From Aliivibrio fischeri ATCC 7744 = JCM 18803 = DSM 507 (lineage in GTDB: Bacteria; Pseudomonadota; Gammaproteobacteria; Enterobacterales; Vibrionaceae): a stretch of DNA of 64,000 nt. The notes under the pieces are model-generated. The model ran no database searches, had not been told where the DNA came from, and worked only from the letters and a program-made list of their open reading frames with translations. Location: positions 1,364,001-1,428,000 of the forward strand of contig NZ_CP092712.1 in NCBI RefSeq assembly GCF_023983475.1. Direction: 5' to 3'. The first letter of the stretch is position 1; the number at the start of each line of letters is the position of its first letter. Made by a program: the position numbers and the translations under genes. Below, in pieces: positions 1 through 64,000 of the stretch.

Positions 1-1
1 C

Positions 2-565
2 ATTGCGAAAAAAGATTTGCTTATTCCATTTAGTGAGCAACGTGGTCGTTTAAATGAAGGTCAATCAATCCTTGTTTACGTATACACAGATAAAGCCTCT
101 GGTCGTATCGTAGGAACAACACGTTTCAACAAGTGGTTAGATAAGACACCAGCAAACTACGAGAAAGGTCAACAAGTTGATATCTTAATTGCTGAGCGAA
201 CGGATCTTGGTTACAAAGCCGTTGTGAATGGCGAGCATTGGGGATTAATTTTCCACTCTGATGTGTTTGGCAAACTGTTCATTGGTAAGCAACTAAAAGC
301 ATTCATTAGTGATGTGCGTGAAGATGGTAAAATCTCATTATCACTTCAACGTCCAGGTAAAGCACGTATGGATGACTTAAGTGAAAAAGTGATTGCGACA
401 TTAGAGAAGAAAGACGGTTTCTTACCGCTAAGTGATAAATCATCACCAGATGCTATTTTTGCTGAGTTTAGAACCAGTAAAGGCACGTTTAAGAAAACCA
501 TTGGTGGTTTATATAAAGCAGGTAAGATCACCATCGAAAAAGACGGTATTCATTTAGTTAAATAA
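2..565 (+). CDS. CvfB-family S1-domain RNA-binding protein (3' part)
   Basis: This is the C-terminal part of a protein whose start lies before the window; the frame is open from base 2, so the TTG at 17 is not its start. The visible 187 residues contain an S1-like RNA-binding fold and end in a winged-helix region (residues reading SPDAIFAEF and GTFKKTIGGLYKAGKI). This matches the CvfB/YitL family, which carries tandem S1 domains followed by a winged helix and is thought to bind RNA. The family assignment comes from recognised sequence; the physiological role in this genus is not evident. A GC-rich hairpin follows the stop. Confidence 0.75.
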   Translation: MAKKDLLIPFSEQRGRLNEGQSILVYVYTDKASGRIVGTTRFNKWLDKTPANYEKGQQVDILIAERTDLGYKAVVNGEHWGLIFHSDVFGKLFIGKQLKAFISDVREDGKISLSLQRPGKARMDDLSEKVIATLEKKDGFLPLSDKSSPDAIFAEFRTSKGTFKKTIGGLYKAGKITIEKDGIHLVK

Positions 566-584
566 CGTTTTTACCCAAAAAAAT

Positions 585-614
585 AGCCCGTAACTATTCC
601 TGGTCACGGGCTTT
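585..614. terminator. Hairpin terminator, probably bidirectional
   Basis: AGCCCGT (585-591) pairs with ACGGGCT (606-612). The flanks carry an A-run (575-581), which is a T-run on the minus strand, and TTT on the plus strand. It lies just after the CvfB-family stop. The minus-strand reading is the better intrinsic terminator. Confidence 0.6.
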
Positions 615-630
615 GGGAAACGGCTCATCG

Positions 631-692
631 CGAGCCTTGCGCTAATAATAAAATGGAAAGCATTACCTTATTTAGCGTAGTTCAAGGGCTCG
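631..692. other. Long imperfect inverted repeat, possible structured RNA
   Basis: CGAGCC (631-636) is complementary to GGCTCG (687-692). Inside it, CGCTA (640-644) pairs with TAGCG, and an AATG/CATT stem closes a small central loop. A competing short hairpin uses GGCTC (622-626) with GAGCC (632-636). The segment sits between two converging genes and is followed by a T-rich stretch near 702. It could be a small RNA end, a repeat remnant or a terminator; nothing decides between these. Confidence 0.35.
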
Positions 693-727
693 TCCTGTCC
701 AGTTTTTCTTCAATTTATTTTCTTTAA

Positions 728-2278
728 TTAGATATCTTGATAATGGGTGATTTTATTACGTCCATTATGTTTTGAGTAATATAGCGCTTTATCCGCTTGT
801 TCAATCACATCATCTAATAGTACGTTTGGTTTATTAATTGTCGTAATCCCAGCGCTCAGAGTAATGTCTTCATGAAGCGTATTATAGTTTGAGATTTGTG
901 TACGTATTTGGTCGGTAAATTCAATCACTGACTCAATGTCATTATCTCGAATAAAAAGAATAAATTCCTCACCACCATAACGACCAGCTAACACATTAGG
1001 GTATTGAGCCATTGTTCTACCCACTATAGCGATCACCTTATCACCGACTAAATGTCCGTAATTATCATTAATACGTTTAAAGAAATCGATATCCAATAAA
1101 ATAATCGAATAGGGCTTAAATTTGTTATTACTGTTACTCGATTTTATGAGTGGTGATACCTTGCTATGAAACGTTCCACGGTTGTACAAACCAGTGAGAT
1201 AGTCTCTATTAAGTACATTAATTAATTTTCTGTGGCGATGGTTAAGTAACAGCATCAAAATTAAAATTAAAGCCGTTAAGCTGATCACTAAAGTCAGTAA
1301 GCTATACAGCAATGTATTTGTAGGTTGATTTAATTCATCTCGAGAGATACCAGAAATGATCGCCCAGTCCAAATAAGGGTAATAAATAAACAACACATCT
1401 TTTTGGTATGTTTTATTATCTAAAGTAATTTGGTAAGTGTAATCCTCAATATCCATACGAGAATGATCATTTGGAGTGGTTTGGTTTTGATTCATTTGTA
1501 AATTGTACGCATGAGCAGACTGGCGTATCTTCTCTAACAATCCATCAGCGTGAGAGCCTATTAGATCACGAACATTTTCGCCTTCATAGCTAGGGTGCAA
1601 CAGCAGATTGCCATTTAAATCGATGACATATACATAGCCAGTTTCACCATACTGGTACTTGTCTAATTTATCTTTTAATAAACTTTTATCAATAAAGTGA
1701 AGAAGCTCATCTTTATACGCACTTGCGGATACGATCAGATCAGAGTCAGGTAAATAAACGGAGTAAGTGATTTTCTTTCTTGGCTTCTCATCCCCCGGAT
1801 TCGTCCATAAGTACTCAACAAAATTATCATTATTCCCAATTTGTTGTTGAATATGAAGGTACTGGCCTACATTACGACCCTGAAAAATAGGGTGGTAAAG
1901 CAAATCTCCGTTCGAGTTTAGAATGTAAGGATAACCGGTATCCCCAATTTTACTGTCGTTAATATAATCTTGTATGAGTCTTCTTTTTTGCTCAGCACTT
2001 AATACTGGAGAGTTTTGAATTTGAGAGATAAATTCAGCAGAGGTTGTCACTATGCCTTTTAAATAACGCTTGATAGATTCATTAAGTGCAGTGTCTACAA
2101 TATCGTAACTGGCTTCAATTGAGTTATTGAATGCTTGAAAGGACGAAGTTTTGATTGTTTTTTCAACAGATTTAAAATTTTTGACACTAAATGTAAGAGA
2201 AACTGCGGCCATTCCAACCAAGATTAAAATGATGATTGGCTGCAAGAATGACAAGCGTTGAAGACGAGATTGAGGCAT
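728..2278 (-). CDS. Membrane diguanylate cyclase, tandem Cache domains plus GGDEF
   Basis: A 516-residue inner-membrane signalling protein predicted to make cyclic di-GMP from GTP. A first membrane segment (about residues 12-32) leads into a periplasmic region with two similar Cache-type units. Each holds a G-[DE]-T-G-Y repeat (GDTGYPYIL and GETGYVYVI) followed by a LLxHP motif. A second membrane segment lies near residues 322-346. The C-terminal GGDEF domain has the catalytic motif GGEEF. The RxxD inhibitory site expected nine residues before GGEEF is replaced (YPNV), so product feedback is probably absent. It is a lone gene, convergent with the CvfB-family gene; the ligand is unknown. Confidence 0.9.
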   Translation of the reverse strand: MPQSRLQRLSFLQPIIILILVGMAAVSLTFSVKNFKSVEKTIKTSSFQAFNNSIEASYDIVDTALNESIKRYLKGIVTTSAEFISQIQNSPVLSAEQKRRLIQDYINDSKIGDTGYPYILNSNGDLLYHPIFQGRNVGQYLHIQQQIGNNDNFVEYLWTNPGDEKPRKKITYSVYLPDSDLIVSASAYKDELLHFIDKSLLKDKLDKYQYGETGYVYVIDLNGNLLLHPSYEGENVRDLIGSHADGLLEKIRQSAHAYNLQMNQNQTTPNDHSRMDIEDYTYQITLDNKTYQKDVLFIYYPYLDWAIISGISRDELNQPTNTLLYSLLTLVISLTALILILMLLLNHRHRKLINVLNRDYLTGLYNRGTFHSKVSPLIKSSNSNNKFKPYSIILLDIDFFKRINDNYGHLVGDKVIAIVGRTMAQYPNVLAGRYGGEEFILFIRDNDIESVIEFTDQIRTQISNYNTLHEDITLSAGITTINKPNVLLDDVIEQADKALYYSKHNGRNKITHYQDI

Positions 2279-2451
2279 AAGATAAAAATCCTTTTAACGG
2301 TACATGCAATTGTATTGGAAAGTATGGACTCTATCAATATGTTCTGATTTTATTCGGATTGAATGAGAAATAGACAAACGATTGATAATGAAAAAAAATT
2401 ACTTGCAGACTGATTCTGAACTCGATAATATCAGCCTCGTTCTAAAGGAAT

Positions 2452-2528
2452 GCGTCTGTAGCTCAGTTGGTTAGAGTACTACCTTGACATGGTAGGGGTC
2501 GGTGATTCGAGTTCACTCAGACGCACCA
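2452..2528 (+). tRNA. tRNA-Val (GAC)
   Basis: A 77-nt cloverleaf with encoded CCA. The acceptor stem is GCGTCTG/CAGACGC, the D-arm has GCTCAGTTGGTTAGAGT, the anticodon GAC is at 2486-2488 in loop TTGACAT, and the T-loop is TTCGAGT. It is near-identical to the E. coli tRNA-Val(GAC) form. Confidence 0.97.
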
Positions 2529-2605
2529 TTCCTTCTGTTTGTTTTTGTCAAACAACAACTATTGATTTAGTCACAATAGGTTTTATAGAAGATTTAGAAC
2601 ACAGT

Positions 2606-2682
2606 GCGTCCGTAGCTCAGTTGGTTAGAGTACTACCTTGACATGGTAGGGGTCGGTGATTCGAGTTCACTCGGACGCACCA
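2606..2682 (+). tRNA. tRNA-Val (GAC), second tandem copy
   Basis: A second 77-nt tRNA-Val differing from the first by a compensated acceptor pair (GCGTCCG/CGGACGC). The anticodon GAC is at 2640-2642 and CCA is encoded. It lies 77 nt after the first copy, probably in one transcript that ends at the terminator at 2698-2721. The defence island starts just beyond. Confidence 0.97.
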
Positions 2683-2697
2683 TTATTTAAACGAAGA

Positions 2698-2721
2698 AGC
2701 CCACCTAGTGTGGGCTTTTTT
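2698..2721 (+). terminator. Intrinsic terminator after tRNA-Val pair
   Basis: AGCCCAC (2698-2704) and GTGGGCT (2710-2716) form a 7-bp stem with loop CTAGT, followed by a T-run to 2721. Confidence 0.85.
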
Positions 2722-2783
2722 GTGCCTGTGATTTACATCATCCTTTGATAATATCCTCAATCTTCAATATTTGGTAAATTTGC

Positions 2784-3629
2784 CTATTCATTTAGTAAAA
2801 ATGCAGTTAGTTGATGCATTTCTGGTTCTTTTTTTAGTAACTCTTCATCTTGTGTCGTTCCCATACGACGTAAATAGTAATGTACTAAAGCTTTTCTAGT
2901 TGTGATTTCTAACTCTTTATTTTCCATAGCATAATCATCAGCAACGATAGATTGTTGTTTTTCAGATAAATAAGGGTTAGGTGTAATAGTTAATTTAACT
3001 TGGTGATTCCAATCATCATCATACTCTCGCGTATTTGGTGATTTATCCATTAAGTCAGGTTCGTTTCTAAAGCGGCTTAATACAAAATCGCGATAATTAC
3101 TTCTATCTTCACAAAATGCTCTTACATGCCACCTAATACCATCATAGACCAAGCTATGAGGAGCAATGATACGACCTCGAACTTCAGGTGTAGATAGAGA
3201 CACGTAGTCAATATCCACACGAAGATTAGCTCTTGCAGCAGCTATTAAACTTCGAACAATTTTTGGCGATATAGCCCTTTCAGGAACATTCAATACTGTC
3301 GATTGAGCTTCCCCCCAATTAAAGAATTCAAATGTTTCTTTTTGATTGTACTGTTGATGAAGCATCATAAGATATTCATGAGCAGTACCTTGAGTAAATA
3401 GAGGCTTAAAGCTATCTGCTGGTCTGTAACCTTTAATTGTCCTATCAAGGACCAATTGATCTTGGCCTGTAAGGCTAATGTACTTATTGATATCTCTAGA
3501 AGCCTGTTGGCGGCCTATATGAAAAGCGTCACATAGGTGATTTGTTGTCAGCCGGCCTTCCCACTGGGCTATGATTTCAATTAGTCGAAATCTTACTTGT
3601 TGGTCCCATTTAATATCTACTTGAATCAT
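2784..3629 (-). CDS. WYL-domain transcriptional regulator of the defence island
   Basis: A 281-residue regulator when started at the ATG at 3627-3629, which has an AGGAG-like site just upstream on the minus strand. An open extension to 3692 lacks such a site. The N-terminal third is a winged-helix DNA-binding region (residues reading GRQQASRDINKYISL). The middle holds a WYL domain (residues reading VDIDYVSLSTPEVRGRIIAP, then the conserved HVRAFCEDR and FVLSRF). WYL regulators of this build (CapW/BrxR type) repress phage-defence operons and are thought to respond to a ligand. It is divergent from the SMC operon, with an inverted repeat between them, so repression of that operon is the likely role. 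Confidence 0.85.
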   Translation of the reverse strand: MIQVDIKWDQQVRFRLIEIIAQWEGRLTTNHLCDAFHIGRQQASRDINKYISLTGQDQLVLDRTIKGYRPADSFKPLFTQGTAHEYLMMLHQQYNQKETFEFFNWGEAQSTVLNVPERAISPKIVRSLIAAARANLRVDIDYVSLSTPEVRGRIIAPHSLVYDGIRWHVRAFCEDRSNYRDFVLSRFRNEPDLMDKSPNTREYDDDWNHQVKLTITPNPYLSEKQQSIVADDYAMENKELEITTRKALVHYYLRRMGTTQDEELLKKEPEMHQLTAFLLNE

Positions 3630-3657
3630 GCTCCTGCTCACAAATGTTACATGTTGA

Positions 3658-3682
3658 TGTATACAGTATATACATGTATACA
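3658..3682. promoter_or_regulatory. Inverted repeat, candidate WYL operator
   Basis: TGTATAC (3658-3664) and GTATACA (3676-3682) are perfect inverted arms around an 11-bp spacer that itself holds the palindrome GTATATAC. It lies in the only gap between the WYL gene and the SMC operon, just upstream of the chosen WYL start. Control of both genes by the WYL protein is inferred. Confidence 0.55.
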
Positions 3683-3852
3683 AAAAGTACATATATTTAT
3701 TGTGGATATTGAGAAGGACGTATTAGATTCAGGAGCCATTGCTGTGAAAGCATAAAATTATATGGTAGGTGAAGTGTAGCCTGACTTATGTTGCCAAAAA
3801 TTTAACTGGTTGGTTTTCAATCAAGAAAACAACAAAGATTGAGAGAAATACG

Positions 3853-6800
3853 ATGATGAATGCAGGATTAACCAAAGTTATCACAATAAATTCTTATCAG
3901 AAAAACAAGATGTTTTCTGAGTATTCTTTTGACGCCCCCACTCAGATCACTGGCGGTAACGGAGAAGGCAAAACATCACTGTTAAGGCTCATTCCGTTCT
4001 TTTATGGAGCGACTGGCACGCAGATCGTCAGGAAATCGAATGTCAATAAGCCCTTTGCAGAATGGTATTTACCACACAACAACAGTTATATTGTTTTCGA
4101 GTACATTACTGCTCGTGGTCAAGTTGCTCATGTCATTTGTTATCGAAACCTTAGTACTAAAGGTGGCATTGTTTACCTTTTCGTTAAAGGTCAGTTTGAG
4201 CAATCAGTGATCATTAAACAAGGCAGCGAAGACAAGCCTTGCGCTATCGGCTGTACAAAGTTGGCCGCGGAGCTGAACGCCAACGGTTTGGATTACGAGT
4301 CGCGTATTACTAGCGTCAAAGAGTACCGAGAAATTATCCAAAACATTAATACAGGGTATTTGAGCAATCAGTTCCTCAGCTACTCTTTGTGCTCTGGTCG
4401 TCATGATGTCCGTCATATTGAAAAAATCACAGCGGCGTTGATTCAAGGTGAATTCAATATGGCCGACACAAAGGCGCTTTTCCTAGATATCCTCGAGCAA
4501 GGGAATAGCACATTAGAGTTTGGTGTGGATGCAAACAGAATTGAACAATGGTGTGATGACTACAACGGCCTAACAGCGTTCCTAGATAAAAAAGAAGCGT
4601 TCATTGAAGCTATTGCGAACAATAAGCAGATTGTCTATCTAACCACTCAGCTCGCAAGTGCCTTAATAACCATTCGTGATGCGTCTGAAAGCCTTGATGG
4701 ATCTCTTAAGAAAACCGAACAGCAGCGCTCAGATTTTCTTGAAAACAGTGACAAGCAGATTGGCGAAATTAATCAAGGTAAGCTTGACAAAGAGGTTCAA
4801 AAGAGTGCTCTTCAACGCTCTATCACAAGTATTAACTCTGAGATCGAAGTACATCACAGCAAGCTTATAACATACGAAAATAGTGGTTATCCAGAGCTGT
4901 CCGTTAAGCTAAAGCAATTGCCAGAAATGGAAGACAGGGTGGCACAACAAAGACAAAGTTACGCAGATCTTGAAACTAAGGTAAATGATGCCAAAGCAAA
5001 GTATGAGAAAGACAAACAAAGCCTTGTTAGTAAGTTCAATAAAGAAAAGTCTGACCTAACAGAGCAAAAACTTGATGCCGAGAAAGAGTGCAAGGTTAAA
5101 AAAGACAAGATAGACGATGTATATCAGCCTCAGTTAAAGGAACTGACCCAAACCCATACGAGTTTTATAGCGGATAAATCTCTGGCTCTTATGGAACATA
5201 AGGCTGAACTCGCCACTCAAAAACAGCGACTAAAGAACCCAGATATTGATGAGCTTCTTATTGTGCAGAGAGAGCAGTTGGAGTCTGAGAAGGACAGATT
5301 GCAAGAACAAGTAGACACGTTAAAACACACGACAACTGTGAGTGAGAAGGAAGGAATCAACTTACAAACTAAACGTGAAAAGCTACTCGAAAGATTAGAG
5401 GCCACTCGTCGAAATATGCGCGATGCTGAAGCCAGGTTAAAAGTAGTCAGTAACCGATTAGACCCAGATTCAGGAACCTTGTTCTCGTTCCTGGAGGCTA
5501 ATCGACAGGGATGGCAAAGCTCTCCACTTGGTCGTATTCTTACCGATGAGCTTCTGATGGACACGACACTCACGCCTTCAATGACTGATGATTCCGGTTC
5601 AATGTACGATTTATATATCGATACGAGCAATCTAGCCGATTGTAGTGTCACCAACAAAGCTGATGTAGAAGAGCAGGCTCAATTGATGGATCTTATCGGT
5701 GAGCTTGAAGATGCAGAGGCCGATTTCAATAAGAACATTTTGAAAAATGATTCGGCTGTTAAACAGTCAGCGCTTGAGTTGTCACGACTACGTAATGAGC
5801 TGCGAAATACTGAGGGTGACCTAGCACAAACTAAGATTAATCTTAAAAACAAGAAAATAGAGATTGCCCGTGCAAAAGAGGGCTTAGTCGAAAAAATTAA
5901 TGTAAGCATCAAATCGATTGAGAAAGCTATAGCCCTGATTGATCAGGAAATCTCAGTGACGCTTGAACGTTTTGAAGAAGCAAAATTAAAGTTAAACAAC
6001 GACAGGCTTACTCAAATTAGCAATGTTGAATCATCACTTGATCTCATGATTGGAGCTATCGACGAACTACTTGTAAAAAGTACTCTGACGTTAGGCGAGA
6101 ACAAACAGCGCATCAAAGCGGAATATGAACAGCGGTTGAGTTACCAAGGCATTAGTGGTGAAATCTATCAACGCTACAAAGAAGAAATTGAATTTCTTGA
6201 TAATGAAATCAAAAGCTTAAAAGTGAAGTCTCATAAAATCAAAGAATACGAGACATGGCTTGCTGTTTATGAAATGGATGACCCTAAGAGACGTGACGAT
6301 CGCAATACTAAGGTCAAAGAACTTGAAACTGTGCAACAAGAGATTAAATCTTTTGAAATTAAACTGAACGAGTTGAGAGCCAAAGCTCATAGAACCAAAA
6401 AAGAGTTTGATGAGAAGCTCTCTATCTTGAGAAACCACAAACAGCGAGCTGACAGTGCAATCTCTCGCCTAACTAACTACGTGATGTTTGAGGGTGAAGA
6501 AGGCAGCCAAGAAGCGCTCGACTATAACGGCGATTTAAATTCACTATTGAGTGATGTGGAGAGCAAACTCCCAGAGTTAGAGAGGCTTACTAAGCTACGT
6601 AAAAAAGATATACAACAGATGGAAACTATCACTCTCAATCTTGGTGACGGGGAGCTGTATCGTTTCTGGAATGAAAGCAGCCGAAACACCATTACAGAGG
6701 ATATTGTTGCTAGTGACTCTAAACGAATAGATATTCTAGAAATCATCATGAATGACATTATTCCTCAGGTGACCAGCATAACAATTGAAAGCGCGGTCAA

Positions 6801-7515
6801 CATGGGGCGTATGCTCGTTGATTTCAAGCATCGGCTACTTGGTTTCGACCGTGATATTAAAAAGCTTGGTCGTAATATCTCTGAACAAGTAAAACTCAAT
6901 AATACGTTCTCAGTGGTTGGTTCTATTGACATTAACGTTGAAAGTACACTTTCCAAGCTACAAGGTTGGGAAGATATTATTAACTTCTCTGAGATTTATG
7001 AAGAGTGGGATAAAACGGGATCTGCTGAGCTACCAACCAAAGAGTTTTACAATGCTTTAGATACGCTGACTTATCATATTAGTGCCGAGAAAGTTAAGAA
7101 GCCTACTGAGCTGTTTGACATCAAATTTGAAGTTATCGAGAACAACCAGCGTAAAACCGCCAAAACAGATAAAGATATGCGTGACTTAGCCAGTAATGGC
7201 ACGAACTTGCTTATTCAATCCATGTTGTATTTAGCGCTACTGACTCAACAACGTGGATCAAGTCGACTATCAATAACTTACCCAACAGATGAGATTGGTA
7301 AGTTGACTGCAGAAAACCAAGCCAAACTGCTTAAAATGATGGGGGCACACAACTTCAATGTCATTGCTGCTCAACCTGATGGCAATAATCGTACAGCTAA
7401 TTTATTCAAGTACCTGTACCACTTAACGCCTTACAAGAACATTTTTAATAAACCTAAAGTAAGCAAACTCGCGTTAGCCAAAGCCGCTGAAACTAGCACA
7501 GGAGTAGAAGCATGA
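3853..7515 (+). CDS. SMC/MukB-like ATPase of a Wadjet-like defence system
   Basis: A 1220-residue SMC-type ATPase if started at ATG 3853; the frame is open back to a GTG at 3769, but GAGAG upstream and the family's N-terminus favour 3853. Walker A is GGNGEGKTS near residues 34-42. Residues about 270-1000 are dominated by charged heptad-like coiled coil. The C-terminal head carries a signature-like segment (ASNGTNLL, near residue 1115) and an Asp-Glu Walker B (YPTDEIG, near 1147). Length and the GKT motif suit the DUF3584-type relatives of MukB/JetC. With the next three genes, joined by 1-4 base overlaps, it should form a condensin-like complex that recognises and helps cleave foreign, probably circular, DNA. 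The exact Wadjet subtype is unresolved. Confidence 0.8.
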   Translation: MMNAGLTKVITINSYQKNKMFSEYSFDAPTQITGGNGEGKTSLLRLIPFFYGATGTQIVRKSNVNKPFAEWYLPHNNSYIVFEYITARGQVAHVICYRNLSTKGGIVYLFVKGQFEQSVIIKQGSEDKPCAIGCTKLAAELNANGLDYESRITSVKEYREIIQNINTGYLSNQFLSYSLCSGRHDVRHIEKITAALIQGEFNMADTKALFLDILEQGNSTLEFGVDANRIEQWCDDYNGLTAFLDKKEAFIEAIANNKQIVYLTTQLASALITIRDASESLDGSLKKTEQQRSDFLENSDKQIGEINQGKLDKEVQKSALQRSITSINSEIEVHHSKLITYENSGYPELSVKLKQLPEMEDRVAQQRQSYADLETKVNDAKAKYEKDKQSLVSKFNKEKSDLTEQKLDAEKECKVKKDKIDDVYQPQLKELTQTHTSFIADKSLALMEHKAELATQKQRLKNPDIDELLIVQREQLESEKDRLQEQVDTLKHTTTVSEKEGINLQTKREKLLERLEATRRNMRDAEARLKVVSNRLDPDSGTLFSFLEANRQGWQSSPLGRILTDELLMDTTLTPSMTDDSGSMYDLYIDTSNLADCSVTNKADVEEQAQLMDLIGELEDAEADFNKNILKNDSAVKQSALELSRLRNELRNTEGDLAQTKINLKNKKIEIARAKEGLVEKINVSIKSIEKAIALIDQEISVTLERFEEAKLKLNNDRLTQISNVESSLDLMIGAIDELLVKSTLTLGENKQRIKAEYEQRLSYQGISGEIYQRYKEEIEFLDNEIKSLKVKSHKIKEYETWLAVYEMDDPKRRDDRNTKVKELETVQQEIKSFEIKLNELRAKAHRTKKEFDEKLSILRNHKQRADSAISRLTNYVMFEGEEGSQEALDYNGDLNSLLSDVESKLPELERLTKLRKKDIQQMETITLNLGDGELYRFWNESSRNTITEDIVASDSKRIDILEIIMNDIIPQVTSITIESAVNMGRMLVDFKHRLLGFDRDIKKLGRNISEQVKLNNTFSVVGSIDINVESTLSKLQGWEDIINFSEIYEEWDKTGSAELPTKEFYNALDTLTYHISAEKVKKPTELFDIKFEVIENNQRKTAKTDKDMRDLASNGTNLLIQSMLYLALLTQQRGSSRLSITYPTDEIGKLTAENQAKLLKMMGAHNFNVIAAQPDGNNRTANLFKYLYHLTPYKNIFNKPKVSKLALAKAAETSTGVEA

Positions 7516-8150
7516 AACCAGTATCACAAGTCTTAGAGTCTCTACTTAGTGGTTGTTTTATTTGCCCAGCAACTGATCGTGAAGCTTACAAGACGCTTAA
7601 AGAGGATCGTACATGCCGAGAAATCAATCAAGCGTTGACTCTTATGGGCCGCGAGCTCCAATGTACGAGTCGAACCAGTGCCTATTATGTCACCTATAAA
7701 AGTATTGACGACCACAATCGTCGTCAGGTGACCGCGTTGATGGGTAATGTACACGGTATAATTCGACCTTTGATTAAGTTCGTGGCGACAGTCAGTGAGG
7801 CTGCTCAAGTTGAAGCCGTGATGGTTGGTGGTGATGAGTTAAGTGTGCCTGTCCTGAGTGCGCAAATTCAATCGTCTCCTAGCTTGATGGAGAAACTCGA
7901 TAGTATTTATCGACTCCCGAAAGTGAGTCGAAAAAAAGTGCGTGACAGTGCAACTGATAAACTCAATGTAGTCGTCGAATTCTTGGTTAAAGAAGGGGTG
8001 GCTCATTTAGTAAATAAAGAGCGTCAGCTCTATGTGATGACAGGAAAGTTAGATTTTATTTACGAAGTGCTCGATTTCATCGATACCCATGAAAAGATCG
8101 TTGAAGCAGTTAACAAAGCAAACGAGAACCAAGAGGAGTTCGACTTTTGA
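7512..8150 (+). CDS. MukE/MksE/JetB-like subunit
   Basis: A 212-residue protein starting in an ATGA overlap with the SMC stop, which implies translational coupling. It is small and mixed-charge, with helical segments consistent with paired winged helices (for example residues reading YRLPKVSRKKVRDS and FLVKEGVAHLVNKERQLYV). In MukBEF/Wadjet complexes the equivalent subunit (MukE, MksE or JetB) dimerises and bridges the kleisin and DNA. The assignment rests mainly on size, operon position and fold-like pattern; no catalytic motif is visible. A phage-defence or plasmid-defence role is inferred from the operon. Confidence 0.65.
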   Translation: MKPVSQVLESLLSGCFICPATDREAYKTLKEDRTCREINQALTLMGRELQCTSRTSAYYVTYKSIDDHNRRQVTALMGNVHGIIRPLIKFVATVSEAAQVEAVMVGGDELSVPVLSAQIQSSPSLMEKLDSIYRLPKVSRKKVRDSATDKLNVVVEFLVKEGVAHLVNKERQLYVMTGKLDFIYEVLDFIDTHEKIVEAVNKANENQEEFDF

Positions 8151-9448
8151 TGAGCTCTCAAAATAATGGGAAACATGGTGGTGTCAATCACATGCTTAGC
8201 TTAATCAGCCAAGCAAAGGACACATTAACGCATGTTTTTGAAAATGGCACGATACGTGAAACTCATGAGAACGCCAACGACCTACGTAAATTAAAAGAAG
8301 CCCGTGTTGTTATCGTGACAAGCCGCGGCTACCGTGTGCATCCTAAAATGGAGGCACTGATGAACTATTTCCTTGAAACGGAAGCAAGTTCGTTTCTTGG
8401 GACTCAACACGCTGAGCGCATTCCAGAAATTCAGAGTCTCGCACAAGAATATCTTGAAGCTAAATTAAATGGCAAAAGAGAGGAAGAGGCTGATCGGTTT
8501 AATAGCTTAGAAGGTGTCGTTTATGAAATCACAATGGATTTGCAAGAGTCTTGTCGTCGCCTAAGAAACCGTATCAGTTATGATTTTGGTTATGGTCATA
8601 CGCTCGCTCAAAAACAAAAAGAGAATCAAGTCGCGATAGAGCAAGCTGAAAAGCTTGTTAGTGGCATGAAAGCTTTTTCTTTTAAGTTGTTGAGTGAAAT
8701 GGCTGGAGATAACTCAGAGCTCAATACCTTGTTTTGTACTGAAATGCACAGTGCTATTCGTAGTTGCCAGCAAGAGCTCGGCTCTATCCTAATTCAACTT
8801 CGAGCTTTGATGCTGAAGTATCGTAACCGAGAGCGTGATAAGGACCTGATCAATGCCTTTGAACGGTTTATTGATCAAGAGCCACATTGGACACCAAGTG
8901 ACGATTTGATTTTGCCCGATGAGATAGCAAAGTACGATGGCATACCGACGTTTTGGCTTTCAGAGCCTATTCAATTTGCGCATCACCCAAATCCTGATGA
9001 TATGGAGCAAGAGCTGGAATTAGCCGATATTGTTGAGAAAATTACGGTGCAGCCTGTTGAAAAAGAAGAACTTCCGGTTGTTGAAGAGGCTGAGCGCCGA
9101 GAATTGGCACTTGATGTTGAAATACAAGAGCTGATTGAAGCGGACATTGATTCTCATTGTGATACCTTTTTTGCTGAAGCCTTTATTGGCAAGGGAAAAA
9201 CCAGCATTTCCGCTTTGGAATATTATGAGCAAATCAATAATGATTTGCCGGAAGATCTTGAACAGCTTACTTGCGCTAAAGATGTGTGGCTATTTAGCGT
9301 GCTTAATTTCCATAGTTCAATGCTTCCCGAAGATAGCAAAGGCTTTACCGTTGAGCCTATCGGGTCTTATACCTATTTAGCAAAAGGTAGCAATATAGGT
9401 TATGGCAACCTTCACTTAGAAGATGTATCTATAGCGAGGAAACTGTGA
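8150..9448 (+). CDS. Kleisin-like subunit (MukF/MksF/JetA-like)
   Basis: A 432-residue protein from the ATG at 8150, in a TGATG overlap with the previous stop; an in-frame TTG one codon earlier is less likely. The N-terminal 120 residues resemble a winged helix, with a recognition-like segment LRKLKEARVVIVTSRGYRV. Helical, charged regions follow and would suit a kleisin neck and middle domain. The C-terminal 130 residues are acidic and end in a compact domain (residues reading NDLPEDLEQLTCAKDVWLF). In MukBEF-type complexes the kleisin links the two SMC heads. The call is by context, length and layout; primary sequence similarity to MukF is not obvious by eye. Confidence 0.6.
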   Translation: MSSQNNGKHGGVNHMLSLISQAKDTLTHVFENGTIRETHENANDLRKLKEARVVIVTSRGYRVHPKMEALMNYFLETEASSFLGTQHAERIPEIQSLAQEYLEAKLNGKREEEADRFNSLEGVVYEITMDLQESCRRLRNRISYDFGYGHTLAQKQKENQVAIEQAEKLVSGMKAFSFKLLSEMAGDNSELNTLFCTEMHSAIRSCQQELGSILIQLRALMLKYRNRERDKDLINAFERFIDQEPHWTPSDDLILPDEIAKYDGIPTFWLSEPIQFAHHPNPDDMEQELELADIVEKITVQPVEKEELPVVEEAERRELALDVEIQELIEADIDSHCDTFFAEAFIGKGKTSISALEYYEQINNDLPEDLEQLTCAKDVWLFSVLNFHSSMLPEDSKGFTVEPIGSYTYLAKGSNIGYGNLHLEDVSIARKL

Positions 9449-10290
9449 GTAGAATTATTGATAATATAACCAGTAGTGATTTAAATCGGCTTAAACAACT
9501 TTTTTCTCCAGCGAAAGTTAAAGACGGTACCAATGTAGTGCTGAGTGGCGTTTTTGAGATTTTTCACCGCGACTTTAGTGTTGGAATTACCAGTGGTGAA
9601 AAGTTACAGCTAACGTCTAGAGATATACGTCAAATTAGAAAAGTAATTAAAGAACAATCAGGCTTTGATCTTTTAACTGATCCTATTCCAAATTCTCGAA
9701 CGGATATCGCTCAGTTCTTTCCAAATGAGAAGTTAAGCTCAAGGCCAGTCAAAGACAAGGTAATTAAAGTTTATGGGATTTTGTCCACGAACATAAATAA
9801 TAAAACATACGACTTAGAAGAAGGCATGAACATTGAGATAGCTCTAAGTCATTTGAAGAGCATTGAGCACAGCCAAGTTGTTATTGTTGAAAACTATGAA
9901 GCGTTTTCTAAGTTTAGATTGGTGAAAACGGATATGGAGCCTAATCCTCTTATCGTCTACCGAGGAGATAAGGATTGTAGCGTGATATCAAAAGAAATTG
10001 CCCTAACTTTTCCAGATATAGAACTTGTCGCTTGGTTTGATACAGATCCTAAAGGTATTTCTTTAGCCTTTGCATCAGGTGCTGATTATATGCTTGTTCC
10101 AGATTTATCAAAAGAGGTGCTTAAACAACATGGGCGCTCAGATCTATTTAGTAATCAGTATCAAAATTGGGAACGAGTATCAGTACTAATTCCTTCTAAT
10201 CTAGAGTTATTAATGTCTAATGTAGAAAAAGGGATAACCCAAGAATCAATAATGGCAAACGATATAAGTGTGAGTCTATATAAAATCTAG
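9445..10290 (+). CDS. JetD-like Toprim nuclease subunit
   Basis: A 281-residue protein with a GTG start in a GTGA overlap with the kleisin-like gene. The C-terminal half has the two parts of a Toprim metal site: VVIVENYEAF near residues 146-155 (the conserved Glu) and FDTDPKGI near 197-204 (the DxD). The ENxxxF and DxDxxG arrangement is that of JetD/MksG, the nuclease that cuts plasmid DNA in Wadjet systems. The N-terminal half (residues 1-140) would be the DNA-binding arm. It is the last gene of the operon, which supports the effector role. The subunit order here (SMC, E-like, F-like, Toprim) differs from the classical jetA-B-C-D order. Confidence 0.75.
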   Translation: MSRIIDNITSSDLNRLKQLFSPAKVKDGTNVVLSGVFEIFHRDFSVGITSGEKLQLTSRDIRQIRKVIKEQSGFDLLTDPIPNSRTDIAQFFPNEKLSSRPVKDKVIKVYGILSTNINNKTYDLEEGMNIEIALSHLKSIEHSQVVIVENYEAFSKFRLVKTDMEPNPLIVYRGDKDCSVISKEIALTFPDIELVAWFDTDPKGISLAFASGADYMLVPDLSKEVLKQHGRSDLFSNQYQNWERVSVLIPSNLELLMSNVEKGITQESIMANDISVSLYKI

Positions 10291-10449
10291 TTATGAGATT
10301 GTTCTAAATAGAGCATCACGAATTAGTTAAACAATAAAGATTTGTTATTAAAGTTATGCTAGAGCTAGTGTGGCTTTTTTATCTAATTTTTACCATTCCT
10401 TCTCCAATATCAATGTTTCCTCTCTAATTTAGTGTACAATATACTGCAA

Positions 10450-10669
10450 AAGTGCGATTTTACTTATTCAGATGACAAGTTATTAGAACTTGCTAAGCGC
10501 ATGAAGGTTATAAAGCCCAATACCCAGACTGGAGCCAACGAGATGATATCAAAGCCTCATTAAAAGTAGAGCTAATTGTATTGTTGCATGAGTTTGGTTA
10601 GTCACCTGTGATGATGTGTACAGGGGCGTGCTAGAGTAGGTAGAGAATTTTAAGAAAGGAAAAAGTTAA
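10450..10669 (+). pseudogene. C-terminal fossil of a type I restriction HsdR subunit
   Basis: Broken reading frames in the 378-bp gap before the RADAR operon still spell the end of a type I restriction motor subunit. From 10465: YSDDKLLELAKRMKV. Then, after a frame change near 10512: AQYPDWSQRDDIKASLKVEL and LLHEFG, an in-frame TAG at 10599, then after another frame change VENFKK. HsdR C-termini typically end with such YPDW..R, LL..FGYPP and LEQ-EN-F segments. Nothing else of hsdR, hsdS or hsdM remains. The TAA at 10667-10669 overlaps the next ATG. Bases 10291-10449 hold no gene that I can see. Confidence 0.7.
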
Positions 10670-11352
10670 TGAGCAGTGATAATAATCAGAAGCAAACTGG
10701 TGATGTGGCAATTGATGAAATCAATTATTACTTAAAACAATATGAAGATCGTCGAGATGGCTTTCGTGGCAATCATAAACTGACGCGTAGATTGTCGATT
10801 TTGAGTGTTTTTTGGGCGGTGCTTTCTTTAGCTATATTATTCAGTGATGCTGTTCTTAAAGTAGACCTGGTTAAACTCAATCCTTATCAATTTGTTGGTT
10901 TTGATGTGGTTAACTGGCATTTAATTATATTTTGGCCAATAGTGATAGTTTTCCTCTCTATTAAAACGTTCAGCAAATTCTTTAAAGCACTTTGGTTATT
11001 GGAATTTGGTGTGTTTTTAGCCTTTTATTCTAAGGAAATGATTGCATTGTTTGCTGTAGTTCATATAACGCTGTTTGTTACATGTTATGCACTGAACAGA
11101 ATGAATGGTTATACAAGAGGTTGGAGTCGAAATCGATTAGCAACGGAACATCTTGAACGATTAAAAAGGGAATATCAAATTGCCATCAAAGGGCAAAAAA
11201 AAGAGTTTGTGCGTATTGAACAAGAGAATACGCTCGCAAAGTTATCAGATATCGATACAAAGAATAGAGAAGCAACACATGCTGACATTGTTGGTGATTA
11301 TATAGCGGTAAATAATGGCGCATTTAGTTGGATTAAAGGTTTAAAAAAGTAG
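10669..11352 (+). CDS. Membrane accessory protein of the RADAR operon (SLATT-like)
   Basis: A 227-residue integral membrane protein. Hydrophobic segments lie near residues 43-59, 82-98, 104-120 and 124-143. A basic, helical N-terminal stretch (DRRDGFRGNHKLTRRL) precedes the first, and a long cytoplasmic helix follows the last. RADAR loci often carry such a protein, either a 2-TM SLATT protein or a Csx27-like one; four segments fit neither cleanly, so the family is uncertain. It sits 7 bp before rdrA on the same strand. AAGGA lies upstream of the ATG. A role in membrane association or abortive infection is inferred from context only. Confidence 0.6.
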   Translation: MSSDNNQKQTGDVAIDEINYYLKQYEDRRDGFRGNHKLTRRLSILSVFWAVLSLAILFSDAVLKVDLVKLNPYQFVGFDVVNWHLIIFWPIVIVFLSIKTFSKFFKALWLLEFGVFLAFYSKEMIALFAVVHITLFVTCYALNRMNGYTRGWSRNRLATEHLERLKREYQIAIKGQKKEFVRIEQENTLAKLSDIDTKNREATHADIVGDYIAVNNGAFSWIKGLKK

Positions 11353-11359
11353 GCTAGTT

Positions 11360-13872
11360 ATGACAAATATTTTAAAATTAAATTACAAAAAAGCTGAATA
11401 TCGAGATGATTATTCAGATTCTAGTGGTGAGTTTTGGCAGTGCGAGGCTCAAGAAAGTTTAATAAATAAACTTGAAATTACATTGCGAGAAGCAAAAGAA
11501 TATAAAAAAATAGGGAGAAAGATAATAAAAAAACATGGTTATCTCATAATGCAATTCTTGTTTTTGGTCAGAGAGGTACAGGGAAAACTGTATTTTTGAG
11601 AAATTGTGAGAAGTTATGGAGCAAAGCTTGTAAGAAAGAAAAACAAAAAAACATACAGGAAGAAGAACTTAAGTTTCTGAATGTGATTGATCCAACAATG
11701 CTTGTAAATAACGACCATTTTTCTAATGTTATAATTGCTCAAATTTATTACGTAGTTGAAAAAAAGATTAAAAGTTTAAGTGGATGTCATGGTCTAAGTT
11801 CCGTTAGTGAACAAGAAAAGACGCATTTTTATAATTCATTAAAAAAATTAGCAGATGCACTTGGAAAGAAAGATGATTTTAATGGTCATTCAGGAATTGA
11901 TAAAATTCTACAATATAATTCTGGTATTCAAATTGAAAGTTATTTCCATTTATTTATAGAGTCGGCAATTAATTTATTGGGGTGTCAAGCTTTGGTGCTA
12001 CCAATTGATGATGTGGATATGGCACTTGGGCGAGCATTTGAAGTTGTAGATGATGTGCGTCGTTTACTCGGGTGTCCATATATTATTCCTATAGTTAGCG
12101 GTGATATGCGTCTATATGAACAAATGACAAATGTTCATTTTGATAGCAATGCTTATGATAATAAATCTAAAAATGATGATTTAATTGCTGAAGGGATCTT
12201 AGTATCAAAAGAGCTGACTACATCTTATTTAACAAAAGTTTTTCCTAATCAAATGAGAATTGGTTTACGACCGATAACACAAATTATACAAAATCTAAAC
12301 ATTGTAAATAATGAAAATGACATTGGATTGAAAATATCAGAATATTATAGCCTGATATTTAACCGATTTTATTTTCTATGTTCAAATGAAGAGGTTATAA
12401 ATAATTGGCCTGAACCAGAGTCTGCACGAGAACTAACCCAGTTAGTACGTTCTATTAATCCTGAAGTGTTACGTGATAAAAGTATCAATCCGGTATGGAT
12501 GGCTTACCAAAGTTGGGCTACACAAAAGAAAAACGGTGTTTCTTTTACTAATGCAATGTCATGGTTTACGCTTAATAATTTAGATAAGGGCTCTTCTTTT
12601 AATATTGAATCTTTAATTGCATTTAACCCTAAAATGCAAATGAGCAAAGATCGATATCCTTGGGCTAACAAATGTTTTTTTGGTTCTCAAAAAGATTCTT
12701 TAAACTCAATGTTTTCATTACAACCCAAGCAAGTGTCAGCTCAACTAAATGGCAATTTATCTATACTGGAGAGTGCATATAATGAAAAAAGTTATACTTT
12801 ACGAAGTATGCCACCCTATGAATTTTTTGATGATAAAAAGTATATTACACAAGGTTCGATAAAAAATACAAACTCTTTATTATCTAACGAAAGTAAAATT
12901 AACGCTAATATATTACTCGATGTTTATACATATGGTGACTATTATTCAACATTATCAAATACATATCAGTATGTATTTTGTAGTCGTGCATTTGAATTGA
13001 TCTTATTTTCATTCGTAAATAAGTCTATAGATATCGAAAAAGATATTTATAATATTCTTGGGCGTAGACCATTTTATTCAATATTTAATGCAAGTCCAAC
13101 TAAAGTTATTCAGGATGGCGATTATGAAGAAGAGGTTGAAAAAGAAAGTGATTCTAAGCGATCTTCGGCAGAGATTCTGGCAGGTGAAATTAATATATGG
13201 AAAATAAATAATAGAGAGTTCTTTGACGAAATAAATTCAAGTGATCTTATATCTATATTTTCATTTATGTTTAATAAGACATTTTCTGCGCTAAATTTAT
13301 ATAAATCTAATAAAACTTATACCGATGAGCATTTAACAGATTTAGCAAGACGTTTTGAATTGATTCTTGTTAATTCAGCAATGACAGCATCAATTAAAGG
13401 CAATGCAATTAATGCTAATGTTGCTCAAACAGATAATTATAGTACGTTAAGAAATTATAAGGAATTTGAGAAGTATGACCGAACAATTACTAGAAATAAT
13501 GAGAAATTAAAAGAAGAAAATATTGCTGATGGTTTTTGTGTGCGTTTTATAGATGTACTTTGGAAACATCCAATATTTGTTATTAATAAATCAAAAGATA
13601 CTGAACCTTTGGAGCCACTATTTTCTTTAGGGAGAGGAGAGTTGGAAAGCAAATTAGCGAAGTTAAGGAAAGATTTTGAACTTAAAGATCTTAAGCTAGT
13701 ATCTGCACTTAAAAAGAGATTAGATGGATTTGATGAAAAACAGAAAGATAAATTAATTTCTTTTATTAAAGAAAATAAAATAACAAACAAAACTTCATTA
13801 GTTGATCCAAAAGAGTTAAATGCTAACTTATTAAAAGCAATACAGTCATATATAGAGGGTGATGATGCTTAA
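11360..13872 (+). CDS. rdrA: RdrA-like RADAR ATPase, frameshifted before Walker A
   Basis: The large ATPase of a RADAR operon, read in two frames. The first frame starts at ATG 11360 and covers about 57 residues up to an A-run at 11527-11533; left unshifted it stops at 11597. The second frame runs on to 13872. Joining them by a -1 shift gives about 837 residues and restores an intact Walker A, GQRGTGKT, at 11566-11589. A later Asp-rich strand (LVLPIDDVDMALG, near 12000) is the Walker B candidate. In RADAR, RdrA is a heptameric AAA+-like STAND-family ATPase that works with the deaminase RdrB. Starting at TTG 11596 would delete Walker A, so that start is rejected. The gene is very AT-rich compared with the SMC operon. 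Confidence 0.75.
11527..11533 (+). other. A7 slippery run at the rdrA frame change
   Basis: Seven A residues followed by C, phased as A AAA AAA C in the upstream frame. This is a perfect X XXY YYZ heptamer for -1 slippage, and slippage here leads straight into the Walker A frame. A lost base in an A8 run, real or from sequencing, would give the same picture. A second A7 run at 11504-11510 is less well phased. Confidence 0.6.
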
Positions 13873-16392
13873 AGTTAGTGATGAGAGTATCGCTTATGCT
13901 TCTTTACTTGCTTCTGATCGTTTTTTATTTAATGAGGTTGGTATTGAAAATAAAAAATTCTATTACAAGAAAAGAGTATTTTTGACTATCAACCATATAT
14001 ATTAAGGATGCTAAGAAATGAGGATATTACAGCTCTTATTTGTTCATTGAATCTTGATAAGATTAATTTGAAAAAACTATTATCATTATTAGCTGAAAAG
14101 TATTTAATTTGGCAAGGTGATCGTTTCGAAGTTAAGTTAAGTTATCTTGAGGAGTGGTTAGAACTAGCCTCTTTAATTGATGTTAGTTGGATTATTGCAA
14201 AAGCCTATAGTGATTTAGCTTACGATTGTGATATTAGTGAGCAGAATATTATAACATGTATTAAAGATAACCAGTGCCCTACAGCTCTTCAACAATTAAA
14301 AGGAAAGAAAGGTTTTGCTGATAATCATGTCCACCTTGGTGGACATGGATATACTGGTCCATCTCTACTAAGTTTTTCATTATATGGGGTAGAGGTTACT
14401 GGAAAAATTAAATGGCCAAGAAGACCTGAAAGCACTTTATTTGAGAGTGAACGATATAAAAAGAATGATTTACCTAAGTGGAGCGCCTTATTAGGTGATA
14501 ATTTAGCAGCTTTTGCGTTTGATCATGATTATAAACGTGTAAATAAATTGCATATAAAGCCTCATATTAATATTGAGTTCAAAGGTGATGCGATTTCATA
14601 TATTGAACGTGGTGAGTGTGCTAATTTTTCTCAGCATTGTTTATCACAATCTCATTGTTTATTAATTCCATCAGCGAATCGTTGGCTTTTATTTTGTACT
14701 GGCTTAATTTCTTTAAGTAAAGAAGCAGATAAAGCTCTAGATACTTATATTCGTATAAGCAATGTTTTGCGTAATTATATGATTGTAATGGGGGTTGGAT
14801 TAGGTCAATTTGTAGAATCTTTTCATTTTCCACTTCGTAAGAGTAGACATTTAGGCTCACAAGATATTGTCGGTTTGGATGCTTTTAAATCAGATATATC
14901 AAAAGAAACAGTAAGGGAATTTAGAGTATCACCAAATATTGCTATTGGGAGTAATAGTTTTCCAGCAGATCCAAAGTCGTTGAAGGTTAGTTTAGAGGCA
15001 CTCTTTAAAGAATCATTAGCAGAAAGGGTCCACTTTGTTTTGCATTTTACCAGAAGCGGCAAAAGCGAAGACAAAAGACAGTCTAAGTTTAGGGCTAATA
15101 TTAAGAATCAAGTTAGACTTCTTCAGCAATTTCATGGTTCTGTTTCTTTTTCTGATACCGAGATAAAAGCATTTCAAATTGAAGATGAATCATTAAAAGT
15201 TGATTTGCGTAAAGCAATACGCGGGTATGATGTAGCAGGTAATGAAAACGAACTACCAATTGAGGTATTTGCTCCTGCTCTACGGGTTTTGCGTTCAGCT
15301 AAACATTCATCACAGAGTCTATTTACAACTCGTCATCAGAGACCTTTTTTAACTATTCATGCAGGTGAAGATTATAGTCATTTACTTTCTGGATTAAGAG
15401 CAATCGATGAAGCTGTGTATTTTTGTGATTATCAGTCAGGAGATCGAATTGGTCATGGACTAGCACTAGGGGTCTCGCCTAGTTCGTGGGCACAAAGGCA
15501 ACAAACGGCTTATGTTACAATTGGTGAACATTTAGATAATCTTGTTTGGTGCTTTCAGAAGTCACTTGAAGTTATTCAGAAAGTGCCTAAATTTACTGGT
15601 GTTTTACATTTACTTCAAGAGAAAATTAATTTCTGGTCTGGCTATCTTTACGAAGAAGAACATTCATGTCGAAGTTTATACGAAGCTTGGAAGTTGAGAC
15701 GAAATTGCCCTTATGCGTTAAATCTTGATGAGTTATCTAATGATAAGCCACCAGTTATAGATGGTAAGAACCCGTTATATCGTGATTGGATAATAGATTT
15801 TGACCAAATTCAATGCAACGCTAGTAGCCAAAAGGCATTCGTACTTTGGCAAAAATACATACTAGCTGAGTTAGATGTCCACTTTTTTAAGAGACGTGAA
15901 AAATCAGTAATTATTAACTGTAATCCCAAGCAAGGTTTTGAACCTTTTGGTTATAAGCATGGGACATACTTTGACTCTATATCAGCAGCAGAATTAGAGT
16001 TGTATGAAGCAATCCAAGATCTACAAATAGAAAAGTATGGGTCTCAAGAAATAATATTTGAAGCTTGTCCAACATCAAATATCTATATTGGGCGCTTTGA
16101 GTATTATCATGAGCATCCTATTTATCGTTGGAATCCACCTATTGAATCTTGGCTAAACGAGGGAGAACGTTTTAACAAGTTTGGTTTAAGACGTGGCGCA
16201 ATTTCAGTATGTGTAAATACCGATGATTCAGCCTTAATGCCTACATCAATTCAGAATGAGCATAGAGTATTACAGCGAGCAGCTGTTGAGTATTATGGCG
16301 TTGGATCAAATAAAGCGGAAGACTGGATAGATCGTATTCGTCAAAAGGGTGTTGATGTATTCGAAGAGAATCACTTGGATTGGGTGAATTAG
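13865..16392 (+). CDS. rdrB: RdrB-like adenosine deaminase of RADAR, frameshifted near its 5' end
   Basis: A divergent adenosine/AMP deaminase-fold protein. The likely start is ATG 13865, overlapping the rdrA stop. That frame (MLKVSDESIAYASLL...) ends at 14002, while the main body is open in the -1 frame from 13954 to the stop. Joining near a T-run (13979-13983) gives about 842 residues. Metal and catalytic motifs are present: HVH (14326-14334), HAGED (15358-15372), GHG (15451-15459) and NTDDSA (16216 on). In RADAR, RdrB forms a large shell and deaminates adenosine nucleotides when phage infect. All catalytic motifs lie after the frame change, so a shorter protein from ATG 14008 could still be active. 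It is followed by mcrB after a short gap. Confidence 0.85.
13979..13983 (+). other. T5 run at the rdrB frame change
   Basis: Upstream frame: GTA TTT TTG ACT. Downstream frame: TTT GAC TAT CAA. One extra T, or a -1 slip, fuses KKFYYKKRVF to DYQPYILRMLRN. An A6 run at 13952-13957 is the other possible site. The direction of shift is the same as in rdrA. Confidence 0.5.
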
Positions 16393-16436
16393 AAGCACTA
16401 AACATTAGTGGTAGTTAGTATAAATGTGAGTTGGTT

Positions 16437-18614
16437 ATGAATGATTTAAAAGTTGCATGGGATGAGTTTATAGAAAGATGGCCTATTAGCACTGTGCAAA
16501 ATATGACGTTGGAGCAATATGTTTCTACTGGTGATAAGGATACTTTCACATACTGGGTAGAGACAAAAACAGGTATCTTAGCAAATATAAAAGGTTCACC
16601 ATCGACAAAATTTGGTATCTATAAGCAAAAAGGAATACCAAAAGAACGAAACGGAATGAGCCATGGAGAAGTATATTCTTGGCAATCAAGGTTTGGTGGT
16701 AATGAAGCAGATGCATTTTTTAATGTGAAAAAGCATATCTTAAATATTATTGAGGCTGCCCAGCGTGGTGATCTTGAAATGATTGATAATGTGGAATTAG
16801 CTCCATTATTTAAATGGAAAATAGCATTTTTATACCAAGATACCGTGTCACCAAAGATCTTGAATATTTTCTCACTTGATAAACTTCAAGAGATAACGGG
16901 ACTATCTGGGCGAGGTTATTCTTATCCTCAATATTACGATGAAATTATGAAGAGTTATGATCCTAAAAGGGTTCAAAATGTAGCTGAATTTGGTCGTCAG
17001 ATTTGGAGAGAGTTAGATAATAATCAAGAAATGGATAATACAGAGAGTTCTAATATGAAGATATGTCAAAGTTCTTTAAATACAATTTTATATGGTCCTC
17101 CAGGTACAGGTAAAACTTACACCACAATTAATAAAGCATTGCAGATTGTGGCTCCTGATTTTTATCTTAAAAATAAAGATGACCGTGAAAAATTGAAATG
17201 TCGTTTTGATGAACTCCTGAATAATAATCGCATTGGATTTGTGACTTTTCATCAAAGTTTTAGTTACGAAGATTTTGTTGAAGGCCTTAAAGCATCAACG
17301 ACAGAAGGTAAGCAGATTAGCTATGATGTTGAAGATGGTATCTTTAAAAGTATGTGTAATTCTGCAAGCGTAAAAGCCACAGTTAATACTGAACAACAAG
17401 CGTTAGATATATCCAATAGAAAAATCTGGAAAATGTCATTAGGGGATACTTCTGGAGAAGATACTTTTATTTATCAGCAGTGTATTGAAAATAATTATGT
17501 TCTTTTAGGCTATGGTTATGACATAGATTTCTCTAATACATCTAATCGTAAAGAGGTAATTGAAACCTATCGTACTAATGAAGTTATTATTGACAAAGAG
17601 AGTAGTGATTACAGAGTCACATCGGTAAATAACTTTAAGAACGAAATGAGTATTGGTGATTTAGTTGTCATTTCTGATGGCAATCGTAAGTTTAGGGCGA
17701 TTGCTGAAATTACGAGTGATTATATCTTTGATGAAACTTTAGTGAGTGATAGTGGATATTCTCAAGTAAGAAAAGTAACTTGGCATCGAGTGTATGAACC
17801 GTCATTACCTGTAGATGAGTTATTCAAAAAGAACTTATCTCAAATGACATTATATCGCCTTTATGGCGCAACTATTGATTTAGATAAGTTACAGGGTATC
17901 TTTTCATTACCTTCGATAGAAGACAAAACAGAAATAAGCAATGATCGTGTACTTATCATTGATGAAATTAACCGAGGTAATATCTCTAATATCTTTGGTG
18001 AGCTAATTACATTGATTGAACCAAGTAAGCGTAGTGGTGGCACGGAATCTTTGTCTGTGAAGTTACCGTATTCAAAAGAGACGTTTTCTGTACCATCAAA
18101 CTTACACATCATAGGTACGATGAATACCGCAGATAAATCACTGGCACAGCTTGATATCGCACTTCGTCGTCGCTTTGAATTTGTCGAAATGATGACAAAT
18201 TACGAGCTACTCAAAGATATTCCTAATATCGAAGGCATTAACGTTGCTAAGCTTGTAAAAACCATGAATCAACGTATTGAATTATTGTATGACCGAGAGC
18301 ATACAATTGGTCATAGTTTATTTTTACCGTTACTTGGTAACCCAAGTCTACAATTATTAGCAGAGATCTTTGAGTTACAGATCTTACCGCTATTGGAAGA
18401 GTACTTCTTTGAAGATTGGGAACGTGTAGGGCAAGTACTTGGTGATCATTTAAAAGATAACCACGAGTTACGTTTTGTTATTGAACAATTTGGTAATAGT
18501 AAGATCGCTGAGTTAATGGGCGATGATTGGGAAGTGCCAGGAATACAGCCTTATTGCCGTAATCAAAAAGCATTTAAAAATCCTCAAGCGTATATCGGTG
18601 TTTATACTCGATGA
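16437..18614 (+). CDS. mcrB: McrB-like AAA+ GTPase of a modified-DNA restriction system, with inserted EVE/PUA-like domain
   Basis: A 725-residue motor subunit of a type IV restriction system. ATG 16437 is chosen over the in-frame TTG at 16431. The N-terminal 200 residues form a target-reading region of unknown fold. Walker A (YGPPGTGKT) is near residues 219-227 and Walker B (VLIIDEINRG) near 505, followed by the arginine-rich sensor segment ALRRRFEFVEM. Between the two Walker motifs lies an insert of about 130 residues (roughly 328-460) with an EVE/PUA-like pattern: KIWKMSLGD, YVLLGYG, IGDLVVISDG and FRAIAEI. EVE domains can bind modified bases. It overlaps mcrC by ATGA. The usual role is GTP-driven translocation that activates McrC cleavage. 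Confidence 0.88.
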   Translation: MNDLKVAWDEFIERWPISTVQNMTLEQYVSTGDKDTFTYWVETKTGILANIKGSPSTKFGIYKQKGIPKERNGMSHGEVYSWQSRFGGNEADAFFNVKKHILNIIEAAQRGDLEMIDNVELAPLFKWKIAFLYQDTVSPKILNIFSLDKLQEITGLSGRGYSYPQYYDEIMKSYDPKRVQNVAEFGRQIWRELDNNQEMDNTESSNMKICQSSLNTILYGPPGTGKTYTTINKALQIVAPDFYLKNKDDREKLKCRFDELLNNNRIGFVTFHQSFSYEDFVEGLKASTTEGKQISYDVEDGIFKSMCNSASVKATVNTEQQALDISNRKIWKMSLGDTSGEDTFIYQQCIENNYVLLGYGYDIDFSNTSNRKEVIETYRTNEVIIDKESSDYRVTSVNNFKNEMSIGDLVVISDGNRKFRAIAEITSDYIFDETLVSDSGYSQVRKVTWHRVYEPSLPVDELFKKNLSQMTLYRLYGATIDLDKLQGIFSLPSIEDKTEISNDRVLIIDEINRGNISNIFGELITLIEPSKRSGGTESLSVKLPYSKETFSVPSNLHIIGTMNTADKSLAQLDIALRRRFEFVEMMTNYELLKDIPNIEGINVAKLVKTMNQRIELLYDREHTIGHSLFLPLLGNPSLQLLAEIFELQILPLLEEYFFEDWERVGQVLGDHLKDNHELRFVIEQFGNSKIAELMGDDWEVPGIQPYCRNQKAFKNPQAYIGVYTR

Positions 18615-19912
18615 TAAGCAAAAAGAGCAATCCTATTGTTAAGGTGCGTGAGTTTGGTTTGTTGCTCAATGGCGGCGACAAATCAGACGTTGACTGCCAT
18701 TCAATAACGAAAAAAGCATTTGAATGGTTATTAGTGAACGGACAAAGTGCTAATGAAAAATCAGTTGAATTAGTTAGAGTCAAAAAATACGGCAAAGACA
18801 TAGCACTTCAAGTGGTTAACTATGTTGGAGTGATAGAAACGCCGTGTGGTACTCGTATTGAGATTCTACCTAAGATATCAGATCAACATGATTCAGAGAC
18901 TGCGAAGAAAGTATTATTAAAAATGCTTTCAACGGTAAACAAGCTGTCTATGCAGCAATTTGAACAATCTTCTTTAAAGACAGTAAAACAGCCATTGTTT
19001 GAAGTGCTAATAGGGTATTTTTTAAAAGAGGTCGCTGATGTTGTTAAACGTGGTATCCGTAGTGAGTATAAGCGTGTAGAAGCAAAAACACCGTATTTGA
19101 AAGGGCAACTTCAAACATCAAAGCAGCTTCGTGAGCGTCCGGGGTGCCAAAATCGTTTTAACGTATCTTATGATCAATTTTCTTCTGATCGTTCAGAAAA
19201 TAGATTAATGCATTCAGCATTGAAGCAAGTACTGAAATGGACAAAGAGCAATGAGAATCATCGTTTAGGTAAAGAGTTATTATTTGTCTTTGATGAGATC
19301 CCATTATCATCGAACTATTCTTTAGATTTCAGAAAGTGGTCTGTTGATCGCTCGTTAGTTCACTATCGGAGTGTGAAGCCATGGTGTGAGCTAATTTTGA
19401 GTTATCAATCTCCAATTGCTTTGTCTGGTGCGCATAAAGGGATTTCATTTTTATTCCCAATGGAAACTCTATTTGAGCGATATGTGGCGATAAAACTACA
19501 AAAAGATCTACCATCACATTTGAAGTTAAAAACACAAGCAAGCAGTCAGTCTTTGGTTTCTCATACTCCACCTAATACAGAGAAAGAGCAGGGTTGGTTT
19601 AAACTAAAACCAGATCTTGTCATTAGTGAAAAGAAAACCAATAAAGTGGTTTGTGTCGCTGATACTAAATGGAAGCGGATATACGAGAATCAAGGAACTG
19701 CTAAAGATAAATACGGAATAAGCCAATCCGATATGTATCAAATGTTTGCTTATGGTCATAAATACTTAGAAGGCGAGGGAGTAGTGTATTTAATTTATCC
19801 TAAGCATGCTCAGTTCAATGATTCGTTAGAGTCATTTAAATTTAGTGAAAAGTTAACGGTTAAAGCAGTCGCATATGATTTAGATTTAGATAAGTGTGAT
19901 GCTTATTTTTAA
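18611..19912 (+). CDS. mcrC: McrC-like endonuclease subunit
   Basis: A 433-residue partner of McrB, started in an ATGA overlap. The C-terminal PD-(D/E)xK nuclease site is visible as KPDLVIS near residue 333 and VADTKWKRI near 350, which is typical of McrC. The N-terminal part carries the conserved YVGVIETPCGTRIEILPKIS segment used for McrB contact. McrBC cleaves DNA containing methylated or otherwise modified cytosine between two recognition half-sites. It closes the block of defence genes; 83 bp separate it from the convergent toxin gene. Confidence 0.9.
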   Translation: MISKKSNPIVKVREFGLLLNGGDKSDVDCHSITKKAFEWLLVNGQSANEKSVELVRVKKYGKDIALQVVNYVGVIETPCGTRIEILPKISDQHDSETAKKVLLKMLSTVNKLSMQQFEQSSLKTVKQPLFEVLIGYFLKEVADVVKRGIRSEYKRVEAKTPYLKGQLQTSKQLRERPGCQNRFNVSYDQFSSDRSENRLMHSALKQVLKWTKSNENHRLGKELLFVFDEIPLSSNYSLDFRKWSVDRSLVHYRSVKPWCELILSYQSPIALSGAHKGISFLFPMETLFERYVAIKLQKDLPSHLKLKTQASSQSLVSHTPPNTEKEQGWFKLKPDLVISEKKTNKVVCVADTKWKRIYENQGTAKDKYGISQSDMYQMFAYGHKYLEGEGVVYLIYPKHAQFNDSLESFKFSEKLTVKAVAYDLDLDKCDAYF

Positions 19913-19995
19913 AATAAGGGCAATAATTGCATCGGTTTGGTTGTGCTAGCTAGACTAGGTAGGTACTTTATATTGATTAGCCCAATCGAATAAGG

Positions 19996-20274
19996 CTAAT
20001 CAATCGGAAACTTTTGCTTTTGGTGGAGGACGCGCATTATTCTAATGCTCTCTCCATCAATCATGTATGAAACAATCATTGATACTTCAGGAATAATGAG
20101 TAGTCGTCCTCTGATATTTTCACGTTGCACACCCATTTGAGGTTGATCTAACAAAGCCTCAACCGTCTGTTCGATGGTGTTATCTGTTCTTTCAGCGACA
20201 CTTGGATTAAAGTCGTAAAGAAATTCAAATATTTTCTCACGATCATTTAAAGACTCTTCTTCCCAAAAGATCAT
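19996..20274 (-). CDS. RelE/ParE-family toxin
   Basis: A 92-residue type II toxin. The pattern FWEEESLNDREKIFEFLYD at the N-terminus, the central L-x-x-x-P-x-M-G-x-x-R-E segment, and a C-terminal strand (IRIMRVLHQKQKFP) match the RelE/ParE superfamily. Whether it cuts mRNA on the ribosome or poisons gyrase cannot be read from the sequence. It directly follows its antitoxin gene with no gap, as usual for antitoxin-first operons. Confidence 0.88.
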   Translation of the reverse strand: MIFWEEESLNDREKIFEFLYDFNPSVAERTDNTIEQTVEALLDQPQMGVQRENIRGRLLIIPEVSMIVSYMIDGESIRIMRVLHQKQKFPID

Positions 20275-20553
20275 TTATCTTTGACCTCGAATTCGAGCTT
20301 TACGCTCAGCCATAGTTTCTTTTGCTTCATTATGACTAATAAAGTTAGTTTTACCTGAATCGAATTTATCGAAAGCTAAATTCACTTGTTCAGTTAACCA
20401 TTGATCGTGAGATAATGCTTTACGCTGTTGCTCTGCCATTTGCTCTGTCAGCTCTCGGCAAGCATCACTTAGAGTACGGCCTTGGCTCTCAGCAAATTGT
20501 TGAGCTAATAGCTTAACTTCATCATTAACACGGAATTGAATTCTAGTATCCAT
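20275..20553 (-). CDS. RelB/DinJ-like antitoxin
   Basis: A 92-residue antitoxin. The N-terminus DTRIQFRVNDEVKLLAQQ followed by GRTLSDACRELTEQMAEQ is the ribbon-helix-helix pattern of the RelB/DinJ family, which binds the operon's own promoter. The charged C-terminal tail (EAKETMAERKARIRGQR) would wrap the toxin. Its stop directly abuts the toxin start, and a palindrome sits upstream. Confidence 0.88.
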   Translation of the reverse strand: MDTRIQFRVNDEVKLLAQQFAESQGRTLSDACRELTEQMAEQQRKALSHDQWLTEQVNLAFDKFDSGKTNFISHNEAKETMAERKARIRGQR

Positions 20554-20571
20554 AATTTAGCCCTTAAAATA

Positions 20572-20581
20572 TGTACGTACA
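20572..20581. promoter_or_regulatory. Palindromic operator of the toxin-antitoxin operon
   Basis: TGTACGTACA is a perfect 10-bp palindrome, 19 bp upstream of the antitoxin start. Autorepression by the ribbon-helix-helix antitoxin is inferred. Confidence 0.55.
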
Positions 20582-20901
20582 AATGTTAGCACAATATTTA
20601 GTGGTAGCAACTAACAATCGGTTTAAGTACGACAAACACAGTGTTGTTTTTCGATATCAAAAAGTATCATGGAAGCGAACAATGCTGGGTTTATCCCATA
20701 AATAAATGAATCAATGGAAATATTTCATCACTGACACACAATGTAATTAAGTTAATGTTGAGAATAACTATTTAATGAGCAATAAAATGCCATAAACTCA
20801 GCAGAATCAAATGATAAAATCATTTATTACTTGTGCATACATCTTATTTTTATGACAATACTCGAAAGTTTTTATCAAACAGATGAAGTTGTGAGAAAAG
20901 T
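20582..20901. other. Non-coding stretch between toxin-antitoxin operon and LysM lipoprotein
   Basis: This AT-rich stretch holds the divergent promoters of the toxin-antitoxin operon and the lipoprotein gene. I see no gene, no tRNA-end duplication and no IS end here, so it gives no clear right boundary for the defence island. Confidence 0.5.
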
Positions 20902-21333
20902 ATGAAACAGAAAAAAAGTATTATTCTGGTAGCGTCGCTAATGTCTTCGTTAGTTCTTACTGGTTGTGCGTCAAACGATGAACTGATCGGACAACAAAAG
21001 CAGCATGCAGAACAAATTAACACCTTAGAATCAACAGTAAGTACGCTAGAGTCTCGAGTAACAACGTTAGAGAGCGAGTTACAAGCTCAAAAAGAAACTG
21101 ATAAAGATATTTACCAAGAAGTAAACAAGCTAAATACAGAGCAAGGTAAATTGAAACAGCAAGCACAACAACAAGTTGAGCAAGCAGATAAGTTCTACAC
21201 AATTAAACAAGACGATACGCTTTACAGCATTTCAGTTGAGTTTGGTTTAACAGTAGATGAATTACTTCAATTAAACCCAAAAATTGAAAATCCAAGACGT
21301 CTACTTATCGGACAAATCATCAACATCAAATAA
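20902..21333 (+). CDS. LysM-domain lipoprotein with Lpp-like coiled coil
   Basis: A 143-residue envelope lipoprotein. A signal sequence ends in lipobox LTGC, with Cys near residue 22. A heptad coiled coil follows (residues about 30-95, rich in L-E-S-x-V/T repeats such as TLESTVSTLESRVTTLES). The C-terminal LysM domain (residues about 98-143: FYTIKQDDTLYSIS to RRLLIGQIINIK) should bind peptidoglycan. This looks like an Lpp-type spacer tied to the wall by LysM rather than by a C-terminal lysine. GAGAAAAGT lies ahead of the ATG. A strong terminator follows. Confidence 0.85.
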   Translation: MKQKKSIILVASLMSSLVLTGCASNDELIGQQKQHAEQINTLESTVSTLESRVTTLESELQAQKETDKDIYQEVNKLNTEQGKLKQQAQQQVEQADKFYTIKQDDTLYSISVEFGLTVDELLQLNPKIENPRRLLIGQIINIK

Positions 21334-21355
21334 TGGTGTTAAATGAATAATGAAA

Positions 21356-21383
21356 AAGCCGCTAATCAATAGCGGCTTTTTTT
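21356..21383 (+). terminator. Intrinsic terminator after LysM lipoprotein
   Basis: AAGCCGCT (21356-21363) and AGCGGCTT (21371-21378), with a 7-base loop and a T-run to 21383. Confidence 0.9.
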
Positions 21384-21403
21384 ATGGTTTGTGGAAGTGT
21401 GGA

Positions 21404-22576
21404 TTATCTTTCTAAGGCTTCTTTAATTCGCTGCATCGCTTGAATAAGTACTTCACGAGGACAACCTAGATTTAAGCGAATAAAGCCTGAACCTTCATTG
21501 CCAAACGCAATCCCCATGCTTGGAACTATCCCAGCTTCTACTAATTTACGCTCTAGTTCTTTATCTGTTAGTCCAAGATCTCGGCAATCTACCCATGCTA
21601 AATAACCCGCTTCTGGTGGGGTAAAGCGTAGCTCTGGCAGTTCGCTTTCAATAAAAGTTGCTAGGGTAGTAATGTTCTTTTGTAGATAGGTTTTCAGTTC
21701 ATTTAACCAAGGCGCTGAAGTTTGATAAGCAGCAGTGGCAGCACACATCGCCAAGCTATTATAAACATCCATGCCGTGAGCATCTAAACGGCGAACCAAA
21801 CGTGCTTTTAACTCTTGATTTGGGATCATGAAATTAGAAATACGTACAGAAGACAAACCGAATGTTTTACTCGCTGCGGTAGCGACAATCAGTTTTTGTT
21901 GCAACTCTTTTGGCAATGATAATGCTGAATGGTAAGTGTTATCTCCCATTGCTAAATCGCCCCAGATCTCATCACTTAACAACCACACATCGTATTGATG
22001 ACATAGCTCTGCTACAGCGGTTATCTCTTCTTTTGACCATGCTTTACCGACAGGGTTGTGAGGGTTACAGAAAATCATCACTTTAGCACCTTGCTGAAAA
22101 CAAGATTCTAAATGAGCAAGGTCGATAGTGTAGTTTCCTTGCTGCTCAATTAATGGGTTCTCAACTAATACGCGGTCATTAAATTCAACGATTTTACGAA
22201 ACGAACCATAACCCGGTGTTTGCATTACCACTTTATCATTGGTTTCTGTTAGCAATTGAATTGCCATTGAAAGCCCCGGTAATACACCGTGTACAGTGGT
22301 TATCCATTCTTTTTCAATGTGAATATGATGCTGCTGTTGATACCAAGTGATGATCGCTTGGTAGTAGTCATCATTACGTTCTGCATAACCAAAAATACCA
22401 TGGTCTATGCGGTTATGAAGCGCTTCTAATACGTGTGGTGGCGCTTGAAAGTCGTAATCAGACACCCACATAGGTAATCGGTCTGTGCCATCTAATCCGA
22501 GCTTTTCTTTCATGAAATCCCATTTTAATGAGCCTGTGTTACAGCGGTTGTGAATGCAGTCAAAAGAAGTTGTCAT
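21404..22576 (-). CDS. MalY/PatB-family PLP-dependent C-S lyase or aminotransferase
   Basis: A 390-residue fold-type I PLP enzyme. The Schiff-base lysine lies in ATAASKTFGLSSVRISNF (near residue 233); the substrate-binding NPHNPVGKAW and LLSDEIWGDL motifs precede it. Members of this family (MalY, PatB) act as cystathionine beta-lyases that split C-S bonds in cystathionine or cysteine to give pyruvate, ammonia and a thiol. It is encoded 9 bp after the NhaC-type antiporter on the same strand, so both are co-transcribed, probably under the adjacent LacI-family regulator. In E. coli malY is paired with malI, also a LacI-type regulator. Confidence 0.85.
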   Translation of the reverse strand: MTTSFDCIHNRCNTGSLKWDFMKEKLGLDGTDRLPMWVSDYDFQAPPHVLEALHNRIDHGIFGYAERNDDYYQAIITWYQQQHHIHIEKEWITTVHGVLPGLSMAIQLLTETNDKVVMQTPGYGSFRKIVEFNDRVLVENPLIEQQGNYTIDLAHLESCFQQGAKVMIFCNPHNPVGKAWSKEEITAVAELCHQYDVWLLSDEIWGDLAMGDNTYHSALSLPKELQQKLIVATAASKTFGLSSVRISNFMIPNQELKARLVRRLDAHGMDVYNSLAMCAATAAYQTSAPWLNELKTYLQKNITTLATFIESELPELRFTPPEAGYLAWVDCRDLGLTDKELERKLVEAGIVPSMGIAFGNEGSGFIRLNLGCPREVLIQAMQRIKEALER

Positions 22577-22585
22577 GAGATAGCC

Positions 22586-24040
22586 TTATTTTACGTCAAT
22601 TGGAGATAGTGAGTCGTTGTCTTGAGTTACTGGTACTTTTGCAATACCAAAGCCTGTGAAACCATAAATGATGGCGAAAATCACGCCTGTGTAACATTGA
22701 ATTGCCCATGGTAGGTAATCAAGCGTTGCTACGCCTAGTGTGCTTGCCATGTAAATACCTGCTGCAGTCCACGGAACCAGTGGTTCGATAATGGTGCCGG
22801 CATCTTCAATGGTTCTTGAAAGGTTTTTTGTATCTAATCCCATTTTGCGATAAGCGTTTTGAAATAATTCACCTGGGATTAAGAGTGCAAGTTTGCCATC
22901 AGAAGTTGTGAGTACCACAGTAATGGTTGCAATCACAGTTGATAGAATTAACTGACCAGTGCTGTGAATAAGATGTAAGAAGCGACCTAACACCACATTT
23001 AATGCACCTGTTAGGCTCAAAATACCCGCGAAAGCAAAGGCACAAAATACAAGAAGAATGGTGCTCATCATTGAGAATAGACCACCACGATTAAGCAGTT
23101 TTGCAATATCTGGAACTAAACCATCTGTTGTGTGACCGTTAGTGTTCAACATATCGATATTGAAACCATTAACAAACGCTTGTAGTGCTTGTTGTAAGCT
23201 GAAACCTTGTAGAAATACACCGATAAGTAGAGCAAGAGCAGAGGCTGCAAGCATAAGAGGAAGTACTGGTTTTTTAGTTAATGCACCCCATAAGATCATG
23301 ATTGGTGGTACGATTAATAGGATATTAAGGTTATATAGGCTTTCTAACCCTGCAAGAATATCTAATACTTTTTGAGGCTCGCTTACATTCGCAATATCAC
23401 CATATTGGCCAGCGAAGAAGAAGACAACAGAAGCGATAACAAAGCCTGGCAGCGTTGTATAAAGCATGTGTTGGATGTGTTCGTATAATGTAGTGCCAGA
23501 AACAATAGGGGCAAAGTTTGTTGAATCAGAAAGAGGGGATATTTTATCACCAAAGTAAGCACCAGAAACCACCGCACCAGCAGCGGCGGCCAAGGATACG
23601 TCAAGACCTGCTGCTACACCCATTAACGCAACACCTACTGTTCCTGCAGATCCCCATGATGTACCAGTACACACAGAAACCACACTGGTAACAAAGAAAG
23701 CAGCGATTAAAATATATTGAGGGCTAATAACTTTTAATCCCCAATAAACCATGTAGGGGATAGTACCACTGATCATCCAACTTGCGATTAAGCCACCAAC
23801 CGAGACTAAAATTAAGATAACTGGCATTGCTTTCGCCAATTTCTCAACAATAGCATTCATTATTTCATCCCAGTTGTATCCCATTTTGTATGCGATAAAA
23901 CCAGTGAAGGTTGCTGAAGTAAGCAGTAGTGCTTCAATTTGTAGACCAAATAGGCCGTATCCAATAGCAAGTAGACCAAACATTACAGCGATAGGTGCTA
24001 TCGCTAATGCAAAGGATGGAAGAGGCTTTGATTGTGTCAT
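22586..24040 (-). CDS. NhaC-family Na+/H+ antiporter-like transporter
   Basis: A 484-residue inner-membrane protein with about a dozen hydrophobic segments. Family-typical stretches include TSWGSAGTVGVALMGVA and SGAYFGDKISPLSDSTN, which are the conserved core of NhaC-type carriers. NhaC proteins exchange Na+ for H+, and relatives exchange malate or lactate. Pairing with a C-S lyase suggests an amino-acid or organic-acid substrate, but this is inference. It is first in the operon with the MalY-type gene; a 16-bp palindrome lies about 98 bp upstream. Confidence 0.85.
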   Translation of the reverse strand: MTQSKPLPSFALAIAPIAVMFGLLAIGYGLFGLQIEALLLTSATFTGFIAYKMGYNWDEIMNAIVEKLAKAMPVILILVSVGGLIASWMISGTIPYMVYWGLKVISPQYILIAAFFVTSVVSVCTGTSWGSAGTVGVALMGVAAGLDVSLAAAAGAVVSGAYFGDKISPLSDSTNFAPIVSGTTLYEHIQHMLYTTLPGFVIASVVFFFAGQYGDIANVSEPQKVLDILAGLESLYNLNILLIVPPIMILWGALTKKPVLPLMLAASALALLIGVFLQGFSLQQALQAFVNGFNIDMLNTNGHTTDGLVPDIAKLLNRGGLFSMMSTILLVFCAFAFAGILSLTGALNVVLGRFLHLIHSTGQLILSTVIATITVVLTTSDGKLALLIPGELFQNAYRKMGLDTKNLSRTIEDAGTIIEPLVPWTAAGIYMASTLGVATLDYLPWAIQCYTGVIFAIIYGFTGFGIAKVPVTQDNDSLSPIDVK

Positions 24041-24137
24041 TTTGTATTCCTCGTAAACAGATGTAGGGTTGTTTTGTTTTTATGAGGTCATAATAAGAGT
24101 TCTATTAATTAGAATATGAGATACAGGTAACGCACCT

Positions 24138-24153
24138 ATGTAAGCGCTTACAT
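24138..24153. promoter_or_regulatory. Perfect LacI-family operator palindrome
   Basis: ATGTAAGCGCTTACAT is a perfect 16-bp palindrome with the central CG typical of LacI/GalR operators. It lies between the regulator stop (24177) and the antiporter start (24040), so it should control the antiporter-lyase operon. Confidence 0.8.
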
Positions 24154-24176
24154 GGAGTTATTACCTAAGATGTTCA

Positions 24177-25199
24177 TCACACTTTTAGGGCTTGTTTATC
24201 TGAAAAAGGTATAACGGTTTGTCGCTCGATCAAGCTGGCATTAAAGCGATGATTAGATGGTGGAACATAGCCAGTGTTTTTTATTTTTAATGCTAAATCA
24301 GCAGCATAGCTCGACATTTCATCAATAGGGTTGTGCATTGTGGTTAAGCGTGGGTAGAGGTATCGAGCCAATAAAACATCGTCAAACCCAATAATAGAAA
24401 TATCGTCAGGTACACGAATATTGTTTTCATGTAAATTAGCCATTAAACCTGCGGCCATTACATCGTTAAAGGTAACCACAGCTGTGACTTCTGGGCATTG
24501 AGCCAATAATTGTTCACCAGCCAGTTCTCCACCTTGTTCGCTAAAGTTCTGATTTATTATCCAGTTTGGTTCAATAGTAATGTTGGCTTCTGCCATGGCA
24601 TCGCGGTAACCGTTAAGGCGCTCTGTTCTGTCTTCAATAGGAAGATTACTGGTGACACAGGCGATCTTGCGGTGACCTTGTGAAATCAAATGAGCCACAG
24701 ATTCTTTAGCTCCTGCTCTATTATCAATATAGACAGAACGGTTGGATATTTGTGGAATGGTACGGTTGAGCAATACCATCGAAGGGAGTTGAGCGCTGTA
24801 TCGTAATAGGGTGGCATCATCTAGCATTTTTGCGTGAACCACCATGGCTTCACATCCTTGGCTTATCAAAAAATCCAACCCCTCTTTTTCTCGCTGTGCA
24901 TCATGACCTCCGCTTACCACGACTAATTGGCATTTATGTGTACGTGCGACTTCTTCCACGTGTTTGGCTATTAGGGCAAAGAAAGGATCTGCTAGGTTGC
25001 CGGTTAATAATCCGAGGGTATTATTTGTTTTTTTAGCTAAGGCGCTGGCTCTTGCATCTCGTTGATAGTTGAGTTTACGAATGGCACTTTGTACTCGCTC
25101 AAGAGTCACTGGTTCAACATAAGCGGAATTATTGATTACGCGGGAAACGGTAGCGGTAGAAACTCTTGCTAACTTTGCAACGTCACTGATTGTCGCCAT
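24177..25199 (-). CDS. LacI/GalR-family transcriptional regulator
   Basis: A 340-residue repressor. The N-terminal helix-turn-helix reads ATISDVAKLARVSTATVSRV with the hinge-helix region after it. A periplasmic-binding-protein-like ligand domain follows (TNNTLGLLTGNLADPFFALI, then VTAVVTFNDVMAAG and ISIIGFDDVLLARY). The usual behaviour is operator release on binding a small molecule. It lies upstream of the antiporter-lyase operon in the same orientation, and a palindromic operator lies in the gap. The ligand is unknown. Confidence 0.92.
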   Translation of the reverse strand: MATISDVAKLARVSTATVSRVINNSAYVEPVTLERVQSAIRKLNYQRDARASALAKKTNNTLGLLTGNLADPFFALIAKHVEEVARTHKCQLVVVSGGHDAQREKEGLDFLISQGCEAMVVHAKMLDDATLLRYSAQLPSMVLLNRTIPQISNRSVYIDNRAGAKESVAHLISQGHRKIACVTSNLPIEDRTERLNGYRDAMAEANITIEPNWIINQNFSEQGGELAGEQLLAQCPEVTAVVTFNDVMAAGLMANLHENNIRVPDDISIIGFDDVLLARYLYPRLTTMHNPIDEMSSYAADLALKIKNTGYVPPSNHRFNASLIERQTVIPFSDKQALKV

Positions 25200-25402
25200 G
25201 ATTACTACTTATGGTGATTAACATTAAGTCGGAGTGTAGCGCGGATTTTTCGATAAAGATGTTAGAACTATCAAATTCTGTGGAGCATACCGCTTATAAT
25301 TACCTTCCTATCAATAGTCTTAAATATTTAATACATCATTCATTTATCTCATTGTATTATCTGATTGAGCACAAGGGTGTGCAGTATTATTTAAGGTTGG
25401 AT

Positions 25403-26395
25403 ATGTTTAAAAATAAATTAGCAGTGTTATTTACGTGTTTGTCTGTTTTTTCTTTTTCGGCTCAATCTGGGAGTTTTGATACCGTTACGTTAGGAAGTAA
25501 AGGTGGGATCCAAGATGGTAATTTAACGGCTTTTTTAATTAAAAGTGAGGCGGATTCTAATTTTGTTATGCTTGATGCAGGCTCTGTTGTTAATGGATTA
25601 ATTGTTTCAGAGCAGAAAGGAGCGTTTAAAGATATTACTGTGCCAGACAGTTCTCCTTATACTAAAGTAGGTTACCTATTAAAGGATAAGATTAAGGGTT
25701 ACTTTATCAGCCATGCTCATTTAGACCATGTTGCCGGTTTAGTTATCTCTTCTCCTGATGACAGTAAAAAACCGATATATGGATTAGCAGCGACAAATAA
25801 AGATCTCATGAAGAATTACTTTAATTGGTCAGCATGGCCTAATTTTGGTAACAAAGGTGAAGGCTTTAAACTGAGCAAATACAATTACGTGGATCTTCAA
25901 CCGGGTGCTTGGAGTCCGGTAGCTGAAACAACAATGAGTGTGATGTCATTGCCTTTATCTCATTCTGGTGGGCAATCTACGGTCTTTATTCTAAAAGACA
26001 GTGAAGGGGATGTATTTGCTTATTTTGGTGATACAGGACCTGATGAAGTAGAGAAAAGTTCGGCAATGAAAACCGCGTGGTCTGCTTTAGCTCCTTTTGT
26101 AAAACAAGGGAGGTTAAAGGGGATTATTATTGAAGTTTCTTTTACCAACGAAACTCCAGATAAATCTTTATTTGGACATTTAACGCCAAACTGGTTAGTT
26201 AAAGAATTAAGAGTGCTTGAAGGAATGAATGGTAAAGGCTCTTTAAATGATCTAGATGTAGCCATCAGTCACATCAAATACAGCTTAAAGAACAGTGAAG
26301 ATCCTAAAATTATCATCCAAAAGCAGTTAGCAGAAGCAAATAATCTAGGTGTAAACTTTATTTTTCCAGAGCAAGGTGATTCACTGCTGTTTTAA
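25403..26395 (+). CDS. cpdP: Periplasmic class II cyclic-nucleotide phosphodiesterase
   Basis: A 330-residue protein from ATG 25403, chosen because it has AAGG seven bases upstream and begins with a signal peptide (MFKNKLAVLFTCLSVFSFSA). The open frame extends to 25211 without such features. The metal-binding HAHLDHVAGL motif, the later LPLSHSG and the FAYFGDTGPDE segment mark a class II 3',5'-cyclic nucleotide phosphodiesterase (metallo-beta-lactamase fold). Size and secretion match CpdP of V. fischeri, which degrades cAMP in the periplasm and allows growth on it. It is convergent with the RCC1-like gene, with a shared hairpin between. Confidence 0.9.
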   Translation: MFKNKLAVLFTCLSVFSFSAQSGSFDTVTLGSKGGIQDGNLTAFLIKSEADSNFVMLDAGSVVNGLIVSEQKGAFKDITVPDSSPYTKVGYLLKDKIKGYFISHAHLDHVAGLVISSPDDSKKPIYGLAATNKDLMKNYFNWSAWPNFGNKGEGFKLSKYNYVDLQPGAWSPVAETTMSVMSLPLSHSGGQSTVFILKDSEGDVFAYFGDTGPDEVEKSSAMKTAWSALAPFVKQGRLKGIIIEVSFTNETPDKSLFGHLTPNWLVKELRVLEGMNGKGSLNDLDVAISHIKYSLKNSEDPKIIIQKQLAEANNLGVNFIFPEQGDSLLF

Positions 26396-26411
26396 AAAAG
26401 TCATTGTAAAA

Positions 26412-26443
26412 ATGGATATGGTCAATATAAAGACCATATCCAT
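26412..26443. terminator. Strong hairpin between convergent genes
   Basis: ATGGATATGGTC (26412-26423) and GACCATATCCAT (26432-26443) form a perfect 12-bp stem with an 8-base loop between the cpdP and RCC1-like stops. T-tracts are weak on both sides. Confidence 0.7.
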
Positions 26444-26461
26444 GCATTTGTTTCTTATCTC

Positions 26462-28384
26462 TTAAATCGTCGTCTCTACCTTTTTAAGCACGGCGATCTC
26501 ATTGGGTACATCAATGTTATAAATATGCCCTTGGTCAGTATAAATAGTAAAGCCCGTTTTATGTGGGAATACTTTATCAACTTTTCCAGGTAATTTTATA
26601 TTTGTTAAACCAGCACCAAGCTCTTTAAATCCCCATGAGTTAAGGATGAAGTGGGGAGAGGATTCTCGCTTTGCTTTTTCTGTTAATAAATAAGCGCCTT
26701 CATTTGATGTGAAAGAGGTAACACTATCTGGAGATGCTTTGATAAATGCATCAGAGAACCCTACATGGCTCGGTCTATTTTGGTCATAATAATAATATTT
26801 AATATATTCACCAAATTGTATCTCGGCTGCAATATCCCATATTCCTTGCCATGAAGTAATATCACCATCTTGTCGTATGGTTGAATACCCGTTTGTGTTT
26901 GTTTTTATATCTACGATATTGGTTAAATCATTTGCATGGTTAACTTTATCTGAGTAAATATTACCTCCACTGAAGATAGTTCCCCATGTAATAACATCAC
27001 CATCAAGAGTTAAGGCCGCAAAAGAACCAGACGCGCCAACGATTTTTTTAACATTGGTCAGTTCAGTATCTAATTTATGCTCAGAGTGTTTTTTTTCTGG
27101 TGAATAATACGCAGGAATAGACACTTGCTCATAACCTCGGCCACATACTGGATCATAAGCCGGTTCATAGTCAGGATCATATATATCGCTTGAGTCATAG
27201 TTTGGTTCATCATTTTTTACAGGTACACATTTCTTACTGGCTTTAAAGTAAGTTTGCTCAAAACTATAATAATCATAGATGAATTCACCACCTTGAGTTC
27301 TGCTTCCCCAAGCACCAACGGTTCCATCTAGTTTAAGAAAAGCAAAAGCACTATCATTTGCAATAATAGTCTCTACATTTTGGCTAACTAATTCGCCTTG
27401 TGCTTTTGCTAGTTTTCCCCATCGATATAGATTGCCTTGATCAGTTAAAAGCGCGTAGTTACCTTTATAATCGTATTTTAGCTCTACAAGATTCTTTATA
27501 TCGCCTTGTATATCACTGCATGATATTTTTCCGCTATCTTCAATTAAGCAAGCTTTGTCTTCTTCAGTTTGAATAATAGTACTGCTTTCACTTGTTAACA
27601 TATCAATACCATTATCGATAGTTAACTTTTTAGTTGTGCCTTTAGTGCTACCAATAATATAAACATTGCCTGTATTGGTTAATATTGAAAAATAGTTATT
27701 TGCAGAAGTGACTTTTTTAACTCCTTCAGCGTTGATAGCATCAATTAAATCAACATTATCTTTTATTTTTGGACCCCAAAGGTAGAAGTCACCATTATTT
27801 TTTATACCAGAGAAGGCATTAGCATGCGCATAGATGGCGATAAACTGATGATTATCCATTGATGGGATTTTTTCAAAGCGTCTTTCTGCTTGATAAGCGT
27901 ATTCTCCATCAAGAATATGGTTCCATTCTATAACTTGACCAGTATTAAGCAGAGTCACTTTACTATAACTATTTTCTACTTGTTGAATAGGAAATGCCTT
28001 AGTAAATGTTTTTACGAATGGCTCAGTTACTTGTTCTTTATAATTAAGTTGAGCAGATACAACAATAGGAGAAAGGTGTTCATTTTCTTTCAACTGATAT
28101 TCACAATCATTTGAAACAGTAATGTTATCTATCGTCCAATTGCAAGATATGGTTTCTGAACCATCAGTAATATTATCTGTGGAAAAGACGACTTTTAAGT
28201 GATCTTGGTTAGAGTAATCATTTATTTTATCTGGGTAAATAATTGACTTTAAACTGATGCCATCAAGATTTACGTTTTTTTCTGGTGTTGTTACATGATT
28301 AACTACGGCTTTATTGTCGGAGGAGCTGTCACCACCACACCCAAATAAAGATAAAGCAAGCAAAGCAGTTAAGATATGTTTCAT
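26462..28384 (-). CDS. RCC1-repeat-like surface lipoprotein, function unknown
   Basis: A 640-residue lipoprotein from the ATG at 28382-28384, where a lipoprotein signal begins (MKHILTALLALSLFGCGG). A short open extension upstream has no signal features. After an N-terminal domain of about 150 residues there are repeated units of the form G-x-[VL]-x-x-W-G (ITNTGNVYIIG, LLTDQGNLYRWGK, LKLDGTVGAWGS, LTLDGDVITWGT), the pattern of RCC1-type beta-propeller blades. In bacteria such propellers usually serve in binding; no enzymatic motif is visible. A Tyr/Asp/Pro-rich insertion (near residues 385-430) interrupts the propeller. No clear ribosome site precedes the start. Confidence 0.7.
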   Translation of the reverse strand: MKHILTALLALSLFGCGGDSSSDNKAVVNHVTTPEKNVNLDGISLKSIIYPDKINDYSNQDHLKVVFSTDNITDGSETISCNWTIDNITVSNDCEYQLKENEHLSPIVVSAQLNYKEQVTEPFVKTFTKAFPIQQVENSYSKVTLLNTGQVIEWNHILDGEYAYQAERRFEKIPSMDNHQFIAIYAHANAFSGIKNNGDFYLWGPKIKDNVDLIDAINAEGVKKVTSANNYFSILTNTGNVYIIGSTKGTTKKLTIDNGIDMLTSESSTIIQTEEDKACLIEDSGKISCSDIQGDIKNLVELKYDYKGNYALLTDQGNLYRWGKLAKAQGELVSQNVETIIANDSAFAFLKLDGTVGAWGSRTQGGEFIYDYYSFEQTYFKASKKCVPVKNDEPNYDSSDIYDPDYEPAYDPVCGRGYEQVSIPAYYSPEKKHSEHKLDTELTNVKKIVGASGSFAALTLDGDVITWGTIFSGGNIYSDKVNHANDLTNIVDIKTNTNGYSTIRQDGDITSWQGIWDIAAEIQFGEYIKYYYYDQNRPSHVGFSDAFIKASPDSVTSFTSNEGAYLLTEKAKRESSPHFILNSWGFKELGAGLTNIKLPGKVDKVFPHKTGFTIYTDQGHIYNIDVPNEIAVLKKVETTI

Positions 28385-28733
28385 AATATACAATTCTATT
28401 TTAATTAATATAAATATATGTACTGCTTTGTAATCAAACAGCGTTATTATCGACATGCTACATTAAGGCTATTATTTATAAGTGCCTTTTAGTGAATAGT
28501 ATTTTATAAGTGAAATGAATGCTAGGTATAAATTACTTAACTTAATGAATGTAAAAGTAATTAAAAAATGATAATACAAAACATTTTGTATATTTAATTA
28601 TTAAGAGATTTAAGAGTAAGGTGACTACTATTGAATTCATCGTGAGGATAAATCTTTTATTAGAGTGAATACCTCTGACGATAGTTTAAAAATGTGATAT
28701 CTTTCACAGAATTATTTTGTATGGAGAATCATT

Positions 28734-29144
28734 TTGAGAACTGAATTAAACACTAACCAAACACCAAAAGGGCAGCTACTTCTTCGAACTCTTTCTATGC
28801 CAGCAGATACTAATGCTAATGGCGATATTTTTGGTGGTTGGATTATGTCTCAGCTTGATTTAGCTGGTGCAATTTTAGCTCAAGAAATCTCTGGTGGACG
28901 TATTGTAACGGTTTCAGTGTCTAGTATTACGTTTAAAAAACCAGTGAAAGTGGGTGATGTGGTTTGTTGCTATGGTGAATGTGCAAAAGTAGGACGAACG
29001 TCAATGTCGATAGATTTGGAAGTGTGGGTTAAACCAATTAAAGAGGACGAAGTAAGTCACCGTTTCCAAGTGTGTGAAGCAACCTTTAATTACGTAGCAA
29101 TTGACTCAAACGGAAAACCGCGCGCAATTCCAAAGCACTCTTAA
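28734..29144 (+). CDS. yciA: YciA-type acyl-CoA thioesterase
   Basis: A 136-residue hot-dog-fold thioesterase. The catalytic segment ADTNANGDIFGGWIMSQLD (Asn/Asp motif) and VSVSSITFKKPVKVGDVV are characteristic of YciA. The enzyme hydrolyses a broad range of acyl-CoAs in the cytoplasm. The TTG start at 28734 is supported by GGAG seven bases upstream; there is no better ATG. A terminator follows at 29211. Confidence 0.9.
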   Translation: MRTELNTNQTPKGQLLLRTLSMPADTNANGDIFGGWIMSQLDLAGAILAQEISGGRIVTVSVSSITFKKPVKVGDVVCCYGECAKVGRTSMSIDLEVWVKPIKEDEVSHRFQVCEATFNYVAIDSNGKPRAIPKHS

Positions 29145-29210
29145 TGGAGATTGGTCTTAAGTAGAGCTTACACATGCAAGGGTGATCTCTGTTTAACATC
29201 AAAAAAGAAC

Positions 29211-29245
29211 AGCCTGCTTAATGAAGATTGAGCAGGCTATTTTTT
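29211..29245. terminator. Terminator between yciA and DUF417 gene
   Basis: AGCCTGCT (29211-29218) and AGCAGGCT (29231-29238) with a T-run to 29245 on the plus strand and an A-run at 29201-29206 serving the minus strand. Confidence 0.88.
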
Positions 29246-29261
29246 ATCTATAATAGGTTAT

Positions 29262-29717
29262 CTATAATAGGTGTGGTTTATTATGCTCAATCACAAGTAG
29301 TGATACAGAGATAAACACAATATCTTTAAGTAAAAAGAAGTTGGTTGTTAATACGCCATCAACGACTTTCCATGTATTTGGTGTAGTTGCTAAAAAGCTA
29401 AGTGTTGCAATAAAAGTAAGTAAAGCAAGGATCCCTGAATAGTAACCAATTTTAGGATTAAAGAAGCCAGCGATAAGTCCTATTGCAATTACAATTTCAG
29501 TCAATCCAATGATATTTGATACCATTTGTACTGACATAAATCCGTATATCCAGCCCATTAAAGGGTGGTTTGCAACTAATGGTTCGATAGCTGCCGCTTC
29601 TGTTGGGGTAAATTTAAAAATACCTATCCAAAGTAGGGTAAGTACGACACCAAAGACCCCAACTTTATAACCTAATGACGTTTCTTCTGAGATGGCTTTA
29701 CAAGTTTGAGTATTCAT
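29262..29717 (-). CDS. DUF417 (YkgB/RclC-like) membrane protein
   Basis: A 151-residue inner-membrane protein with four hydrophobic segments. The N-terminal segment YKVGVFGVVLTLLWIGIFKFTPTEA and later NHPLMGWIYGF are typical of the DUF417 family (E. coli RclC/YkgB, linked to reactive chlorine stress). It is divergent from the TetR gene, and a near-perfect operator lies 17 bp before its start, so TetR should repress it. TCAGGAG-type ribosome binding sequence precedes the ATG on the minus strand. Confidence 0.85.
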   Translation of the reverse strand: MNTQTCKAISEETSLGYKVGVFGVVLTLLWIGIFKFTPTEAAAIEPLVANHPLMGWIYGFMSVQMVSNIIGLTEIVIAIGLIAGFFNPKIGYYSGILALLTFIATLSFLATTPNTWKVVDGVLTTNFFLLKDIVFISVSLLVIEHNKPHLL

Positions 29718-29734
29718 TTTTATCTCCTGATTAA

Positions 29735-29755
29735 TAAACTAAACTGTTTAGTTTA
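29735..29755. promoter_or_regulatory. TetR operator 1 (DUF417 promoter)
   Basis: Two perfect 10-bp arms, TAAACTAAAC (29735-29744) and GTTTAGTTTA (29746-29755), lie around a single central T. The same motif occurs at 29793 and 30935. Confidence 0.8.
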
Positions 29756-29792
29756 ATTTATCGTTTATTTTGATACTGTCAATCAATTTTTG

Positions 29793-29809
29793 AACTAAAC
29801 AGTTTATTT
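29793..29809. promoter_or_regulatory. TetR operator 2 (tetR promoter)
   Basis: AACTAAAC (29793-29800), a central A, then GTTTATTT. It matches operator 1 with one mismatch between arms and lies 34 bp before the TetR start, which implies autoregulation. Confidence 0.7.
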
Positions 29810-29842
29810 TGCTAAAATCACAGCATTAATGGAGAGTGATGT

Positions 29843-30403
29843 ATGAAAGAAGAAAAAAGAGTAAACGCACTTAAAAAGACAATAGAGCTGTGCGCATTAC
29901 ATGGTTTTCATGGTACGAGTATGGATAAAATTACCGCGGCGACGGGGTTATCTAAAGCGACCATTTATAAATATTTTCAATCTAAAGAGAACTTAATTGC
30001 TAATGCATTAGAGCTGTTTAGCCAACAATCTCTTTCTTATGTTCAGGCTTTATTTGAAAATATAGAACTGACATTAGAAGAAAAAATTGCGCTTCGTTTT
30101 GAAGGCCTTGCTGGGTGTATTGATATTGAATCATTTAATGGCTGTTATTTTCAATTGGCATACAGTGAATACAGCAGTGAAGATCAAGGAATTACTGAGG
30201 TAAGTGCGCAATACAAACAACGCACACAAGAGTTATTAATCGAGTTATTTAAAAGACACGATATTAAAGATGCAGAATTGAAGGCCAAAAAAGCAGGGTT
30301 AGTTTATAACGGGCTATTGGCATCGTTACAGCTAACAAAAGATGCAGAGCTGATTGAACTCGCTCACCAAATGTTTTTAGGTATTATCTTTAAATCTGAA
30401 TAA
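29843..30403 (+). CDS. TetR-family regulator
   Basis: A 186-residue repressor. The N-terminal helix-turn-helix (residues about 20-50) contains TSMDKITAATGLSKATIYKY, which is standard for the TetR family. The C-terminal helical domain would bind an inducer. It is divergent from the DUF417 gene and upstream of VOC, glutaredoxin and TVP38 genes. Three copies of one palindrome sit at the promoters of DUF417, tetR and the glutaredoxin gene, which defines a small local regulon. The inducer is likely an oxidant or electrophile, judging by the targets. Confidence 0.9.
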   Translation: MKEEKRVNALKKTIELCALHGFHGTSMDKITAATGLSKATIYKYFQSKENLIANALELFSQQSLSYVQALFENIELTLEEKIALRFEGLAGCIDIESFNGCYFQLAYSEYSSEDQGITEVSAQYKQRTQELLIELFKRHDIKDAELKAKKAGLVYNGLLASLQLTKDAELIELAHQMFLGIIFKSE

Positions 30404-30436
30404 TGTTTTACGTTTTTGTTTCATAGGGAATGAATC

Positions 30437-30817
30437 ATGAAAGTTGCACGTTTAGATCATCTTGTTTTAACGGTTAACAGCATTGAAGTGACGAGTCAGT
30501 TTTATTCAAACGTGCTCGGAATGGATATCGTTACCTTTGGTGAGGGCAGGGTCGCCCTTACTTTTGGTGAGCAAAAGATAAACCTTCATCAATTGGGAAA
30601 TGAGTTTGAACCTAAAGCTGCACAGGTTAAAAGCGGCAGTGCGGATCTGTGTTTTATTACTCATACGCCTATTAATGAAGTTCAAAGCCATATTGAATCA
30701 CAAGGCGTGACTATCATTGATGGTCCAATTCAACGAACAGGTGCGATGGGCAAGATTATCTCAGTCTATTTACGAGATCCCGACGGTAATTTGATTGAAC
30801 TCTCTAACTATTTATAA
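30437..30817 (+). CDS. VOC/glyoxalase-fold protein
   Basis: A 126-residue single-domain vicinal oxygen chelate protein. The N-terminal LDHLVLTVNSIEVTSQFY carries the metal His, and RDPDGNLIELSNYL supplies the C-terminal Glu. Members include glyoxalase I, dioxygenases and fosfomycin-type thiol transferases; the substrate here is not determined. It is 33 bp after tetR, probably co-transcribed and therefore within the same regulon. Confidence 0.85.
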   Translation: MKVARLDHLVLTVNSIEVTSQFYSNVLGMDIVTFGEGRVALTFGEQKINLHQLGNEFEPKAAQVKSGSADLCFITHTPINEVQSHIESQGVTIIDGPIQRTGAMGKIISVYLRDPDGNLIELSNYL

Positions 30818-30934
30818 CTCCTAATTAAGTAAGCCATATTACTTACACCTCAAAACCATTTTCTTAGCATATACTTATATCGTGTAGCGATAATATTAAT
30901 CATAAAGGTTGACTTAAATTGAAATTCAACTAAA

Positions 30935-30957
30935 TTAAACTAAACGGTTCAGTTTAA
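30935..30957. promoter_or_regulatory. TetR operator 3 (glutaredoxin promoter)
   Basis: TTAAACTAAAC (30935-30945), central G, GTTCAGTTTAA (30947-30957), with one mismatch between the arms. It matches operators 1 and 2 and lies 36 bp before the glutaredoxin start. Confidence 0.78.
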
Positions 30958-30993
30958 TTTTAATAAATCAGTTTGCTGATAGGGGAAGTCGCA

Positions 30994-31569
30994 ATGAAAC
31001 CTGTAAAAATCACATTATATCGTTGGGCAGGCAGTTGGGGTCCATTTAAAGTCAATATCCCGTGTGGAGAGTGCACCTTAACGAAAGACATTCTTGAAGA
31101 TACATTTAACACTGAGCTTGATGGTATTCCTATTGAGCTTGAAGTGAAAGATTGGCTGTCTTACTGGTGGGAGCCTTTAAAACTTAAAGCGTGGCACGCA
31201 CCGATTATCATTGTTGAAGATAAAGTGATAAGCCAAGGTGAAGCGTTAAATCGTGGTGTTTTGGTTCAAGCGGTTATAGCTCAAGTTGCTAAGCGTGATG
31301 ATATCAAGGGCAATGTAGTATTTGGTAAAGCAACATGTCCTTATTGTATTAAAGCAAAAGCGGCGCTGGATGAGGCCGGAGTTGAATATACTTATCACGA
31401 TGTGGTGAAAGACAGTGCGGCTCTATATCGAATGATCCCAGAGGTTAAAGCCATTATTGGTGAGAAAACGCCTGTGACAGTGCCTCAAATTTGGTTGGAT
31501 GGTAAATACGTTGGTGGCTTTGATGATTTATCTAAACAGATGAACACTGATGTGAAAGCGGGGCATTAA
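30994..31569 (+). CDS. Glutaredoxin-domain protein with an extra N-terminal domain
   Basis: A 191-residue protein from ATG 30994, which has GGGGAAG eight bases upstream; a longer start at 30973 lacks a site. The C-terminal half is a glutaredoxin with redox site CPYCIKAKAAL and the cis-Pro region VTVPQIWLDGKYVGG. The N-terminal half (residues 1-100) reads like a second thioredoxin-like fold with a CGEC pair (NIPCGECTLTKDIL) and a cis-Pro-like APIIIVEDKVIS. It may thus be a tandem thiol oxidoreductase. It is followed one base later by the TVP38 gene; both are probably TetR-controlled. Confidence 0.82.
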   Translation: MKPVKITLYRWAGSWGPFKVNIPCGECTLTKDILEDTFNTELDGIPIELEVKDWLSYWWEPLKLKAWHAPIIIVEDKVISQGEALNRGVLVQAVIAQVAKRDDIKGNVVFGKATCPYCIKAKAALDEAGVEYTYHDVVKDSAALYRMIPEVKAIIGEKTPVTVPQIWLDGKYVGGFDDLSKQMNTDVKAGH

Positions 31570-31570
31570 T

Positions 31571-32257
31571 ATGAATAAAAAACTGATTTTACTACTTATT
31601 CTTCTTGCGTCATTTGCTGCTGTGTATGTCAATTTCGGGCATTTATTGACACTTGAGCAGGTGAAAGTATTCCATCAAAACGTGCAAAATGACATACAAG
31701 CCAATTTGTTTGTATACAGTGCCGTTTACTTTATCTCTTATGTTGTTATTACGGCGTTGTCTATTCCTGGTGCAGCGGTTGTGACTTTGCTTGGCGCTGC
31801 ATTGTTTGGTTTTTGGTGGAGTTTACTACTGGTGTCGTTTGCCAGTACCATTGGAGCAACCATTGCGTTTTTAAGCAGCCGTTATTTGTTAAGAGAGTGG
31901 GTTGATAGTAAGTTTAAAGATAAGCTGGTAGCAATTAATGACGGTGTGGAAAAAGATGGCGCATTCTATTTGCTGACATTACGCTTGATCCCTGTGTTTC
32001 CGTTTTTCTTAATTAACTTACTTATGGGGTTAACCAAAATATCGGTAGGTCGCTTTTATCTGTTTAGTCAGCTAGGTATGTTACCGGGGACGATGGTGTA
32101 CTTAAATGCAGGTACGCAACTCTCAGAAATAACCTCGTTGTCTGGACTAATTTCACCACAAATTTTAGGCTCACTCGCTTTACTTGGTTTGTTCCCAATT
32201 ATCATTAAATTTATTATGGGACAGATCCAAAAGCGCCGCTCTCAAGTAAAAGAGTAG
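31571..32257 (+). CDS. TVP38/TMEM64 (DedA-superfamily) membrane protein
   Basis: A 228-residue inner-membrane protein. Typical features are the re-entrant-like segment SIPGAAVVTLLGAALFGFWW, the GATIAFLSSRYLLREW motif and LRLIPVFPFFLINLLMGLT (the family's conserved R and FP). Such proteins are linked to lipid scrambling and envelope stress. It is the last gene of the TetR-controlled block and is followed by a strong terminator. Confidence 0.88.
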   Translation: MNKKLILLLILLASFAAVYVNFGHLLTLEQVKVFHQNVQNDIQANLFVYSAVYFISYVVITALSIPGAAVVTLLGAALFGFWWSLLLVSFASTIGATIAFLSSRYLLREWVDSKFKDKLVAINDGVEKDGAFYLLTLRLIPVFPFFLINLLMGLTKISVGRFYLFSQLGMLPGTMVYLNAGTQLSEITSLSGLISPQILGSLALLGLFPIIIKFIMGQIQKRRSQVKE

Positions 32258-32344
32258 TCGATAGAGAGACCTATCCCACAATCTTATCTTTTGGTGGGCA
32301 GAATCATCTCGTAATCGTTATATTTATCAATTAAATTAATTAAG

Positions 32345-32376
32345 AAGAAGCATTTTCCCCAATGCTTCTTTTTTTA
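32345..32376 (+). terminator. Intrinsic terminator after TVP38 gene
   Basis: AAGAAGCATT (32345-32354) and AATGCTTCTT (32361-32370), with a 6-base loop and a T-run to 32375. Confidence 0.92.
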
Positions 32377-32404
32377 TTTTCGGGGGCATGATTAAGGTTT
32401 AGGA

Positions 32405-33841
32405 ATGAAGCTTAAAAGCTTGGTATTGAGTATTAGCGCCGTCTTGCTATCTGGTTGTGGAACAATGGCAAAACAACAAGAATATAATGCAGATTTGATC
32501 ATCAATAACGGACAAGTATTAACCGTCAACGCTGATATGGAAGTGATTGATGATGGCGTTGTGGTGGTTAAAAACGATAAAATTATTGCTGTTGGTGACG
32601 AAAAACTACTAGAGCAATATTATGCACCAAGAAGTATTGATGCTAATGACGGCATTGTGATGCCAGGAATGATTAACGCTCACAACCATCTTCCGATGAT
32701 CGCATTTCGTGGTTTAGGTGAAGAAGGCATTTCTAATCGTTTATTTGCTTACTTTTTTCCATTAGAAGCGCAAAAGTTAAGCCGTGAGTTGATTTATAAT
32801 GCCACTAAGCTCGGTGCTATCGATTTAGCCCAGAGCGGCGTTACGACTTATGCCGATATGTATTATCACATGGATGAAATGGCTAAAGCGACCAAAGAGG
32901 TTGGGTTAAGAGCTGTATTAGGTGAAACGGTTATTAAGTTCCCTGTGGTGGATGCAAAACAACCATATGGTGGAATTCAATATGCGAAGTCATTTATTGA
33001 AGAGTATCAAAACGATCCGTTAATTACGCCAGCTTATGCGCCTCATGCCGTATATACGGTAAGTAAAGAAAAGCTTCAAGAGATCAATCAGCTTTCAGAA
33101 GATTACGATGTACCTGTTTTAATCCATGTTGCTGAGTTTCCAAATGAAGAGGCAAGAATTAAAGATCCAACGAAAGTGACATCTCCTGTTGAGTATCTAG
33201 AAGAGATTGGTGTACTGGACGAGCGTATGGTGATTGCTCATGGCATTCATTTGTCTCAACATGATCAAGCGTTATTAAAACAAGCGGATGCGGGAGTGGT
33301 TTATAACCCAATGGCGAATGCGAAAGGGGCAACAGGCATTGCTCCGGCTTGGGATATGTTTCGTGCGGATATGCGAGTTGGTTTAGGAACGGATGGACCA
33401 ATGAGCTCAAACCAAGTGGATTTATGGCGAACCTTAAGTTATGCCGCAAATATGCAGCGCTTAAAAAACTCAGACAGAACCATAATGATCCCGGAACAAG
33501 TGATTGAAATGGCAACCATTGGTGGTGCAAAAGCATTGCATATGGAAGATGAGATCGGTTCTTTAGAAGTCGGAAAGAAAGCTGATATCATTATTGTTGA
33601 AACTCAATCAGCGAACATGATGCCAAGTTATGATCCATACGCAACATTGGTTTATCAAGCCAACCCAAGTAACGTGGATACAACGATTGTAAATGGCAAA
33701 GTGGTCATGGAGCAGCGCCAGATGAAGACGATTCAATTAGATGATATTCGACAAAGTGTTGAAGCGTTTGAATCAGATATCGCCGATTTTGCAAAAGAAC
33801 TATCTAAAAAAGCGATAAAATCCAAAAGTTTGATGGATTAG
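32405..33841 (+). CDS. Lipoprotein amidohydrolase (MtaD/TrzN-like deaminase family)
   Basis: A 478-residue metal-dependent amidohydrolase. The site is complete: GMINAHNHLPMIAFRGL (the HxH motif), HVAEFPNEEA, HGIHLS and GTDGPMSSNQVDL. The closest family is that of S-adenosylhomocysteine/5'-methylthioadenosine and chlorohydrolase-type deaminases. Unusually, the N-terminus is a lipoprotein signal (lipobox LSGC), so the enzyme should sit on the envelope and act outside the cytoplasm, perhaps on purines or guanidino compounds; that substrate is a guess. A terminator hairpin follows. Confidence 0.85.
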   Translation: MKLKSLVLSISAVLLSGCGTMAKQQEYNADLIINNGQVLTVNADMEVIDDGVVVVKNDKIIAVGDEKLLEQYYAPRSIDANDGIVMPGMINAHNHLPMIAFRGLGEEGISNRLFAYFFPLEAQKLSRELIYNATKLGAIDLAQSGVTTYADMYYHMDEMAKATKEVGLRAVLGETVIKFPVVDAKQPYGGIQYAKSFIEEYQNDPLITPAYAPHAVYTVSKEKLQEINQLSEDYDVPVLIHVAEFPNEEARIKDPTKVTSPVEYLEEIGVLDERMVIAHGIHLSQHDQALLKQADAGVVYNPMANAKGATGIAPAWDMFRADMRVGLGTDGPMSSNQVDLWRTLSYAANMQRLKNSDRTIMIPEQVIEMATIGGAKALHMEDEIGSLEVGKKADIIIVETQSANMMPSYDPYATLVYQANPSNVDTTIVNGKVVMEQRQMKTIQLDDIRQSVEAFESDIADFAKELSKKAIKSKSLMD

Positions 33842-33851
33842 TTTTATACAA

Positions 33852-33884
33852 AAAGCCTGATTTTTAGATGTTGAGTCAGGCTTT
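33852..33884 (+). terminator. Hairpin terminator after amidohydrolase
   Basis: AAAGCCTGA (33852-33860) and TCAGGCTTT (33876-33884); the T-tract is short. Confidence 0.75.
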
Positions 33885-33965
33885 AAAAGATTCTCATATT
33901 TTGGATAGAATGAGACGATCGATTCCCTTATTATTCGACCTTAAATCGATTGTCGGATAAATAGG

Positions 33966-34301
33966 GTGTTTAAGTATTTATTGTTAGTAGGTGTACTTTT
34001 TAGCGGTACTTCTTTTGGTCGTGAATTGTTTGAAAAAGAAGCTGAGAGCAACAAAGATGAGATGTATCGAGTTCAAGCTTATGCTTTCTCATCTATGCCT
34101 GATCTAAATTTCAAAGTATGCAGTAGTAATATGCTGACACTATATAAAATAGAAGATACGTATTATTTAGTGACTGACTTTACTACCTATGAAAATGCAA
34201 AAGACATAGTAAGTTCTTTAAGAGTAGAGTGCGGATATAAATCATGGATCCGACCTCAAGCGATGGATTTGTCATTTACTCAGGATAACCGAGCTTACTA
34301 A
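33966..34301 (+). CDS. Small exported protein, function unknown
   Basis: A 111-residue protein from a GTG start at 33966, with an AATAGG-type upstream site. It has a clear signal peptide (MFKYLLLVGVLFSGTSFG) and two Cys residues in the mature part (KVCSSNM and RVECGYK) that could form a disulfide. I do not recognise the family. It lies alone between two terminator hairpins. Confidence 0.6.
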   Translation: MFKYLLLVGVLFSGTSFGRELFEKEAESNKDEMYRVQAYAFSSMPDLNFKVCSSNMLTLYKIEDTYYLVTDFTTYENAKDIVSSLRVECGYKSWIRPQAMDLSFTQDNRAY

Positions 34302-34305
34302 GAAG

Positions 34306-34337
34306 ATGGGCAAAGGTATTTACTTTTGCCCATTTTT
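34306..34337. terminator. Hairpin terminator between convergent genes
   Basis: ATGGGCAAA (34306-34314) and TTTGCCCAT (34325-34333) with a T-run to 34337; it serves the small exported protein gene and possibly the convergent MATE gene. Confidence 0.85.
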
Positions 34338-34354
34338 GTTTACTACGATTGGTA

Positions 34355-35698
34355 TTAGATAAGATTAAACTTAGTCCATACTTTAGAGCGCCAACGGCGA
34401 GCCATGATTATTCCACGAACCCATTCATCTGCTGCAAGTGCGAGCCATGCGCCAAGTACACCAAATCCAAATTGAACGCCGAGTAGATAAGTTAAGCTAA
34501 CCGCCACTCCCCACATACTTAATATCCCTAATTGAACTGGAAATTTAATATCACCAGCCCCTTTAAGTGCGGATATAAAGACAAGGTTAAATACCCGTCC
34601 AGCTTCCACTAAAATAGAGCCTGCAATTAATCCTGCAGTTAAAGTTATGACCTCTGGATCTTGTGTGAATATATCGAGTAACTCATAACGGAAGAAAAAG
34701 ACGATACAAGTAAGGGCAACAGAGACAGCAAAAGAGACTAAGAAGTAGAGCTGAACTCGTGTAAGAATCTGTTCAATCCATTTCTTTCCTACGTAATAGC
34801 TGGTTTGTATTTGGCTTGCTTGACCGACGGCTAATGCAAAAGCAAAAGAGACTCGAGCAATATTTTGGGCGTAAGTAAAAGCGGTTAACGAAGCGGTACC
34901 CATTCTTACTACTAAGTAAATAATGACCATTTGTGACAAGTTATATGAGAGCATTTCACCTGCATTCATTACCCCAATATGCATGATCTTTTTATAGGTT
35001 GTTTGAGGTATTTTTTTAAAGCTCATCATTGGCAGCGCAATGTGTTTTCTATGGGTCATTATCCATAAAATAATCGTATTAATGACTTGGCTAAACGCAG
35101 TCGCAACAGCCACACCCTGAACACCATAAACAGGCAATCCAAAAGGTTGATATAAAGCACAGTAGTTACCAAATATATTAAGTCCACCAGTGAGAAGATT
35201 CACTATCATTGGTGTACGAGAGTATCCATTACTGCGTAATATGGTAGAGAAGACGATACCAAGAGTTACGGTTAACGTGAAAGAGCCTGTAATAATCAAA
35301 TAATCGTAGGCAAAAGTTGCAACGTCACTTTCTAGTCCATACATGATGACAATAGGATTTGCGGCAAAAAAGGCAAATAAACTGAGGCCAAGTCCTAATA
35401 CCCCACCAAGCACAACACTGGCTACTGCAACATCGGTTGATTGTTGAGTTCGTCCAGAGCCGTTGTATTGACCAATAAGAATGCCAGTACCGGTACTCAC
35501 CATCATTGAAATGATCATTAAAAAGAAAATGATTTGAGAGATAACCCCAATAGCAGATACTGCCAGATCAGAGTAGCCACTAAGCATGAATACATCACTG
35601 GTACTAATGGCTGTACGCAGTAAAATTTCCACCAGAATCGGCCACGCTAATGTCGTGATCTGCATTCGGCGTTCAATAGGATTGCTTTTATCAAGCAT
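34355..35698 (-). CDS. MATE-family efflux transporter
   Basis: A 447-residue inner-membrane protein with about twelve hydrophobic segments in two similar halves, as in MATE (NorM/DinF) Na+- or H+-driven multidrug exporters. Recognisable stretches are AWPILVEILLRTAISTSDV near the N-terminus and GQYNGSGRTQQSTDVAVAS. The start at 35698 has a TTAAGGACAAA-like site on the minus strand. It is a single gene; its substrate is not evident. Confidence 0.88.
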   Translation of the reverse strand: MLDKSNPIERRMQITTLAWPILVEILLRTAISTSDVFMLSGYSDLAVSAIGVISQIIFFLMIISMMVSTGTGILIGQYNGSGRTQQSTDVAVASVVLGGVLGLGLSLFAFFAANPIVIMYGLESDVATFAYDYLIITGSFTLTVTLGIVFSTILRSNGYSRTPMIVNLLTGGLNIFGNYCALYQPFGLPVYGVQGVAVATAFSQVINTIILWIMTHRKHIALPMMSFKKIPQTTYKKIMHIGVMNAGEMLSYNLSQMVIIYLVVRMGTASLTAFTYAQNIARVSFAFALAVGQASQIQTSYYVGKKWIEQILTRVQLYFLVSFAVSVALTCIVFFFRYELLDIFTQDPEVITLTAGLIAGSILVEAGRVFNLVFISALKGAGDIKFPVQLGILSMWGVAVSLTYLLGVQFGFGVLGAWLALAADEWVRGIIMARRWRSKVWTKFNLI

Positions 35699-35871
35699 AG
35701 TTTGTCCTTAAAAAAGGGAAGAGAGGATGCTCTTCACCATACAGCTAGGAAGGAAATATAAAGGTGTCTACTTTGACGAAATTCATTCTCCCAATCTGGG
35801 AGCTGGAACTCATTTTTGGATAGTATATTAATTCACACAATTATCTATGAAAATAGTGAGAATAATTGGTA

Positions 35872-37128
35872 TTAACATCGAATTTTAGGAATGTCTTTCC
35901 ATTTGGTAGTGTATTGCGGGGTGAGCATTTCTCGTTTCATTCCCCATTGGGTATTTATCCCTTGAGCGCCAAGAAATAGGGTGTCTGTACCGTATTTATG
36001 ATTGATTTTATCAAAAATAGTCATTAACTGATTATTGTTTGGGGCTGGGTTTAATAAATCGAATTGCTCATGTCTTCCATCAAGTAAATCTAATAAACCA
36101 ACACCTACTTTATAATAGCGAACATCTGGATGAAACAACTCTTTAGCGATGTGTGTGACCACTGAGGTGATATGATTTACATCGGCTGTTGGGTAAGCAA
36201 AATGGTGAGTTGCACGTCCATTGACTGGTTTATCATCATGAGGAGAGTTTGAAGCAAAGCAAAGTAATGTTTTACATAATGAACCTTGTTTTCTGGCTTT
36301 CTGTGAAGCAATAGCTGCATGTTTTGCTAACGCTTGTTGTAATGCATCAAGATCGGTAATGCGGTTTCCCATACTGCGAGTTGAAAATATTTGTTTTTTA
36401 TCTGCACGAGCAATATCCCATGATTTACATGGTGTTCCATTTAACTCTAATACAATACGTTCAACTTCAACGTTGAAGTTTTTTCTCACTAAGCCGATTG
36501 GCATATTGGTCAGTTGGAGTGCTGTATGAATACCCATTTGATGCATACGTTCAGAGAGTTTTCGACCGATCCCCCATACTTCTTCAACAGATAAAAGGTG
36601 GAGTGCATTTAAACGTTCTTGTTCATTATCCAATACACAAACACCATGATAGCCTGCGAACTTTTTGGCTGCATGGTTTGCTACCTTAGCCAAGGTTAAT
36701 GTGGTTCCCATACCGACACAAACCGGTAATCGACACTCTTTCCATACGGCTTTACGTAGTTGATTTGCATGTGAACGTAAACAAGGTATTGCGGGAAAGC
36801 TACGTTTAAAAGAGAGAAAGGATTCATCAATGGAATAAATATGTTGCTCTGGCGCAAAGCGTCCAATTACTTCCATCATTTTAGACGACAAATCAGAATA
36901 CAATTCATAATTAGACGATAGAGCAATAACGCCTTTTTCTTCACATTGTTTTTTTATTTGAAAGTAAGGTTTAAATTTAGGTATACCTGCTTCTGTCGCT
37001 TGGCGATTGGCTGCGACAATCATGCCATCGTTATTGGATAACACAATAATAGGGCGGTTACGCCATTCAGGACGAAAGACTTGCTCTGCACTGCAATAAA
37101 AAGAGTTAGCATCAACCAGAGCAAACAT
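35872..37128 (-). CDS. umuC: UmuC, catalytic subunit of DNA polymerase V
   Basis: A 418-residue Y-family polymerase. It begins FALVDANSFYCSAEQVF, carries YSIDESFLSF in the palm (metal-binding Asp-Glu), and has VWGIGRKLSERM (helix-hairpin-helix). UmuC with cleaved UmuD' performs translesion synthesis during the SOS response. The start overlaps the umuD stop by one base. A LexA box lies upstream of umuD. Length agrees with E. coli UmuC. Confidence 0.95.
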   Translation of the reverse strand: MFALVDANSFYCSAEQVFRPEWRNRPIIVLSNNDGMIVAANRQATEAGIPKFKPYFQIKKQCEEKGVIALSSNYELYSDLSSKMMEVIGRFAPEQHIYSIDESFLSFKRSFPAIPCLRSHANQLRKAVWKECRLPVCVGMGTTLTLAKVANHAAKKFAGYHGVCVLDNEQERLNALHLLSVEEVWGIGRKLSERMHQMGIHTALQLTNMPIGLVRKNFNVEVERIVLELNGTPCKSWDIARADKKQIFSTRSMGNRITDLDALQQALAKHAAIASQKARKQGSLCKTLLCFASNSPHDDKPVNGRATHHFAYPTADVNHITSVVTHIAKELFHPDVRYYKVGVGLLDLLDGRHEQFDLLNPAPNNNQLMTIFDKINHKYGTDTLFLGAQGINTQWGMKREMLTPQYTTKWKDIPKIRC

Positions 37129-37535
37129 TATGATTGGCTCAGTAAATAACTTGGACGGTGGCAGCGAATAGAGCGAGTAACAACGCCCTCAATGGTGAAG
37201 GTATCGTAATCATTAATGGGAACGGTTTGATATCTTTCATTGGCTGAAACTAATAAACGACGTTGTGTATCCAGTATTTTACAGACGAATTCACCATTAA
37301 AATTAGCGACAATAACATCATTGCTTTGTATTGTTACATAGCGATCGACAATGAGTAAATCACCATCAAAAATGCCAACCCCTTGCATTGAATCACCACT
37401 GGCACGTCCAATAAAGGTTGAACTTGGGTGCTCAATTAATAATTCATCGAGATCAAAAGAAAGCTGAGAATATTCAGCAGCAGGGCTTTCAAAGCCACTA
37501 ATACCAGCACTGGCGTGAAGAGGAATTACATTCAT
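37128..37535 (-). CDS. umuD: UmuD, SOS mutagenesis protease-like subunit
   Basis: A 135-residue S24-family protein. The self-cleavage site is in SGFESPAAEY, which aligns with CGFPSPAADY of E. coli; cleavage would fall at Ser-Gly rather than Cys-Gly. Catalytic Ser is in GDSMQGVGIFDGD and Lys in FVCKILDT. RecA-stimulated cleavage gives UmuD', which binds UmuC. The part before the cleavage site is only about 13 residues, shorter than in E. coli. Confidence 0.95.
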   Translation of the reverse strand: MNVIPLHASAGISGFESPAAEYSQLSFDLDELLIEHPSSTFIGRASGDSMQGVGIFDGDLLIVDRYVTIQSNDVIVANFNGEFVCKILDTQRRLLVSANERYQTVPINDYDTFTIEGVVTRSIRCHRPSYLLSQS

Positions 37536-37542
37536 AAAATAA

Positions 37543-37562
37543 CACTGTATATAAGTACAGTG
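37543..37562 (-). promoter_or_regulatory. LexA (SOS) box of umuDC
   Basis: CACTGTATATAAGTACAGTG contains CTGT-N8-ACAG, the LexA consensus, 10 bp upstream of the umuD start. Confidence 0.93.
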
Positions 37563-37627
37563 TTATTTTGGGTGTGAATGAATAAAATAGCAAGTGATTA
37601 GATACAAAATATCGTTAACTGCTTATT

Positions 37628-38395
37628 TTATAACAAGGCATTTTTCTTCATTAATTCTTTATCTGCGCCTTTTAGCTTCATTTCATCCATAATGAAGTTA
37701 ACCGCATTTAGCAATTCTTGCTCGCCTTTAGGTACTAAATAACCAAATTGGCTTTTTGTGAATGGGTCGTCACAGCGAGCCGCTTCTAATCGCTTATCTG
37801 TTGCTTGATAGTAAAGTGCTTCTGGTGTTTCGGTTACCATTACGTCAACTTTTCCTGTCGCAACGGCTTGAGGAACATCAAGGTTATTTTTATAACGTGT
37901 GAACGTTGCACTTTGTAGATGAGTATCAGCAAATATCTCGTTAGTACCACCAATGTTAATACCTAAACGAGTGCTTGATTTGTTGACTTTATCGATGGTG
38001 TTATAAGTTTCAGCTTTTCCTTTTGCAACAAGGAAGCATTTACCAAACGTCATGTAGCCTTGGCTTTGTTCAGCATGCAGCTGACGCTGTATTTTACGTG
38101 TGATGCCGCCCATTGCGATGTCGTATTTGTCAGCATTAAGATCGGGAATGAGGTTTTTCCATGAGGTTTGAACTAACTCTAGTTTTACATCTAGCTGTTC
38201 TGCTATGTATTTAGCAACATCAATATCATAACCAGAAAATTGCTTACCATCGAAAGAAGAGAAGGGCTTATAGTCACCCGTTGTACCGACTCGAATAATT
38301 CCGGCTTCTTGGATTTCATCTAAGCGATCTGCGTGAGCTGTGAAGGAAGCGGCAAATAGCACAGATATGCATAAAAGTTTCTTTTTCATCATCAA
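37628..38395 (-). CDS. Periplasmic amino-acid-binding-like protein (cyclohexadienyl dehydratase/PheC-like)
   Basis: A 255-residue secreted protein with signal peptide (MMMKKKLLCISVLFAASFTAHA). The mature part is a family 3 solute-binding fold: IIRVGTTGDYKPFSSFDG, GYDIDVAKYIAEQL and LNADKYDIAMGGIT. This layout, with the short IRVGTTGDYKP start, is that of PheC-type periplasmic cyclohexadienyl dehydratase, which makes phenylpyruvate; a plain ABC-type binding protein is the alternative. No transporter permease is adjacent, which slightly favours the enzyme. Confidence 0.75.
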   Translation of the reverse strand: MMMKKKLLCISVLFAASFTAHADRLDEIQEAGIIRVGTTGDYKPFSSFDGKQFSGYDIDVAKYIAEQLDVKLELVQTSWKNLIPDLNADKYDIAMGGITRKIQRQLHAEQSQGYMTFGKCFLVAKGKAETYNTIDKVNKSSTRLGINIGGTNEIFADTHLQSATFTRYKNNLDVPQAVATGKVDVMVTETPEALYYQATDKRLEAARCDDPFTKSQFGYLVPKGEQELLNAVNFIMDEMKLKGADKELMKKNALL

Positions 38396-38680
38396 ATCTT
38401 TTTGTTTATTAATTTAACTAACAAACTTATCACTATTTTGTAAATAAACAGATCAAACCATTCTATAAATAACGATAAAAAAACATGAGTGAGACATATT
38501 TCAAGTGGATGATTATCATATGTATTGATCTAATCTATTTGAATGTCATCAAATGTAAATAATATGGATTAATTGTTATTGAGGAAATGGAGTAAGCCTT
38601 TGCCATACAAGGGCTGCTCTGGTTTTTCTTATTAATCTGAATTACTATTCTCAGCTTTGTTTCAACTGTGTGATGTATTG

Positions 38681-39562
38681 ATGACAGTTTTATTATTCTT
38701 ACAGATTGGCCTTATTATTGGAGGCCTAACGTTCCTTTTTATGCTTGTATCATTATGGCTTAAGAAAAAGGACTCAGAAAAAGACACTAATATATGGGCA
38801 GTTGGTCTAATTGGTGGTTTTGCAAACTTTTGTGACACTCTTGGTGTCGGAAGTTTTGCCATTAAAACGGCTGGTTATAAGCAGTTTAATTTAATTGATG
38901 ACAAAGTATTACCTGGCACCTTGAATGCTCAAGCAACCATGGCAACGGTTTTTCAAGCATTGATTTTTCTTACCGCTGTTAATGTGGATTTAACGACGCT
39001 ATTGAGTTTAATTATTGCTGCATGTGTTGGCGCAACCGTTGGTGCTCGATTGGTATCAAATTTTGATCGCCAATTGATCCGTTTGATTATGGCTGGCGCT
39101 TTACTCGTTGTTGCATTGCTGATGTTTGCTGGACGCTTAGATTTATTTCCACTAGGTGGGGAAGCGTTGGGATTAACTGGCGAAAAATTGGTTATCGGTA
39201 TTATTGGTAACTTTATTTTTGGTGCATTAATGACAGTAGGGATTGGTTTATACGCGCCGTGTATGACCATGATTTATCTATTAGGCATGAATCCATTGGC
39301 GGCATTTCCTATCATGATGTGTTCATGTGCTTTCTTGTGTTTCTTTTCTGCTGGTGGCTTTATTAAGCAAAAAGCGGTGAATTCAAGAGGGGCGCTTGTG
39401 GTGGCGATAACCGGTCCGATAGGGGTATTAATTGCTGCCTTTATTGTGAAGTCATTGGATGTGGATATGCTGGCTTGGCTTGTGGCATTTGTGGTGCTTT
39501 ATACTGCCGTTATGATGCTACGATCGTGGCAGCAGGGACGAGTGGCGAATAAAGCGTCATAA
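38681..39562 (+). CDS. TauE/SafE-type (TSUP) membrane permease
   Basis: About 293 residues from ATG 38681; an in-frame TTG at 38657 would add eight residues, and neither has a clear ribosome site. There are eight or so hydrophobic segments. Typical TSUP features are IGGFANFCDTLGVGSFAIKT in the first half and the related GIGLYAPCMTMIYLLGMN in the second. Family members export or import sulfite, sulfoacetate or other organosulfur anions. It is a single gene; the substrate is unknown. Confidence 0.82.
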   Translation: MTVLLFLQIGLIIGGLTFLFMLVSLWLKKKDSEKDTNIWAVGLIGGFANFCDTLGVGSFAIKTAGYKQFNLIDDKVLPGTLNAQATMATVFQALIFLTAVNVDLTTLLSLIIAACVGATVGARLVSNFDRQLIRLIMAGALLVVALLMFAGRLDLFPLGGEALGLTGEKLVIGIIGNFIFGALMTVGIGLYAPCMTMIYLLGMNPLAAFPIMMCSCAFLCFFSAGGFIKQKAVNSRGALVVAITGPIGVLIAAFIVKSLDVDMLAWLVAFVVLYTAVMMLRSWQQGRVANKAS

Positions 39563-39647
39563 AATACGTGTTTCTGTCACATTATTATTGGAGATATAAA
39601 AAGTTCGTGGTATTTTCCTTCTACCAATTATTTATGGATTTTTTATC

Positions 39648-40214
39648 ATGCCAAAGGCAAGTGACATCAAAAAAGGTTCAGCAATTGAACACAACGGTAA
39701 AGTATTTTTCGTTAAAGAAATCAGCAAGCTAACTCCAAGTGGCCGTGCAGGTGCAACATTATTCCGTATGCGTATGTACGATGTGGCAACTGGCTCAAAA
39801 GCAGATGAAAGCTTCAAAGCTGATGATGTGATCAATTTAGCTGACTTTAGCCGTCGCAGCGCAACGTTTTCTTATGTTGATGGTAATGAGTATGTATTCA
39901 TGGATGCTGAAGACTACACTCCATACAACTTCAACAAAGAAGCGATTGAAGAAGAGTTACTTTTCATCACTGAAGAGACTCAAGGTCTTCAAATCCTTAT
40001 CGTTGATGGCGATCCAGTTGCGATCGAACTGCCATCTGCAGTGGATCTAGTGATTGTAGAAACCGCACCGTCAATTAAAGGGGCTTCTGCAAGTGCTCGT
40101 ACTAAACCTGCAACGATGACAACAGGTCTAACAGTACAAGTGCCTGAGTACATCGCAAACGGCGAAAAAGTGAAAATTAACACGACTGAACACAAGTTCA
40201 TGAGCCGTGCTTAA
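39648..40214 (+). CDS. yeiP: Elongation factor P-like protein YeiP (EfpL)
   Basis: A 188-residue EF-P paralogue: N-terminal KOW-like domain ([20 protein letters not shown]), then two OB-type domains. The tip loop carries SPSGR-like sequence ([13 protein letters not shown]) with Arg in place of the modified Lys of EF-P, as in YeiP/EfpL. It helps ribosomes past proline-rich and other slow motifs. A strong terminator follows the gene. Confidence 0.93.
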
Positions 40215-40258
40215 TCGCTGCTAGACAGTAGGTTTTAATACTGTTAACAACATAAAGA

Positions 40259-40294
40259 AAAGGCCAGCTATTCGTTAATAGCTGGCCTTTTTTT
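40259..40294. terminator. Terminator between yeiP and ThrE-like gene
   Basis: AAAGGCCAGCTA (40259-40270) and TAGCTGGCCTTT (40279-40290), a 12-bp stem with an 8-base loop and T-run; it serves both convergent genes. Confidence 0.93.
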
Positions 40295-40312
40295 ATGTCT
40301 TGTGTTTTGGTA

Positions 40313-41491
40313 TTACAAATCTCGTTCTATTTTCGGGGAGTAAATTGAGTAGGCGGTAATTTGCCCAGCAACAATGGCTGAAAACATAAAGAGTGCCGAT
40401 AAACCAATGCTTGGAATAGGGAGGATGGATTGCTCAAACACACTTTGGCTTGCGCTGACTAGGATGCGACTGCCCGGCACAAGGATGATGATCCCTTGCA
40501 CAATAAAGATGATCCCTGTTAGGTTTAACCGTCGCGCAATCCATGTTCCATAAAGCGTGATGAAAACCGTGGTTACCCATGTCCCCACAACCCATCCACC
40601 ATCAAAACCAAGATAAGCCGGACCCCACATACCTAATACAGCAACAGGTAAACTATACAGAGTATCGATTGGGCGAGCTTTAAACATGACCCCTAATGAA
40701 AATGAGATAATCGGTAAACCTAATATTTGTAGCCAGAGTGGAAATGCGTTTTGATACGCTATTGATTCGGCTTGGCCAAACATCGCTTCGCCAATATGCA
40801 AGCCAATAATGATCCCAATAAGAAGTTTGATAAGAGTGAGAAAGCACTGACCAAGTAAACTGGTACCAGAGACGAGATCGTTAAAGGCTAAGCATTCCAA
40901 TGCGTTTGAGATTGACAGTCCGGGCACAAAGAGTACCACCGCGGCAATGCACACGCCAAGAATCGGGATTGGAACGCCAAGGCTGGCAATTAATGCAACA
41001 CTAAAAGCAACAAGTAACGCACCAAAAAACTCTACCGCGATACTGCGGCGTTGACTGCAAAAGACTTGGGATAACCACACTAAAAAACCGAGTAAAAAAC
41101 TGACGCCTAACGCTTCGTAGGTTGATCCGACAAGCATAAGAAAACTGGGTGGTATGCACATGTTTGCCAAACAGACGGCCCATGAAGGATAACGTATGCC
41201 TTCGGCTGGTGCGGGTGGGATTGGTGTTAATGGCTGTTGAAGTTGAATGATGGTATTGGCAAGGAGACCAAGATCAATACTGGCTGGTTTATGACGTTTC
41301 ATAATGACGGCGTTGTTGTCATCAGGAAACTGATAGTTAATGGACGTCGGCGTGGCTTGGATCATACAATTAACGCCATATTTATTGGCGTAAAAGGTGG
41401 TATAGCGCTCTACTTTATAAGGAGCACAACCGCAGCGGTGCAGCGTGTCTCCAATCTCTACAATACGATTGATTCGATATTGTGACGGCAT
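40313..41491 (-). CDS. ThrE-like threonine/serine exporter (fused YjjP-YjjB type)
   Basis: A 392-residue membrane protein with a cytoplasmic N-terminal domain (GDTLHRCGCAPYKVERY) and about ten hydrophobic segments. It combines the DUF1212 part with the DUF3815 part (FIVQGIIILVPGSRILVSAS). In E. coli these parts are the separate proteins YjjP and YjjB; here they are fused as in ThrE of corynebacteria. Export of threonine, serine or dicarboxylates is the known role in relatives. Confidence 0.85.
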   Translation of the reverse strand: MPSQYRINRIVEIGDTLHRCGCAPYKVERYTTFYANKYGVNCMIQATPTSINYQFPDDNNAVIMKRHKPASIDLGLLANTIIQLQQPLTPIPPAPAEGIRYPSWAVCLANMCIPPSFLMLVGSTYEALGVSFLLGFLVWLSQVFCSQRRSIAVEFFGALLVAFSVALIASLGVPIPILGVCIAAVVLFVPGLSISNALECLAFNDLVSGTSLLGQCFLTLIKLLIGIIIGLHIGEAMFGQAESIAYQNAFPLWLQILGLPIISFSLGVMFKARPIDTLYSLPVAVLGMWGPAYLGFDGGWVVGTWVTTVFITLYGTWIARRLNLTGIIFIVQGIIILVPGSRILVSASQSVFEQSILPIPSIGLSALFMFSAIVAGQITAYSIYSPKIERDL

Positions 41492-41576
41492 ATCCTTATT
41501 CCTACTGCTTGATGTATGGCACCAACCTAAGTGTGTACGATTTACTTAGATTGGCACGCATTTAAAAACGTATTAA

Positions 41577-42998
41577 TTAAAATAAGTTTCCATCACGAAC
41601 AAGTTCACGAGGTAATCCATTTTTGATTCGATTACCCACCCATTTCCCTAAGCCAATCACGGCACCGTTGTAGGTGACAATGGTTTCGCCTTTTCCTGAA
41701 AAATCAGGTCGAACGTCACGACCCATATACCATTCACGGGCTTGCTCTGTATTGAGTTCAGCACACGTTGGGTTGTCGGCGGTAGCCAGTGCCATGATGG
41801 CTTCGTGCTGCCAGCGATACCCTTTTTTATGGGTTTCAGCCAGTTTGAATCCAATTCGGTGATAGCGCATTTCGCCAATTAATGGTTTCATGCGTTTAGG
41901 GAAAGCCCAGACTTCTTTATCTCGGATCCAAAACTCATTGTCCTCAGGGATGGCTAATTGTAATGTTGATTTCAGTTCCGCTTCAATTGCCTGAGCTTCT
42001 TTATTTGATGCTGGTACAAAAGGAAATTTACCCAAACGTTTTTTCACGTCAGGAGGTGTCGTTGAACTGTTTTTACGGATCTTCGCAACAAAGAATCCTT
42101 CGCTATCAAAAATCTGAGGGTAGATGTGTAAGAAGCCTTCTTTGGTTAAGGCTTTTTCGGCATTCTCAAATAAGTCGCCTAACGGTTCAAACGTGACACT
42201 GTCACCAAATTGTTCCACAAGGTGATGGCAAATGTTTTGGTTTTCTTCGTGGTTTAATGTACAGGTTGAATACACCATGACACCACCCGGTTTTAGGGCA
42301 TGAAACGCACTTTCAATTAAATCACGTTGAGTATCACCAATTTCGATAACGGATTCTGGGCTCCAGTTATGCATGGCATCTGGGTCTTTACGAATGGTGC
42401 CTTCACCAGAACAAGGGGCATCGAGCAAGATGGAATCAAACGTTTCTGGTAACCAACCACCAAATACGCGGCCATCAAAGTGGGTTAGGGCAACGTTGCT
42501 GACACCGCAGCGCTGAATGTTTGAGCACAGCACTTTTACACGGCTTGACGAAAATTCATTTGCAACCAATGCGCCTTGGTTTTTCATGCCAGCAGCCAGT
42601 TGTGTGGTTTTAGAGCCGGGTGCTGAAGCCATATCAAGTGCGATGTCAATGTCATCATTGTCTTTTAATAAGGCCGTTACTGGCATCATAGAGCTGGCTT
42701 CTTGAATATAAAACAAGCCCGCCATGTGCTCAGCGGTACTGCCCAGTTTTACGGTGTCGTGTTCAGGTCGAGTGATCCAAAACCCTGTATCACACCAAGG
42801 CACAGGCTCTAAGTCCCATTGTTTTTCAGCGGCACGTTGTTTAAATTCTTCAACGCTGTTTTTTAATGTATTTACACGAATACTACGACGCAAAGGTCGT
42901 TTGCAAGCAGCAACAAACTCATCCATAGATAAGTGGGAAGGCATGGTTTCTTGTACTTGTGCCAAGAACGCATCAGGAAGAAAAATATTATCGTGCAC
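41577..42998 (-). CDS. rsmF: 16S rRNA m5C1407 methyltransferase RsmF
   Basis: A 473-residue SAM-dependent rRNA methyltransferase of the NOL1/NOP2/Sun group. Motifs: ALDMASAPGSKTTQLA (SAM site), LLDAPCSGEGTIRKD (Cys of motif IV) and VYSTCTLNHEENQ (catalytic Cys of motif VI). The C-terminal RsmF-specific domain completes it. It methylates C1407 of 16S rRNA. It lies next to letB as yebU does in E. coli, but after a terminator. Confidence 0.94.
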   Translation of the reverse strand: MHDNIFLPDAFLAQVQETMPSHLSMDEFVAACKRPLRRSIRVNTLKNSVEEFKQRAAEKQWDLEPVPWCDTGFWITRPEHDTVKLGSTAEHMAGLFYIQEASSMMPVTALLKDNDDIDIALDMASAPGSKTTQLAAGMKNQGALVANEFSSSRVKVLCSNIQRCGVSNVALTHFDGRVFGGWLPETFDSILLDAPCSGEGTIRKDPDAMHNWSPESVIEIGDTQRDLIESAFHALKPGGVMVYSTCTLNHEENQNICHHLVEQFGDSVTFEPLGDLFENAEKALTKEGFLHIYPQIFDSEGFFVAKIRKNSSTTPPDVKKRLGKFPFVPASNKEAQAIEAELKSTLQLAIPEDNEFWIRDKEVWAFPKRMKPLIGEMRYHRIGFKLAETHKKGYRWQHEAIMALATADNPTCAELNTEQAREWYMGRDVRPDFSGKGETIVTYNGAVIGLGKWVGNRIKNGLPRELVRDGNLF

Positions 42999-43101
42999 GG
43001 GTGAATCTCATTGGAAGATATAATGGCAGGAAGTGTAAACGCTATTCCCGTCCTTGTCTAAATGGATTTGAGAATAATAGAGTAAATAGTGGAGGGCGAG
43101 T

Positions 43102-43135
43102 AAAAAAAGGCAGTTGCTTAAAGCACAACTGCCTT
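43102..43135 (-). terminator. Terminator of the letA-letB operon
   Basis: AAGGCAGTTG (43107-43116) and CAACTGCCTT (43126-43135); the A-run at 43102-43108 gives the T-tract on the minus strand. Confidence 0.9.
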
Positions 43136-43157
43136 ATTTAGTTAACTCTTTGAACGG

Positions 43158-45794
43158 TTATTTATTTGGGTTTGGAATGGCAGCATTCCACAATGCCCAA
43201 TCTTCTTCTGCGGTTTTATGCAGTAGGTAAGATTTATGTGCTTTTGCTTGTGGTTTTAGCGTTTCGTCATCTGGTGTAGAGAAAGCAATACCACCACGCA
43301 GGATACTATCTACCGTACCGGCTTGAACTTTTGCACCGCTTAAACCAATAGACATATTTACACCTGATACATTCCAGAAAACACTGTTTTCTCGAACAAG
43401 GTATGCAAATTCAGAGTGAATACCAATCGTGATAATAATGCGATCTGATAAATCACCAAGTCTTACATCTGTCACTTCGCCGACTTCGATTTCTCTAAAT
43501 AGGATAGGTGTCCCAACTTTGACTGAGCCACGAGAAAGCGCTTCTAATGTATATGAGATGAACTGATCACCTTGTGGTTGATCCGACAACGTAAATTGAG
43601 TTTTCGTTTTTCCTGAGCCTGGCGTTACTTGAATGTAGCTGCCAAGTAGGGTGTCTAGATTCTCTGCACCAGCTAAGCTAATGCTAGGTTCTACAACCCA
43701 GAAGTGACTTCCAGCGACTGCAATCTGGTCAACATATTCAGGGTAAATACGAGCTTGCACATAAACGTTATCGCTAGAGAAGTTTGGTGTGATTTTACTT
43801 ACTTCACCAACAGAAACGCCTTTGTATTTAATTTGTGTTCCTTTGTCTATCGCATTGCTGTCTTTGGCTGTAAACGCGATGATTTTACCAAATTCTTGGG
43901 CTTCAGATAGGTTAGAGTAAAGTTTCCACTTTTTACCTAGTTTATTTTCAACACCTTGAATATTATCAAAACCAATACCACCACGGATCATTGACATTAA
44001 TGGTGCCGCTTGAATGTTAACACCACTTAAACTCGCTTCTACATTAACCCCTGAATAGTTCCAGAAAACCGTATCAGCTTGAATTAAATGCGCATACTGC
44101 TTTTCAATGTTTATTTTTATGTTAACGCCATCATTACCTAAGTTGAAATCCGTTACCTTACCTACAACAAGGTTACGATAAAGAATTGGGCTATTTTTGG
44201 TTATTGGCGGTAACTCTGTACTAAATAGCGTGAGTTCTGTGCTTTTTTCTGTTTTAAATTGTGCCAACTCAGCAAGAGAGCTGTTTTTAAATAAGGTATA
44301 GCTTTTTTGTTTATAGCCTTTACCTTCACTCGTAAAGCTAATCGAACCAGAAATCAAAGCTTGAGTCGGTGGCACATCAATGTTTAAACCTGAGTCAGTT
44401 AATTCAGCAGAGACACTACCTGAAACAAAGAATTTGTTGTTTGATTTGATAAGGTGTTTGTATTTCTCAAATACCATTGCATCAAATTTAACTCTGTCGT
44501 TAACTAGTGCAACATGAGTAATAGAGCCGACCTTAATACCTTTATATAGAATAGTAGTATCAGGAGTTAAGCCAAAAGAGCGATCGGCGTACAGAGAGAA
44601 AGTGAGCGCTTTTGCATCTTGCTTAATCAGTTCTAGTTTGCGAATCGCTGTAAACTCACGAGAGCGTTCACCATTGCCAGGTACAAGAGTTAGGAAGTTT
44701 CCTCGAACAAGGTTACCAATGTTCTCAACGCCAGATAAGCCTAACTTTGCTTCTTCTAATACAAAACGAGAACCATCGTTTAAATAATCCGTAAAAGCAG
44801 GTTCAACAGTGGCAGAGGCAATAATGTCTTTTTTATCATCAGATAATTTTAAACTGTTTATTTGACCAATCTCTAAACCACGATACATGATGGCAGAGCC
44901 ATTTGGACTAATTTGGTTGTTATCTGGTAGTGTTATTTTAATCGGAATACCACGCCCTGCGGTTTTGATATTAGAGTAAAGTCGGAATTCTTTACCATTC
45001 TCAATGGCTTTACCATCATCAGGAGAATCAACAGCAATGGCGCCACCAATAAGAGCAGATAAGCTTTCAAACTGAACATCTACGCCATTAAAACCAATAT
45101 TTGCACCAATGCCACTCGCATTCCAAAAACGGCTTTTAGATGTGATTAAATGTGCATATTGTTCTTCAATTAATGCTTTGATACGAACGTTGTCTGTTTC
45201 TTGGTCTAGTTTGAAGTTATAGACTTCACCAATAGGAATTTTTTTATAGTAAATTTTTGAACCAACAGAAATGGAACCTAAGTCCTTAGATCGTAGAGTC
45301 ACACTCAAGCCTGTGGTGTTTGGTTGAATGGCCGGAGAGTTAGCTAAAGCGGTAAACTTTGTTTTTGCCGCACCAGAACCCGGTAAAATAGCAATGTAGT
45401 TACCAGAAACCAGAGCATCTAGTCCTGATATACCAGTAAGAGAAGCTTGCGGTTTTACTAACCAAAATTGAGTATTTTCTTTTAATAGATCACTGGCTTC
45501 AGGATAGATATCCGCATCAACATAAATATTAGAAAGATCTTTTGAAAGGGTGATGTTTTTAACCATACCAACTTCAAGACCTTGATAACGAATCGTAGTT
45601 CGGCCAGCCATTAAGCCTTGAGCGTCTTCAAAATAGATTTGAATACGTTGCCCAGCTTCCATCAGGGAAGAATAAACAAGCCAACCACCAAGACATAAAG
45701 CGAGTAAAGGTAGGATCCAAAGGGGTGAAATGCCACGCTCTTCTTTGATGTTGACTTGCTCAATCGAAGAATCAAGATTTTTTGGTTGGTTCAT
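43158..45794 (-). CDS. letB: LetB (YebT), seven-domain MCE lipid-transport tunnel
   Basis: An 878-residue protein anchored by one N-terminal membrane helix (ISPLWILPLLALCLGGWLVY) with seven MCE domains. The repeats show the same pattern each time: G-R/x-T-x-I-x-Y-x-G/x-x-V-G-x-V (TIRYQGLEVGMVKNI, KIYYKKIPIGEVYNF, AIMYRGLEIGQINSL and so on). Length equals that of E. coli LetB, which forms a stacked hexameric tunnel between the two membranes for lipid transfer. Its start overlaps the end of letA by 23 bases. Confidence 0.94.
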   Translation of the reverse strand: MNQPKNLDSSIEQVNIKEERGISPLWILPLLALCLGGWLVYSSLMEAGQRIQIYFEDAQGLMAGRTTIRYQGLEVGMVKNITLSKDLSNIYVDADIYPEASDLLKENTQFWLVKPQASLTGISGLDALVSGNYIAILPGSGAAKTKFTALANSPAIQPNTTGLSVTLRSKDLGSISVGSKIYYKKIPIGEVYNFKLDQETDNVRIKALIEEQYAHLITSKSRFWNASGIGANIGFNGVDVQFESLSALIGGAIAVDSPDDGKAIENGKEFRLYSNIKTAGRGIPIKITLPDNNQISPNGSAIMYRGLEIGQINSLKLSDDKKDIIASATVEPAFTDYLNDGSRFVLEEAKLGLSGVENIGNLVRGNFLTLVPGNGERSREFTAIRKLELIKQDAKALTFSLYADRSFGLTPDTTILYKGIKVGSITHVALVNDRVKFDAMVFEKYKHLIKSNNKFFVSGSVSAELTDSGLNIDVPPTQALISGSISFTSEGKGYKQKSYTLFKNSSLAELAQFKTEKSTELTLFSTELPPITKNSPILYRNLVVGKVTDFNLGNDGVNIKINIEKQYAHLIQADTVFWNYSGVNVEASLSGVNIQAAPLMSMIRGGIGFDNIQGVENKLGKKWKLYSNLSEAQEFGKIIAFTAKDSNAIDKGTQIKYKGVSVGEVSKITPNFSSDNVYVQARIYPEYVDQIAVAGSHFWVVEPSISLAGAENLDTLLGSYIQVTPGSGKTKTQFTLSDQPQGDQFISYTLEALSRGSVKVGTPILFREIEVGEVTDVRLGDLSDRIIITIGIHSEFAYLVRENSVFWNVSGVNMSIGLSGAKVQAGTVDSILRGGIAFSTPDDETLKPQAKAHKSYLLHKTAEEDWALWNAAIPNPNK

Positions 45795-46998
45795 AATTAT
45801 CCCAAATTAAACGAGAATCAAAACTTTCGGCTGCTAACATAGTGAATACGACCACTAAACCAAAAGCCACAGCACCGAGGCCGGGAGTAAAATCTAAAAT
45901 TTGTCCGCGATCTATTAATGTCATCATAATAGAGATAACAAATAAATCCATTACAGACCACTTTCCAATCCATTTAACCGCAGTATAAATGGACATTCTT
46001 TGACGATGAAAAACTGAGCGTTTAAATTGCACACAAAGCAATAAATAGCCAAGTCCAAGAATTTTAGCAACAGGAACGACAATACTGGCAACAAAGATGA
46101 TGATCGCAATGCCATACATGTCTGTTCTGATTAAGCCGGCAACACCTGAAAAAATTGTATCTTCTAAGCGTTTACCATTAGTCAGTAAAATTGAGATAGA
46201 TAAGATATTTGCTGGAATAATGAAGATTGCCGCCGCAATTAAATAGGCCCAAGTTTTTTGAACCGATTTAGGTTTTCTGAAATGAATAGGGCGTTTGCAA
46301 CGAATACAGTGGCTGCCTTTTTGTTGTGTAAAATGACAATGGCCACAATGAATAGAATGTTCAGGATCTACAATAGGGGCTTCCGTGTCTTTTTGATGCT
46401 TTCTTTGCCATACACGCCAATAGCGACGAACACTGACATGAGTAAGCAATAAAGAAGTAACAAACTGAAGCAGAACCAAACCATACAAACCAGAACCAAC
46501 AAAGATATCTGCATGATCTTGAATTTTGAAACAGGCAATGGCTAAGCTGACTAAAAAGACGTCAAGCATCATCCAATCTTTTAAGTGTTGAACGATTGAT
46601 AAACTCAGTCGGTAGGTTTTGAACCATTTTTGTCTAAGTGCTAGGTGAGCGGTAACCACTGAACTGCATACAAGGAAAGGAACAATAGAACTACAAAATA
46701 AAATAAGTAACCCAAGCATTGGGAAACCTTCAGCCATTAATGTAATTGTGCCTGAAGGTAAAGTCGCAGGGATCATGACTCCAAATAGTTTGATGGTAAC
46801 CATTGGGAAGAAATGAGAAGGAATAAATAGCAACAGTGCAGCAATGGCGATAGCAAGGTCACTATTTAATGAAATTCTATTTCCACGATAAAGCTGTGTG
46901 TTGCAGCGAGGGCAATGAGCGTTTTGCTTTTTCTTTACCTTCGCTACTTCAACAACGAGATCACAGCCGTGGCAGCGACGAAATTTAGCGTCTTCCAC
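45772..46998 (-). CDS. letA: LetA (YebS/PqiA family), inner-membrane partner of LetB
   Basis: A 408-residue polytopic protein with two similar halves. Each begins with a zinc-ribbon-like Cys quartet (CHGCDLVV...CPRCNTQLY, and CGHCHFTQ...CIRCKRPI) followed by four hydrophobic segments. This is the PqiA/LetA layout. LetA feeds or receives lipids at the inner-membrane end of the LetB tunnel. It overlaps letB and lies 18 bases after the ABC exporter gene on the same strand. Confidence 0.92.
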   Translation of the reverse strand: MEDAKFRRCHGCDLVVEVAKVKKKQNAHCPRCNTQLYRGNRISLNSDLAIAIAALLLFIPSHFFPMVTIKLFGVMIPATLPSGTITLMAEGFPMLGLLILFCSSIVPFLVCSSVVTAHLALRQKWFKTYRLSLSIVQHLKDWMMLDVFLVSLAIACFKIQDHADIFVGSGLYGLVLLQFVTSLLLTHVSVRRYWRVWQRKHQKDTEAPIVDPEHSIHCGHCHFTQQKGSHCIRCKRPIHFRKPKSVQKTWAYLIAAAIFIIPANILSISILLTNGKRLEDTIFSGVAGLIRTDMYGIAIIIFVASIVVPVAKILGLGYLLLCVQFKRSVFHRQRMSIYTAVKWIGKWSVMDLFVISIMMTLIDRGQILDFTPGLGAVAFGLVVVFTMLAAESFDSRLIWDNYEPTKKS

Positions 46999-47015
46999 TT
47001 CGGTGATCCATTAAA

Positions 47016-48809
47016 TTAGCTTTGAATAGTGCCATACAGTGTTTGATACAGTCCTTGCTGTGTAACTAATTCATGGTGTGTACCTGATTGAGATACTTTA
47101 CCATCATCTAAAACATAAATCGTATCGGCTTGTTTCACCGCACTTAAACGGTGAGCTACTATTAGTGTAGTACGTCCAACTAAAAAATCACTGAGTGCTT
47201 TGTGTAAAGCGGCTTCAGTCGCCGTATCTAATGCCGAGGTTGCTTCATCTAAAATTACAAATTTAGGGTCGGTTAAGACCATTCTTGCAATAGCTAACCG
47301 TTGACGTTGTCCGCCAGAAAGTTTAACACCTTGACGACCGATTTGGGTATCAAGCCCTTCTGTTAGTTGTGCTACTACATCTTGTAATTGCGCTACATTA
47401 AGAGCATCCCAAAGTAAATTATCAGAATAATCAGCGCCTAACGTAAGATTATGCCTTAAAGTATCATTAAATAGTATAGGTTGTTGTAGCACTACTGATA
47501 TTTGGTTTCTAATATTATCGAATCCAATCTCTTTCGTATTGTGTCCATTAAAGGTGATAGTACCGTCTGATGGTTGGTATAACCCCAGTAATAGCTGAAT
47601 CAGTGTTGATTTACCACCTCCGCTAGCACCAACTAAAGCGACTTTTTCACCGGCTCGAATGTTCAAAGATAAATCATTTAGGACTTGGCATTCATTGTTA
47701 TAACTGAAATTTATATTGTTAATAGATATTTCAGCGGTATCACTTTTGTAGAATGGGTCGATATCTGAGTGAATTTTAGGCTCTTCATCAATATGCAATA
47801 GCGTATTAATTCGCTTTAAGGCAGCGGATGCACCATACCAAGAGAATTGAATATTAAGTAATTCTTGAATGGGAGAAAGCATTACCCATAAATAGCTGAA
47901 AATGGCAAACATCTGACCGATACTTAAATCACTAAATAGCACCATGATCATTGCTGCAGCACGAAACAATTCAAAACCGAGTAAAAATAATAAAAAAGAT
48001 AGACGGCCAGCTGCTTCAGATTGCCAAGCAAACTGGTCGGCACTGTGCCTAATGTCATTGGCCTGATTTTTAAGTTGTTCTAGAAAAAGTCGTTCACGAT
48101 TTGATGCTCGTAATTGATAAATACCATCTAAGGTTTCAATTAAACGTGATTGAAAACGTTCATACGATTGGTTTTCTTTTCTCTTTAAGTCTTTTACACG
48201 GTTTCCAAGTTTACGAGAAAAGTAGATAACGATTGGATTCACAAGAAGAATGAATAAGCCTAATTGCCAGTTAATCCATAATAGAACACCAGCCGTGCCT
48301 ATAACGGTTAAAAAAGAGACGATAAAGCGACTTAATGTCGGACCAAGGAACTTATCAATGGTATCAATGTCAGTAATGATATGAGAGTTAATACCGCCAC
48401 TGCCGCGTGATTCATACTCTTTCATACTAATACGACTTAACTTATCTAAGAGTTGTAGTCGAATTTGATAAGTGATCGTTTTTGAAACCAAACTGAATTG
48501 GCGACCTTGAACTATATTGAGCATTTGGCTTATTACTCGCATGAGAATAACCAAAACAAGCACAAGAAGGATATAACCCGTCGCATTTTGCCAAGCCGCT
48601 GGTAAAAGGTGATTTAAGGTCTCAACACCGGACGCGGGTTTATGTAGCAGAACTTCATCTACCATTAATGGCATAAGTAGAGGAATTGGAACGCTAATTA
48701 AGGTTGCAATAATAGCGATGACATTTGCTGCAACTAGGCGTGTTTTGTAGTTTTTTGCTTGCCTTAATAGCCAATTCCAGTTAATTGTAGAAGAGATGGT
48801 ACTGCTCAT
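47016..48809 (-). CDS. ABC exporter half-transporter, MsbA/multidrug type
   Basis: A 597-residue half-transporter with six hydrophobic segments (residues about 18-310) and a C-terminal ATPase: Walker A GASGGGKST, signature LSGGQRQRLAIARM and Walker B FVILDEATSALD, then the His loop IVAHRLSAV. It would act as a homodimer, or with a partner not encoded here. It is the first gene of the operon running into letA-letB, which suggests a lipid or envelope-related substrate; that link is inferred. E. coli lacks a gene at this place. Confidence 0.9.
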   Translation of the reverse strand: MSSTISSTINWNWLLRQAKNYKTRLVAANVIAIIATLISVPIPLLMPLMVDEVLLHKPASGVETLNHLLPAAWQNATGYILLVLVLVILMRVISQMLNIVQGRQFSLVSKTITYQIRLQLLDKLSRISMKEYESRGSGGINSHIITDIDTIDKFLGPTLSRFIVSFLTVIGTAGVLLWINWQLGLFILLVNPIVIYFSRKLGNRVKDLKRKENQSYERFQSRLIETLDGIYQLRASNRERLFLEQLKNQANDIRHSADQFAWQSEAAGRLSFLLFLLGFELFRAAAMIMVLFSDLSIGQMFAIFSYLWVMLSPIQELLNIQFSWYGASAALKRINTLLHIDEEPKIHSDIDPFYKSDTAEISINNINFSYNNECQVLNDLSLNIRAGEKVALVGASGGGKSTLIQLLLGLYQPSDGTITFNGHNTKEIGFDNIRNQISVVLQQPILFNDTLRHNLTLGADYSDNLLWDALNVAQLQDVVAQLTEGLDTQIGRQGVKLSGGQRQRLAIARMVLTDPKFVILDEATSALDTATEAALHKALSDFLVGRTTLIVAHRLSAVKQADTIYVLDDGKVSQSGTHHELVTQQGLYQTLYGTIQS

Positions 48810-48905
48810 AGTGATAATGATTCCTATTATTATCTTTTCAAGGGCATTGTACTCAGTATAAATAGAGTCGCAAGTGATTGGTACAAATACAGGATAAATA
48901 AAAAG

Positions 48906-49358
48906 ATGGAATTAAAACATTACGCGCGATTAACACAGCAAGCACTGGGTTTGATTGAAGGTGAAACTGATTATATTGCAAATTTGGCAAATATCAGTGC
49001 GCTATTGAATATGGAACTGGATGATATTAACTGGGTTGGTTTTTATCTATTTAAAGAAAATGAATTAGTTTTAGGTCCATTCCAAGGTAAACCCGCTTGT
49101 ATTCGAATTAGCGTAGGGAAGGGAGTGTGCGGCACTGCTTTCGCTACAGAAACAGTTCAACGTATTGACGATGTTCATCAATTTGCTGGTCACATTGCAT
49201 GTGATGCAGAAAGTAACTCTGAAATTGTTATCCCATTTTATAGAAATGGAAAACTTGCAGGAGTGTTGGATATTGATAGTCCAAAATTTAATCGATTTAG
49301 CGAAATCGACGAAAAAGGACTGGTTGATTTCATGAAAGAAGCAGAAAAGAGACTTTAA
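48906..49358 (+). CDS. msrC: Free methionine-(R)-sulfoxide reductase MsrC
   Basis: A 150-residue GAF-fold enzyme (E. coli YebR). The three catalytic-region Cys residues are present: GKPACIRIS, GKGVCGTAFA and GHIACDAES. It reduces free methionine-R-sulfoxide using thioredoxin. It is divergent from the ABC exporter and followed by proQ, as in enteric relatives. Confidence 0.92.
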   Translation: MELKHYARLTQQALGLIEGETDYIANLANISALLNMELDDINWVGFYLFKENELVLGPFQGKPACIRISVGKGVCGTAFATETVQRIDDVHQFAGHIACDAESNSEIVIPFYRNGKLAGVLDIDSPKFNRFSEIDEKGLVDFMKEAEKRL

Positions 49359-49463
49359 TTTTCTTTCAGTAGTGGTTTTTCACGCTTAAGTATCTATAAT
49401 AGCGGAATATCTTTACTAGAAATAAACCTAAATACGGCTAGAACCGTACTATCAGGAAACTAC

Positions 49464-50090
49464 ATGGAAAACTCTGAAAAATTAGCGAACAGCAAAGAAG
49501 TAATTGCATACATTGCTGAGCGTTTCCCGAAATGCTTTATTTTAGAAGGCGAAGCTAAACCTCTTAAAATTGGTATCTTCCAAGATCTTGCTGAACGTTT
49601 AAGCGATGATCCTAAAGTAAGTAAAACTCAGCTACGTGCTGGTTTACGTCAATACACATCTTCTTGGCGTTACCTACACGGTGTTAAGCCGGGCGCATCT
49701 CGTGTTGATTTAGATGGTAACCCTTGTGGTGAACTAGAAGAAGAGCACATTGAACACGCTAAAGCGACTCTAGAAGAGAGCAAAGCAAAAGTTGCTACTC
49801 GTCGTAAAGAGCAAGCTAAAAAAGCAAGAGAAGAAGCAAAAGCTAAGAAAACAGCTCGTGCTGCTACTCCACCTAAGCGTCGTCCTCAACCAGCTGCGAA
49901 GAAAGTTGAACAGCCAGTTGAAACTCGTGCTCTAAACGCTGATGAAATTACTGTTGGTAACAACGTAAGCGTGAACATGGGTAAAGGTAATATGCCTGCG
50001 ACAATCGTTGAAATTAACAAGGATGATGTACGAATTCGCTTATCAAACGGCCTACAAATGGTTGTTAAAGCGGAGAATCTTCGTTCATAA
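49464..50090 (+). CDS. proQ: RNA chaperone ProQ
   Basis: A 208-residue RNA-binding protein. The N-terminal FinO/ProQ domain (residues about 1-120) has [26 protein letters not shown] and [16 protein letters not shown] basic Lys/Ala/Arg linker (about 120-160) leads to the C-terminal Tudor/SH3-like domain ([20 protein letters not shown]). ProQ binds sRNAs and 3' UTRs across the cell. It is 17 bp upstream of prc and probably co-transcribed. Confidence 0.95.
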
Positions 50091-50107
50091 AGGAGCACTC
50101 CCGACGC

Positions 50108-52129
50108 ATGAATTGTCGATTTAGAGTCTCGCTGATTGCTGCTGGCGTTATGCTAGCAGCATCTGCACACGCACTTGAAGCTAAGGTATTAGACGCCAAG
50201 TTTTCCGAAACTGACTTACCAGTATTAGCCGCAGAAACGCAGCATGCCACTGCAAGTAAGCGCGTTACTTCTCGTTTTACACGTTCTCATTATAAGCATT
50301 TCTCATTAGATGATGACTTTTCAGTTGCCATTTATGAGCGATATTTAGATATGCTTGATTATAATCGAAACGTGTTTACACAAGCAGACCTTGCTTCGTT
50401 CGCCCCATTATCAACTCAATTAGATGACCAGTTAAAAGTTGGTGATACAAAAGCAGCTTTTGATATTTATAACTTATCTTTAAAACGCCGTTTTGAACGA
50501 TATGTTTATGCATTGTCATTATTAGATAAAGAATTTGACTACACAGTTGATGAATCTATTGAACTTGATCGCTCTGAAGCGGCTTGGCCAAAAGATGAAG
50601 CTGAGTTAAATGAACTTTGGCGTAAACGTGTTAAATATGATGCACTTAACTTGTCTATGGCAGGTAAAGATTGGCCTGAAATCCAAGAGATGTTAGGCAA
50701 GCGTTATAATAATGCGCTTAAGCGTTTAACTCAAAGTCACAATGAAGATGCGTTCCAACTTTATATTAATGCGTTTGCGCGTGAAGTTGATCCTCATACA
50801 AGTTATTTATCTCCACGTAATGCAGAGCAATTCCAATCAGAAATGAATTTATCATTAGAAGGAATTGGGGCAGTATTACAAGCAACGGATGACTACACGG
50901 TTATTCGTTCTCTGGTTGCTGGTGGGCCGGCATTAACAAGTAAAAAATTGTCTGAAGGCGACCGAATTATCGGTGTTGGCCAAGAAGGTGAAAAGATTGT
51001 TGATGTTATTGGATGGCGTTTAGATGACGTTGTTCAACTTATTAAAGGACCAAAAGGGACAAAAGTGAAGCTTGAGATCTTGCCTGAAGGTAAGGATTCA
51101 AAAAGTCACACTGTCACAATTGTTCGAGATAAGATCCGCTTAGAAGACAGAGCAGTAAAATCTGAAGTGATTGAGCAGAATGGCAAGAAAATTGGTGTAT
51201 TAGAAGTACCAAGTTTCTATGTTGGTCTTGCTGAAGATACGAAAAAAGAAATTGCTGAGCTAAAAGAGAAAGATATCTCAGGTATTATTGTTGATTTACG
51301 CAACAATGGTGGTGGGGCATTAACGGAAGCAACTGCGTTATCTGGCTTATTTATTACTGCAGGACCTGTTGTTCAGGTGCGTGATAGTTATGGCCGAGTT
51401 AATGTAAATGCGGATACTGATGGTGAAATTTCATATACTGGCCCAATGACGGTTCTTGTTAACCGTTATAGTGCGTCAGCATCTGAGATTTTTGCTGCAG
51501 CAATGCAAGATTATGGTCGTGCGGTTATCTTGGGTGAAAACTCATTTGGTAAAGGTACGGTTCAACAACATAGATCATTAAATCATATCTATGACTTGTT
51601 TGATAAACCACTTGGTCATGTTCAATACACAATTCAGAAATTCTACCGTATCAATGGTGGTAGTACTCAGAATTTAGGTGTTGTGCCTGATATTGCTTTC
51701 CCAACAGCTATCGATCCAAAAGATACTGGTGAGAGTGTTGAAGATAACGCACTTCCATGGGATAGCATTAAAGCTGCTGATTATGCTAAAACAAATCAAA
51801 TCGCAGAAACGATTGAACCATTAGCGAAAAAACATGTTGAACGAATTAAAACCGATAAAGAGTTTGGTTTTATTCAAGAAGACATTGCTCGTTATAAAGC
51901 TGAAAAAGACATTACTTCTATTTCATTGAATAAAAAAGTTCGTGAGAAAGAGAGTGATGATGCAGATGCTCGTCGTCTAACTCGTGTAAATGAGAGACAA
52001 AAATTACTTGGAAAAGAAGAGTTTAAAACACTTGATGATATTCCAAAAGATTACGAAGTGCCTGATGCTTATTTAGATGAAGCGGTTTCAATTACGATTG
52101 ATTTAGCATTAATGAATCAGAAAAAGTAA
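50108..52129 (+). CDS. prc: Tail-specific periplasmic protease Prc (Tsp)
   Basis: A 673-residue C-terminal processing protease. A signal peptide (SLIAAGVMLAASAHA) is followed by an N-terminal helical domain, a PDZ domain (near residues 235-320, with GDRIIGVGQEGEKIVDV) and an S41 protease domain. The Ser-Lys pair is in RYSASASEIFAAAMQ and GENSFGKGTVQQ. Prc trims lipoproteins and cell-wall hydrolases in the periplasm. It has a good upstream AAAGGAG and ends before a terminator. Confidence 0.95.
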   Translation: MNCRFRVSLIAAGVMLAASAHALEAKVLDAKFSETDLPVLAAETQHATASKRVTSRFTRSHYKHFSLDDDFSVAIYERYLDMLDYNRNVFTQADLASFAPLSTQLDDQLKVGDTKAAFDIYNLSLKRRFERYVYALSLLDKEFDYTVDESIELDRSEAAWPKDEAELNELWRKRVKYDALNLSMAGKDWPEIQEMLGKRYNNALKRLTQSHNEDAFQLYINAFAREVDPHTSYLSPRNAEQFQSEMNLSLEGIGAVLQATDDYTVIRSLVAGGPALTSKKLSEGDRIIGVGQEGEKIVDVIGWRLDDVVQLIKGPKGTKVKLEILPEGKDSKSHTVTIVRDKIRLEDRAVKSEVIEQNGKKIGVLEVPSFYVGLAEDTKKEIAELKEKDISGIIVDLRNNGGGALTEATALSGLFITAGPVVQVRDSYGRVNVNADTDGEISYTGPMTVLVNRYSASASEIFAAAMQDYGRAVILGENSFGKGTVQQHRSLNHIYDLFDKPLGHVQYTIQKFYRINGGSTQNLGVVPDIAFPTAIDPKDTGESVEDNALPWDSIKAADYAKTNQIAETIEPLAKKHVERIKTDKEFGFIQEDIARYKAEKDITSISLNKKVREKESDDADARRLTRVNERQKLLGKEEFKTLDDIPKDYEVPDAYLDEAVSITIDLALMNQKK

Positions 52130-52150
52130 TCTCAATCTGAATTATTTTAA

Positions 52151-52180
52151 AACAGAAGTCATGATGGCTTCTGTTTTTTT
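52151..52180 (+). terminator. Intrinsic terminator after prc
   Basis: AACAGAAG (52151-52158) and CTTCTGTT (52168-52175), with a T-run to 52180. Confidence 0.92.
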
Positions 52181-52258
52181 ATGTCTAAAAAACGGCAAAT
52201 CATTGAACTTACAACTAGGCTTAACATAGTAAGCATTCAATTTACTTGGAGTCTTGAT

Positions 52259-52924
52259 ATGAAGTCGATGATTTTATCTGTATTACTTTTCTTTATTAGT
52301 CCCTTTGTATCTAACGCAACGGTAGAGTTAGAAAATAAATCGCTAACGTATTTTGAAAATCCATTTTTATTAGGTGATTGGTATTTCTTTAAACCACCAC
52401 ATATCGAAAATGATTTTGATGTTCTTCATATTCGACTCAATTCTGAGCATCAATTCACGATTGAAATGATAAAAGTAGAAAAGAATACGGCGGATTCGTG
52501 GTCGGGAGAGTTTCAGTTATCACCAGAGCGAATTCTGTTTAAAGGCGATGAAGATGAATCTCATGTTTATCACTACCAAGTTAGTCATAACCGACTATAT
52601 TTGAATGGTGTTGAATTCTTTAAAGTTGTTCCTGAAACATACACTGGAGCCTGGCGTTCACAGCTCGTTTCTGGTGAAGATATCATGGTGAGTGATGTTC
52701 AAAATTTGAATCTGTTTTTAGGGTCAGATTTTATTTTTTCATTAGAAGTGGTTTCGAGTACAGGTAAACGAAATCAAAAAATTGGTTACTATTATTTTGA
52801 AGATGATGACTTGGTTCTTCTATATGATGAAGGGGAGCAGGAATCGACATTTGAAATTAATGAAAATGCACTTGAGTTAAAAAATGAGCAATTTGGAATG
52901 TATGCGCTATTAGTTCGGGATTAA
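52259..52924 (+). CDS. Exported protein of unknown function
   Basis: A 221-residue protein from ATG 52259, where GGAG lies seven bases upstream and a signal peptide begins (MKSMILSVLLFFISPFVSNA). An open extension to 52181 overlaps the prc terminator and has neither. The mature part is rich in aromatic and acidic residues and looks all-beta. Two halves begin with similar phrases (LGDWYFFKPPHIENDFDVLH and TGAWRSQLVSGEDIMVSD), which suggests an internal duplication of a lipocalin-like or binding domain. I do not recognise the family. Confidence 0.65.
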   Translation: MKSMILSVLLFFISPFVSNATVELENKSLTYFENPFLLGDWYFFKPPHIENDFDVLHIRLNSEHQFTIEMIKVEKNTADSWSGEFQLSPERILFKGDEDESHVYHYQVSHNRLYLNGVEFFKVVPETYTGAWRSQLVSGEDIMVSDVQNLNLFLGSDFIFSLEVVSSTGKRNQKIGYYYFEDDDLVLLYDEGEQESTFEINENALELKNEQFGMYALLVRD

Positions 52925-53061
52925 TGTTACTCCAAGTATAGAAATATGAGACTAGAATATTTTTTAATAACAAATTTGTTGGATCTTATGCGAGAATGTA
53001 GGCGTTAAATAGCTATTATCACTAGCTTTGTTTTCAGTGATAGAAATCATAAGGATATATT

Positions 53062-55665
53062 ATGAGCCAACAACCTCAGGCTAAATTTCGCAGTGATTAT
53101 CAATCTCCAGAATTCACAATTTCAGATATCGATTTAGTCTTTGATCTCGACGATACCAACACATTAGTTTCGGCCACTTCAAAAGTACAACAATTAAAAC
53201 AATCTACGGACCTTCTTCTTGAAGGTGAAGGGATGAAGTTGGTGTCTTTAAAAATTGATGATGTTGAATACAGTGACTTTACTCAAATAGACACTCAACT
53301 AACCATTCATAATGTGAGTGGTGATTTTACATTAACTATCATTACTGAAATTAATCCTCAAGAAAATACCGCATTAGAAGGTTTGTATAAATCAGGTGAT
53401 GGATTCTGTACTCAATGTGAAGCAGAAGGTTTCCGTCGAATTACCTATTATTTGGACCGTCCTGATGTTCTTGCACGTTTCACAACAAAAGTGATTGCAG
53501 ATAAAGAGGCATACCCACATTTATTAAGCAACGGCAACCGCATTAGCCAAGGTGATCTTGAAGGTGGAAAACACTTTGTTCATTGGCAAGACCCATTCCC
53601 AAAACCGGCTTATCTTTTTGCTTTAGTAGCGGGTAATTTTGATGTATTAACAGATACTTATAAAACTAAATCAGGCCGAGATGTCGCATTAGAGATTTAT
53701 GTTGATCAAGGCAACTTAGATAGAACTCCTCATGCAATGACTTCTTTGATTAACTCAATGAAGTGGGATGAAGATCGTTTTGATTTAGAATATGACCTTG
53801 ATATTTACATGATCGTTGCCGTTGATTTCTTCAACATGGGGGCGATGGAAAATAAAGGCTTAAATGTATTTAACTCTAAATTTGTTTTAGCTAAACAAGA
53901 AACAGCAACAGATACTGATTATCTAGGTATTGAAGCGGTAATCGGTCACGAATATTTTCATAACTGGACTGGTAACCGAGTGACTTGTCGTGACTGGTTC
54001 CAACTAAGTTTAAAAGAAGGTTTAACTGTTTTCCGGGATCAAGAGTTCTCATCTGATCTTGGTTCTCGTTCAGTAAATCGAATTAATAATGTTCGTATTA
54101 TGCGTGGCCCACAATTTGCTGAAGATGCGAGTCCAATGGCTCACCCAATTCGTCCCGAAAAAGTGATAGAGATGAATAACTTCTATACTTTAACGGTATA
54201 CGAAAAGGGCAGTGAAGTGATCCGTATGATGCATACCTTATTAGGTGAAGCGAATTTCCAAAAAGGAATGAAACTTTATTTTGAACGTCATGATGGTACT
54301 GCTGCAACCTGTGAAGATTTTGTATTGGCAATGGAAAATGCATCAGGTATCGATCTGACTCAATTCCGTCGTTGGTATAGTCAGTCAGGTACACCGGTAC
54401 TAACAGTGAGTTCTTCTTATGATGATGCTAAAAATGAATACGCTTTAACGGTAAAACAACATACTCCAGCAACAGAAGACCAAACGGATAAATTGCCACT
54501 TCATATTCCTTTTGATATTGAGTTATATGCACAAGATGGTTCCGTTATTCAGTTACGCTGTAACAATGAAAAAGTCAGCAATGTATTGAATGTAACTGAA
54601 GAAGAACAAACCTTTATTTTTGAGCAAGTTTCTGAAAAACCAGTTGTTTCTTTACTTCGTGAGTTTTCAGCACCTGTTAAATTAAATTACGCTTATTCAG
54701 ATGAAGAGTTGATTTTCTTAATGGTTCACGCACAAAACGACTTTGCTCGTTGGGATGCTGGCCAAATGTTATTAGCTAACTATATTCGTAAGAACATCGC
54801 TAATATTCAAGACGATAAAGAACTTGTTCTTCCTCAATCTGTCGTTGATGCGTTCCGTGGGGTATTACTCAATGCTGAATTGGAACAGGCTTTTATTGCG
54901 GAAATGTTTGTATTACCAAATCATAATGAAATCACCGGTTGGTTTGATACTGTCGATGTCGATGCAATTGATAAAGCGCTTGGATTTATCAAACAAACAT
55001 TAGCGACAGAATTGAAAGATGAATTTTCTGCTACGTATCATAGTTTAAAACAGGGTAGTTACTCTGTAGAACATGATGCGATTGGTAAACGAGCTTTACG
55101 AAACTGTTCATTAAGTTATCTTGCAAAAACAGAAATTGGTGAAGCGTTAGTTGAGACACAATATCAAGATGCAGACAACATGACAGATACTATGGCTGCA
55201 ATGGGTGCCGCGAATGCTGCTGAGCTCTCAATTCGTCAAACATTAATGGATGATTTTAGTGCGAAATGGTCACATGACGGATTAGTCATGGATAAGTGGT
55301 TTATTCTTCAAGGATCAAACCCAAGTTCAGAAGCGTTATCAATCATCAAAGAAACAATGAACCACAAAGCGTTTAGTTTGAAAAATCCAAACCGAACACG
55401 CAGTTTAATTGGCTCATTTGCTGGTGGTAATGCGGTTAACTTCCATAGTAAAACCGGCGAAGGGTACGCATTCTTAGGGGATATTCTTATTGAAATGAAT
55501 GAGAGTAACCCACAAGTTGCTTCACGCTTGGTTGATCCATTATTGAAATTTAAGAAATACGATAGTGATCGTCAATCGCTTATCAAGGCTCAACTACAGC
55601 GCCTAGCGGATCTTGATAACCTAGCTAAAGATCTTTATGAGAAAGTAACGAAAGCATTAGCTTAA
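53062..55665 (+). CDS. pepN: Aminopeptidase N
   Basis: An 867-residue M1-family zinc aminopeptidase. The exopeptidase motif is FNMGAMENKGLN. The zinc site is IGHEYFHNWTGNRVTCRDWF with the distal Glu in SLKEGLTVFRDQEF. Length matches E. coli PepN. It removes N-terminal residues from peptides in the cytoplasm and is the main aminopeptidase of gammaproteobacteria. AAGGA lies upstream of the ATG, and a terminator follows. Confidence 0.96.
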   Translation: MSQQPQAKFRSDYQSPEFTISDIDLVFDLDDTNTLVSATSKVQQLKQSTDLLLEGEGMKLVSLKIDDVEYSDFTQIDTQLTIHNVSGDFTLTIITEINPQENTALEGLYKSGDGFCTQCEAEGFRRITYYLDRPDVLARFTTKVIADKEAYPHLLSNGNRISQGDLEGGKHFVHWQDPFPKPAYLFALVAGNFDVLTDTYKTKSGRDVALEIYVDQGNLDRTPHAMTSLINSMKWDEDRFDLEYDLDIYMIVAVDFFNMGAMENKGLNVFNSKFVLAKQETATDTDYLGIEAVIGHEYFHNWTGNRVTCRDWFQLSLKEGLTVFRDQEFSSDLGSRSVNRINNVRIMRGPQFAEDASPMAHPIRPEKVIEMNNFYTLTVYEKGSEVIRMMHTLLGEANFQKGMKLYFERHDGTAATCEDFVLAMENASGIDLTQFRRWYSQSGTPVLTVSSSYDDAKNEYALTVKQHTPATEDQTDKLPLHIPFDIELYAQDGSVIQLRCNNEKVSNVLNVTEEEQTFIFEQVSEKPVVSLLREFSAPVKLNYAYSDEELIFLMVHAQNDFARWDAGQMLLANYIRKNIANIQDDKELVLPQSVVDAFRGVLLNAELEQAFIAEMFVLPNHNEITGWFDTVDVDAIDKALGFIKQTLATELKDEFSATYHSLKQGSYSVEHDAIGKRALRNCSLSYLAKTEIGEALVETQYQDADNMTDTMAAMGAANAAELSIRQTLMDDFSAKWSHDGLVMDKWFILQGSNPSSEALSIIKETMNHKAFSLKNPNRTRSLIGSFAGGNAVNFHSKTGEGYAFLGDILIEMNESNPQVASRLVDPLLKFKKYDSDRQSLIKAQLQRLADLDNLAKDLYEKVTKALA

Positions 55666-55687
55666 TTACTCGATCTTAATTCATGAA

Positions 55688-55717
55688 AATGGTCAGTATT
55701 TTACTGGCCATTTTTTT
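55688..55717 (+). terminator. Intrinsic terminator after pepN
   Basis: AATGGTCAGTA (55688-55698) pairs with TACTGGCCATT (55702-55712), with one G-T pair and a T-run to 55717. Confidence 0.88.
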
Positions 55718-55776
55718 ATTTAAGATCCAAAATAGGAAAACAAATCAGCCATATATCCAATATGTAATAGAGAACA

Positions 55777-56001
55777 ATGAATAAATTTTATTACTTTAGA
55801 ATGAATGTTACTTATCAGGCGTTTTTAAGTCATTATTCAGGTGCCGCAAGCACGGTGTTAGTCGTAACAGAACAAGGGCTAAAATTGCAATTGCCCGCGT
55901 CACGTTTTCGTTCGTTTCTGACTCAACTAGGAGTGAAAGGACGCTTCAGATTGACAACAGACCAAAATAATCGTTTTCTAAATTTAGAGCAAGTAGGATA
56001 A
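55777..56001 (+). CDS. DUF2835 family small protein
   Basis: A 74-residue protein with the phrases FYYFRMNVTYQAFLSHYSG and LQLPASRFRSFLTQLGVKGRF, typical of DUF2835, a small conserved protein between pepN and the large glutamate dehydrogenase in vibrios. Its function is unknown. Confidence 0.8.
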   Translation: MNKFYYFRMNVTYQAFLSHYSGAASTVLVVTEQGLKLQLPASRFRSFLTQLGVKGRFRLTTDQNNRFLNLEQVG

Positions 56002-56159
56002 ACCGCTACCTTAATCACAAATCTAACGATTAAGCTTCTAGCACGCAAAAAAGTCATAACGTTTCTGCCATATAATCCTTACAATGTAAGGTGCGTGGGC
56101 AGTTTCAACTGCTACACTATATAAATAATACTAATCATAAAAAACGGAGCATTCGCTTT

Positions 56160-59100
56160 ATGACGACGCGTGATCCTATTGTTCCTGTACTACTTGAGAA
56201 AGTGTACGCTCTTATTGCTGAAAAGCTTGAAATGCCTCAACAATCCCTAATAACGCAACTTGCTCAGCGTTTATTTGCCAACATTGATAATGACGATTTA
56301 CTGCAACGCAATGAATCAGATATGTATGGTGCAACACTCAGTCTTTGGAACCATTTATCTGATGTTAATATGTCAGATATTTCGGTTCGTGTTTTTAATC
56401 CAAAACTCAGTCAAGATGGGTGGCAATCAACACATACTGTAGTTGAGATTGTCACACCAGATAGTCCATTTCTAGTTGATTCCGTAAAAATGGCTTTAGC
56501 TCGTTTAGATATGACGAGCCATTTTATGCTCCATGGACCGCATTGTTTTGGCCGTAACGAAAGCGGCGAGATCATTTCAGTTTGTGAGAGTAATGCTGAG
56601 ATGCAGCAAACTCTATTTCATTTTGAAGTTGATCATTTAAATGACAAGGTTGAAATGGAAAGGCTTCAAAATGAATTACTTATTGTTCTGCAAGATATTC
56701 ATCGGGTTGTGAATCAATGGAAACCGATGTCAGATAAATTGACAGATGTAATTGAAGAGTTAAAAACGTCAGATTTACCAATAGTAAAAGAAGAGATAGA
56801 TGAAGCCATTTCATTTCTTTCTTGGCTTAAAAATCACAACTTCACTTTAATGGGTTATAAGAACTTTGATTTACAAGCGGTAGAAGGTGATCATGAGTTA
56901 GTTCCAACCCAAGAAGAAGGGTTAGGGCTGTTCTCGTTAGCGTCACGAATTCATACGACAAAGCTTTCCGAAATGCCATCTTCTGCACGAGCTGCAGCAA
57001 AGAAATCAGATCTTCTTATTCTTACCAAATCAAACACCAAATCACGAATTCACCGTCCTGCTTATACTGATTACATCGGCATCAAACGTTTAAATAAAGA
57101 AGGAAAAGTAATAGGCGAACATCGCTTTACAGGTCTTTATACGTCAACTGCATATAACCAAAGCGTTTCAAACATTCCATTATTGAGTAACAAAGTTGAA
57201 CGTATCTTGGATGCGAGCAAATACATTAAGGGTTCACACTCTTATAAAGCTTTGCATAATATTCTAGAAACGTACCCACGAGATGAATTATTCCAAGCCA
57301 ATGAAGAAGAAATGCTTGAAGTTGGCGTGGGTGTGGTAAAAATGCAAGATCGTGATTTATTACGATTGTTTGTCCGTCGTGATCCATTCGGACGCTTTTT
57401 CTCATGCATGGTGTATGTTACCAAAGAGCGTTATAACACAGAGTTACGTCGACAAACTCAACGTATATTACGAAATTATTTTGGCTCAAAACAAGAAGTT
57501 GAGTTTACGACTTTCTTCTCTGAAAGTGCGTTAGCAAGAACGCATTACATCGTTCGTGTCGATAATAATAATGGCGATATTAATGTGAAAGACATTGAAA
57601 ATAATCTAATGGAAGCCGCTTCAACATGGGATGATCGTCTTTGTGATGTGATTGTTGCTAATTTAGGTGAGAGTAAAGGAACGGCAATAGCTAAACAGTA
57701 TCAACGTGCTTTTCCTCGCTCGTATAAAGAAGCAACATTACCAGGCTCAGCGGTTGCGGATATTGAAAGATTAGAACTGCTAAACGATGATAACAAATTA
57801 GGTATGCTTTTCTATCGTCCACAAGAAGAGAAGAAAGGGTCAGCTAACGTTAAATTAAAATTGTTCCATCGTGATGAACCCATTCACTTATCTGATGTGA
57901 TGCCAATGCTTGAAAACCTAGGGTTACGAGTTATTGGAGAGTCACCTTATGCGGTGAAAAAGAGTGATGGATCGGTTGATTGGATCTTAGATTTCTCGAT
58001 GATTCATAATGGATCTGCTGAGGTGGATCTTCGTCAAGCTCGTGATCGTTTTCAAGAAGCGTTTGCTCAGATTTGGAACGGTCAATTAGAGAGTGATGGT
58101 TTTAACCGATTGGTTTTAGGTGCTGGTTTATCTGGCCGCGAAGTGACTATTTTACGTGCTTATGCGCGTTATATGCGTCAAGTTGGCTTCCCATTTAGTC
58201 AGCAATATATTGAAGATACATTATCAACCCACACTGATTTAGCGGTTTCTGTGGTTAAACTGTTTGAACTTCGCTTTGATCCTAAATCGAATTGGTCTGA
58301 TAAAAAAGAACAAAAACAACTAGATGCAATTTATTCAAGCTTGGATAAAGTAGAGAGTCTAGATGATGATCGTATTATTCGCCGTTATGTAGAAATGATC
58401 GTTGCGACGTTACGTACCAACTACTATCAAACTGCAGAAGATGGGCAAGCTAAGCCTTGGTTATCGTTAAAGATGCAACCATCAAATATTCCTGAAATCC
58501 CAGCACCAGTACCTGCGTATGAAATTTTCGTTTATGCGCCAGATATTGAAGGTGTGCATTTACGTGGTGGAAAGGTAGCTCGTGGTGGATTACGCTGGTC
58601 TGATAGACAAGAAGATTTCCGAACCGAAGTGCTTGGCTTAGTTAAAGCACAACAAGTTAAAAATACGGTTATTGTTCCTGTTGGTGCAAAAGGCGGTTTT
58701 GTTTGTAAGAAACAGCATAACTTTACGACTCGTGAAGATATCTTTGCTGAAGGTCAACGTTGCTATAAACAATTCATTCGAGCGTTATTGGATGTATCTG
58801 ACAATATTATTGAAGGCGAGGTGGTTCCTCCATCTAATGTTGTTCGCCATGACGACGATGATCCGTATTTGGTTGTTGCAGCAGATAAAGGTACGGCAAC
58901 CTTTTCTGATTTAGCAAACTCAGTATCAGAAGAGTATAACTTCTGGTTAGGGGATGCATTTGCTTCCGGTGGTTCTAATGGTTATGACCATAAAGCCATG
59001 GGTATTACGGCAAAAGGGGCTTGGGAATCGGTAAAACGTCATTTCCGTGAAATGGGAATTGATTGTCAAACAACGGATTTTACAGCCATTGGTGTTGGCG

Positions 59101-60998
59101 ATATGGCTGGTGATGTGTTTGGTAATGGTATGCTTTTATCAAAACACATTCGATTACAAGCCGCATTTAACCATTTACATATCTTTATCGATCCAAACCC
59201 TAATTCTGAATTGACTTGGCCAGAGCGTAAGCGTTTATTTGAGCTTCAGGGATCGAGTTGGGAAGACTACAACAAATCATTGATCTCTCAAGGCGGTGGT
59301 ATTTTCTCTCGCCGAGCGAAATCGATCGAACTTTCTCCTGAAATTCAGAAAATGTTAGGTACTCGCAAGCAATCTCTTGCTCCAAATGATCTTATTCAGA
59401 TGATCTTAAAAATGGACGTTGATCTGTTATGGAACGGTGGGATTGGTACTTACGTTAAATCCAGTAAAGAAACCAGTGTTGATGTTGGTGACCGTGCTAA
59501 CGATGCCTTACGTATCAATGGCTCAGAGCTAAATGCTAAAGTGGTTGGCGAGGGTGGTAACTTAGGCATGACTCAATTAGGGCGTATTGAATATGCACTA
59601 AAAGGTGGTCGAGTTAACACCGATTTTGTTGATAATGTTGGTGGGGTTGATTGTTCTGATAATGAAGTAAACATTAAGATCTTACTGAATGGCTTAGTGG
59701 CTAATGGTGATCTTACTTATAAACAACGCAACGTACTTCTTGAGAAAATGGAAGATGAAGTCGGTGAAATTGTTCTTGATGATGCGTATTGTCAGTCTGA
59801 ATCGATCTCTGTAACAGAGCAACAAGGTACATCATTGGTGAAAGAGCAGATCCGCTTTATTCACCACTTGGAAAAACAAGGTAAGTTAGATCGTGCTTTA
59901 GAGTTTATTCCAGACGATGAAACTTTAATTGAGCGTGAGAAAATGGGGCAGGCATTAACTCGTCCAGAGCTTTCTGTTCTTGTTGCCTACGGAAAAATGG
60001 TATTAAAAGATCAGCTAGCTTGTGATGAAATCGCAAATAATCCGTATCATGCTGATTTATTAACAATGTATTTCCCAACTGAGTTACAACGTAACTATAA
60101 AGCTGCAATGGATAACCACCCATTACGTTCAGAGATTATTGCGACGTGTCTAGCCAATCAGATGGTTAACGAGATGGGGTGCAATTTTATCACTCGTCTA
60201 CAAGAAGAAACAGGTTACGCTGTCACTGATATTGCTAATGCGTATGCCGCAACTCGAGCTATCTTTGAATTTGGTGATTTATTTAAGCAAATTCGAGAGC
60301 TGGATAATACAGCGACAACGGAAGCACAATATGAAGCCTTCTTTGCAATGCGCCGTACAATTCGTCGTGTTACTCGATGGTTATTGCGTAATGGCTCTCA
60401 AAACATGTCTATTCAATCGCTTATCGAAAAATACAAATCAGCGGTTGATGATATTAAAGTGAATCTCGATGGGTATTTGGTTAATGATGAGGTGGTGGAA
60501 CATATTGAGCAGGCTAATCATTACTTTGAATTAGGGGTTCCTTGTGAACTTGGCAATGTGCTAGCACGCTTAAGTAGCTTATATTCAGCGATGGATATTT
60601 CAGAAGTTGCAGAAGCAGCAGGGCAACCAGTGTCTGTCGCATCACGTTTATACTATGTATTAGGTGACAAATTATCGCTTCATTGGTTCTTGAAACAAAT
60701 TAACAACCAAGGAGTTGATAATCATTGGCAGGCCTTAGCTCGAGCATCATTTAGGGAAGATCTTGATTGGCAACAACGTCAATTAACGACCCTGGTTTTA
60801 GCTGAATATAAAGATGATACAAGCATCGAAAATGCAATAGAAGAATGGTGTTTGAATAATGCTGCTTCTGTTGAGCGTTGGGAAAATATCTTGAATGAAT
60901 TTAAGGTCGGTTCAGTGCACGAATTTGCTAAATTTTCAGTCGCATTGAGAGAATTAACCTTATTAAATTTGAGTTGTTCTTCTGCTTTAATAAGATAA
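56160..60998 (+). CDS. gdhB: Large (180-kDa class) NAD-dependent glutamate dehydrogenase
   Basis: A 1612-residue enzyme from ATG 56160 (the frame is open to 56091, but the family N-terminus and GGAG ahead of 56160 favour the later start). The N-terminal half carries ACT-like regulatory regions (near residues 90-200, 380-480 and 540-640). The catalytic core has LRGGKVARGGLRWSDRQEDF, the Lys site in VPVGAKGGFV, GVGDMAGDVFGNGM and VVGEGGNLGMTQLGR (nucleotide fold). It converts glutamate to 2-oxoglutarate with NAD+ and is used for amino-acid catabolism; in other bacteria the class is allosterically controlled. Confidence 0.94.
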   Translation: MTTRDPIVPVLLEKVYALIAEKLEMPQQSLITQLAQRLFANIDNDDLLQRNESDMYGATLSLWNHLSDVNMSDISVRVFNPKLSQDGWQSTHTVVEIVTPDSPFLVDSVKMALARLDMTSHFMLHGPHCFGRNESGEIISVCESNAEMQQTLFHFEVDHLNDKVEMERLQNELLIVLQDIHRVVNQWKPMSDKLTDVIEELKTSDLPIVKEEIDEAISFLSWLKNHNFTLMGYKNFDLQAVEGDHELVPTQEEGLGLFSLASRIHTTKLSEMPSSARAAAKKSDLLILTKSNTKSRIHRPAYTDYIGIKRLNKEGKVIGEHRFTGLYTSTAYNQSVSNIPLLSNKVERILDASKYIKGSHSYKALHNILETYPRDELFQANEEEMLEVGVGVVKMQDRDLLRLFVRRDPFGRFFSCMVYVTKERYNTELRRQTQRILRNYFGSKQEVEFTTFFSESALARTHYIVRVDNNNGDINVKDIENNLMEAASTWDDRLCDVIVANLGESKGTAIAKQYQRAFPRSYKEATLPGSAVADIERLELLNDDNKLGMLFYRPQEEKKGSANVKLKLFHRDEPIHLSDVMPMLENLGLRVIGESPYAVKKSDGSVDWILDFSMIHNGSAEVDLRQARDRFQEAFAQIWNGQLESDGFNRLVLGAGLSGREVTILRAYARYMRQVGFPFSQQYIEDTLSTHTDLAVSVVKLFELRFDPKSNWSDKKEQKQLDAIYSSLDKVESLDDDRIIRRYVEMIVATLRTNYYQTAEDGQAKPWLSLKMQPSNIPEIPAPVPAYEIFVYAPDIEGVHLRGGKVARGGLRWSDRQEDFRTEVLGLVKAQQVKNTVIVPVGAKGGFVCKKQHNFTTREDIFAEGQRCYKQFIRALLDVSDNIIEGEVVPPSNVVRHDDDDPYLVVAADKGTATFSDLANSVSEEYNFWLGDAFASGGSNGYDHKAMGITAKGAWESVKRHFREMGIDCQTTDFTAIGVGDMAGDVFGNGMLLSKHIRLQAAFNHLHIFIDPNPNSELTWPERKRLFELQGSSWEDYNKSLISQGGGIFSRRAKSIELSPEIQKMLGTRKQSLAPNDLIQMILKMDVDLLWNGGIGTYVKSSKETSVDVGDRANDALRINGSELNAKVVGEGGNLGMTQLGRIEYALKGGRVNTDFVDNVGGVDCSDNEVNIKILLNGLVANGDLTYKQRNVLLEKMEDEVGEIVLDDAYCQSESISVTEQQGTSLVKEQIRFIHHLEKQGKLDRALEFIPDDETLIEREKMGQALTRPELSVLVAYGKMVLKDQLACDEIANNPYHADLLTMYFPTELQRNYKAAMDNHPLRSEIIATCLANQMVNEMGCNFITRLQEETGYAVTDIANAYAATRAIFEFGDLFKQIRELDNTATTEAQYEAFFAMRRTIRRVTRWLLRNGSQNMSIQSLIEKYKSAVDDIKVNLDGYLVNDEVVEHIEQANHYFELGVPCELGNVLARLSSLYSAMDISEVAEAAGQPVSVASRLYYVLGDKLSLHWFLKQINNQGVDNHWQALARASFREDLDWQQRQLTTLVLAEYKDDTSIENAIEEWCLNNAASVERWENILNEFKVGSVHEFAKFSVALRELTLLNLSCSSALIR

Positions 60999-61044
60999 AA
61001 AAGCATAGGTTAAAATAGGGCAAGCCAAACGTTTGCTCTTCTAT

Positions 61045-61078
61045 AAGGAAAGTGATTTTTTATTCACTTTCCTTTTTT
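61045..61078 (+). terminator. Intrinsic terminator after glutamate dehydrogenase
   Basis: AAGGAAAGTGA (61045-61055) and TCACTTTCCTT (61064-61074), an 11-bp stem with a T-run to 61078. Confidence 0.93.
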
Positions 61079-61200
61079 ATTACCCCGAGAATTTTCTCAT
61101 TTACTTACATTTTTAATCGGAAAGAATGAATATATAATAATTTTGATAAATGTGAGATGTCAGTTTGCAATAATTAATTATGAATAAAGTACGATTAAGT

Positions 61201-61248
61201 TTGAATTGTGAATAAAATCAGTGAATAATGTCTCCCCGTTTATACGGG
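61201..61248 (+). promoter_or_regulatory. pyrD promoter and leader hairpin
   Basis: TTGAAT (61201-61206) and AATAAT (61224-61229) are 17 bp apart. The expected start falls in CCCCG (61234-61238), and CCCGT/ACGGG (61235-61239 and 61244-61248) can form a hairpin at the very 5' end of the transcript, about 10 nt before the GGAG ribosome site. This is the layout used for CTP/GTP-dependent start-site switching at enteric pyrC and pyrD. Confidence 0.55.
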
Positions 61249-61267
61249 ACTTAATTTTGGAGTTACA

Positions 61268-62278
61268 ATGTTATATCGCATCGCCAGAGCTGGCATTTTC
61301 AAACTTGATGCTGAAAAAGCACATGACCTAGCAATTCAAAATTTCAAACGCTTCAACGGCACTCCTCTTGATATCTTCTATCGTCAAAACCTTGCTTCTA
61401 AACCGGTAGAAGTGATGGGTATTAAATTCAAAAATCCTGTTGGCCTTGCAGCTGGCCTTGATAAAAACGGTGAATGTATTGAAGCATTTGGCGCTATGGG
61501 TTTTGGATTTGTAGAAGTCGGCACTGTAACACCTCGTCCTCAATCTGGTAATGATAAACCACGCTTGTTCCGTCTTATTGAAGCTGAAGGTATTATTAAC
61601 CGTATGGGTTTTAACAACCTAGGCGTAGATAACCTTGTTGAGAACGTTAAGAAAGCTAAATACGATGGCGTTATCGGCATTAACATTGGGAAAAACAAAG
61701 ATACGCCAATTGAAAAGGGCACGGAAGATTACTTAATCTGTATGGAGAAGGTATATCAATATGCAGGTTATATTGCGATAAACATTTCATCTCCAAATAC
61801 TCCAGGACTTCGAACTCTTCAATATGGTGAAGCGTTAGATGATCTTCTATCTCAATTAAAAGAGAAACAAAAAGAGTTAGCAGAGAAATACGGTAAGTAT
61901 GTTCCTGTTGCACTTAAGATCGCTCCGGATCTAGAAGACGATGAATTGACACAAATTGCAGAATCATTGATCAAATATAAAATTGATGGGGTGATTGCAA
62001 CAAACACTACATTAGATCGTTCTATGGTTGAAGGCATGAAGCATGCTGAAGAGATGGGTGGCTTAAGTGGTCGTCCTGTTCAAACACGTAGTACTGAAGT
62101 TGTTCGTCGTCTTAAAGAATTACTTGGCGATAACCTACCAATTATTGGAGTCGGTGGTATTGACTCTTATGTAGCAGCAAAAGAGAAGATGGTTGCTGGT
62201 GCAGAGCTAGTTCAAGTCTATTCTGGCTTTATTTACAAAGGCCCAGGTCTGGTTCGAGATATTGTTAACAATATTTAA
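61268..62278 (+). CDS. pyrD: Dihydroorotate dehydrogenase (quinone), class 2
   Basis: A 336-residue FMN enzyme that oxidises dihydroorotate to orotate in pyrimidine synthesis, passing electrons to quinones at the inner membrane. The N-terminal membrane-contact helices ([19 protein letters not shown]) mark class 2. FMN and catalytic motifs are [29 protein letters not shown] (the catalytic Ser) and [15 protein letters not shown] site lies ahead of the ATG, preceded by the leader hairpin. Confidence 0.96.
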
Positions 62279-62320
62279 GGCTAAAATTTCAACAGTAAGT
62301 TGATTACAAGTGATTTTAAC

Positions 62321-62351
62321 AAAGGGGAGAATAATATTTCCCCCTTTTTTT
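62321..62351 (+). terminator. Intrinsic terminator after pyrD
   Basis: AAAGGGGA (62321-62328) pairs with TCCCC-C-TTT (from about 62339), followed by a T-run. Confidence 0.85.
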
Positions 62352-62494
62352 ATTGCTAACCTCTTGTAAAATTAACAGTTAATTGCATCAATGAATTTTT
62401 TACGCGAAAACAGACGGAAATTTTCGCTATAAAATTGCATCCATTGATATTTGGCTGGCACGGGATTTTTCCCATTTTCAAGAGAGAATTCATA

Positions 62495-63037
62495 ATGCTT
62501 AAACCTAGTGATACATGGACTTGGTATTACGATAATAAAGCACAATCTCTAATGCTTGATTTGGGCATGGATATGGTCTTTCGTGTAAACCTGCCACATA
62601 AAGTTCTCGTTGAAAGCGCATTTTCAGAATGTAAGTTCTCAGTGGATGATGCATCTGCCTATCAAATGTTCGTTGAACACATTTCTTATCTCCCTCTATC
62701 TGAGCCTCGTAAAGTAGAGCTTGCTCTTAATTGTGTAGCAGCTAAACGCTTTCATAAGCCTATGCTTCCTAAAAGCTGGTTTTTTGAGACTCAAAGTGAT
62801 GCAGGCTATGCTCCAGAAGAAGGTGAAGTTATCTCTCTTAAGAATGATTTAGGGGAAGGGCACTTCATTATTGTTGAGAACTACGAATGTGCAAGTATGT
62901 GTATGTTAGTGGATATGGACGCATTTGCTCTAAATCCAACTAAATACATGGCGTTTTGTGAACCAATTAAAGTAATGCATGACCGTATGGCCCCAATGCA
63001 AGTAGTCAACTCTTCATACTATGCAATGGTAGGTTAA
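62495..63037 (+). CDS. zapC: Cell division protein ZapC
   Basis: A 180-residue protein from ATG 62495, which has AGAGAG upstream and begins [19 protein letters not shown], the family's conserved N-terminus; the open frame to 62435 is rejected. ZapC is a cytoplasmic FtsZ-associated protein that bundles FtsZ polymers at midcell. The position after pyrD and before rlmL is the same as in E. coli. Confidence 0.92.
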
Positions 63038-63124
63038 GGCAAAGCGACGTTTCCTTTCTTTGATACTGATATCAACTCCTCTCTAATTTAAAAAAGACAC
63101 TTCAATAATAGTGATTAATAAAAC

Positions 63125-63266
63125 CTATAGAACGGCCAAATACCGTCTTATTGGGTTGTATTTTTCTATCCAATCGTTTGCTTGAAATAGGCTAGTTAAA
63201 TCGTGGTACTTAAGCTTCATAAAGAGGCTACGATGAAAACGCTCAACATTTAAACTCTTAAAAATG
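63125..63266 (-). mobile_element. Decayed IS3-like transposase C-terminal fragment
   Basis: On the minus strand an open stretch reads FKSLNVERFHRSLFMKLKY, then HDLTSLFQANDWIEKYNPI and RRYLAVL, ending at a TAG (63125-63127). This resembles the end of an IS3-type DDE integrase domain (N-x-E-R-F-H-x-S-L ... A-x-x-W-I-x-x-Y-N-x-x-R). The DDE residues D and D, the rest of the gene and any terminal repeats are missing, so it is a relic. Confidence 0.6.
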
Positions 63267-63609
63267 AGACCTAGAGCCAAGAAGTATAAAAAAACAACAC
63301 TCAGAACAATAGTTTAGTACGTCTAGAAATAGGCTTTTTCCTTGTTATTTTCCCTTTTTATTTCATTCTGTAAGTAAATTACATGACCAAATTCCAACTG
63401 GTATAGTCCAGATTTGGTGGCGGGTATTGCTCTATTTTGTGTTTCTTTATGGAAACAAAGTTTGGGTTTGCTCTCTTGTTTGATTAATAAGCTTTTGTTT
63501 TAAAAGAAATTAAGTGGATAAAAGAGTTGTTATTTATCTGCTATCTAAATGTCCTATTTCATATAGATTCATGTATAATGCGAGGCAATTTAATAACGAA
63601 AAGAATCCC
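63267..63609. other. Non-coding stretch upstream of rlmL
   Basis: No gene is visible. It holds an inverted repeat, CCAAAT (63387-63392) with ATTTGG (63412-63417) and an inner CTGG/CCAG, and further on the presumed rlmL promoter region with a TATAAT-like TATAAT box at about 63573. It may include more decayed transposon sequence that I cannot recognise. Confidence 0.4.
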
Positions 63610-64000
63610 ATGAAAAAATACTTAGCCATTACTTCTAAAGGCCTTGAAAACTTACTTGCAGATGAACTGATTGCACTTGGTGTGACTGACCCAAAAGTGG
63701 TTCACGCTGGTGTTAAATTCGAAGCGCCAATCGAGGTCGTTTATCGTTGTTGTTTGTGGAGCCGTATTGCTTCACGTTTCATTCAAATTCTTTCTGAGTT
63801 CGATGTCCGTGATGATATGGACTTATACCTAGGTGCCTCTTCAATTAATTGGCCTAGTTATTTCTCTGCTGATAAAACGTTAGTGGTGGACTTTAACGGT
63901 ACTAACCGTGAGATTCGAAATAGTCAGTACGGTGCGTTAAAAGTAAAAGATGCGATTGTTGACCGTTTTACAAAGGCTGACTTACCACGTCCAAACATCA
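63610..64000 (+). CDS. rlmL: 23S rRNA methyltransferase RlmL (RlmKL), 5' part
   Basis: The first 130 codons of rlmL; the gene runs past the window end. It begins [20 protein letters not shown], then a ferredoxin-like and THUMP region ([35 protein letters not shown]). In E. coli RlmKL makes m2G2445 and m7G2069 in 23S rRNA with two fused methyltransferase domains, which would lie downstream. Position after zapC fits the enteric order. Confidence 0.93.

Follow-up and report, generated by a model that had tools for sequence, protein, structure and literature searches.

Both genes of the RADAR defence module in Aliivibrio fischeri ATCC 7744 read one base short in an A-rich tract near their 5' end, and we favour, at a probability of about 0.6, a recent double inactivation of the module by these two single-base losses. 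The window analysed here, a stretch of 64,000 nucleotides, corresponds to positions 1,364,001–1,428,000 of contig C1 in the host genome (G000; 4.50 Mb in two contigs), and rdrA, rdrB and the gene directly ahead of them lie on its forward strand. Judged by profile matches, the module is a normal two-gene RADAR, with a predicted RdrA ATPase and a predicted RdrB adenosine deaminase: the PADLOC models match with E values of 7.7e-166 (RdrA) and 5.6e-243 (RdrB), and the two genes stand in tandem on the same strand, as the RADAR gene pair does. A search of the host genome for a second copy found RdrB matched once and RdrA at a single place.

The first-pass annotation had described rdrA as split ahead of its Walker A motif, and so we find it. 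The frame that opens with ATG at 11360 ends at a TGA (11597–11599) after 79 amino acids (first piece, 11360–11599). Its first ~49 codons correspond to the beginning of the RdrA proteins of G094 (Photobacterium piscicola) and G099, and the Walker A sequence GQRGTGKT (11566–11589) is encoded, as had been claimed, in the -1 frame, outside the frame of the start codon in which a RADAR ATPase should carry it. The second piece is a 758-aa ORF from TTG 11596 (11596–13872), in a frame open from 11506; a protein started at this TTG would be without Walker A. An internal start giving an active ATPase was rejected, since the -1 frame holds no ATG, GTG or TTG from TAA 11503 to Walker A, the first being TTG 11596, past the motif.

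The annotation had further placed the break at a phased A7 run. Such a run is indeed present at 11527–11533 and is read in phase with the ATG frame as A AAA AAA C, but the break lies upstream of it. Alignment of the DNA with that of G094 and G099 maps the lost base to another A7 run, at 11504–11510, which is separated from the phased run by 16 bases. The PADLOC RdrA profile, whose positions 2–58 match 11363–11518 in one frame and whose positions 57–750 match from 11503 onward in the other, is blind to this alignment and agrees with it, changing frame at 11503–11518. Furthermore, between the two runs the -1 frame encodes KNREKDNKK, similar to ENRKQNNNK and ENRKKDNNK of the relatives, while the ATG frame encodes KIGRKIIKK, which is unlike them. 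The suggestion that an A had been lost is thus supported by comparison with the relatives, at the upstream run, and a homopolymer error, which had also been proposed, is unlikely for the reasons given below.

A second break, overlooked in the first pass, is found in rdrB. The first piece of this gene (13865–14005) comprises 46 codons and ends at TAA 14003–14005; the second piece is a 794-aa ORF in the -1 frame (14008–16392), which starts at ATG 14008. Where the window has the tract AAAAAATT (13952–13959), G094 and G099 carry one extra base. No single frame therefore encodes a full-length RdrB, and the conserved deaminase region sits in the long frame. The 48 N-terminal residues of the P. piscicola protein that the product of ATG 14008 would miss include the SDRLL region, common to many RdrB proteins. 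In the E. coli system, an N-terminal insertion of RdrB participates in one interface of the dodecamer, RdrB assembly depends on insertions and neither RADAR protein is dispensable for defence (PMC9994260). As an observation on the local arrangement, the stop of the first piece lies just ahead of ATG 14008, making termination followed by restart conceivable.

The breaks stand out against otherwise continuous genes in the relatives. The nearest RADAR copies, those of P. piscicola (locus L023) and G099, have the two genes arranged as in the window, and homology to the P. piscicola module extends over 11271–16385 at 93.5% DNA identity. Their RdrA proteins, of 835 and 832 aa, are 89% (G094) and 87% (G099) identical to the long frame in the window; both modules are continuous, whereas the window copy is one base short in each gene. 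We scanned 29 relative loci (L014–L042), of which 26 remained as distinct after removal of two duplicates and of L038, which lies at a contig end; the two Myxococcales loci in the scan (L041, L042) are weak matches. An uninterrupted RdrA-like ORF of 830–973 aa is present in 25 of these 26 loci, and the same 25 hold RdrB-like ORFs of 801–927 aa; the exception is a decayed copy in G166. Sampling across the order gave an RdrA match in 11 of 394 genomes, and stops within the match were reported only for G000 and G166; one further genome, G286, had matches on two contigs. A class-wide survey for RdrB, with matches in 3 of 369 genomes of which two were short and weak, was uninformative. Searches for relatives in viral contigs yielded two pattern matches, neither confirmed, those in plasmids two records, neither spanning 80% of the query, and those in E. 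coli genomes nothing by megablast, the sole mode run there.

These comparisons bear directly on the proposal, made in the first pass, that a conserved -1 frameshift is programmed into rdrA and restrains RADAR. Its appeal lies in the in-phase heptamer with an SD-like element next to it, and in the toxicity of RdrB on overexpression in E. coli (PMC9994260). The toxicity reported there belongs however to RdrB and not to RdrA, and all but one of the distinct relative loci are uninterrupted, the remaining one being decayed. None of the 17 homologues in the RdrA alignment has an in-frame stop; all 17 are continuous. The shift site itself is absent from the two closest relatives, which read AGAAAA or AGAAAG in place of the SD-like hexamer and have a C inside the second A-run. 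A run of at least six A precedes Walker A in 6 of the 17 homologues, at differing places. GeneTack takes as its criterion that the site be conserved across at least five genes (PMC3711429). A conserved programmed shift, for which continuous homologues and an absent A-run had been named beforehand as refuting, was accordingly rejected, and we give it hardly any credence. Separately, the RdrA gene of an uncultured Shewanella (L037) contains an A7 at 4647–4653, ahead of Walker A and in phase by position; this gene is continuous, so that slippage there would throw the ribosome out of frame.

The decayed copy in G166 (L022, 7926–10568) resembles that of the window in that rdrA is shifted to the -1 frame at Walker A. 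Unlike the window copy, it also contains an in-frame TAA, and rdrA is followed only by a 127-aa ORF at the place where rdrB is expected; for these reasons we rejected it as a second programmed case. That another RADAR copy has decayed with a -1 shift, together with the separate loss in rdrB, argues for inactivation in the window as well.

Both losses fall in A/T tracts, where sequencing and assembly errors occur, and selection on rdrA and rdrB looks intact, as it would if the isolate were continuous in both genes and two bases had been dropped from its sequence. We estimated how often reading frames are in error in this assembly by comparing 384 kb of G000 with 400 kb each of two close relatives, G002 and G005, all as assembled sequences; ORFs aligned over at least 90% were counted, and gaps less than 20 nt from the start or less than 40 nt from the end were left out. 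Of 325 ORFs of G002, 256 were comparable in G000 and only four of these showed a net frame difference, in every case no more than 38 nt from where the ORF begins. The identical test on G005, which covered C1:1262501–1662500 (L076–L095), put 42 of 269 G002 ORFs out of frame, which suggests that the G005 assembly is error-prone. In the reverse direction, 4 of 254 G000 ORFs differ in frame from G002. The gaps recorded between G000 and G002 are at most 70 nt away from the beginning of an ORF, or mostly cancel one another in a few divergent genes, or concern a single 309-nt ORF in which a base is absent from G002. If no interior event is assumed in ~262 kb, the upper rate implies that at least two events would fall in the 5033-base module with P ~0.0016; counting all four frame events as errors raises this, by our own arithmetic, to ~0.003. 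The 254–256 comparable ORFs contain 416 A/T runs with a length of at least six, a background to be read with the caveat that rdrA is richer in A-runs than an average gene. Within rdrA, further A7/T7 runs (at 11645, 11759, 11841 and 12675) are read in frame. Given the low frame-error rate of G000 against G002, an assembly error is an unlikely cause of both breaks, and we judge the possibility that the isolate is in truth intact to be small.

Since both breaks sit in mononucleotide tracts, run length at 11504–11510 might also vary and toggle RADAR among cells by phase variation. With seven and six A, however, the runs are short, and the close relatives have them interrupted; the comparison set for this point holds one genome per species. 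We consider such switching very unlikely.

Replication slippage in short A/T tracts probably produced real deletions in rdrA and rdrB alike. Barring recoding, RdrA started at ATG would end in the Walker A region in the wrong frame, translation from TTG 11596 would give an RdrA devoid of Walker A, and translation from ATG 14008 an RdrB devoid of its first 48 residues. With both proteins truncated in this manner, the RADAR of this isolate is probably inactive or strongly reduced, as far as can be predicted from the reading frames.

Apart from the breaks, both genes show the marks of constraint. Changes assigned to the window lineage comprise 32 synonymous and 19 nonsynonymous ones in rdrA downstream of the break, and 35 and 12, respectively, in rdrB; the long frames of both genes are free of stops. 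With omega taken from the relatives (0.19 for rdrA, 0.13 for rdrB), the share of the branch evolved neutrally is at most 3.7% in rdrA and 1.8% in rdrB (95% bounds, which become looser if omega is set to zero). The substitution pattern thus indicates that both genes have evolved under purifying selection. Together with the stop-free long frames, this means that the breaks are recent or that the proteins still work. The test has no power to separate the two; as such, constraint counts against double inactivation insofar as it is equally expected if recoding still makes the proteins.

The sequence following the rdrA break indeed invites the latter thought. Downstream of the lost base, the gene reads AGGGAG, nine nucleotides, A AAA AAA C: an SD-like hexamer (11512–11517), missed in the first pass and absent from G094 and G099, precedes the in-phase X XXY YYZ heptamer (11527–11533) at nearly the ~10 nt typical of a dnaX-type -1 frameshift. 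Ribosomes might pause at AGGGAG, slip by -1 on A AAA AAA and so regain the Walker A frame; a minority of the products would then be full-length RdrA in which some eight residues of a variable linker are changed. For rdrB, a partial rescue might come from translation restarting at ATG 14008 or from a weaker slip on T AAA AAA. Such a disrupted gene, still yielding protein as a pseudo-pseudogene, would leave a low dose of RADAR, rdrA having gained the dnaX-like signal after or around the base loss.

The anatomy resembles that of a known signal. In E. coli dnaX, too, an SD-like AGGGAG stands ~10 nt before a slippery heptamer that is made of A only and encodes Lys-Lys, and a dnaX-based construct has AGGGAG ~10 nt before A AAA AAG (PMC11162774). 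The rdrA heptamer differs from that of dnaX in ending in A rather than G, a downstream stem-loop is unsupported, the arrangement is specific to one lineage and slippage on it is a prediction. Published efficiencies for A AAA AAA are close to 50% in vitro in the dnaX context (PMC6787027) and 10% for a seven-A cassette (PMC3711429); without stimulators, PMC4066793 lists it only as above 0.10% in E. coli.

Two further precedents are instructive. Pseudo pseudogenes as described by Baranov et al. 2005 (PMC1088944) likewise have a disrupted ORF beside a frame-restoring A-run, but involve transcriptional slippage at nine A or T, whereas the runs at the rdrA break are only seven long. The frame correction of atpB in the I-iota case (PMC8254509) also concerns a one-base indel in an A-stretch that is partially corrected; there, however, a base was gained and not lost, and one-A losses in the atpB stretch left ~5% activity in E. 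coli.

How often would such an arrangement appear by accident? Among 9819 single-base losses simulated in four intact rdrA genes, 4.5% placed a heptamer in phase, 0.7% added a 4-base SD match and 0.03% (3 losses) a 5-base match, the SD test having been picked after the motif was seen. Adding rdrB genes leaves three cases of heptamer and 5-base match in 19590 losses; when the losses are confined to A/T runs of at least five, the heptamer occurs in 10.7% of 84 and the SD match in none. Over the ORFs of G000 as a whole, the corresponding values from 39,749 losses are 1.3%, 0.15% (4-base) and 0.01% (5-base). An in-phase heptamer by itself is therefore unremarkable. Its combination with the SD-like hexamer beside the break is rarely met by chance, with the motif chosen post hoc, and is the second point that counts against plain inactivation.

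Evidence on the remaining parts of a rescue is divided. The residues altered by slippage would fall into a stretch that is variable among the 17 homologues and that, in the structure modelled for P. piscicola RdrA, covers a helix end and a loop; the P. piscicola models are modest (mean pLDDT 72.5 and 79.2) and were used for helix ends only. Strong purifying selection also fits a protein that is still made. Folding, on the other hand, fails to reveal a convincing stimulator downstream: three segments that begin past the A7 reach z scores of -1.1, -0.9 and +0.7 against shuffled sequences, and a longer one, 11505–11610, with z -2.8, pairs the SD itself and would hide it. A promoter scan at the 5' end gave 3 sites against 6.1 in shuffles and was not used. 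Weighing further against a rescue are the low values for unstimulated slippage and for atpB, the absence of the motif from the relatives and its selection after the fact. In rdrB no comparable signal is found: AAGG touches ATG 14008, and restart there would cost the conserved SDRLL region. A separate rdrB break of this kind argues that the module is simply failing. Altogether, residual RdrA made by slippage is plausible as a rescue in one lineage only; the ribosomal pausing and slipping outlined above, as an account of the locus, we consider unlikely if worth keeping in sight, and a functioning low-dose module equally so. Recent double inactivation remains the reading we prefer.

The region ~2805–20785, beside two tRNA-Val genes, has no aligned counterpart in the close relatives G005 and G002, where other DNA occupies the site, and is rich in defence genes: it contains a WYL-domain gene, four Wadjet-like genes, a small gene for a putative membrane protein, RADAR and a McrBC-like pair. 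The RADAR module is best read as mobile. The four genes at 3769–10290, for which we presume the names Wadjet and JetA–D, have Pfam matches to DUF3584 and DUF7281, and one of the four matched a PADLOC model, weakly (JetB, E 0.00097). They are 90–93% identical to counterparts in G010, G012 and G099, and in G099 they also lie near RADAR. Directly upstream of rdrA stands an intact 227-aa gene (10669–11352), membrane protein-like by its sequence, for which Pfam and PADLOC searches gave no match. Both close relatives have a counterpart in the same place (L003, 531–1256; L004, 4004–4702), sharing little DNA with it except at the 3' end; the gene may be a known RADAR accessory. In the McrBC-like pair (16431–19912), the first protein has an N-terminal match to the PADLOC model PD-T4-1 (E 3e-28, residues 10–156).

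Among the papers searched, none joins RADAR and rdrA with frameshifting and phage; programmed ribosomal frameshifting and phage defence systems have been mentioned together elsewhere.

In summary, if the two losses have plainly inactivated RADAR, this locus would capture a mobile defence module in the course of being switched off by single-base losses, with its neighbours still readable, and it would call for caution with surveys, where RADAR matches may stem from dead systems. Should slippage go on yielding RdrA, the frameshift mutation would lower, not abolish, a defence with a deaminase that is toxic on overproduction in E. coli (PMC9994260). A true rescue would make rdrA a defence gene that has become translationally throttled by mutation.
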